34,574 nt of DNA, taken from Deltaproteobacteria bacterium (lineage in GTDB: Bacteria; Desulfobacterota; Syntrophia; Syntrophales; UBA2210). The stretch covers positions 1 to 34,574 of the forward strand of contig JAFDAS010000009.1 in the NCBI GenBank assembly GCA_019313695.1, read 5' to 3'. This document shows, piece by piece, positions 1 through 34,574 of this stretch. Every line of letters begins with the position of its first letter. The first letter of the stretch is position 1. The notes beneath the pieces are model-generated. The model did not search any database. It saw only the letters and a list, made by a program, of their open reading frames with translations, and was not told the origin of the DNA. The position numbers and the translations under genes are program-made.

Positions 1-258
1 CACTGGGTTCCCCGCCGTATCGAGGCCCATGTAAAGCTATGCGTTCTTTCTCTCCTGATAGAGCGTGTCGCAGAGATCGAATGTAATGACACATGGAGCA
101 GGATTCAGCACAATTTTGAAGGTCTTCAGGTCTCAGAATTTCGAACAAATTCTCACAAATTCTTCAGGCGCAATGAAATAACGCCCAATATCCGCAACAT
201 CCTGAAAAAACTAAAGGTTCCAACCCCCAACCTGGTCGCGGAACTCGAAAAACTGTAA
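1..258 (+). mobile_element. Transposase, C-terminal 85 residues (IS4/IS1634-type), cut by the window edge
   Basis: An open frame enters from the left edge and stops with TAA at 256-258. The reading HWVPRRIEAHVKLCVLSLL near its start matches the RIxAH...L..L pattern at the C-terminus of IS4/IS1634-type DDE transposases, just after the catalytic core. The catalytic residues lie outside the window. The stop is followed after 14 bp by a perfect 68-bp tandem duplication, which may include the right end of the element. I cannot see the left end, so whether the copy is intact is unknown. The family assignment is from memory of the motif; the idea that this is a transposase tail is firmer than the exact family. 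Confidence 0.65.
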
Positions 259-272
259 AAACACCCCTGATT

Positions 273-408
273 TTGTAGACACACGCCTGTTTTTCAATAT
301 CGGTGTATCTGTATGTTATTGCACACTATCTGACGATTCGTTGTAGACACACGCCTGTTTTTCAATATCGGTGTATCTGTATGTTATTGCACACTATCTG
401 ACGATTCG
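273..408. repeat. Perfect 68-bp direct tandem repeat (two copies)
   Basis: Bases 273-340 and 341-408 are identical, copy directly against copy, beginning TTGTAGACACACGCCTG and ending CTGACGATTCG. The repeat lies between the transposase stop (258) and the stop codon of a small reverse-strand ORF (410). It may be a duplicated IS end or a local replication-slippage product; IS1634-type elements are known for long target duplications, but those flank the element instead of lying in tandem at one end. Confidence 0.9.
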
Positions 409-409
409 C

Positions 410-577
410 TTACTTACTGATCCCAAACGCAAGTAAAAGTTTACCAGTGCGTTTATCGGTAGTTCGCAACCACTCTATAATCCAAATGTTAGTAGATTTT
501 ATAACCGCTTCAACAGGTGGACCTGGAAGGCTATCAAATAATGACTTTTCAGCATCTGTTAAAACGATTTTATCCAT
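410..577 (-). CDS. Small hypothetical protein (55 aa), possibly truncated at its C-terminus
   Basis: ATG at 577 reading leftwards to TAA at 410-412, giving 55 residues that start MDKIVLTDAEKSLFDSLPG and end LLLAFGISK. I do not recognise the family. The protein is polar with a hydrophobic middle (STNIWIIEWL) and has no clear membrane segment. Its start lies 23 bp beyond an attC-like hairpin, as expected for the next cassette in a reverse-strand integron array. Its stop falls 2 bp from the 68-bp tandem repeat, so the original C-terminus may have been lost when the mobile element arrived. No strong ribosome binding site is visible, so it may not be expressed. Confidence 0.4.
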   Translation of the reverse strand: MDKIVLTDAEKSLFDSLPGPPVEAVIKSTNIWIIEWLRTTDKRTGKLLLAFGISK

Positions 578-600
578 AACGATTTGAATTATACCTTGGC

Positions 601-660
601 ACTTAACGCCGCTGTTGGAGCGGGCGCGGCATTTTGCGATCCGCTGAAAGATCGTTCGGC
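601..660 (-). repeat. attC-like integron recombination site (candidate)
   Basis: Read on the reverse strand this 60-bp segment has the layout of an attC site: an R''-like box GCCGAAC (660-654), L'' TTTCAGCGG (649-641), a central GC-rich stretch, L' CCGCTCCAA (623-615) that pairs with L'' at 7 of 9 positions, and R' GTTAAGT (607-601) matching GTTRRRY, preceded by GC. It lies 28 bp after the stop of one small ORF and 23 bp before the start of the next, both on the same strand. R'' departs from RYYYAAC at one base, and the opposite orientation is also conceivable, so this is a candidate only. No integrase gene is present. Confidence 0.42.
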
Positions 661-688
661 TTGCAAGCTATAATAGTTCGTGGTGGCG

Positions 689-925
689 CTAATTGCTACT
701 TTTCTTATCAACAACGGCACCAATATACAGTAATAATGTGGGTATATAAAATAGCCACCCAGTAAAGCTGGCGGCCGGAAACAACATGAGAAGGGGGGCA
801 ATAACTGAACTAATCTTTATAAACTTTTTATGAATACAATTTCTCCTCTCGGCAATAACCCATGGCCCGGCAAAATATCCAATGATAACCAATAAAAATG
901 TTGTTGTGAGCAAAGACGACTTCAT
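689..925 (-). CDS. Small membrane protein (78 aa), unknown function
   Basis: The reading frame starts at ATG 925, preceded by AAAAGG; an upstream TTG at 955 would add ten residues but lacks a better ribosome site. Two hydrophobic stretches are visible, LLTTTFLLVIIGYFAGPWVI near residues 5-24 and a longer one at about 44-70 (IAPLLMLFPAASF... then FYIPTLLLYIGAVV), separated by a short basic loop (ERRNCIHKKF). It therefore looks like a two- or three-pass inner-membrane protein. I do not recognise the family. The attC-like site follows directly, so it may be an integron cassette ORF; such cassettes often encode small unknown proteins. Function cannot be inferred. Confidence 0.45.
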   Translation of the reverse strand: MKSSLLTTTFLLVIIGYFAGPWVIAERRNCIHKKFIKISSVIAPLLMLFPAASFTGWLFYIPTLLLYIGAVVDKKSSN

Positions 926-1028
926 ATAATATTTAAACCTTTTATCAAAAAACAATATTGGCTCAAGATCGGAACTTTACTCTGTATTTTTTTCTAAAGC
1001 CTCATTGACATACGACTGTAATTATCGA

Positions 1029-1080
1029 CCGACCTAATCCTGCAGGAAATATTACCGACCTAATCCTGCAGGAAATATTA
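1029..1080. repeat. 26-bp perfect tandem repeat (two copies)
   Basis: CCGACCTAATCCTGCAGGAA plus six further bases (AATATTA region) occurs twice head to tail at 1029-1054 and 1055-1080. Each unit contains the 8-bp palindrome CCTGCAGG. The surrounding stretch 926-1168 contains no supported gene; I see no other structure there beyond this repeat. Confidence 0.85.
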
Positions 1081-1168
1081 GGGACACTTCCCATATTATT
1101 TCCCCTTCTTCTTTCCGGCACCGTTAGAAAAACCTTTTAATGTGGTTTGTTGGGTCACATCTTAAAGC

Positions 1169-1191
1169 AAAATAGTCGCTGCCACTATTTT
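1169..1191 (-). terminator. Hairpin downstream of higBA, likely rho-independent terminator
   Basis: AAAATAGT (1169-1176) and ACTATTTT (1184-1191) form a perfect 8-bp stem with a 7-base loop. On the reverse strand the hairpin lies 13 bp after the higA stop and its 3' arm runs into TTTTGCTTT. The stem is AT-rich, so termination may be weak; because the other strand also ends in a T run it could act in both directions. Confidence 0.5.
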
Positions 1192-1204
1192 TTATGGATG
1201 GCTT

Positions 1205-1495
1205 TTATACTGAAACTGCCAATGGCTCTATCTCATCCAGATTTATGATTTTTTTAGCATGCCACAGATTGTAACTATCCTGCATCGCCAACCAACTTTC
1301 AGGACTGCGCCCCAGCCCCTTAGAAAGCCGCAGGGCCATTTCAGGGCTCACGTTACTCTGACCTTTAATCAAACGTAAAAAGGTGGAGGGTGACACTTTG
1401 AGTTTAAGGGCAACGCTGCGATAGCTTACGTTTAGTGGCTCCAGATATACTTCCCGGACAAACTCTCCGGGATGAGGTGGATTGTACATACCCAT
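1205..1495 (-). CDS. higA: HigA-type antitoxin, XRE helix-turn-helix protein
   Basis: A 96-residue protein opening MGMYNPPHPGEFVREVYLEP: the PPHPGE motif is the hallmark of the HigA antitoxin family, followed by a helix-turn-helix (SYRSVALKLKVSPSTFLRLI, about residues 24-43) and a dimerisation region (SPEMALRLSKGLGRSPESW). HigA neutralises HigB by binding it and, with it, represses their shared promoter. The start codon ATG at 1495 shares one base with the toxin stop (TAATG), so translation is coupled. Toxin-first order is typical of higBA and opposite to most other type II systems. The family assignment is secure; activity is inferred. Confidence 0.93.
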   Translation of the reverse strand: MGMYNPPHPGEFVREVYLEPLNVSYRSVALKLKVSPSTFLRLIKGQSNVSPEMALRLSKGLGRSPESWLAMQDSYNLWHAKKIINLDEIEPLAVSV

Positions 1496-1773
1496 TAGTG
1501 ATAATCCTCATAATTGACAACATGTACGTTGCCATCTTGAAATTTAAATGTAATACGCCAGTTTTTGCTTACATCTATTGCCCATAAACCCACCCTACCG
1601 CCCTTCAATGGGTGCAAACGAAAGCCCGGCAAGTTTATGTCTTCAATGTCAGTTGCAGTATCCATGGCGATTAAACGCATTCTGAGCTTTTGTTCGTGAT
1701 ATGGCTGAATTCCTGCTACGCTGCCGGTATTGTAAAATTTTTCCAAACCCTTATGCTTGAATGATTTAATCAT
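1495..1773 (-). CDS. higB: HigB-type toxin, RelE/ParE-superfamily mRNA interferase
   Basis: A 92-residue basic protein. The stretch FRLHPLKGGRVGLWAIDVSK followed by NWRITFKF and the terminal VVNYEDYH are characteristic of HigB toxins (plasmid-maintenance killer family), which cut mRNA on the translating ribosome. Length is normal for the family and no key region is missing, so the toxin looks intact. It overlaps higA by one base. The start is ATG at 1773; a GGAG at 1788-1785 lies 11 bases upstream. The same upstream bases also hold a plausible -10 box, so the transcript may begin almost at the start codon. It is autoregulated, judging from the operator palindrome upstream. Confidence 0.92.
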   Translation of the reverse strand: MIKSFKHKGLEKFYNTGSVAGIQPYHEQKLRMRLIAMDTATDIEDINLPGFRLHPLKGGRVGLWAIDVSKNWRITFKFQDGNVHVVNYEDYH

Positions 1774-1778
1774 ATTAC

Positions 1779-1810
1779 ATTATACTCCATATTGCGCAAT
1801 ACGCAATATG
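1779..1810 (-). promoter_or_regulatory. higBA promoter with operator palindrome
   Basis: On the reverse strand, TTGCGT (1806-1801), a 16-bp spacer and TATAAT (1784-1779) form a credible promoter. A perfect inverted repeat CATATTGCG-n5-CGCAATATG (1788-1810) covers the -35 box and much of the spacer, which is where the HigA/HigBA repressor would bind. The predicted transcript start falls within a base or two of the higB ATG at 1773. Confidence 0.7.
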
Positions 1811-1964
1811 TTTTTAAGGAAAAAGCTCTGTAAATAGATTGGATCATTCTTCAAATTGTCATTTGGGGGTTTTGCAATGCAATATTCCATCTATACAGTA
1901 TCGAACAACCCATTTGAAATGTGTTACTGCAAGACCTGTCCCTATTTTCCAATGGGTTAAACCG

Positions 1965-3773
1965 TCATCTTCTCTTGAACATCCTCTCTAAATCCCTTAT
2001 GTCAATTACCGCATAGGTAGGTCTTCCGTGAGGACAGGTTGCCGCGAATGGTATCGAATCAAGGTCTTCACACAACGCCGCGATCTCTGAATCCGTCAAG
2101 CTGTGATTGGCTTTGACGGCCCCCTTGCACGCCATCGTGGTAAGGATTTTGTCTCTTGTTTCATCGATATTCGCAGTCTTCCCTGTATCCCCGATTTCTT
2201 CTATTATATCGGAAATAAGCTCTTCCAGATTGCACCCAGTCAGGAAGGCGGGGATTTGCTTTATTAGTATCGTGTTCTCGCCATACCGCTCCACACCAAG
2301 TCCAACGTCTTTCAGCGCATCAATATTATTCATCAGTAGATCAAAGCGACCGGGTTGAAGGTTCACAACTTCTGGAAACAATAAGCCTTGGATTTGTGTT
2401 TCCTCTCCCGTGGACATTTTAAGCTTTTCAAAAAGCACTCTCTCATGAGCGGCATGCTGATCCACTAAAATAAGCGCCCCGGTCGATGAAAATACAAGAT
2501 ACGTGTCCGCAATCTGTCCCAGGTATTTGAGAGATGAGAAGGTTACCGTGTCTTCCGGCACATCACGCTCGTTGAAAAGGTTTGGCAGTTCCTTCTCGCC
2601 TTCTCTCCCGCCGAAAGAATCCGGTGCTTTCCTCGTTCCCTCCTCAGAAACATTCATGCTAAAGGTTTTTTTTTCAGCGCCTGACAGAACAGTGTACCTT
2701 TTTAAAACATCTCCAACTCTTTCTCTGTACGCGTCCGCGCTCACTCCAAAAGAAGGCTCGGGGAAACCAGTCCTGACGGCAGACATACCTGACAGTGCCC
2801 CGGAAAGGGTATCTGTAACAAGACTGTATATGTCTGACGAATTTCTGAAACGTACCTCCATCTTGGCCGGGTGAACATTGATATCCACATCCGAGGCAGG
2901 CATATCTACAAACAGAACGACGTAAGGAAACCTCCGGGGTTCTATCAATCTCCTGTAAGAAGTTATAACCGAATGATTCAGGAGTCTGTCCCTTATGAAC
3001 CTGTTGTTGATAAAATAGAACTGCCCCTTCGTGTTTGATCTTGTGCGATCAGGCGTGGAGATCACCCCATGAAGGGTTGTCTCTCCCCTTTGTCCCTCGA
3101 TCTCAAGGGTGTGCCTCTCGAAGTCTTCGCCAAACACAAGAGCTATTCTGTCGGACAGGTTTTTCGTTTTGGGCACATTAAGGACAGTTTTGCCGTTTGC
3201 AACGACCCTTATCTTCACTCCCGGATTGGAAAGAGCCAGCCTCATCATGGCATCTATGCAGTGGGTCTGCTCTGTGGCGTCCCCCTTCATGAACTTCATC
3301 CGGGCCGGCGTGGAATAAAAGATATCACTGACAGACACCGACGTGCCGACAGGACATCCGGCATCAATAATCTCTTCGATTCTGCCCCCCTTCACCAATG
3401 CCCGCGTGCCTGACAGAGACCCTTTTTTTCTTGTCAGCATTTCAATCCTGGATATGGAAGCTATGCTCGCGATGGCCTCCCCCCGGAATCCAAAGGAGGC
3501 TATATTATTAATGTCTTCAAATGTGTATATCTTGCTCGTGGCGTGTCGTTCAAACGCGAGAGCCACGTCATCCCTGCCGATCCCCCTGCCGTTATCCACA
3601 ATCTTTACAGACCGCTTCCCTCCACCCTCAAGTTCAACGAGGATATCGGTCGCGCCGGCATCAAGGGAATTCTCGACAAGCTCCTTGACTATGGAGGCAG
3701 GCCTTTCAATTACCTCGCCGGCGGCTATCCTGTTGGACAGCTCTTCAGACATAACAACTATTTTTTCCTGCAA
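1965..3773 (-). CDS. mutL: DNA mismatch repair protein MutL with endonuclease domain
   Basis: 602 residues. The N-terminal GHKL ATPase carries ENSLDAGATD (34-43; E34 and N35 are the catalytic and Mg-binding positions), DNGRGI (60-65) and FGFRGEA (94-100). A variable linker follows, then the C-terminal dimerisation/nuclease domain with DQHAAHERVLFE (438-449), a full match to the DQHA-x2-E-x4-E metal-binding motif, plus ACKGAVK (548-554) and CPHGRP (580-585). It is therefore the nicking MutL type found in bacteria that lack MutH-style strand discrimination. The start is a TTG at 3773: GAGGAG lies six bases upstream, while the first internal ATG (3752) has no ribosome site. rfbD ends 15 bp upstream, so the two are probably co-transcribed. 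Confidence 0.96.
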   Translation of the reverse strand: MQEKIVVMSEELSNRIAAGEVIERPASIVKELVENSLDAGATDILVELEGGGKRSVKIVDNGRGIGRDDVALAFERHATSKIYTFEDINNIASFGFRGEAIASIASISRIEMLTRKKGSLSGTRALVKGGRIEEIIDAGCPVGTSVSVSDIFYSTPARMKFMKGDATEQTHCIDAMMRLALSNPGVKIRVVANGKTVLNVPKTKNLSDRIALVFGEDFERHTLEIEGQRGETTLHGVISTPDRTRSNTKGQFYFINNRFIRDRLLNHSVITSYRRLIEPRRFPYVVLFVDMPASDVDINVHPAKMEVRFRNSSDIYSLVTDTLSGALSGMSAVRTGFPEPSFGVSADAYRERVGDVLKRYTVLSGAEKKTFSMNVSEEGTRKAPDSFGGREGEKELPNLFNERDVPEDTVTFSSLKYLGQIADTYLVFSSTGALILVDQHAAHERVLFEKLKMSTGEETQIQGLLFPEVVNLQPGRFDLLMNNIDALKDVGLGVERYGENTILIKQIPAFLTGCNLEELISDIIEEIGDTGKTANIDETRDKILTTMACKGAVKANHSLTDSEIAALCEDLDSIPFAATCPHGRPTYAVIDIRDLERMFKRR

Positions 3774-3788
3774 GGCTATCTCCTCAGC

Positions 3789-4625
3789 TTATGCGGCCAT
3801 ATAATCCTTCAGCGCTATCTGCCAGAATCTCATCGTTCTGTGTGTGGCATCGGCAAATTTTCTGCAACTGAGGCCCGAATATTCGGGACGTGGCGCGCGC
3901 CTGGCAAGTTCTGTCGTTTTTATCGGAACGACCCTGACATCCTCCATGCCTTTGTATTCCAGTATTTTCAGAGCAAACTGATACCAGCTGCATGTTCCTC
4001 TGTTCGTTACGTGGAAAATGCCCCTGTAATCACCCTCAATAAGTACTCTTACCGCCGCCGCCAGATCCACTGTATAAGTAGGAGATCCCGTCTGATCGTC
4101 GACCACTTCCAACTCCCCTGTTTCTTTCGCTTTTTCCACTATTGCCCTGACAAAGTTTCTTCCATTATCTCCATAAAGCCAGGATGTCCTCAGGAGTATG
4201 TAATTATCGGAAAATTCTCTGAGATACTCCTCACCCTTCAACTTGGATCTCCCATAGGTGTTTATGGGATTGCATGCATCATCCTCTGTATAGGGGGTCC
4301 CCTTCGTACCATCGAACACATAATCGGTGCTGAAGTGGATCAGTTTGATGTCTGTCCCTCTGCAGGCCAGGGCAAGGTTCTTTACACCGTCGGCATTTAC
4401 GGAAAAACATCCGGCCTCATCCGTCTCACAGCCATCCACATTCGTATAGGCGGCCGCGTTTATGACTACATCCGCGCCTGATTCATCAATTACATGCCTG
4501 CAATCGGAGGCGGATGATATGTTAAAATCTTCAATATCTTTCCCGATCACATCATGAAATCCGCCAAGAGTTGTCACAAGATCGGTTCCAAGCATTCCCT
4601 TATATCCCAGCACCAGTATTCTCAT
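3789..4625 (-). CDS. rfbD: dTDP-4-dehydrorhamnose reductase (RmlD/RfbD family)
   Basis: 278 residues of the short-chain dehydrogenase/reductase fold. The N-terminal GYKGMLG (8-14) is the nucleotide-binding glycine motif, INAAAYTNVDGCE is the RmlD signature, STDYVFDG gives the catalytic Thr region, and YGRSKLKGE holds the catalytic Tyr and Lys. The enzyme reduces dTDP-4-keto-rhamnose to dTDP-L-rhamnose for surface polysaccharide. Its ATG (4625-4623) overlaps the truA stop by one base (TGATG), with GGGAGG upstream, so the long open frame continuing further upstream is not used. No other rhamnose genes (rfbA, B, C) are adjacent; it sits alone in a housekeeping operon, as seen in various genomes. 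Confidence 0.92.
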   Translation of the reverse strand: MRILVLGYKGMLGTDLVTTLGGFHDVIGKDIEDFNISSASDCRHVIDESGADVVINAAAYTNVDGCETDEAGCFSVNADGVKNLALACRGTDIKLIHFSTDYVFDGTKGTPYTEDDACNPINTYGRSKLKGEEYLREFSDNYILLRTSWLYGDNGRNFVRAIVEKAKETGELEVVDDQTGSPTYTVDLAAAVRVLIEGDYRGIFHVTNRGTCSWYQFALKILEYKGMEDVRVVPIKTTELARRAPRPEYSGLSCRKFADATHRTMRFWQIALKDYMAA

Positions 4626-5359
4626 CAGTATCTGACCTCCCTGAGAAAAAGCCCCTGCGGAGGGGCCGTGATGCCGGCCTGGGTCCTGTCCCTGGCACCC
4701 ATTATTTCTTCGAATCCGGCAGGCGTGATGATTCCCTTCCCCACATCGACAAGAAGACCGACGATATTTCTCACCATATAACGCAGAAAGCCGTTTGCCT
4801 CTACGGTGAATGAAATCATGTCGTCCTTCACACCAACGGAAGTATCGATAACTGTTCTTATATGGTTTTCGGAATCGCACCCGGCAGCGCAAAAAGATGA
4901 AAAATCGTGCCTTCCCTTAAGCAGTGTCGCCGCTTCTCCCATCGCGTCTGCATCAAGGGGGGCGCGCACATGCCAGGAATAATTTCTGTAGAGGGCCGTT
5001 CTCACCGGGTTATTGAATATCCTGTATGTGTATACCTTGCTCTTCGCGCTGTAGCGCGCGTGAAAATCCTCTTCAGTATCTCTCAGGTCTTTTACAACAA
5101 TATCTTCGGGAAGAAGACTGTTTATTCCCTTCAGGAGATTCTCGCACCTTAGGGCCGACTTCGTCCTGAAGTTTACCACCTGATTCAGGGCGTGAACGCC
5201 GGCATCCGTTCTTCCTGAGGCCGTCAACCTTATTTTTTCCTGTGTGATGATACCTGTCTTTTCTTCAAGTACTTCCTGAATGCTGATGCCGTTGGGCTGT
5301 ATTTGCCATCCATGATAGGAGGTACCGTCATATTCGCAAATAATCCTGACGTTTCTCAT
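4625..5359 (-). CDS. truA: tRNA pseudouridine(38-40) synthase TruA
   Basis: About 244 residues from the preferred start. RIICEYDGTSYHGWQIQP is the N-terminal TruA signature, and SGRTDAGVHA contains the catalytic Asp. FLRYMVRNIVG in the C-terminal half is the conserved RNA-binding/active-site helix. TruA converts uridines 38-40 of the tRNA anticodon arm to pseudouridine. I prefer the ATG at 5359, 17 bp after the pgk stop with GGGGGA upstream; an ATG at 5398 would add 13 non-conserved residues and overlap pgk. The gene is coupled to rfbD downstream by a 1-base overlap. Confidence 0.95.
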   Translation of the reverse strand: MRNVRIICEYDGTSYHGWQIQPNGISIQEVLEEKTGIITQEKIRLTASGRTDAGVHALNQVVNFRTKSALRCENLLKGINSLLPEDIVVKDLRDTEEDFHARYSAKSKVYTYRIFNNPVRTALYRNYSWHVRAPLDADAMGEAATLLKGRHDFSSFCAAGCDSENHIRTVIDTSVGVKDDMISFTVEANGFLRYMVRNIVGLLVDVGKGIITPAGFEEIMGARDRTQAGITAPPQGLFLREVRY

Positions 5360-5376
5360 AAGGCCCGGTCCCCCGG

Positions 5377-6573
5377 TCAATCCATCTTCTTTTCCCATTC
5401 ATTAAGAGCCTTGACCGCCGGCAATTTCTTGCCCTCCAGAAGTTCAAGGGATGCGCCACCTCCGGTGGATATATAGGTAATATAATCGCTTTGTCCCGCT
5501 CTGTGAACCGCGACATCCGTATCTCCCCCTCCGACGATGGTAAGGGCATGGGACTGCGCAACGGTATGAACCATGGAAAAGGTGCCCATGCTGAACGCGT
5601 CGATCTCAAACACACCCATGGGACCATTCCACATAATCGTCTTCGCGTCACTGAGCGCCTCGCGGAAGAGGGCAATAGAGGCGGGGCCGATATCGAGACC
5701 CATCCAGTTGGGGTCTATCTCCTGAACAGGTACGATCTTTGTCACCGCTTTCGGATCGGCCTCTTCGGCGATAACACAATCAACTGGAAGGTATAATTTT
5801 ACGCCCCTTTCCTTTGCTATCTTGATACCCCGGCGCGCCATATTAACAAGGTTCTCTTCCACGAGGGATGTGCCCACCTCGTGCCCCATCGCCTTCAGAA
5901 AGGTAAAAGCCATCCCCCCCCCTATTATCATCTTGTCAACTCTTCTGATAAGATTCGCAAGGGCTTCCAGCTTGTCTGATACCTTTGAACCACCGATTAT
6001 GGCCACAAAGGGACGTAAGGGGTTTTTAAGGGTGGTGCTGAAATAATTCAGCTCTCTTTTCATCAGGAAACCGGCGCAACATTTCTTTGCGAATTTTGTT
6101 ATTCCGACATTGGAGGCATGGGTCCTGTGGGCATTTCCGAAGGCATCATCCACGTACACATCGGCATAGCCGGCCAGTTCCCTGGCAAAATCATCAGAAT
6201 TTTCTGCTTCTTCTATGTGGAACCGCAGGTTTTCGAGCAACAAGATGCAATGAGGTTCCATACCCTGAATCAGCGTTTTTACCTCATCGCCAATACAGTC
6301 CTTCGCCAGCACAACCTCTTTGCCAAGGAGGCGTGACAGTCTCCTGGCCACGGGCTTAAGACTGAGACTGTCAATCACTTTTCCTTCCGGCCTGCCAAGG
6401 TGGGCTATCACTATTACCCGCGCGTCTTCATCCAGCGCGTAATTGATTGTGGGAAGCGCCGCCTTTATCCTCCTGTCGTCGGTAATATGTAGATCCTCAT
6501 CCAGCGGAACATTAAAATCAAACCGGCACAATACCGTTTTCCCCTTGATATCAATCTCATTTATGTATTTCAC
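5377..6573 (-). CDS. pgk: Phosphoglycerate kinase
   Basis: 398 residues, the normal length. RFDFNVPLD (17-25) is the classic N-terminal signature; HLGRPEGK, ENLRFH, DDAFGNAHRTHAS, GGSKVSDKL, WNGPMGVFE and GGGDTDVAV follow in the expected order, covering the 3-phosphoglycerate basic patch and the nucleotide site. The enzyme makes ATP from 1,3-bisphosphoglycerate in glycolysis, or runs backwards in gluconeogenesis. It starts with GTG at 6573, preceded by AGGGGAT at seven bases. Unusually it is not next to gapA or tpiA here but leads into truA, rfbD and mutL. The 100-bp gap upstream to ispF holds a short palindrome and a repeated GTTATCAGTT. Confidence 0.97.
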   Translation of the reverse strand: MKYINEIDIKGKTVLCRFDFNVPLDEDLHITDDRRIKAALPTINYALDEDARVIVIAHLGRPEGKVIDSLSLKPVARRLSRLLGKEVVLAKDCIGDEVKTLIQGMEPHCILLLENLRFHIEEAENSDDFARELAGYADVYVDDAFGNAHRTHASNVGITKFAKKCCAGFLMKRELNYFSTTLKNPLRPFVAIIGGSKVSDKLEALANLIRRVDKMIIGGGMAFTFLKAMGHEVGTSLVEENLVNMARRGIKIAKERGVKLYLPVDCVIAEEADPKAVTKIVPVQEIDPNWMGLDIGPASIALFREALSDAKTIMWNGPMGVFEIDAFSMGTFSMVHTVAQSHALTIVGGGDTDVAVHRAGQSDYITYISTGGGASLELLEGKKLPAVKALNEWEKKMD

Positions 6574-6641
6574 AAATTCATCCCCTATTCAGTTAGCAGT
6601 TATCAGTTGCCGGTTATCAGTTTTTTAACTGTAAACCGTGA

Positions 6642-6659
6642 ATCCCGACGAGTCGGGAT
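6642..6659. repeat. Short palindrome ATCCCGACGAGTCGGGAT (dispersed family)
   Basis: Arms TCCCGA and TCGGGA with a 4-base centre, located between ispF and pgk. Identical 16-bp cores recur at 7950-7965 and 34001-34016; related forms lie at 11892-11906, 15023-15040, 16389-16402, 16485-16500 and 33976-33987. Confidence 0.8.
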
Positions 6660-6673
6660 AAACCATTTTTCAG

Positions 6674-7174
6674 TCATCGGTTACTTCTCCTTGATCCCTG
6701 ACCCCTGCTCCTCATCGTAACTACCGCAAAGGCGGCTATTCCTTCACATCGTCCGGTAAAACCCATACCTTCATTGGTTGAAGCCTTGACATTTACCCGG
6801 GCCGGTTCCATATCAAGAAAATCGGCTATATTCTCAACCATCTTATTTATATATTTTCTTAAATTCGGCTTTTCCAGGACAAGAGTTGAATCAATATTAT
6901 TAACCAGGCAACCCTTCCGGGCCGCCAGTCCATTAACCTTGACCAACAACTCTCTGCTGGGAATATCCTTGTAGGCGGGATCGCTGTCGGGAAAGTGTCT
7001 CCCAAGATCACCTTCTCCAATAGCGCCAAGGATGGCGTCACAAAGGGCATGAAGCAGGACATCCGCGTCGGAATGGCCAAGGAGCCCCTTTTCATGGGAG
7101 ATTTCCACACCCCCAAGAATCAGCTTTCTCCCTGTCACCAGTCTGTGGCTGTCGTATCCGAAGCCGACTCTCAT
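6674..7174 (-). CDS. ispF: 2-C-methyl-D-erythritol 2,4-cyclodiphosphate synthase
   Basis: 166 residues. GFGYDSHRL (4-12) supplies the Asp and His zinc ligands, HSDADVLLHAL the third ligand region, HFPDSDPAYKD the substrate loop, and NVKASTNEGMGFTGRCEGI the C-terminal signature. It closes CDP-ME-2-phosphate to the cyclodiphosphate in the non-mevalonate isoprenoid pathway. Its ATG overlaps the ispD stop as ATGA, so the two are translationally coupled. The last 13 residues (MRSRGQGSRRSNR) form a basic tail beyond the usual family end, encoded just before the palindrome-bearing spacer; this probably reflects drift of the stop codon and not function. Confidence 0.96.
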   Translation of the reverse strand: MRVGFGYDSHRLVTGRKLILGGVEISHEKGLLGHSDADVLLHALCDAILGAIGEGDLGRHFPDSDPAYKDIPSRELLVKVNGLAARKGCLVNNIDSTLVLEKPNLRKYINKMVENIADFLDMEPARVNVKASTNEGMGFTGRCEGIAAFAVVTMRSRGQGSRRSNR

Positions 7175-7875
7175 ATGCCCGCTCCGATCTTTTTCAGCAG
7201 CAGTTCGCCAAGGTCGAGGTCTCCCGGCGTGGTAATCTTGATATTATCGTACAAACCCGGGATTGTCTGCACAGGCACACCCATGCGTTCCACAAGAGAC
7301 GCATCATCAGTTCCGTAGAATCCCTCTCTGTACGCGCTCCTGTACGCTTCCAGGATGATCTCCCTTCTGAATGCCTGAGGCGTCTGAGCAAGCCGCAGAT
7401 CGCTCCTGTCGGGGGTATCTCTTATAATCCCGTCTTCACCAACTATCTTAATCGTGTTCTTCAAGGGAATTACCGGAATCACTGCCCCGTTCCTGACAGC
7501 TTCCCGGATGGAAAGGTCTATCAATTCCTCCGAGAGGAATGGCCTGACACCATCATGAATAACTACTACATCGTCACTATCATCAACCATCTCCAGACCA
7601 CTCCTGACGGAGTCTTGTCTTGTCTCTCCTCCGGCCCGGATATGCTTCACCTTAAGGATTTGATACTTGCCAACGATTTCATTCTTCGCATAAGCCATAT
7701 CGTCTTTCGGAACTACGAGTACGACGCGGTCAACAGATGAAGTCTTTTCAAATTTGATAAGGGTGCGACCTAATATAGGGATGCCATCCAGCGATAGAAA
7801 CTGTTTTGGAAGATCACGCAACATCCGTTTTCCGGAACCACCGGCAACTATAATCGCTACAGACTGCACCATCAT
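7171..7875 (-). CDS. ispD: 2-C-methyl-D-erythritol 4-phosphate cytidylyltransferase
   Basis: 234 residues. AIIVAGGSGKRM (7-18) is the CTP-binding loop with its conserved Arg and Lys; AGGETRQDSV, VVIHDGVRPF and RLAQTPQAFR are family signatures. The C-terminal PGLYDNIKITTPGDLDLGE is also typical. It activates MEP with CTP, the third step of the non-mevalonate pathway, and is followed directly by ispF. Two adjacent ATGs (7875 and 7872) could both start translation; no strong ribosome site distinguishes them. The 116-bp gap to the upstream PIN/TRAM gene holds one palindrome copy (7950-7965). Confidence 0.95.
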   Translation of the reverse strand: MMVQSVAIIVAGGSGKRMLRDLPKQFLSLDGIPILGRTLIKFEKTSSVDRVVLVVPKDDMAYAKNEIVGKYQILKVKHIRAGGETRQDSVRSGLEMVDDSDDVVVIHDGVRPFLSEELIDLSIREAVRNGAVIPVIPLKNTIKIVGEDGIIRDTPDRSDLRLAQTPQAFRREIILEAYRSAYREGFYGTDDASLVERMGVPVQTIPGLYDNIKITTPGDLDLGELLLKKIGAGI

Positions 7876-7949
7876 TACTTTTCTATTTTTATTTCTTTTG
7901 CGTTTATGTTCTATTCGCTCACAGACCCTGCCGCAAGCAGCGGGGAATA

Positions 7950-7965
7950 TCCCGACGAGTCGGGA
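7950..7965. repeat. Short palindrome TCCCGACGAGTCGGGA (dispersed family)
   Basis: Second intergenic copy, between the PIN/TRAM gene stop and the ispD start; its 16-bp core is identical to the copies at 6643-6658 and 34001-34016. Confidence 0.8.
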
Positions 7966-7991
7966 TTCAATTCATGTCGCGGCCTTGTTGC

Positions 7992-9008
7992 TCATACTTG
8001 CGCGGATATGCCGTTATGCTCATCATCTTTCGCGTTGGAAAAGATCATCCTCCCGGCCGCTGTCTGAAGAACACTGGTTACGACCACCTCTACGCTCTTT
8101 CCCATATATTTTATTCCATTATCCACAACCACCATGGTGCCATCATCAAGATATGCCACGCCCTGTCCGGCCTCTTTTCCCTCTTTTATAACCTTGGTTA
8201 TCATTGTCTCTCCGGGCAGAATCGGAGGTTTCAGGGTGTTTGCGAGCTCATTCACGTTCAGGATTTTTACGCCCTGAAGCTCAGCAACCTTGTTCAGATT
8301 ATAGTCATTGGTCACAATTTTGCCCCCCTTTTCCTTGGCAAGGGCGACAAGTTTTGCGTCGACTCCTCTTATCTTTGGGAAATCGGCATCTACAACATCA
8401 ATCCTTATATTGTCGCTTTTCTGCATCCGGTTGAGTATATCCAGCCCCCTTCTACCCCTTGAACGCTTTATGTGGTCAGATGAATCAGCGATCTGCTGCA
8501 ATTCATCCAATACAAAGCGTGGAACTATCAGGCTGCCCTCAATAAATCCCGTATCACATATATCGGCCATCCTGCCATCAATAATAACGCTGGTATCAAG
8601 TATCCTGTAATCCGGATTTTTTTCATCTTTTGAGGAACGGGATCTGGGAAAGTGGAATTCTTCACTCTTCTTTGAACCCAGAACCAGACCGAGATATCCC
8701 AGGATAAAGGTAATTGTGACGTAGATATACCCCCACGGCAGTATCTCCTGCTTCTCCAGCCCCGGCATGAACTTCAAGCCATAGGTAAAGAGAAAGGCGA
8801 TTGAAAGCCCGAGAACTGTTCCGATAACGCCACCGAATATAACCCTCAGCGAAAGTTTTCTTATGGCCTGTTCGGTTTGTATTACAAAGATTGAAAGAAA
8901 AAGCCCTAACACCAAACCTATTAAAGAAAGCGGGAAAGTATAATATTTTAAAGCAATAAAATAACCACTTAAGGAGCAGGCCACTATGAGTAAAAGCCTT
9001 ATAATCAA
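7992..9008 (-). CDS. Membrane-anchored PIN/TRAM domain protein (YacL-like)
   Basis: 338 residues. Four hydrophobic segments occupy about residues 3-20, 24-43, 57-77 and 92-111. They are followed by a PIN nuclease domain starting [14 protein letters not shown] (Asp138 as first acidic residue) and containing [13 protein letters not shown], then a C-terminal TRAM domain (about 255-325: [29 protein letters not shown]). This matches the YacL family of Firmicutes and deltaproteobacteria, often beside carD and ispDF as here. Function is not well established; the domains suggest a membrane-bound RNA-processing or RNA-binding enzyme. It starts with TTG at 9008, placed six bases after a perfect AGGAGG. 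Confidence 0.9.
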
Positions 9009-9064
9009 ATCTCACCTCCTGACATTTAAAAACCTGTCATTATTTCAAGGAACAGAATGCAAAA

Positions 9065-9559
9065 CTACGCTGTAAATATCGCGTTCAAATTTCCCTCTAC
9101 TTCAGCTTCATCGCAGTCACCGGCTATTGATATTTCTCTTATCAACAGACTTTTCGCGGTGTCCATCATTTTCCTTTCACCGAATGACAGATCCTTGTCA
9201 ATTTTTAATGTAAAAAGATCGCGCAATACTCCTGCTATTTCATAAACCGATCCTGTCTTTATTTTTTCCCAATACTCTTTATATCTTTTATTCCATGTCT
9301 GCTTATCCACTGCCACATTTTTCTCTTTTAATATTTCATAGATTACGGGTATCTCTTCTTCTGAAATCACCTCCCTGAGGCCAACAAACTCCGCGCCATT
9401 CCGGGGTATCATGATCTTTGCATTATTACCCAATATTTTCATTACGTAGAAGAGTTGATCGTCTCCCATAACGTTTCTGGTTTCTATAGACTCAATAACA
9501 CCGACCCCATGTGCCGGATAAACAGCCATATCTCCTACATTAAACATTCCTTTTTCCAC
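9065..9559 (-). CDS. carD: CarD/CdnL-family transcription factor
   Basis: Up to 164 residues. The N-terminal Tudor-like RNA-polymerase interaction domain is recognised by FNVGDMAVYPAHGVGVIESI; the helical C-terminal DNA-contacting domain includes WNKRYKEYWEKI and DKDLSFGERKMMDTAKSLL. CarD/CdnL proteins bind the beta subunit and stabilise open complexes, especially at rRNA promoters, so this is probably a global activator. Two starts are possible: GTG at 9559 close to GAGAGGAG, or ATG at 9547 (residue 5), which fits the usual MFxVGD beginning. The gene has its own strong promoter and probably heads the PIN/TRAM-ispDF transcript. Confidence 0.92.
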   Translation of the reverse strand: MEKGMFNVGDMAVYPAHGVGVIESIETRNVMGDDQLFYVMKILGNNAKIMIPRNGAEFVGLREVISEEEIPVIYEILKEKNVAVDKQTWNKRYKEYWEKIKTGSVYEIAGVLRDLFTLKIDKDLSFGERKMMDTAKSLLIREISIAGDCDEAEVEGNLNAIFTA

Positions 9560-9600
9560 GCTCCTCTCAACCTAAGACAATCTATATTCACAAGTTGACC

Positions 9601-9629
9601 TATATATCATAACCCTGCATTGCGGTCAA
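9601..9629 (-). promoter_or_regulatory. Near-consensus sigma-70-type promoter of the carD-like gene
   Basis: Reverse strand: TTGACC (9629-9624), a 17-bp spacer and TATATA (9606-9601). The predicted transcript would start near 9594, some 35 bases before the start codon. It lies in the divergent gap between carD and the EF-G-like gene. Confidence 0.75.
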
Positions 9630-9741
9630 TCAAATCTTCCGGAAAACCGCCAAAAGGAAGAAAATTGTCTTGACTTTGCAAGATGGAATGGGCTAAGCAT
9701 CCGCAGTTATAACACCACCAACAGCTATGGAAAGGAGTGTC

Positions 9742-11820
9742 ATGTCACAATACGATTCTAATTCACTCAGAAATGTTGCAATTACGGGACATGGAGGAAC
9801 GGGAAAGACTTCTCTCTGCGAATCCTTCCTGTTTTTAGGCGGGAAGTCCGACAAATGCGGAAGGGTCGACGATGGAAGTTCTTCCATGGATTTTGAACCG
9901 GAAGAGCAAAAAAGGCATATCTCTATAAGTTCGGCAATAAACTTCTTTGGATGGAACAAGCACAGGGTAAACATCATTGACACTCCAGGCGATTCCAATT
10001 TTTTCATGGACACCAAGTACAGCCTACGCATCACTGATAGCGTTATAGTCGTGGTGGATGCCGTGGGCGGAGTCGAATTCCAGACGGAGAGGGTATGGAA
10101 ATACGCTGACGAGTTGTCGCTCCCCCGTATGGTCTATATCAGCAAGATGGACCGGGAGCGTGCCGATTTTTTCAAGACCGTGGAAGACATAAACAACAAA
10201 CTCGGCAAAAAGGTAACGGTCTGCTATCTCCCGATAGGTTCCGAAGAATCCTTTAAAGGCTTGATAGACCTTGCGAACATGAAAGCGCTGATCTTTGACG
10301 ATCCCAAAGGGAAACCCGGGAAAGAAGATATTCCTGAAGATCTCCTGGAAGATGCAAAAGCATATCGTGAGACTATGGTGGAGGATATAGCCGAATGTGA
10401 CGAGGGCTTAATGGATAAATATCTGGAGGAGGGAGACCTTTCTATCGACGACATTCAAAATGGTCTTCGAAAGGGAGTCATCTCAGGAGGCTTGATCCCT
10501 GTCATGTGTGGATCGGCTCTGAATAACATAGGAATCACCCCCCTTATGGATATTATTGTAACCTCTCTCCCCTCCCCCCTGGATCGAGGAGCTGTCACTG
10601 GCAAAGAACCGAATACAGGGGAAGAGAATGAAAGAACACCGGATGAAAATGCACCCTTTTCGGCAATGGTATTCAAAACCATCGCCGACCCATATGCGGG
10701 AAAACTTACACTGTTCAGGGTCTTTTCAGGAACACTCTCGTCTGATTTTGTATTTTATAACGCATCGAAGGACCTGAGTGAAAAATGCGGAAATATCTTC
10801 TATCTGGAAGGCAAAACCCAGGTTCCGGTGGAATCACTCATCCCCGGAGATATTGCCGCTCTTGCCAAGCTGAAAGAAACTTCCACCGGTGACACCATGT
10901 GTGATGCAAAATCGCCCATCATCTATGATAAAGTTCCTCTGATAAATCCTGTTGTTCGCTACGCGGTGGAACCCAAGACCAAGGGGGATGAGGAAAAGAT
11001 ACATTCGTCTCTCAACAGACTGATCGACGAAGATCAAACCCTCTCGATCCATAGAGACCCCCAGACAGGAGAAACCATCCTTTCAGGTGTCGGACAGGTA
11101 CATATTGATATAACCTTGGAAAAACTCAAAAGAAAGTTTGGCGTTGACGTAAACCTTCGACAACCGAAGGTTCCTTACAGGGAGACCATCAAAGGCAAAA
11201 CAAGAATCCAGGGTAAGTATAAAAAACAATCGGGGGGCAAGGGACAGTATGGTGACACCTGGCTTGAGATAGAACCTCTTTCCAAAGGAAGCGGATTCGA
11301 GTTTGTCGACAGGATCGTAGGTGGAGTCATACCGAAAACATACATACCGGCAGTGGAAAAGGGCATTGTAGAGGCAATGGCTGAGGGTCTCCTGGCCGGT
11401 TATCCTATCGTCGATGTAAAAGTCTCCCTTGTCGATGGCACATACCATACCGTGGATTCATCCGAGATGGCCTTTAAGATAGCGGGCTCCATGGGTTTCA
11501 AGAAGGGATTTCAGGAGTGCCAGCCGACGCTCCTGGAGCCGATAGTCGACATCAGTATTGAAATACCCGATGAATATATGGGAGATGTAATCGGCGATCT
11601 CAACAGTAGACGGGGACGTGTGATGGGTATGGACAAAGAGGGATCAAACCAGGTCATCAAGGGACAGGTTCCACTGGCTGAAATTCTTTCATACGCGCCC
11701 GATCTTACGTCGATTACCAGCGGCAGAGGCACCTTCTCTTATGAGATCTCTCGCTACGAAGAACTGCCCTCGCACCTGCAGGAAAAGGTTATCGCCGAAT
11801 CGAAAAAGGAAGAGGCTTAA
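9742..11820 (+). CDS. EF-G-like translational GTPase (divergent paralogue)
   Basis: 692 residues with the full EF-G domain order. G1 is GHGGTGKT (16-23), then EEQKRHISISSAI (54-66) replaces the usual switch I EQERGITI. G3 is DTPGD (80-84) instead of DTPGH, so the catalytic His of elongation factors is replaced by Asp84. G4 is SKMD (134-137) instead of NKMD. Domain IV is recognisable from GGKGQYGDTWLEIEP and GVIPKTYIPAVEKGI, and domain V from RGRVMGM. Such paralogues (EF-G2 type) accompany a standard FusA in many deltaproteobacteria; their job is unclear and could be stress or ribosome recycling. The start is ATG at 9742, four bases after AAAGGAG, in preference to the ATG at 9727. Divergent from carD. 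Confidence 0.9.
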   Translation: MSQYDSNSLRNVAITGHGGTGKTSLCESFLFLGGKSDKCGRVDDGSSSMDFEPEEQKRHISISSAINFFGWNKHRVNIIDTPGDSNFFMDTKYSLRITDSVIVVVDAVGGVEFQTERVWKYADELSLPRMVYISKMDRERADFFKTVEDINNKLGKKVTVCYLPIGSEESFKGLIDLANMKALIFDDPKGKPGKEDIPEDLLEDAKAYRETMVEDIAECDEGLMDKYLEEGDLSIDDIQNGLRKGVISGGLIPVMCGSALNNIGITPLMDIIVTSLPSPLDRGAVTGKEPNTGEENERTPDENAPFSAMVFKTIADPYAGKLTLFRVFSGTLSSDFVFYNASKDLSEKCGNIFYLEGKTQVPVESLIPGDIAALAKLKETSTGDTMCDAKSPIIYDKVPLINPVVRYAVEPKTKGDEEKIHSSLNRLIDEDQTLSIHRDPQTGETILSGVGQVHIDITLEKLKRKFGVDVNLRQPKVPYRETIKGKTRIQGKYKKQSGGKGQYGDTWLEIEPLSKGSGFEFVDRIVGGVIPKTYIPAVEKGIVEAMAEGLLAGYPIVDVKVSLVDGTYHTVDSSEMAFKIAGSMGFKKGFQECQPTLLEPIVDISIEIPDEYMGDVIGDLNSRRGRVMGMDKEGSNQVIKGQVPLAEILSYAPDLTSITSGRGTFSYEISRYEELPSHLQEKVIAESKKEEA

Positions 11821-11854
11821 GAGAAGGATTCGAGGGATCGAGTGAAAGATGTAG

Positions 11855-11887
11855 GGTGGATTAAGGCGCGTAAGCGACGAATCCACC
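11855..11887. repeat. Hairpin repeat GGTGGATT...AATCCACC
   Basis: Perfect 8-bp arms (11855-11862 and 11880-11887) enclose a short CGC/GCG inner stem. This resembles a widespread proteobacterial intergenic repeat of the form GGGTGGATTAAG...AATCCACC. It lies between the EF-G-like gene and mog; without a T run it is unlikely to be a classical terminator. Confidence 0.7.
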
Positions 11888-11891
11888 AAAA

Positions 11892-11906
11892 TCCCGACTC
11901 GTCGGA
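11892..11906. repeat. Degenerate member of the TCCCGA/TCGGGA palindrome family
   Basis: TCCCGACTCGTCGGA directly follows the GGTGGATT hairpin. Its arms are CCGA and TCGG with one mismatch in the outer pair compared with the perfect copies. Confidence 0.55.
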
Positions 11907-11952
11907 ACAGCCTTCAGCCTAAACAACCTGAGCAGTTACGAGATGGGTATCT

Positions 11953-12441
11953 ATGATTACCGGTGGAGTCATAACAATAAGTGACAAGGGCTCCCGCGGC
12001 GAGAGGGAGGACTTAAGCGGCGGGGAGGTTATTCGCATGCTGGGCGATATCGATATCCGGATTGCCGATTACGAAATAATTCCCGATGAAAAAGAGATCA
12101 TAAGAGACAAGATAATAGAGTACACCGACAATAAGAATCTGGATCTGGTTGTAACAACCGGCGGAACCGGAGTAAGCCCACGGGATGTCACGCCCGATGC
12201 GACCCTGGAAATAATAGAAAAGGAACTCCCTGGTATGGCGGAAGCCATGAGGAGGGAAAGCATGAATAAGACACCTCATGCAATGATATCAAGGGCTGTA
12301 ACGGGGATAAGGGGGCAATCTCTGATCATCAATCTGCCAGGAAGCCCGAAGGCGGCCAGAGAAAATCTGGCGGTACTCCTTCCCGCCCTGAAACACACGA
12401 TAGAAAAATTAAAGGGGGACATGTCGGACTGCGGCGGTTAG
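11953..12441 (+). CDS. mog: Molybdopterin adenylyltransferase / MoaB-MogA family
   Basis: 162 residues. GGVITISDKGSRGER (4-18) is the N-terminal strand and substrate loop; VVTTGGTGVSPRDVTPDA is the MPT-binding signature, with the conserved acidic residues; GIRGQSLIINLPGSPKA closes the fold. Enzymes of this family adenylate molybdopterin before metal insertion. No other molybdenum cofactor genes are nearby. Short MoaB/MogA proteins are hard to tell apart by sequence; I lean to MogA function. The convergent lapA-like gene ends 15 bp beyond its stop. Confidence 0.88.
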   Translation: MITGGVITISDKGSRGEREDLSGGEVIRMLGDIDIRIADYEIIPDEKEIIRDKIIEYTDNKNLDLVVTTGGTGVSPRDVTPDATLEIIEKELPGMAEAMRRESMNKTPHAMISRAVTGIRGQSLIINLPGSPKAARENLAVLLPALKHTIEKLKGDMSDCGG

Positions 12442-12456
12442 GACTCATCCGACCTG

Positions 12457-12780
12457 TTACGAATTCCACTTGCTCGTTGTCTCTTCAGTTTTTGTCTCCT
12501 GAATGGCGGGGAGCTTCTCATTCGGTGTTGTTTTTTCCAGCACCTTAATCTTCTTTTTCAGCTTTGCAACTTCCCTGGAGAGCCTGAACCTTTCCACTAT
12601 TCCCATAAAACCGGCGAATATTATGCCTATGCCAAAAGATATGAAAATCAGCATATAAGCGGCCACGCTGACGTCTATAATCTTGTAATATTCGAGATGA
12701 ACAGGATCAGTATTTACCAGCGAGAAAGTAATGATAAACAGCATAACCAACGTCACAATAATTGTATAAAGAAGTTTCAT
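12457..12780 (-). CDS. LapA-domain (DUF1049) small inner-membrane protein
   Basis: 107 residues: two transmembrane segments (about 4-22 and 39-60), then a basic turn RFRLSREVAKLKKKIKVLEK that is probably a short coiled coil, and a polar tail. The arrangement fits the LapA/YciS family, which in E. coli works with LapB in controlling lipopolysaccharide assembly. The start lies 1 bp beyond the stop of the upstream HIT gene, and GGAGAGAGGAGAG supplies the ribosome site, so the two are in one transcript. No lapB is present here, so the functional link is only inferred. Confidence 0.82.
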   Translation of the reverse strand: MKLLYTIIVTLVMLFIITFSLVNTDPVHLEYYKIIDVSVAAYMLIFISFGIGIIFAGFMGIVERFRLSREVAKLKKKIKVLEKTTPNEKLPAIQETKTEETTSKWNS

Positions 12781-12781
12781 T

Positions 12782-13264
12782 CTATCTCTCCTCTCTCCTT
12801 TGAAAATAATGTAATAACGTATTCCGTGTCTTTATAATATCCTCCGGAATCACCCTGACCTCTCCCAGGACTGTGGTGAAATTGGTATCACCCAGCCATC
12901 TGGGAACAACATGTATATGCAGATGATTATCGACACCGGCACCGGCGGCTTTTCCGAGGTTCATCCCTATGTTGAAACCTTCAGGAACAAGCGCTTTTTT
13001 CAAAGTTCTCACGCACATATCGGTGAGTTCCATCATCTCCATCTTCTCTTCGGCATTCGCTTCTTCTATATCACATATATGTCTGGAGGGAATCACTAAA
13101 AGATGGCCGGAGGTATATGGATACTTGTTCATCATGATATAACAGGTCTCCCCCTCGTACAAGACAAGGCCTTCCTCCCTGACAGATCCCTTACAGAAAA
13201 TGCACCCATCCGGCTTTTTGCCTTTAATATATTCCATTCTTCCGGGAGCCATTATGCTGTTCAT
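12782..13264 (-). CDS. HIT-family hydrolase/phosphorylase (Ap4A-type)
   Basis: 160 residues. MAPGRMEYIKGKKPDGCIFC at the N-terminus matches the APWRMEYI...GCIFC opening of the Ap4A-phosphorylase branch of the HIT family (CxxC zinc site). HLLVIPSRH is the central strand and HLHIHVVPRW (about residues 117-126) is the histidine triad, its middle His being the nucleophile. These enzymes hydrolyse dinucleoside polyphosphates or nucleotidyl amidates. The Trp of APW is Gly here, a small departure. The start ATG 13264 aligns with the family start. The upstream region is occupied by a MITE-like element, so its promoter is either inside or beyond that insertion. Confidence 0.92.
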   Translation of the reverse strand: MNSIMAPGRMEYIKGKKPDGCIFCKGSVREEGLVLYEGETCYIMMNKYPYTSGHLLVIPSRHICDIEEANAEEKMEMMELTDMCVRTLKKALVPEGFNIGMNLGKAAGAGVDNHLHIHVVPRWLGDTNFTTVLGEVRVIPEDIIKTRNTLLHYFQRREER

Positions 13265-13286
13265 AAATGATATCCTGCTTCAATCC

Positions 13287-13433
13287 ATGATTCTGCTGAT
13301 TAATGGTCTTTTCGCCCAATCTCTGCGTTATGCTCAAAAAATAATCCTCGGAATATCAACTCTATATACCTGTGGTTATTTTTTTCGCATGCCTTGATCT
13401 TGAACGAAAATCCTCATAAATCAACAGAATCAT
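13287..13433 (+). mobile_element. MITE-like element, copy A (147 bp)
   Basis: Begins ATGATTCTGCTGA (13287-13299) and ends TCAACAGAATCAT (13421-13433), terminal inverted repeats matching at 12 of 13 bases. The interior reads TCTTTTCGCCCAATCTCTGC...TTCGCATGCCTTGATCTTGA. An inverted second copy lies at 18904-19075, differing by about three substitutions plus a central block of about 25 bp that copy A lacks. No protein is encoded. The right end overlaps the last codons of the phosphodiesterase gene. Flanking CC/CC could be a 2-bp target duplication. Confidence 0.82.
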
Positions 13434-13908
13434 CCAGGTCTATAATTTTCCCCACTATCTCTTTCCCGATATCCAGAATCCCCACGGAATTGTGTTTCGC
13501 AAATCTTTGATCTGTAGGCGAGCCTGGATTGAACAGCAATATTCCATCCCTCACTTCATTCATGGCCCGATGTGTGTGACCATACACTATGCACTCAACA
13601 TTCTCAAATTCCCGCATTATCTTCTCTTCCAGACCAAATGGAGAACCCCAGCCATGTATCAATCCTATCCTTCGCCCCTCAATCTCCAGTATCCGTTTCC
13701 CGGGAAATACCTCTCTCACAGAATCGTGATCCATGTTCCCACTGACGGCATACACCTTTTTGTCTCTGAAAACATCAAGGACATCCAGCTCGACCATATC
13801 ACCCGCATGCAGAATCAAGTCAACATCATGAAAATAATCCTCCACGATCTTTTCAAGCCTGTCATCGGGAATATTAAGATGTGTATCAGAAATAACGCCT
13901 ATCTTCAT
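13414..13908 (-). CDS. Metallophosphoesterase, MJ0936/YfcE family
   Basis: 164 residues with all calcineurin-type motifs: GVISDTHL (4-11), LHAGD, SGNMDHD (the family GNCD/GNxDH), LIHGWGSPFG and YGHTHRA. The family are Mn-dependent phosphodiesterases of uncertain physiological substrate. The final residues DSVDL and the stop TGA are encoded by the end of MITE copy A (GATTCTGTTGATTTATGA on the reverse strand), so the natural C-terminus was probably replaced; the core fold is complete before that point. Start ATG at 13908; a perfect TATAAT lies at 13936-13931 on the reverse strand, with no good -35 box. Confidence 0.93.
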   Translation of the reverse strand: MKIGVISDTHLNIPDDRLEKIVEDYFHDVDLILHAGDMVELDVLDVFRDKKVYAVSGNMDHDSVREVFPGKRILEIEGRRIGLIHGWGSPFGLEEKIMREFENVECIVYGHTHRAMNEVRDGILLFNPGSPTDQRFAKHNSVGILDIGKEIVGKIIDLDDSVDL

Positions 13909-13978
13909 AACCGGTAATAGCGGATTTTCTATTATACCTGTGATAAAAAGACAAGCATTATTTTACAGAGCTTTTGGT

Positions 13979-14007
13979 TTGACATTTTACCGGCGTATGA
14001 CTAATAT
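13979..14007 (+). promoter_or_regulatory. Promoter of the small-ORF/ligA/acyP transcript
   Basis: TTGACA (13979-13984), a 17-bp spacer and TAATAT (14002-14007). The expected transcript start near 14014 lies after the two upstream in-frame ATGs (13940, 13997), supporting the ATG at 14039 as the start of the first gene. Confidence 0.7.
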
Positions 14008-14038
14008 CTTCTCAAAACATGTTATTAAGGACCTGGCA

Positions 14039-16694
<2,656 letters not shown>

Positions 16695-16714
16695 TAAAGA
16701 AGGGGCGACAGATC

Positions 16715-16768
16715 AGCGTAAAACTTAGCGTAAAACTTATTGACACGCAGCATTCATTCCCCTATAGT
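16715..16768 (+). promoter_or_regulatory. Promoter of the YtfJ-like gene with a 12-bp tandem repeat upstream
   Basis: TTGACA (16740-16745), exactly 17 bp, then TATAGT (16763-16768) is a near-consensus promoter. Two adjacent copies of AGCGTAAAACTT (16715-16726, 16727-16738) end one base before the -35 box, the place where an activator would bind as a tandem dimer. Confidence 0.75.
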
Positions 16769-16812
16769 CCTACGAATCTTACAACATCATCAACCAAAAG
16801 GGAGGGTCTAAA

Positions 16813-17340
16813 ATGAAGAAAATATTTTTTGTGGTTTTATTGGTGTTATTATGGACAGTTTCAGGCGCGATAGCAGGTGATTTAAAGGCGGGCGAGAAGG
16901 CTTCGGACTGGTCATTCACAGATGGAGACGGCAAGGCCTTCACAATGGGAAACTGGGCAGGTAAGGTACTTCTGATTAATTATGTCGATCCGGACGAAAG
17001 CGACCTGAATGAGCATTTCACCGATGCAATGAAAAAGGCAAAAGATGACGGACTCCTCACAGAAGACTACGCTGGAATAGGAATTGCCGACTGCAAGGCA
17101 TCATGGAAACCGGACGGACTTATTAAGCTGATTGGCGGCAAGAAGGCAAAAAAATATAAGGCCGTTGTCCTTTTTGACTATGACGCATCGTTGAGAAATG
17201 CCTGGGGCCTCAAAAAAGACACCGCGAACGCGATACTTCTGGACAAGAATGGAGTATGCCGCGCGATAGTGCGTGGTCGCGTGCCGGACGATAAGGTCGC
17301 AATTATCGTACAGCTGGCGATTGATCTCCAGAACGAATAG
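16813..17340 (+). CDS. Periplasmic YtfJ-like thioredoxin-fold protein
   Basis: 175 residues. A signal peptide is clear (MKKIFFVVLLVLLWTVSGAIAG, cleavage near 21). The mature part opens LKAGEKASDWSFTDGDGKAF, a peroxiredoxin-like beginning, and WAGKVLLINYVDPDESDLN takes the place of the thioredoxin strand but has no CxxC, so it is not a normal disulphide enzyme. NAWGLKKDTANAILLDKNGVCRAIV resembles the C-terminal block of YtfJ proteins. Two cysteines (in ADCKASW and GVCRA) remain. The exact role of YtfJ is unknown. It is a single-gene transcript with its own near-consensus promoter, GGGAGG ribosome site and terminator. Confidence 0.8.
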   Translation: MKKIFFVVLLVLLWTVSGAIAGDLKAGEKASDWSFTDGDGKAFTMGNWAGKVLLINYVDPDESDLNEHFTDAMKKAKDDGLLTEDYAGIGIADCKASWKPDGLIKLIGGKKAKKYKAVVLFDYDASLRNAWGLKKDTANAILLDKNGVCRAIVRGRVPDDKVAIIVQLAIDLQNE

Positions 17341-17369
17341 ATTATTCTCCCGGGTGCTACAAATACAAG

Positions 17370-17403
17370 AAAGGCGTCTCCTGCCATATGGGACGCCTTT
17401 TTT
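17370..17403 (+). terminator. Strong rho-independent terminator
   Basis: AAAGGCGTC (17370-17378) pairs with GACGCCTTT (17392-17400), and the run continues TTTTTT to 17403. It ends the YtfJ-like transcript. Confidence 0.9.
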
Positions 17404-17428
17404 GCGTTGTCTGCGCCAACCTTTCATC

Positions 17429-17455
17429 TTGACAAACAGGATTACCTGTTATTAT
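17429..17455 (+). promoter_or_regulatory. Candidate promoter with operator palindrome for the asparaginase-like gene
   Basis: TTGACA (17429-17434) is followed by the perfect inverted repeat AACAGG-ATTA-CCTGTT (17435-17450) and TATTAT (17450-17455). Spacing of 15 bp between the boxes is short, so activity may be low or regulated. A protein bound to the palindrome would block the promoter directly. Confidence 0.5.
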
Positions 17456-17485
17456 GTCCCATAGAAAAATGTCCGGGTGCAAATC

Positions 17486-17968
17486 ATGAAGATAAAATTT
17501 TTCACAATCGGTGGCACAATAGACAAGGTGTACTTTGACAGGAAAAATGATTACCAGGTGGGACATTCCCTGCTCTTCGAGATATTAAAATGGGCGAATG
17601 TCGGTTTTGAATATGAATGCGAATCCATCTTAAAGAAAGACAGTCTGGACATCACCGGGGAGGACCGTCAAATAATCATCGGCCGGGTGGCGAAAGAAAA
17701 ATGCCGGCACATTGTTATAACACACGGAACCGACACCATGATACAGACCGCCAAGGAACTGCAAGCGGTGCCAGATAAGGTGATAGTGCTTACCGGATCG
17801 ATGGAACCGGCAAGATTCAGATCAAGCGACGCGGAATTCAATATCGGATGCGCCATAGCCGCCGTTCAACTGCTGCCACCGGGTGTATATGTCGCGATGA
17901 ACGGGCGGATCTTTGATCCAGACAAGGTCAGAAAAAACGTTGATCTCAACCGGTTTGAAGATATCTGA
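17486..17968 (+). CDS. Short asparaginase/glutaminase-like protein (single domain)
   Basis: 160 residues, half the usual 320-340. It contains the N-terminal nucleophile motif TIGGTIDK (residues 7-14), VITHGTDTM with the second Thr and Asp of the active site, and VLTGSMEPARFRSSDAEFN, which corresponds to the third motif; the C-terminal domain of classical asparaginases is absent. Such short proteins form a recognised group of asparaginase-domain proteins with unknown substrates. The frame ends cleanly after KNVDLNRFEDI, so it is not obviously truncated by mutation. Start ATG 17486; a GTG at 17477 is possible. The promoter carries a palindrome, so it may be regulated. Confidence 0.82.
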   Translation: MKIKFFTIGGTIDKVYFDRKNDYQVGHSLLFEILKWANVGFEYECESILKKDSLDITGEDRQIIIGRVAKEKCRHIVITHGTDTMIQTAKELQAVPDKVIVLTGSMEPARFRSSDAEFNIGCAIAAVQLLPPGVYVAMNGRIFDPDKVRKNVDLNRFEDI

Positions 17969-18018
17969 TCAATATTCCGGTTTTTTGAAGTCAAAACCCA
18001 TAGCTCATAATAAATGCA

Positions 18019-18032
18019 TTCGTAAAAAGTCT
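18019..18032. repeat. Fragment of a dispersed repeat (TTCGTAAAAAGTC)
   Basis: The TCGTAAAAAGTC type sequence here resembles the outer ends of the larger repeat at 33921-34074. It lies in the 118-bp space between two convergent genes, which otherwise shows nothing. Confidence 0.35.
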
Positions 18033-18086
18033 TTTCGTAGCGAATCCAAGCATTTTGGGGAAAAGATGCCGGCTGTCACATCTCCC

Positions 18087-18887
18087 CTATCTCAAAAACT
18101 TGAGATGTCCGTCCACGATCTCAATCCGCATAAGATCTTCGGCACACACAAGCCTGCCACCGTATGTCTTCCGGCATTGTGCTTCGATATCAACCCCTTC
18201 GCAATCAGGGTAAAAATGAGTGAGGACAAGGTTCTTCACACCGGCCTCGGAGGCAATCCTGCCCGCGAGAGACGGCGTCAGGTGGCCGTCAACTTTCATT
18301 TCTTCCGGAAACGCGGACTCACATATCAATAAATCGGCATCTTTGGCGAGCCTTACCGCGTTCTCACAGTAATCGGTATCTCCGGTATAAACGATAGATG
18401 TCTTATCAGGTGTCGTTATGCGGTAGCCGATGCTGCTTTCTATATGATTCACGGGAAAGGTGATTATATCCAGAAAGCCGAGTCGCATGAAATCCGGTCC
18501 TGAATTGCTCAGCTCAAAAATATCCACAATCCCCTCTTCCAGCTCCATCCACTGCCCATACACATCCTTCAGCTTTTCATAAAAATCCATAAATCCCACG
18601 GCGGCTGTAATCCTGAGCCTGTCGTGTCTCCGGCGCCCTTCCGGATATTTGTTAGCGAAGAGAAAATTGACCAGCTCGCCGGTATGATCAGGATGAAAGT
18701 GACTGAAAAAGATATGGGATATCTCACCTATCGTGACACCCGATTCAAGGAGACGTCTCATCGTGCCGGTGCCCATGTCAAAAACGAGTCTCGCGCCGCC
18801 AGTCTCCACAAGCACAGAACAGGAACTGCGTTTAAGAGAGGGAACGCATGTCCCCGACCCAAGTATGGTAATCTTCACATCTGACAT
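18087..18887 (-). CDS. Metallo-beta-lactamase-fold hydrolase (RNase Z-like)
   Basis: 266 residues from the preferred start ATG 18887, which has AGGGTGG six bases upstream; a GTG at 18896 would add three residues. ITILGSGTCVPS is the RNase Z/arylsulfatase-type opening, FSHFHPDHTG is the HxHxDH metal motif, YTGDTDYC gives the bridging Asp, and GHLTPSLAG with LTHFYPDC the remaining ligands. It lacks the long exosite arm of true tRNase Z, so the substrate is uncertain: RNA, cyclic phosphodiester or other. MITE copy B lies 16 bp upstream, between this gene and the cupin gene, so its transcription must pass through, or start in, the element. Confidence 0.88.
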   Translation of the reverse strand: MSDVKITILGSGTCVPSLKRSSCSVLVETGGARLVFDMGTGTMRRLLESGVTIGEISHIFFSHFHPDHTGELVNFLFANKYPEGRRRHDRLRITAAVGFMDFYEKLKDVYGQWMELEEGIVDIFELSNSGPDFMRLGFLDIITFPVNHIESSIGYRITTPDKTSIVYTGDTDYCENAVRLAKDADLLICESAFPEEMKVDGHLTPSLAGRIASEAGVKNLVLTHFYPDCEGVDIEAQCRKTYGGRLVCAEDLMRIEIVDGHLKFLR

Positions 18888-18903
18888 ATCAGCCACCCTA
18901 TCT

Positions 18904-19075
18904 ATGATTCTGTTGAGTTATGAGGATTTTCGTTCAAGATCAAGGCATGCGAAAAAAATAACCACAGATGCCCCGCAGGAAATGCCCTTGGGGTGCATAT
19001 AGTTGATATTTCGAGGATTATTTTTTGAGCATAACGCAGAGATTGGGCGAAAAGACCATTAATCAACAGAATCAT
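18904..19075 (-). mobile_element. MITE-like element, copy B (172 bp, inverted relative to copy A)
   Basis: Perfect 13-bp terminal inverted repeats: ATGATTCTGTTGA (18904-18916) and TCAACAGAATCAT (19063-19075). The reverse complement matches copy A closely. A GC-rich hairpin core (18969-18997, TGCCCC...GGGGTGCA) is present here and missing from copy A. The element starts exactly at the base after the cupin stop codon and ends 16 bp before the metallo-beta-lactamase gene. Flanking CT/CT may be a 2-bp target duplication. Confidence 0.85.
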
Positions 19076-19414
19076 CTACACTCGTCCGTAATCATCCTCT
19101 ACCCGCTCGATATCGTCCTCACTGAAGGACTCACCAGTCTGGACTTCTATAAACATTACAGGCCCTGTCCCTGAATTCGTTATACGATGCAGCGCGCCTC
19201 TTGGGATATCCACCGATTGTCCGCTTTTTACATGCAAATCTTCGCTGCCGATGGTGACAACAGCCTCTCCGCTCAGCATATACCAGTGTTCATCACGATA
19301 GCGGTGTCTCTGGAGGCTCAAACGCTTGCCGGGATAGACAACTATTTTCTTTACCTTGTAATCCGTTTCATCAGAGAGTACCTGATAATATCCCCATGGC
19401 CTGTGTTCTTCCAT
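19076..19414 (-). CDS. Cupin-domain protein, mannose-6-phosphate isomerase type
   Basis: 112 residues from ATG 19414, which has AGGAG seven bases upstream and lies 10 bp after the aminotransferase stop. RPWGYYQVLSD is the start of type II phosphomannose isomerase C-terminal domains; SLQRHRYRDEHWYMLSGEA and IPRGALHRITNSG form the two cupin motifs with their metal-binding His and Glu. As a stand-alone cupin it may isomerise mannose-6-phosphate or simply bind a sugar phosphate. The last codons VEDDYGRV end in TAG at 19078-19076, and the MITE begins at the very next base. Confidence 0.88.
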   Translation of the reverse strand: MEEHRPWGYYQVLSDETDYKVKKIVVYPGKRLSLQRHRYRDEHWYMLSGEAVVTIGSEDLHVKSGQSVDIPRGALHRITNSGTGPVMFIEVQTGESFSEDDIERVEDDYGRV

Positions 19415-19424
19415 TGAAACGCTC

Positions 19425-20612
19425 CTATCCATTTCTGTACTTTTTCATGACCGCCTCGAATCCATCCATCGAGTTTATAATCGTGGAATCGTCAACGCAG
19501 TAGGAGATACGAATATGTCCGGGGCCCCCGAATCCACTCCCCGGAACAACAAGGATATTTTTCTCCTGCAACGCGCGGACAAATTCCACATCGTCGTCTA
19601 TAGGCGTTCTGGGAAAGAGATAGAAGGCGCCATCAGGCTTTTCAAACTCGAACCCTGCCTTCCACAGGCCGTCACAAAGCAGGTCTCGTTTCCTTCTGTA
19701 GTGTTCGACATCGACATATATCCCCTGCATTCGCTCCACAACCCTCTGCATAAACGCCGGGGCGTTCACAAAACCGAGAATCCGGTTACAAAGGGTAATC
19801 CCATCGATGACCCTGTCAATATCCGATATTACGGGGCTAACGGCTATATAACCGATCCTTTCACCCGGAACAGACAGACTCTTTGAATATGACGTGACCA
19901 TCAGACTGTTTTTGCAGGCATTAAGAATGCTGGGGACCTTTATTCCATCGTAGGCTATCGTGCTGTAAGGCTCATCGGAAACGAGATATATCTCTTTGCC
20001 GAGCTCTCTTTCCTTTCTCTCGATAAGCAGCGAAAGCCCCTCTATAGATTCCTCGTCATACACCTTTCCGGTGGGGTTATTCGGAGAATTGATCAAAATC
20101 ACCTTTGTTTTCTCTGTTATGGCCCCCTCAATGGCATCCAGATTCAGGGAAAAATCCTCATTTGTCTCCACAAATACGGGGACCCCTCCATGATTATCCA
20201 CGTAAAAGGTGTACTCGACAAAAAACGGCTTCGATATGATGACCTCATCCCCCGGATCAAGGAGCGTTTTAAACACAACATTCAGCGCACCTCCGGCGCC
20301 GCAGGTCATAATAACATGTTCCGAAGACAGGGCCACCGAATGCTCACCGGAAAGATGCGCCGCGATTTCAGCCCTCGTCCGCTCGTAACCGACATTCGGC
20401 ATGTACTTATGGGCGCCCGGCGTGCCCTCCCCCGCAATCTCCATCAGCAGTTCCTTGAACCTGTCAGGGGGATCCACATTCGGATTTCCGAGACTGAAGT
20501 CGAACACGTTCTGTGCGCCATACTTTTCCTTCAGCTTTATTCCATCCTCAAACATCCTCCTTATCCAGGAAGACTTCAACATAAAACCTTCAATTTTCCG
20601 CGATATTGCCAT
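19425..20612 (-). CDS. PLP-dependent aminotransferase, class I/II
   Basis: 395 residues with fold-type I signatures: SLGNPNVDPP (40-49) for substrate carboxylate binding, GAGGALN (105-111) for the cofactor phosphate, NSPNNPTGKVY (175-185), SDEPY (212-216) with the pyridine-contacting Asp, and SYSKSLSVPGERIGY containing the Schiff-base Lys244. FVVPG-like LVVPGSGFGGPGHIRISYC ends the protein. It probably transfers amino groups between an amino acid and 2-oxoglutarate; related proteins are annotated as aspartate aminotransferases, but the specificity cannot be read from sequence. It leads the operon with the cupin. Confidence 0.92.
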   Translation of the reverse strand: MAISRKIEGFMLKSSWIRRMFEDGIKLKEKYGAQNVFDFSLGNPNVDPPDRFKELLMEIAGEGTPGAHKYMPNVGYERTRAEIAAHLSGEHSVALSSEHVIMTCGAGGALNVVFKTLLDPGDEVIISKPFFVEYTFYVDNHGGVPVFVETNEDFSLNLDAIEGAITEKTKVILINSPNNPTGKVYDEESIEGLSLLIERKERELGKEIYLVSDEPYSTIAYDGIKVPSILNACKNSLMVTSYSKSLSVPGERIGYIAVSPVISDIDRVIDGITLCNRILGFVNAPAFMQRVVERMQGIYVDVEHYRRKRDLLCDGLWKAGFEFEKPDGAFYLFPRTPIDDDVEFVRALQEKNILVVPGSGFGGPGHIRISYCVDDSTIINSMDGFEAVMKKYRNG

Positions 20613-20899
20613 GACATCAAGCTCCTGTGATACTAATTTGTGAAACCGGTTTACATACCGTTTCTGTAATACATTTTTGCTGAAACTACAAGATGCGGTT
20701 TCCCGGGAAAAGCATGAAAAACTATCCGGCTGAGGATATCATGGAAAATGAGATATGAGTTGTCAGGAGACTTTCAGTTTGATATTAAAGAGAAACTGAA
20801 GGTGGAATTTTTTGTGTGCTTATTGTCGGTGGATTCGGACTTCCGGTCTTAATTCACCTCGTTTAATCTGAGTTTGTTGATGAGATCAGGCGGTATTAT
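20613..20899. other. Intergenic region between divergent genes
   Basis: 287 bp between the aminotransferase (reverse) and the antiporter (forward). I see no gene, strong hairpin or repeat. A 34-codon open frame starting near 20750 (MRYELSGDFQFDI) has no convincing ribosome site or family match. The promoters of both neighbours must lie here, but I could not identify consensus boxes. Confidence 0.5.
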
Positions 20900-21949
20900 A
20901 TGGAAACTTTTCGCTGGCTGTGGGACACGGAAGCGCTTAACAGTTTGATGGCGGGGGCCCCCACCCTTCTCCTGCTGGTCTCAATCGTCATCTGCATAGC
21001 GATCCTTTCCAAGGGCGCAGACTGGATGGTGGACGGCGTTGTCGAACTGGCAACGCGAACCGGTCTCCCCAAGATCGTAATCGGCGCGACCATTATCTCT
21101 CTCGGCACCACAATGCCGGAGGCGTTCGTGTCCGTAATGGCGGCATGGATGGGAAATCCGGGTCTCGCCCTGGGGAATGGCGTCGGCTCCATAATTGCCG
21201 ACACCGGGCTGATCCTTGGCCTTGCCTGCGTACTGGCACCCATTCCTGTCAATCGTTTTATCCTTAACAGGACGGGCTGGGTACAAGTAGGGGTTGCCAC
21301 GCTGCTTGTCATTATTTCCGTCTACGCCCTCGCTTCAACGACCGGGGAACCGGTGCTGCACAGATGGGTGGGGATCTTCTTCCTGATTCTCCTCGCGGCT
21401 TATATGTACATGACCTACCGGTGGTCCAGACAGGACCCGGTCTCAAGTGAAGAGAACGATAGTGATGCGGGGACTACCAATGCAGGCACCTCCCTGGCAA
21501 TGATTGCCGGAGGATTGTTTTTGATAATTGCCGGGGCGCGTTTACTGGTCCCGGGGGCGTCAGAAATTGCATTCAGAATCGGTGTACCCGATGATGTCAT
21601 AGCCGCTACCATGGTGGCCCTGGGCACTTCGTTGCCGGAACTTATGACCGCCCTGGCATCCATCCGAAAGGGTCACCCGGAGATCATGGTCGGAAATATC
21701 GTGGGAGCCGATGTGCTCAACTGTCTTTTCGTCATAGGGGCCGCGGCAGCGGTCAGACCGCTGTCCATACCTTCGAATTTCTTCGTCTTTCATTTTCCCG
21801 CCATGCTCATTATCCTCTACTCGTTCAGGATGTTCATCTCTATGAACAGAGGTGGATGGTTTAAAAAGTGGCAGGGGGTATGGTTGCTGAGTGTGTATGT
21901 GATCTACGTGGTACTCCAGTATGCCCTCAACATCGAAATCCCCGGATAG
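20900..21949 (+). CDS. Cation/Ca2+ (CaCA family) antiporter
   Basis: 349 residues with about ten transmembrane segments in two homologous halves. The alpha-1 repeat is IGATIISLGTTMPEAFVS (about 61-78) followed by GNGVGSIIADTGLILG; alpha-2 is VIAATMVALGTSLPELMTAL followed by GNIVGADVLNCLFVIGAA. The acidic residues in TMPE and SLPE are the ion ligands of Na+/Ca2+ and K+-dependent exchangers. A polar cytoplasmic loop (SRQDPVSSEENDSDAG) joins the halves. It probably exports Ca2+ in exchange for Na+ or H+; ion choice cannot be fixed by sequence. AGGCGG precedes the ATG. Confidence 0.92.
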   Translation: METFRWLWDTEALNSLMAGAPTLLLLVSIVICIAILSKGADWMVDGVVELATRTGLPKIVIGATIISLGTTMPEAFVSVMAAWMGNPGLALGNGVGSIIADTGLILGLACVLAPIPVNRFILNRTGWVQVGVATLLVIISVYALASTTGEPVLHRWVGIFFLILLAAYMYMTYRWSRQDPVSSEENDSDAGTTNAGTSLAMIAGGLFLIIAGARLLVPGASEIAFRIGVPDDVIAATMVALGTSLPELMTALASIRKGHPEIMVGNIVGADVLNCLFVIGAAAAVRPLSIPSNFFVFHFPAMLIILYSFRMFISMNRGGWFKKWQGVWLLSVYVIYVVLQYALNIEIPG

Positions 21950-21958
21950 CATCCGGCC

Positions 21959-23533
21959 TTATAGTACGACCATTCCTTCATACTTTTCGCAAAGGGCCTC
22001 GTCCAGTCTTTCACGATCCATCTTCACCGCGAGGGATAGATAATCCATAATATCCTGAGCAGTTATGCCGTCTTCGCCTTCATATTCGGCAGCGAGATCG
22101 CCGGAAAATCCATGCATAAACACACCCTTCCTGACGGCATCCTCAAGGGGCAGGCCCAACCCAAACATGGCCGCAATCGTACCGGTGAGCACATCGCCTG
22201 ATCCGGCCGTTGCCATCCCCGGATTTCCACTGAGGTTTATAAACACCCTCCCGTCGGGGTATCCTGTAAGCGAATGGGCGCCCTTCATTACGATGATCGC
22301 GTTCAGGTCACGGGCGGTGTTTTGCAGTATGCCTATCCTGTCTGCCTGTATCCCTTCCACATCAACACCTGTAATCCCGGACATCTCACCCAGATGGGGC
22401 GTCAGGATGGTAGGCGCCTTTCTCTCTCTTATGATCCGCAGATCCGCGCTCAGAGCTGTAATCCCGTCCCCATCTATCAGCAGGGGCTTCGTGACGTCGC
22501 GCGCGAGTTCCCTCGCGAGAGTCTGCGCCTCTTCGTCAAGCGACAGGCCGGGACCCAGGACAACCATATCCACCTTCTCCGAAAGTCCCAGCAGGGCATC
22601 TTTATTTTTGAAGGCAATACTGCCGGAAACCGTCTCTTCCTGGGGGACAAAAACAATCTCACTCCCCCTGCCTGCTATGAAAGGCGTGATCGATCGCGGA
22701 GATGCAAGGCGCGCGTACCCCCCTCCCGCTTTCATGAATGAAAATGCCGCGAAATAAGGGGCTCCGAAATAACCGGCGGCACCCGCTATAAAGAGGACAT
22801 CACCGAAGTCTCCCTTATGGGCATCCGCGCTCCTCGGCGGAATCCCCGGCGTAATATTTATTTCGACCTTTATGGAATCATCGTTGTAGTGCGGAGGTGG
22901 AAAGGATATGTGTGTTACATACAGTTTTCCGCACAGACCATATCCCGGGAAGAGCATGTTTCCCACCTTGGGGAGACCGAATGTAACGGTATAATCCGCC
23001 TTCACCGCCACGCCCATGACCGTTCCCGTGTCGCCATTGATGCCTGAAGGTATGTCGACGCTGAAGATCGGCTTCCCGGCGGCATTTATCATCTCTATTA
23101 CATCCCGGTGCAGACCCTCGACGTCCCGCGTGAGACCTGTCCCGAAGATAGCGTCTATGATCGCGTCGCAGCCGTCGATGACCGCCCTCACAGGACCGGC
23201 ATCGGTAACTTCTCTGATCTCCAGGGGAAGTCTTCGGATAATATCAAGATTCATCCCCGCACAACCCGTAAACCGGTCCTGATCGCCGATGATACACACC
23301 CTGACCTGTCCGCCATTTGAATGCAGTTTTCGTGCGATGACAAACCCATCGCCGCCGTTGTTCCCCACGCCGCAGAATACAATGAACTTCCTGCCCCTTA
23401 TGCCAAACTCACTCTGAATAACATTGCATGTGGCAAGACCCGCGTTCTCCATCAACAGCTTTTCTTCTATTCCGAATTCCTCTATGGCTGTTCTGTCCAG
23501 CTTCCTCATCTGTGCTACGCTGCTTACCTTCAT
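21959..23533 (-). CDS. nnrD: Bifunctional NAD(P)HX epimerase/dehydratase
   Basis: 524 residues. The N-terminal epimerase part (YjeF_N, about 1-215) has FCGVGNNGGDGFVIAR (53-68) and VDIPSGINGDTG; the C-terminal ADP/ATP-dependent dehydratase part (about 225-510) has HKGDFGDVLFIAGAAGYFGA, LGPGLS, TPHLGEMSGITG, MKGAHSLT and GMATAGSGDVLTGTIAAM. The enzyme repairs hydrated NADH and NADPH. The fusion of both activities is the common bacterial arrangement. It stands alone, convergent with the antiporter with only 9 bp between the two stops. Confidence 0.95.
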   Translation of the reverse strand: MKVSSVAQMRKLDRTAIEEFGIEEKLLMENAGLATCNVIQSEFGIRGRKFIVFCGVGNNGGDGFVIARKLHSNGGQVRVCIIGDQDRFTGCAGMNLDIIRRLPLEIREVTDAGPVRAVIDGCDAIIDAIFGTGLTRDVEGLHRDVIEMINAAGKPIFSVDIPSGINGDTGTVMGVAVKADYTVTFGLPKVGNMLFPGYGLCGKLYVTHISFPPPHYNDDSIKVEINITPGIPPRSADAHKGDFGDVLFIAGAAGYFGAPYFAAFSFMKAGGGYARLASPRSITPFIAGRGSEIVFVPQEETVSGSIAFKNKDALLGLSEKVDMVVLGPGLSLDEEAQTLARELARDVTKPLLIDGDGITALSADLRIIRERKAPTILTPHLGEMSGITGVDVEGIQADRIGILQNTARDLNAIIVMKGAHSLTGYPDGRVFINLSGNPGMATAGSGDVLTGTIAAMFGLGLPLEDAVRKGVFMHGFSGDLAAEYEGEDGITAQDIMDYLSLAVKMDRERLDEALCEKYEGMVVL

Positions 23534-23566
23534 TTTCCGTTCCCCTGATTTGGTTGAAGAAATCGT

Positions 23567-23593
23567 TTGACATTGTAATGGTATATATATACT
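23567..23593 (+). promoter_or_regulatory. Candidate promoter of the RND exporter operon
   Basis: TTGACA (23567-23572) followed by a TA-rich tract GTATATATATACT; TATACT (23588-23593) would be the -10 box at 15-bp spacing, with overlapping TATATA alternatives closer in. It lies 50 bp upstream of the RND start. Confidence 0.5.
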
Positions 23594-23644
23594 TCATCTC
23601 TTTCGTGTCTGCAATAGACTAAAAGGTCACCATCAGGTTACTCT

Positions 23645-26332
23645 ATGAACAGATATATCCACTTTGTCCTTCGAAAACCGATACCCATACTGATTATGCT
23701 GGTCATTCTGACAGCGGTGCTGGTCCCCGGGATAACCAGACTGGAATTTGACAATTCCGTCGAAGCCTTCATGCCCAAAAATGACCCTGAGTATATCTAT
23801 TACACCGAGTTGAAGGAGATCTACGGCGATAACGGCCGGTTTGCCATCATGGCCGTGTCCGGCGATGATCTGTGGAGCAGTGAAACCCTCCGAAAAATCG
23901 ACCTTTTCCTTGCCGACCTGGAAGAATATAAAGACTTCGACGAGGAGAGGGAGGCTTCCCGGCTGAAAAGATTCGATTCAATCGCGTCACGGGGAGAGGT
24001 TCGTTACAGCGATCTGATGGCGCCATTCGACGATGATCCGGCCTTCCAGAGGCTGCTGGCGAGAAAAACAGTAACATCCGGCAAAACCGACCTGATAAGC
24101 GTCCGCGGTCTCAAAAAGCTGCGCGAACAGATCATCCGCTCCACGGACTTCAAGAAAAAAGAGGTCATAGACACGATCATCTCCCCCCTCACGTCGGAAG
24201 ACATAACCGGTGAAAACGACACACTCGAGACATACGGCCTTCTCGAAAAAGATGATAACGGAAAGCGGGTACTTCCCTCGTCGGAGCAGGAGATAGACAC
24301 ATTCAGACAGCGGCTGGAACGGAACCCCTCCTTCGAAAAGGGGCTTTACAGCAGAGACGCTCAGACCGGGGAGATAACCGATTTCTGCGTCGTCATCAAG
24401 TTTATAAATCTGGACGACCAGGACCCGGCCATACGCGAAATGACAGAGGTTATCGACAGCTACCGCGGCGATCTTACCATCACATCCTCGGGCGTCCCCG
24501 TCGTGAACATGTGGATGAACGATTATATGCACGCGGACCTGTTCAAGAATATCCCCCTCGTTCTCCTGGTTGTTGTCATCGTCTTCTATATCAATTTCAG
24601 ATCGGTCCGGGGGGTGCTGCTGCCCTTCATCACACTCGGGCTGGCGGAGCTGTGGATCCTGGGTCTCATGGGTTACATCGGATACCGGATCACCCCGGTC
24701 GGCGTATCCATTCCGCCCTTGATGATCGCCGTGGGGAGTTCGTACGCCATCCACATCCTCAATCAGTATTACGCCGACTTCAATACCATCATGACAATGG
24801 ACAAGCGAGTGGGACTCTACGAATCCATGTCCCACATATCACTGACCGTGCTTCTGGCCGGACTGACCACTTCCATCGCCTTCATGACGCTGGCAACCAG
24901 CCAGGTCTCGGCCATCCGCGAGTGGGGTATTGCCTCCGCCATCGGGGTCATGTTCGCCGTCTTTATCTCCTGCTCGCTGATCCCCGCTTCTCTCGTGCTC
25001 CTGCCGAGGATGAGACCTTCCGTCCTGTTCCGCGAGGATAAAGTAGGAAAAACGATAGTTGACCGGATCATCGCCCTGATGGCGAAGGGCGCCATTATTC
25101 ACTACCACAAGGTGTTGATCGTCGTCGCTATCCTCATCGCCGTGTCGGTGGCGGGAATATCCCGGATCAACATAGAAACCTCGTTTATGAACTATTTCAG
25201 GGAACACGACCGGGTCAAACTGGACACGCGGGTCATCGGCGACAAATTCGGCGGGGGATGGGGTTATGACATCGTTATTGACTCGGGAAAGGTCGACGGT
25301 GTCAAGAACCCCGCATTTCTCGTCATGATTGAAGAGTTTAGACAGTGGCTGGTCTCCGACGCGAATCCCCACCTCAATATCGGCAGGACCGAATCCTTCT
25401 CGGACTTTATCAAGACCATGCACATGGCCATGAACAATGACGACATATCCTTCTACAGGATTCCGGGAAACCCTTGGGATATCATCGATTACCTGGAGAT
25501 ATACTCCGGGGATGACGAAGACTCGGATGGCAGATTCGACGAGTTCGAGCCCTTCGTCGATATCGACTTCAGGACCTGCAACCTGCTGGCCAGGTTGTGC
25601 GAAAAGGAAGACTACCATGTGGGGACAACGGAAATAAGCAGGATTGCCGATGATATAGCGACCCATCTGGGCAAAACCCTGCCGGAAGGTGCATCGTACG
25701 CCATCAGCGGCTTCCCCATGATGAACGTCAAGCTGGTCCACTATATCGTCACGGGACAGATGCAGAGCCTCTTTCTCTCGCTCCTGGTCGTGGGCCTTAT
25801 CGTCGCCCTGCTGTTCCGGCAGATAAAGGCGGGCCCCCTGGCCCTGATACCCATGAGCGTAGCCGTCATAATCAATTTTGGCATCATGGGGTGGCTGCAC
25901 ATCAACCTGGATATGGCAACCTCCGTTATCGCCGCCATTACCATAGGGATCGGCGTGGATGACACCATTCACTTCCTCAATACATTCCGGCACAACAGGG
26001 CGCGGGGATTGAGCGTTGATGAAACGATACGGCGTACCCTCGCCGTCTCCGGAAAGGCGATACTCTTTACGTCGCTCGCGCTGGTGTTCGGATTCTCGGT
26101 ACTCATGACGTCCAATTTTCTGCCGATAGCCCTGTTCGGAATCCTGACCGCCACCACCATGATCAACACGACGATAGGGGCTCTCCTGGTGCTCCCCTCC
26201 GTCATCAAGGCCACCGGCATCAATCTCGAAAGTCCGGAATCCGATTCTCGGACGACCGGACACCTGAGCATTGACAAATTTTTCGGAATGGAACAGAATG
26301 ACTCCGAAAAACACACCGACCGACACAATTAA
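23645..26332 (+). CDS. MMPL-type RND superfamily exporter
   Basis: 895 residues with the duplicated RND plan: one transmembrane helix near 10-29, a periplasmic loop starting FDNSVEAFMPKND, a helix bundle around 295-460, then a second unit with a helix near 488-508, a second loop and a bundle around 716-860 ending in GVDDTIHFLNTFRHNRARG. SSYAIHILNQYYADF and GVDDTIHFLNTF are paired transmembrane-4 regions typical of HAE2/MMPL lipid and hydrophobic-compound exporters. The second loop holds a perfect EF-hand loop, DEDSDGRFDEFE at 624-635. The gene is followed after 16 bp by a LolA-like protein and faces an outer-membrane barrel gene, so a role in moving lipid or a hydrophobic compound across the envelope is likely. 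Confidence 0.9.
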   Translation: MNRYIHFVLRKPIPILIMLVILTAVLVPGITRLEFDNSVEAFMPKNDPEYIYYTELKEIYGDNGRFAIMAVSGDDLWSSETLRKIDLFLADLEEYKDFDEEREASRLKRFDSIASRGEVRYSDLMAPFDDDPAFQRLLARKTVTSGKTDLISVRGLKKLREQIIRSTDFKKKEVIDTIISPLTSEDITGENDTLETYGLLEKDDNGKRVLPSSEQEIDTFRQRLERNPSFEKGLYSRDAQTGEITDFCVVIKFINLDDQDPAIREMTEVIDSYRGDLTITSSGVPVVNMWMNDYMHADLFKNIPLVLLVVVIVFYINFRSVRGVLLPFITLGLAELWILGLMGYIGYRITPVGVSIPPLMIAVGSSYAIHILNQYYADFNTIMTMDKRVGLYESMSHISLTVLLAGLTTSIAFMTLATSQVSAIREWGIASAIGVMFAVFISCSLIPASLVLLPRMRPSVLFREDKVGKTIVDRIIALMAKGAIIHYHKVLIVVAILIAVSVAGISRINIETSFMNYFREHDRVKLDTRVIGDKFGGGWGYDIVIDSGKVDGVKNPAFLVMIEEFRQWLVSDANPHLNIGRTESFSDFIKTMHMAMNNDDISFYRIPGNPWDIIDYLEIYSGDDEDSDGRFDEFEPFVDIDFRTCNLLARLCEKEDYHVGTTEISRIADDIATHLGKTLPEGASYAISGFPMMNVKLVHYIVTGQMQSLFLSLLVVGLIVALLFRQIKAGPLALIPMSVAVIINFGIMGWLHINLDMATSVIAAITIGIGVDDTIHFLNTFRHNRARGLSVDETIRRTLAVSGKAILFTSLALVFGFSVLMTSNFLPIALFGILTATTMINTTIGALLVLPSVIKATGINLESPESDSRTTGHLSIDKFFGMEQNDSEKHTDRHN

Positions 26333-26348
26333 GAAAAGGGGGCTGCCG

Positions 26349-27089
26349 ATGAAACTAAGACTTCTTCTCACAATTCTTTTCGTATTGCTCCTCTCCAACC
26401 CCCTCTTCGCGCTCACGGGGAGGGAGATCATGGAGAAGAACGACGCCCTCCCTGAGGCAAAAACCGCCGTGAGTGATGTGCTGATGCAGATACACAAGGG
26501 CGAAAGGGTCATTGAAAAGCAGTTCGAGAGCAGATCAAAGAAGTTCCGGAATAATGAGGACAAGCTCCTGATATCCTTCACCCGGCCGACGCGGATAAAG
26601 CTGTTGACTCACGCGCACGAGGGAAAAAACGATGACCAGTGGCTGAGGCTGTCGTCGGGAAAGATAAAGAGAATCGCCTCCTCCGACAAGGGGAAGCCCT
26701 TTGTCAACTCACATTTCTACTATGAGGATATCGGCTCGCGGAATATTGATGATTACGCGTACAAGCTGCTGGGAGAGGAAAAGGCGGTCGATTCCTACTG
26801 CTATGCGGTAGAAGCGGTCAAGGAAGTCGGTGAGAAGGTCTACAGCAAGCTGATCCTGTATGTCCGCAAATCGGACTATTTTATTGTAAGAATTGACTTC
26901 TACAGAAAAGGCAATTTCCATAAATATCTCGAAAATTACGACATACGAGCAGTCAAGGGCATCCTGACACCCTTCAGCACCACCATGACCCGGGCGGACA
27001 AAAAGGGGAAAACGGAACTGAAGATCTTAAAACTGGAATTCAACAGAAATCTGAGAAATTCGACCTTCAATAAAGAGGCGCTGCGATAA
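26349..27089 (+). CDS. LolA-like outer-membrane lipoprotein-sorting family protein
   Basis: 246 residues. A signal peptide (MKLRLLLTILFVLLLSNPLFA, 1-21) indicates periplasmic location. RSKKFRNNEDKLLISFTRP, DQWLRLSSGKIKRIASS and FVNSHFYYEDIGSRNIDDY match the LolA-like family (outer membrane lipoprotein-sorting protein) that usually accompanies MMPL-type RND proteins. The fold is an open half-barrel that can hold a lipid chain, so it is probably the periplasmic carrier for the exporter. Start ATG 26349 with AGGGGG seven bases upstream; in-frame codons further upstream overlap the RND gene and are not needed. Confidence 0.9.
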   Translation: MKLRLLLTILFVLLLSNPLFALTGREIMEKNDALPEAKTAVSDVLMQIHKGERVIEKQFESRSKKFRNNEDKLLISFTRPTRIKLLTHAHEGKNDDQWLRLSSGKIKRIASSDKGKPFVNSHFYYEDIGSRNIDDYAYKLLGEEKAVDSYCYAVEAVKEVGEKVYSKLILYVRKSDYFIVRIDFYRKGNFHKYLENYDIRAVKGILTPFSTTMTRADKKGKTELKILKLEFNRNLRNSTFNKEALR

Positions 27090-27138
27090 AAAGACCCGCG
27101 AGAAACCCGCGCGGTAAAAAACGAATTTAATTCGAGTC

Positions 27139-27177
27139 TGACCCCATTTCTTGATTTCTTGACCCCATTTCTTGATT
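27139..27177. repeat. 21-bp-period tandem repeat (TGACCCCATTTCTTGATT twice)
   Basis: Two 18-bp identical blocks start at 27139 and 27160, in the gap between the convergent LolA-like and barrel genes. The second block runs to the last codon of the barrel gene. Confidence 0.75.
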
Positions 27178-29059
27178 AATATTCATAGCGAATCTTCCCC
27201 ATCACTATGTCGTTGTCCTTGAAGTAATAGAAGATCGAGTCGCTCTCCCAGGACGATCCCCTGTCACCCCGGATGACGGCATACCCCACTTCGATAAGGA
27301 ACCCGTTCTGAAAATCATACCCTATCTCCGGCCAGAATATCTTCCCCCCGTGTTGCGTGTCAAAGATGCCCTTGATCGTCGTCTTGACGCGACCGTCGAA
27401 ATAGCTGTCTTCAAGCTTGCAGCTGACAATATCGGTGATGGACGGAGAATAGACACCTCCCTCCAGATACCGTGACTGGAACCACTCGAAGGTAAAAACA
27501 GTATCACCCGTGTGACCCTCTATCAGCCTGCTCAGGGGGATGAAGTAGTTGAACCCGGTGGCGTAGGACAGGTAGTGTGACCTGTCGATCTCGAACGGCA
27601 GGGTCAAGCCCGGAAGACTGGTGACACTCTGCTCGACGATCCCTGCCTTGTCGGGTGAATAGGCGGCCTCGAACTGTACGACAAAATCGCCCAACGCCGC
27701 GGAGATGTCGAAGCCGAACATGCTGACAATGGAGGCCTGCGAACTGAGATGAACCGCGACGGGGATTGCGCCCTGGAAGATGATCTTGTCCGGAAGGAAG
27801 AGCTGGTCTTTATCCGGGCCGCGATATCCGCTCACGGACATATCGACTCCTCCCCTGCTGGTCGACAGCCGGGCGCCGTATCCGACATTGTCGATATCGC
27901 CGCCGAGCTGCTCCGGCTCATCGAAGATAACCGGCAGGAGAAAGCTGTTGACCGAAAGCGCCCAGAAGTTCCCCTCGGGGGCCATAATCGGAGGGATATG
28001 GACCGGCACGAAGACGGCCTCCAGCGTATAGTCGCCCAGGAAAAACATCCCGGACAGGGAGGGGACCCCGGCCTTGTTTTCGTCGTCGTCCCTGAAAAGA
28101 ATCTCCCGCATGTCGGACGGATTGAAGTATGACGTCGGATTGAAGGCATCGGCCGTCCCCCAGCCGTATATCTGATTCCCCGCGCGCAGCCTGAAATTTC
28201 CCCTGCCGTAGTTCAGATACAGCTCGTTAAAGGACAGTTCGGCCTCCCGTGAGGAAAGTCTCAGGTTTCTCGATACCTTCTGATCTTTAGCGTACAGGTA
28301 GTGATCATCCGCTCTTTTGTTCAAGTATGTCTGAAACAGGTAGATATTCGAGGCGGAGAAGAGGAAAAGGTTCTCCGTCCCATACCTCATCCGGAGGCGG
28401 TTCCTGATCTCGTTTTTCTTGTTCTTGTCCCTGAAACTCTGGCCCGTCCCGGTATTGACAAATGTCTCGAACTCTATGAACCCGCTGTAGGTAAACTCCG
28501 GATCAAACTCCTCCTCTTCCTCTGTCTCCGTCTCTTCATCACGAACAACCTGAGGGCCTTCCGGCGGACCCTTTTTCTCGATGGAGACAGCCGCTTCGAC
28601 AGGTCGATGGGCCACAGGTTCAAGAGGAGGGGGCGTCAGGGTGTACCGGTCCAGGGTCTTGACAAAAACGGGCTTTTCCTCCGCCTCCCGGTACCGGAGC
28701 GCCACACGTCCGGCTTCAGCAGCATCTTTGTACACACCGAGAAAAACCGAATGCCACAGCCTGCCCGAGGGGTCTTGCCATGAATAGATATCCGGAGTGT
28801 ATCCCCTACCCTTCAGTCTTCCCACTATGTCCCGCGCGTTTTTTTCGTCGCGGCACGCGGATGCCTGAACGGCATACACCGGTACCGTATCATTCGAAGA
28901 ATTGAGTTTCGTGGATATGTTTACCGGAAGGACGGGTTCCGAGGCGTGGGAACAGCCGTCAGAATTTACAGGCAGGAGTCCCGGATTGATGAGAGAAAGG
29001 GCGACGAGAAGCGTCAGCCATGCTGTTCGGAAGCATGCGTTCATTACTGTACCCGGCAT
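27176..29059 (-). CDS. SPOR-domain plus beta-barrel outer-membrane protein
   Basis: 627 residues (622 if the ATG at 29044 is used). An N-terminal hydrophobic signal (WLTLLVALSLINPGLLP) is followed by a SPOR-like domain (about 60-136: VYAVQASACRDEKNARDIVG ... LWHSVFLGVYKDAAEAGRVA), a Pro/Glu-rich linker with EETETEEEEE (about 173-183), and a barrel region (about 188-627) of alternating aromatic strands ending KIRYEY, with a terminal Tyr as in porins. The barrel resembles DUF1302-type proteins that travel with MMPL exporters and LolA-like carriers, the two genes facing it. SPOR domains normally bind denuded septal peptidoglycan; fusion to such a barrel would tether it to the wall. Domain calls are by eye. 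Confidence 0.75.
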   Translation of the reverse strand: MPGTVMNACFRTAWLTLLVALSLINPGLLPVNSDGCSHASEPVLPVNISTKLNSSNDTVPVYAVQASACRDEKNARDIVGRLKGRGYTPDIYSWQDPSGRLWHSVFLGVYKDAAEAGRVALRYREAEEKPVFVKTLDRYTLTPPPLEPVAHRPVEAAVSIEKKGPPEGPQVVRDEETETEEEEEFDPEFTYSGFIEFETFVNTGTGQSFRDKNKKNEIRNRLRMRYGTENLFLFSASNIYLFQTYLNKRADDHYLYAKDQKVSRNLRLSSREAELSFNELYLNYGRGNFRLRAGNQIYGWGTADAFNPTSYFNPSDMREILFRDDDENKAGVPSLSGMFFLGDYTLEAVFVPVHIPPIMAPEGNFWALSVNSFLLPVIFDEPEQLGGDIDNVGYGARLSTSRGGVDMSVSGYRGPDKDQLFLPDKIIFQGAIPVAVHLSSQASIVSMFGFDISAALGDFVVQFEAAYSPDKAGIVEQSVTSLPGLTLPFEIDRSHYLSYATGFNYFIPLSRLIEGHTGDTVFTFEWFQSRYLEGGVYSPSITDIVSCKLEDSYFDGRVKTTIKGIFDTQHGGKIFWPEIGYDFQNGFLIEVGYAVIRGDRGSSWESDSIFYYFKDNDIVMGKIRYEY

Positions 29060-29122
29060 CCATGTAACCGTCTGAAATCGAAGGGGGGACTTCCTTTCTC
29101 CCGGAGTCCCGAGTTGGGAAGA

Positions 29123-30190
29123 TCATACACTAAACCGTATGGCAAGTATATCCCCATCCTTGACTATGTAGTCTTTTCCCTCCAGACGAAAACGTCCCTT
29201 GTCATGGACCCCTTTTTCAGAGCCACATTCAATCAGGTCGCTATATGAAAAGCACTCCGAGCGAATAAACCCCCGGGAAAGATCCGAATGAATGACCCCT
29301 GCGGCTTCCACCGCGGACTGGCCTTCATGTATATTCCATGCCCGCACTTCATCCGTTCCCACGGTAAAGAAGCTGATGGAATTGGAGATTTCGTATGCCG
29401 CCCGCGTCAGGCGATCTCTGGCCGATTCTTCTATCTCCATATCTTCCATGAAAAGCTGTTTCTCTTCATCATCCAGGCCGGACAGCTCCATTTCAAAGTT
29501 TCCGGCAAATTCAACCACTTTATATCTTTTCCCAATCTCTTCCAGCAGTTCCCGGTTTTTTCCAAATGTATCTTCGCTCGAGTTGAGTATAACCAAAAGC
29601 GGTTTTCCCGTCAAAAACTGGAATCCGCGAATTATCTTTTCTTCATCCCTGTCAAGTTCCATCTCAATGACTCGTCCGTCGTCATTCAGGCATTGCAGAA
29701 TCTTTCGCAGGACATTCTCTTCCAGCTGAGACACGGGCGTTTTCTGCCCCCGCTTATGAGCCAGGGCGATCTTCTCCAGCCGTCGTTCGCAAATTATCAG
29801 ATCAGAGATCAGCAGTTCCGTCTCAACCTGTTCAATATCGCTCGGCGGAACCGGGGCATCCCCCAGAACATCCGTAAAATTTCTTACAACCAGCGCGAGT
29901 GTATCTGTATTTCTCATCATCCCCACTGAGGCGTCCGGAAACGATACCTTTCCCGCCGAATCACGCGCAAGTCCCGCGAAATCCACAAATTGCATTGTCG
30001 CGTAGGCTGTTTTTTCCGGTTTATACATATCGGAGAGACGCGTTATCCGCTCATCGATCACATTCACGACGGCAACATTCGGCTTGGATTTTGCGTCCGC
30101 GTATGTTGTTACCTCCGCCACGCGCCCTGTCAGCGCGTTAAAAATCGTCGTCTTGCCGGAATTCGGCAGACCGATTAAACCTATCTCCAT
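29123..30190 (-). CDS. ychF: YchF/Ola1-family ATPase, divergent form
   Basis: 355 residues. GLPNSGKTT (7-15) is the P-loop, VDFAGL (69-74) the G3 site, and NSSE (203-206) the G4 site: the Glu in place of Asp is the known YchF feature that switches preference from GTP to ATP. A C-terminal TGS domain is clear from SFFTVGTDEVRAWNIHEGQS and the ending GKDYIVKDGDILAIRFSV. Canonical YchF has a Gly-rich switch II (GASKGEGLGNKFL type); here the same place reads ARDSAGKVSFPDAS, so this is a diverged paralogue or lineage form. YchF binds ribosomes and modulates stress responses. GAGG precedes the ATG; 13 bp downstream of the decayed DUF554 gene. Confidence 0.88.
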   Translation of the reverse strand: MEIGLIGLPNSGKTTIFNALTGRVAEVTTYADAKSKPNVAVVNVIDERITRLSDMYKPEKTAYATMQFVDFAGLARDSAGKVSFPDASVGMMRNTDTLALVVRNFTDVLGDAPVPPSDIEQVETELLISDLIICERRLEKIALAHKRGQKTPVSQLEENVLRKILQCLNDDGRVIEMELDRDEEKIIRGFQFLTGKPLLVILNSSEDTFGKNRELLEEIGKRYKVVEFAGNFEMELSGLDDEEKQLFMEDMEIEESARDRLTRAAYEISNSISFFTVGTDEVRAWNIHEGQSAVEAAGVIHSDLSRGFIRSECFSYSDLIECGSEKGVHDKGRFRLEGKDYIVKDGDILAIRFSV

Positions 30191-30202
30191 AGCTTTTTCC
30201 TC

Positions 30203-30761
30203 TTAAACAAACACAGCCCACGCGATGGCATAAAAAATTGCGGGCAGAAAATTTCCTATACGTATTTTTGTTATTTTCAAAAGGTTCATGCCTATCCCTA
30301 CGATAAGCAATCCACCGGTGACTGTATGACGCAAGGGGTATCGCTATTACACCGTCAATGAGAGACTTCACATAGAGCGTTGTCGAATCGCCAATAGTGC
30401 CATCCTGTATGGAGCCGACTATCATCATCGCGCCCGTGAGGTAGAGAACGGAAGCGGACATAAAACCTTCCGCGAATGTAGAAGAATTCGATCTGAAACG
30501 GATTTTGATCCATCCCCCAAGGCGTTCAATCCAATACTCGATCCTGATCAATTCACCGGTTATCGCGCCGACCAGCATACAGCCAATGGTCACGATAAGA
30601 TCCGTGACGGAAAGGGCCATTTTAAGACCGACAAGCACAACTGAAAGCCCGAGCGCCTGCACCATGATCGTCTTGATTTTTTCGGGGAGATATCTCCCCG
30701 CGGATATCCCTATCAATCCTCCCGCAATAATAGCTCCTGTGTTAACCAGTGTTCCCGTCAA
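30203..30761 (-). pseudogene. Decayed DUF554 membrane protein gene with internal deletion and frameshift
   Basis: The first part reads as a DUF554 protein (TLVNTGAIIAGGLIGISAGR ... ALGLSVVLVGLKMAL) up to YVKSLIDGVIAIPLAS. Continuing in that frame gives non-family sequence. In another frame from about 30322 to the stop at 30205-30203 the normal C-terminus appears: VTGGLLIVGIGMNLLKITKI, then RIGNFLPAIFYAIAWAVFV. Some 40-50 residues normally found between these parts are missing, so a deletion fused the ends out of frame. The gene starts at TTG 30761 with AAGGA seven bases upstream. The product of this inner-membrane family is of unknown function; here it is probably inactive, though an assembly error cannot be ruled out. 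Confidence 0.8.
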
Positions 30762-30955
30762 GAATAGGTCCTTTCTTTAATTTGCTTCATTTATCTGTCA
30801 CGCATAAAAACAACCCGCCTGCATGGAGCGCCCTTTTATTGCAAGACAGATCTATTGTCAATAGATTATTGGGAAATGATTTAATTTTGTATTCACGATA
30901 CCTTTGTGGTAAATCTCTCCCGGTATTTCGATGACTGTGGCAAAAGGAGGGCGCG
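30762..30955. other. Intergenic region between divergent genes
   Basis: 194 bp between the DUF554 remnant and the amidohydrolase. I see no gene or strong hairpin. TTGTCA near 30857 and several AT-rich six-base boxes could form a promoter for the amidohydrolase, but spacing is poor. Confidence 0.4.
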
Positions 30956-31777
30956 GTGCGAGGGCTTCCCGAAAAGATAGTAGATTTTCATGTCCATCTC
31001 TTTCCTGATAAACTGTTCAACGCAATCTGGAAATACTTCTCAACAGCATACGGCAGGAGCATCCTCCATGAACTTCATTATAGAGAATGTATAAATTATC
31101 TGCATGAAAAAGATGTGGAATACATCGTCTATTCAAATTACGCCCACAAAAAAGGAATAGCAAAGGGTCTCAACGAATGGAACCTGAAGATACTGGAAGA
31201 GTATCCCGAACTTTACTGTTTCGCGGCATATCATCCCGACGATGATGACGCCTTCGACATGGCGAAAGACCTCCTGGATCATCCAAGGATGCTCGGTTTC
31301 AAACTCCAACTTCTTGTCCAGAGGTTCTATCCGCATGATGAAAGGCTCTTTCCCCTCTACGAAATGATCATTGAAAAAGGAAAAAGGCTCCTGTTGCACG
31401 TCGGAACCGGCCCCATAGGAAACAGTTTCGTCGGTATAGATAATTTCATAAAGCTTCTCGAAAGATACCCCGATCTGCCCGCAAATGTGGCGCACATGGG
31501 TGGATTAGAATACGGGAAATTTATCAGTCTCCTGGATCACTTTCCAAATATCTGCCTCGACACAACCTGGGCATTCCTTCCACAGTCAGGTTTTATGTTC
31601 AATCAGAAAAAAGAGGTCCTTGAGATCCATAAGGACAGGATTATCTACGGATCGGATTTTCCCAATCTTATCTACCCCAGAGAAGAAGAGATCGACTGCC
31701 TGCTGGATTTCAACCTGTCGCACGATTTTTACAAGAAGGTGTTCAGAGAAAACGGGATCGCACTCCTGGGAAAATAG
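30956..31777 (+). CDS. Amidohydrolase-family (TIM-barrel) metal hydrolase
   Basis: 273 residues starting with GTG at 30956, five bases after AAGGAGG. DFHVHLFPD (11-19) is the HxH metal motif; GFKLQLLVQRF and LLLHVGTGP hold further ligands, NVAHMGGLEYGKF the third His, and IIYGSDFPNL the final Asp. This is the amidohydro_2 group, which includes decarboxylases and lactonases. The substrate is unknown. It stands alone; a hairpin with T run lies 143 bp downstream. Confidence 0.88.
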   Translation: MRGLPEKIVDFHVHLFPDKLFNAIWKYFSTAYGRSILHELHYRECINYLHEKDVEYIVYSNYAHKKGIAKGLNEWNLKILEEYPELYCFAAYHPDDDDAFDMAKDLLDHPRMLGFKLQLLVQRFYPHDERLFPLYEMIIEKGKRLLLHVGTGPIGNSFVGIDNFIKLLERYPDLPANVAHMGGLEYGKFISLLDHFPNICLDTTWAFLPQSGFMFNQKKEVLEIHKDRIIYGSDFPNLIYPREEEIDCLLDFNLSHDFYKKVFRENGIALLGK

Positions 31778-31919
31778 GGAGGGAGCTTCAATTTTGTCAA
31801 TTCGGCCCCCTTTTTATTTCATTGCAAAATCTGCACAATAGTGTATATACGCATCAACATTTCAGTAAGCAGAGAAATGTTGTCCCGTAGTAAGAGTTGA
31901 CATCGGCCATTACAGTGAT

Positions 31920-31941
31920 CCCGCATTTCGCGGGTTCTTTT
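31920..31941 (+). terminator. Candidate rho-independent terminator
   Basis: CCCGC (31920-31924), a 5-base loop and GCGGG (31930-31934) followed by TTCTTTTTTT. The stem is short but the T run is long. It could end the amidohydrolase transcript, or act as an attenuator in the leader of the following small gene. Confidence 0.6.
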
Positions 31942-31995
31942 TTTAGCGCAGAGTCTCTTTTGCGCCCAACATGAAGCATTAATAAGGACAGAGCT

Positions 31996-32139
31996 TTGGG
32001 CAGACCAAACTATTCATTTCAAAAGCGCCAGAAAGAACTGGCAAAGAAAAAGAAAAAAGAGGAAAAAAGACAGCGCAAGCTGGAGAAACAGCAAAATCCT
32101 GCCGGGGAAGAGGAGAACCCCTCCCTTCAGGAAGATTAA
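31996..32139 (+). CDS. Small lysine-rich protein (47 aa), conserved type
   Basis: Starts with TTG at 31996, seven bases after AAGGA, and reads LGRPNYSFQKRQKELAKKKK, then KEEKRQRKLEK and an acidic tail ending SLQED. I recall very similar short proteins (GRPN-x-FQKRQKELAKK...K-EEK) in deltaproteobacteria. The basic middle should be one long helix and could bind nucleic acid or ribosomes; the function is unknown. It has its own ribosome site and is followed by two hairpins, so it is probably a monocistronic gene. Its short length and TTG start mean that it is easily missed by gene finders. Confidence 0.75.
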   Translation: MGRPNYSFQKRQKELAKKKKKEEKRQRKLEKQQNPAGEEENPSLQED

Positions 32140-32155
32140 TCCCGGCTTGCCGGGA
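32140..32155. repeat. Palindrome TCCCGGCTTGCCGGGA directly after the small ORF
   Basis: Perfect 6-bp arms with a 4-base loop, one base after the stop. It resembles the TCCCGA palindrome family, but is followed by only a short CTTTCTCT tract, so terminator activity is doubtful. Confidence 0.6.
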
Positions 32156-32180
32156 CTTTCTCTAACCGAAAACACTCTAT

Positions 32181-32207
32181 GCCACGGGGAGCCTCCTCGT
32201 GGCTTTT
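32181..32207 (+). terminator. Rho-independent terminator before the ABC-F gene
   Basis: GCCACG (32181-32186) pairs with CGTGGC, followed by TTTTG. The loop contains GGGAG/CTCC that can extend the stem. It separates the small lysine-rich gene from the ABC-F gene. Confidence 0.7.
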
Positions 32208-32224
32208 GTTATAAGGACACAACC

Positions 32225-33854
32225 ATGATAACTGCATCCAATATTGCTCTCTCCTATGGCAAGAGAGTCATCTTCAAAGACGTCAACATCAAGTTCACCC
32301 CTGGCAACTGCTACGGTCTGATCGGGGCGAACGGCTCCGGAAAATCCACCTTTCTGAAGATCCTGGCAGGTCAGCTTGAGCCTGATCGGGGCGAGATTAC
32401 CAAGGGGCGGGGAGAGCGCATCGCTGTGCTCAGCCAGGACCAGTTCGCCTTTGACGAGCACACCGTTTTCAACACCGTGATCATAGGTCATAAGAAGCTC
32501 TACAAGGTGATGACCGAGCGTGAGGCCCTCTATTCCAAGACTGATTTTACCGAGGAAGATGGCATCCGTTCCGGAGAGTTGGAAGCGAAGTTCGGTGAAA
32601 TGAACGGCTATGAGGCCGAAGCAGAGGCCGCGGTGCTTTTAAACGGCCTCGGCATCCCGGAAGAAATGCGTCAGAAAAAAATGAAGGAACTTGACGGCAG
32701 CGATAAGGTGCGGGTGCTGCTGGCCCAGGCCCTGTTCGGCAACCCGGATATCCTGCTTCTGGACGAGCCTTCCAACCAGCTGGACCTGAAGACCATCACC
32801 TGGCTGGAGGAATTTCTCTCCCGCTTCCAGAACACGGTGATTATCGTCTCCCATGACCGCCATTTCCTGAACCAGGTCTGCACCCATGTGGCGGATATCG
32901 ATTATGGCAAAATCCAGGTCTATGCCGGTAATTATGACTTCTGGTATCAGGCCAGCCAGCTCCATTTCCACCAGAAGGAAGCCGAGGGGAAGAAGGCCAG
33001 GGCCAAGGCGGAGGAGCTCAAGGAATTCATCCGGCGCTTCAGCTCAAACGCCTCCAAGGCCAAACAGGCCACCTCACGGAAGAAGCTGCTTGAGAAGCTC
33101 ACCATCGAGAACATGCCGATTTCCTCCAGAAAATATCCCTACATCGTCTTCAAACCGGAACGGCCCTGTGGTGACATCGTTCTGGAGATCAACGGTCTTT
33201 CCAAAAAGATCGACGGGGTTTCCATGTTCGAGGATCTCACCCTCACCGTCAACAAGGGCGACAAGATCGCCTTCGTCGGGGATAACAGCCTTATAAAAAC
33301 CACCCTGTTCCAGATCCTGGCCGGGGAGCTTGAACCGGATAAAGGAAGCTTCCGCTGGGGGGTGACCATCACCAACGCTTATTTCCCGAAAGAGAATAAT
33401 GAGTATTTCAATAATGAGGAGCTTGATCTTATCGGCTGGCTGCGCCAGTTTGCACCTCCCAGGGAGGATGAGAGTTTTATCCGTGGATTCCTGGGCAAGA
33501 TGCTTTTTTCCGGAGAAGAGGCGCTGAAAAAGACCTCTGTCCTCTCGGGTGGCGAACGGGTGCGCTGCATGCTCTCCAGGATGATGCTCTCCGGCGCCAA
33601 CGCCCTCATTCTTGATGAGCCAACCAATCATCTCGACCTTGAGACAATCACCTCTTTGAATAACGCTCTGACGGCCTTTCCGGAGGTAGCGCTTTTTACC
33701 TCCTGACCATCAGTTTGTATCCACCGTGGCAAACAGGATTGTCGAAATCACTCCGGACGGCATCGTCGACGTGATGACAGACTTTGACGAGTACCTGGCA
33801 ATGAAGGAAGTGTCCGGTGAAAACAATTACCTGTACATGCAGGCAGCTATGTGA
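32225..33854 (+). pseudogene. ABC-F ATPase (YbiT-like), frameshifted near the 3' end
   Basis: The frame from ATG 32225 (AAGGAC upstream) runs through two ATPase domains to a stop at 33704-33706, just after ALFTS. Moving to another frame there gives DHQFVSTVANRIVEITPDGI and the normal C-terminus to TGA 33852-33854. The family motif is TSHDHQFV, so two bases (the CA of CAT) are missing after 33703; restored length is 543. Domain 1 has an intact P-loop GANGSGKST but a weak signature LDGSDKVRV; domain 2 has a degenerate P-loop GDNSLIKTT but an intact LSGGERVR and LILDEPTNHLDL. Thus one composite ATP site looks complete. ABC-F proteins act on ribosomes. The shift may be a true mutation or a sequencing error. 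Confidence 0.85.
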
Positions 33855-34267
33855 GCCTGAATGGTAAGCGTTGAAAGCTAAAGGCTCACCTCACATTACA
33901 ATCAGATGAGTTTGATGAACTCGTAAAAAATCGAAATATACACAATTTTGTCATTCCCGTGAAGCTTGTCCTCGACCCCGATCGGGGAACGGGAGTCCAG
34001 TCCCGACGAGTCGGGATTAAGTAGTTATGCGCTTCTGGATTCCCGCCTACGCGGGAATGACAGACTTTTTACGAAGCCTTCAAGTTTAAAAAATTGATTT
34101 TTGAGGATTTGATTGATAGCTTCCTGAAACAAATAGCACTTGAATTTACTTTTTCATCGTAGATTATAATAGGCAACCAGCAACAAGAGTCAAGAGCAGA
34201 CTTGACCCCTTTTCTTTTCCCGATTTACTTAGAAGCCGACACTGTTTGTCGTTACAGGGGGCATCAG
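33855..34267. other. Gene-free stretch with repeats and a possible promoter
   Basis: 413 bp between the ABC-F gene and the PAS gene. It holds the 33921-34074 repeat element, then AT-rich DNA containing TATAAT at 34165-34170 with TTGAAT at 34140-34145 (19-bp spacing), and the inverted repeat GTCAAG-AGCAGA-CTTGAC at 34189-34206, possibly an operator. I see no coding region. Confidence 0.55.
33921..34074. repeat. Dispersed repeat element with inverted ends
   Basis: The ends TCGTAAAAA (33921) and TTTTTACGA (about 34066-34074) are inverted repeats; inside them GTCATTCCCG (33950-33959) pairs with CGGGAATGAC (34052-34061). The middle carries CCCCGATCGGGG (33976-33987) and TCCCGACGAGTCGGGA (34001-34016). 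The CATTCCCG...GGATTCCCGC...GCGGGAATGACA pattern is a common intergenic repeat type of deltaproteobacteria and relatives. It encodes nothing. Confidence 0.7.
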
Positions 34268-34507
34268 ATGGAAGATCCATCCAGGACAAATCCGGAACTG
34301 AACAAAGAAATATCCGCCTTAAAACAGAAAATCAAGGAACTGGAGCAATCGAAATCAGAACGTAAGGGAATTTCTGAGGCACGGCTGGAGAGGGAGGAGT
34401 ATTTCAAGGCGATCATCCAGAACTCATCCGATATCACTTTTGTTCTGGACAAGCTGGGGAACATCCATGATAAGTTTTGTCAAGGGGAAAACGGAGATTT
34501 CCCTTGA
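34268..34507 (+). pseudogene. N-terminal fragment of a PAS-domain signalling protein
   Basis: 79 residues from ATG 34268 (AGGGGG seven bases upstream). A coiled coil (NKEISALKQKIKELEQSKSE, about 12-31) leads into the first strands of a PAS domain, REEYFKAIIQNSSDITFVLD and KLGNI, the normal opening of PAS sensor histidine kinases. After LGNIHDK the sequence leaves the PAS pattern and stops after GENGDFP. The break coincides with a hairpin, TCAAGGGGAAA...TTTCCCTTGA (34474-34497), so an insertion or recombination event probably cut the gene. Promoter-like boxes and an inverted repeat precede it. Confidence 0.65.
34474..34497. repeat. Hairpin at the point where the PAS gene is interrupted
   Basis: TCAAGGG(G)AAA and TTTCCCTTGA are inverted around ACGGAGA. 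It may be the end of an insertion sequence whose body lies beyond the right edge. The reverse strand from 34574 opens MKKKIELRQISKITAG but runs into the PAS region, so I do not call it a gene. Confidence 0.5.
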
Positions 34508-34574
34508 CCTTCCGGATTGATGGATTCCCGGCGGTTATTTTGCTAATCTGCCTCAACTCGATCTTTTTCTTCAT

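Follow-up and report, generated by a model that had tools for sequence, protein, structure and literature searches.

Three genes in the window (the whole 34,574-nucleotide stretch of DNA analyzed, one contig of a metagenome-assembled genome, MAG, of 2.8 Mb) probably encode a three-part, AmeABCD-like route by which a hydrophobic or amphiphilic molecule crosses the cell envelope. Here, the outer-membrane barrel has acquired a putative wall-binding SPOR domain. The three parts are an RND transporter, a LolA-like periplasmic carrier, and a DUF1302-type barrel (Table 1). As originally predicted, the RND and LolA-like genes form one unit on the plus strand, the ATG of the latter (26349) lying 16 bp past the RND stop, and the barrel gene faces them, converging across 86 bp. 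The same prediction presented the set as an undescribed system, and in this it has to be corrected: RND/LolA-fold/DUF1302 systems have already been published (PMC6394551, PMC10866462), so the window set is a variant and not a new kind. Such routes are recognized and little understood. What is new is the SPOR-DUF1302 fusion, whereas the transport route is of a known kind.

All comparisons were made on draft MAGs, in which the absence of a gene may reflect an assembly gap. They covered the Syntrophales family of the window genome (f1, 19 genomes), its sister group in the barrel tree (f82), and a phylum sample of 395 genomes that was searched for SPOR-DUF1302 proteins.

Table 1. Coordinates of the features discussed; positions without a locus prefix are those of the window
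Feature	Position	Strand	Evidence
RND transporter, MMPL/HAE3 type, 895 aa	23645..26332	+	Pfam MMPL, TIGR00921, PDB matches
EF-hand-type calcium loop DEDSDGRFDEFE, RND residues 624-635	25514..25549	+	Matches D.[DN].[DN]G.[FILVYM]...E
LolA_like periplasmic carrier with signal peptide, 246 aa	26349..27089	+	PF17131, phmmer
Terminator-like hairpin between converging genes	27097..27111	-	Pattern scan: 6 pairs (5 G-C), then T run
Repeat AAGAAATGGGGTCAGACTCGAATT at junction	27129..27152	-	21-base core with four further genome copies
SPOR - acidic linker - DUF1302-type outer-membrane barrel, 627 aa	27176..29059	-	Pfam and orthologues
DUF1302-type beta-barrel, residues 188-627	27179..28498	-	Orthologues over cut-off; weak strand-containing model; Foldseek
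Acidic linker, residues 137-188	28496..28651	-	16 D/E versus 5 K/R
SPOR domain, residues 62-134	28658..28876	-	PF05036; whole-genome search; AlphaFold2 secondary structure
ychF (redox-regulated ATPase YchF), outside the route	29123..30190	-	TIGR00092, 287 bits, over cut-off
DUF1302 barrels with N-terminal AMIN	L128:945-2828, L129:1254-3092, L202:957-2720
DUF1302 barrel with N-terminal OmpA	L123:1332-3380
f82 rows: barrel, then protein X and TatT	L041:4060-10549; L118:142-7004

Pump and carrier

The MMPL, LolA-like, and SPOR domains predicted for the three proteins were recovered by profile search. The RND protein matches PF03176 (MMPL) at 110.5 bits (Pfam cut-off, 20.5) and TIGR00921 (HAE3) at 218.7 bits, below the cut-off of 351.9, and its PDB matches are MmpL3, MmpL4, and HpnN; its AlphaFold2 model is poor (mean pLDDT, 40). 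Two specific identities were ruled out, namely, the hopanoid transporter HpnN (TIGR03480, 97.6 bits versus a cut-off of 751.85) and the sterol transporter BstA (NF045600, 43.7 bits versus a cut-off of 1400). The second half of the protein contains GIGVDDTIH, and the equivalent site in the first half is without the Asp (VGSSYAIH), a pattern kept in most of the clade. Genome G007 encodes six RNDs of this clade, three of them in tandem ahead of one LolA-like gene (L070:3823-12109; L085; L086), and G011 encodes four.

The carrier matches PF17131 (LolA_like) at 136.5 bits (cut-off, 30), with no DUF1329 match reported by Pfam, and its phmmer matches are 9tp6, 3bk5, and 4z48. No LolCDE-type ABC transporter lies beside its gene in the window. 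Because a second LolA-like gene occurs elsewhere in the same genome (L059), at a separate locus with two FtsX/MacB-type permeases and an ABC ATPase, the window protein is probably not the lipoprotein-sorting LolA of this organism, and that assignment was rejected.

Relation to known routes and probable direction of transport

AmeABCD of Castellaniella defragrans, for which outward carriage of monoterpenes has been proposed, likewise unites an RND pump (of the HAE3 type, for which the window RND scores below the cut-off), a LolA-fold periplasmic protein, and a DUF1302 outer-membrane protein in one system (PMC6394551). The two differ in several respects: AmeB is a DUF1329 protein, whereas the window carrier belongs to PF17131; no AmeC-like second periplasmic protein was found among the window neighbors that were scanned; AmeA as described has no SPOR domain; and the ame genes form one codirectional cassette, whereas the window barrel gene is convergent (in f82, all are in one operon). 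In function, the window set is taken to resemble Ame, but it is not classed as a member, since DUF1329, AmeC, and the single cassette were not found in it. PP_0765/PP_0766 and PP_2018/PP_2019 of Pseudomonas putida also comprise a DUF1302 barrel, a LolA-fold carrier, and an RND-type pump with linked phenotypes, and the barrel and pump genes also lie apart, going by their locus numbers. This set is needed for use of Tween 20, and co-folding gave weak predicted contacts of the LolA-fold protein with both the barrel and the pump (PMC10866462). It differs from the window set in its DUF1329 carrier, in an extra periplasmic protein, in having no SPOR described, and in its link to growth on Tween 20.

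By analogy, the window LolA-like protein would shuttle a hydrophobic molecule between pump and barrel. Driven by an ion gradient, the RND would extract the substrate from the periplasm or from the outer leaflet of the inner membrane and hand it to the LolA-like carrier, which would then deliver it to the barrel in the outer membrane. As a direction, export is slightly favored over uptake: characterized HAE3 pumps send their substrates outward into the periplasm (PMC6394551), and no TRAP or catabolic genes adjoin the three genes in the window. Alternatively, the route could serve uptake: a hydrophobic growth substrate would enter through the barrel and travel inward on the LolA-like protein, and the RND would either move it at the inner membrane or dispose of by-products. 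This reading is somewhat unlikely, although several observations point that way. PP_0765, PP_0766, and PP_2019 are required for growth on Tween 20 (PMC10866462); in Thalassolituus, an MMPL-LolA fusion and the neighboring porin increase on C28 alkane (PMC6304351); and the operon of L041, a Desulfococcus MAG that groups with f82, runs on from TatT into DctP, DctQ, and DctM of a TRAP transporter, an arrangement that fits uptake as well as export.

The SPOR-barrel fusion

In the AmeABCD-like route preferred here, the distinctive part is the barrel protein, whose predicted N-terminal SPOR domain and acidic linker are both present. SPOR scores 38.5 bits against PF05036 (cut-off, 21) and 42.7 bits in a whole-genome search; DUF1302 scores 21.9 bits in the window copy, just under the cut-off of 23.2, and 26.6 to 40.6 bits in ten orthologues. 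The G012 orthologue starts at the position of Met6 (29044), which is therefore the probable conserved start. Structure prediction was of partial help, the AlphaFold2 model of the barrel being poor (mean pLDDT, 46). The model contains strands, and its best Foldseek matches are porins, which, given its quality, lends weak support. The stretch from residue 61 to 136 adopts the beta-alpha-beta-beta-alpha-beta order of a SPOR-like fold at a pLDDT of ~53 to 81 (a single low-depth model, without superposition). No solved SPOR structure was retrieved when the SPOR segment alone served as the query. Among PDB entries, the SPOR profile ranked pentatricopeptide repeats first, which were dismissed as fortuitous single-helix matches, and CwlC and DamX next (E, 0.04 to 0.05).

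Conservation of the acidic linker extends beyond that of SPOR, and an acidic N-terminal stretch is present in sister-group barrels without SPOR. A tether of ~50 residues spans at most ~17 nm when fully extended (at 0.34 nm per residue), which is long enough for the wall. Through this tether, SPOR would bind peptidoglycan, probably peptide-stripped glycan, and fix the barrel to the wall. Gln65 is invariant in an alignment of all eight SPOR copies, as is a Cys. From its position in the first strand, Gln65 is taken to be the counterpart of Q270 of RlpA; this SPOR residue makes contact with glycan in RlpA, and DamX requires it (PMC6895207). A glycan-contacting Gln would thus be shared with the SPOR proteins DamX, FtsN, and RlpA, none of which is described as an outer-membrane beta-barrel in PMC6895207. 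The basic patch that assists glycan binding by RlpA has no clear counterpart in the alignment and is not evident in the window SPOR. SPOR most likely anchors the barrel to peptidoglycan and possibly enriches it at septa, the division sites of the cell. The PilQ secretin, too, is a channel of the outer membrane that binds peptidoglycan through a domain at its N terminus, and its AMIN domains direct the pilus machine to future division sites (PMC5285504). Its channel and domain are unrelated to those of the window barrel, it serves a pilus machine, and its localization has been observed, whereas the window system is known from sequence.

Among the 12 barrels of f1, SPOR exceeds the Pfam cut-off in seven, with two copies in G010 and only 22.1 bits in G007. 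It is missing or truncated in the other five (G001, G005, G006, G011, and G014), with recognizable remnants in G001, G011, and G014; because G001 is 7% contaminated, its barrel and second RND may be foreign. A close barrel occurs in 19 of 36 f82 genomes, and none of these 19 matches extends into the SPOR region; those f82 barrels that were read consist of a signal peptide, an acidic stretch, and the barrel only. Among the matches listed for the 395-genome sample, no other frame matches both the SPOR and the barrel parts, and SPOR is absent from all 48 divergent DUF1302 proteins elsewhere in the phylum. No paper naming both "SPOR domain" and "DUF1302" was found, in literature coverage short of most subscription journals. 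In a tree of the barrel part rooted between f82 and f1, five SPOR changes are needed, and well-supported branches force at least four of these, although branch support in the trees is mixed overall. This pattern is most simply read as one gain of SPOR in f1 followed by three or four losses or truncations. Because SPOR has been lost repeatedly, the route can apparently do without it, and the domain would be a dispensable accessory and not a core part. Of the proposed tie between the outer-membrane end of the route and the cell wall, the SPOR domain itself therefore stands, but not as a fixed part of the system. Natural pairs that differ in the presence of SPOR exist within the family, for instance, G003 versus G005.

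The three or more losses or truncations in f1, the low score in G007, and the lack of a clear basic patch would also be expected if SPOR were merely carried along, lacking a functional binding surface and on its way out. This explanation concerns SPOR alone and is compatible with the route; it is unlikely in view of the seven barrels that keep the domain over the Pfam cut-off with the invariant Gln and Cys, and of the two copies in G010. Wall anchoring by SPOR, the reading favored here, has parallels in the 48 divergent DUF1302 proteins, four of which carry AMIN and one OmpA in the same N-terminal place (Table 1). The barrels at L123 (OmpA), L128, and L129 (both AMIN) adjoin a LolA-like gene. 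Wall-binding modules therefore seem to have been added to such barrels more than once, and the apparently separate gains of SPOR, AMIN, and OmpA suggest that wall anchoring is a recurrent need. If SPOR does send the barrel to septa, envelope transport of the lipid type would be linked to division.

Linkage of the three genes

In relatives, the barrel accompanies the RND pair, as the original prediction required. In f1, a close RND relative and the barrel occur together in 11 genomes, are both missing in six, and occur singly in two, namely, the barrel in G003 and the RND in G004 (MAGs 80% and 86% complete; Fisher p = 0.0017 for the co-occurrence, kinship ignored). No close barrel relative was found in other families of the order, and outside f1 the phylum sample has one in f82 only. 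There, a single operon in L041 and L118 comprises the RND, LolA-like, and barrel genes and the gene for a protein termed X; in L119, the LolA-like, barrel, and X genes are consecutive, and a nearby RND gene faces away. The converging layout is found in G000, G012, G016, and G007 and, judged from contig ends, probably also in G010 and G011. In G005 and G014, RND-LolA lies apart from the barrel, and in G002 and G006 the two are split between contigs; their linkage as gene order is not obligatory. Taken together, the co-occurrence in f1, the f82 operon, and the converging layouts indicate a functional and not an accidental link. It is very improbable that the barrel is a stand-alone porin merely lying near RND-LolA, as the unlinked genomes and the two separate conserved blocks might suggest (NaCa-Nnr-RND-LolA and DUF554-ychF-barrel, the barrel following ychF and RND-LolA following Nnr in most relatives), given that presence and absence agree in 17 of the 19 genomes, that the adjacency occurs without ychF in G007, and that the single operon of the sister group already weakens this explanation.

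Upstream of the barrel gene, ychF lies on the same strand across a gap of ~60 bp, and the barrel is therefore transcribed separately from RND-LolA; the order DUF554-ychF-barrel is kept in eight genomes. The window DUF554 frame (30138-30761) aligns with its relatives only over about residues 1 to 145; the remainder, up to residue 207, has no match in them, which points to a frameshift or an error in the assembly. The four other copies of the junction repeat core all lie on contig C200 within 3 kb (G000:C200:14381-17205), and the repeat may mark a mobile element.

A putative calcium loop in the pump

The conserved EF-hand-type loop of the RND clade represents a novel feature, separate from the SPOR fusion, to judge from pattern matches. 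The loop is found in the second periplasmic region of 22 of 22 RNDs of the clade and is absent from the two other RNDs of the window genome that were compared. The second gene upstream of the RND encodes a Na/Ca exchanger, an order kept in several relatives. It is conceivable, though quite doubtful, that SPOR sets the outer-membrane exit at denuded septal peptidoglycan and so ties an RND/LolA-type lipid route to the division site and the cell cycle, with the RND gated by periplasmic calcium through this loop. Protein X was looked for in the window genome and not found there; it follows the barrel in f82, is also encoded in four f1 genomes, and is a repeat protein with a lipoprotein-type start and three EF-hand-like loops.
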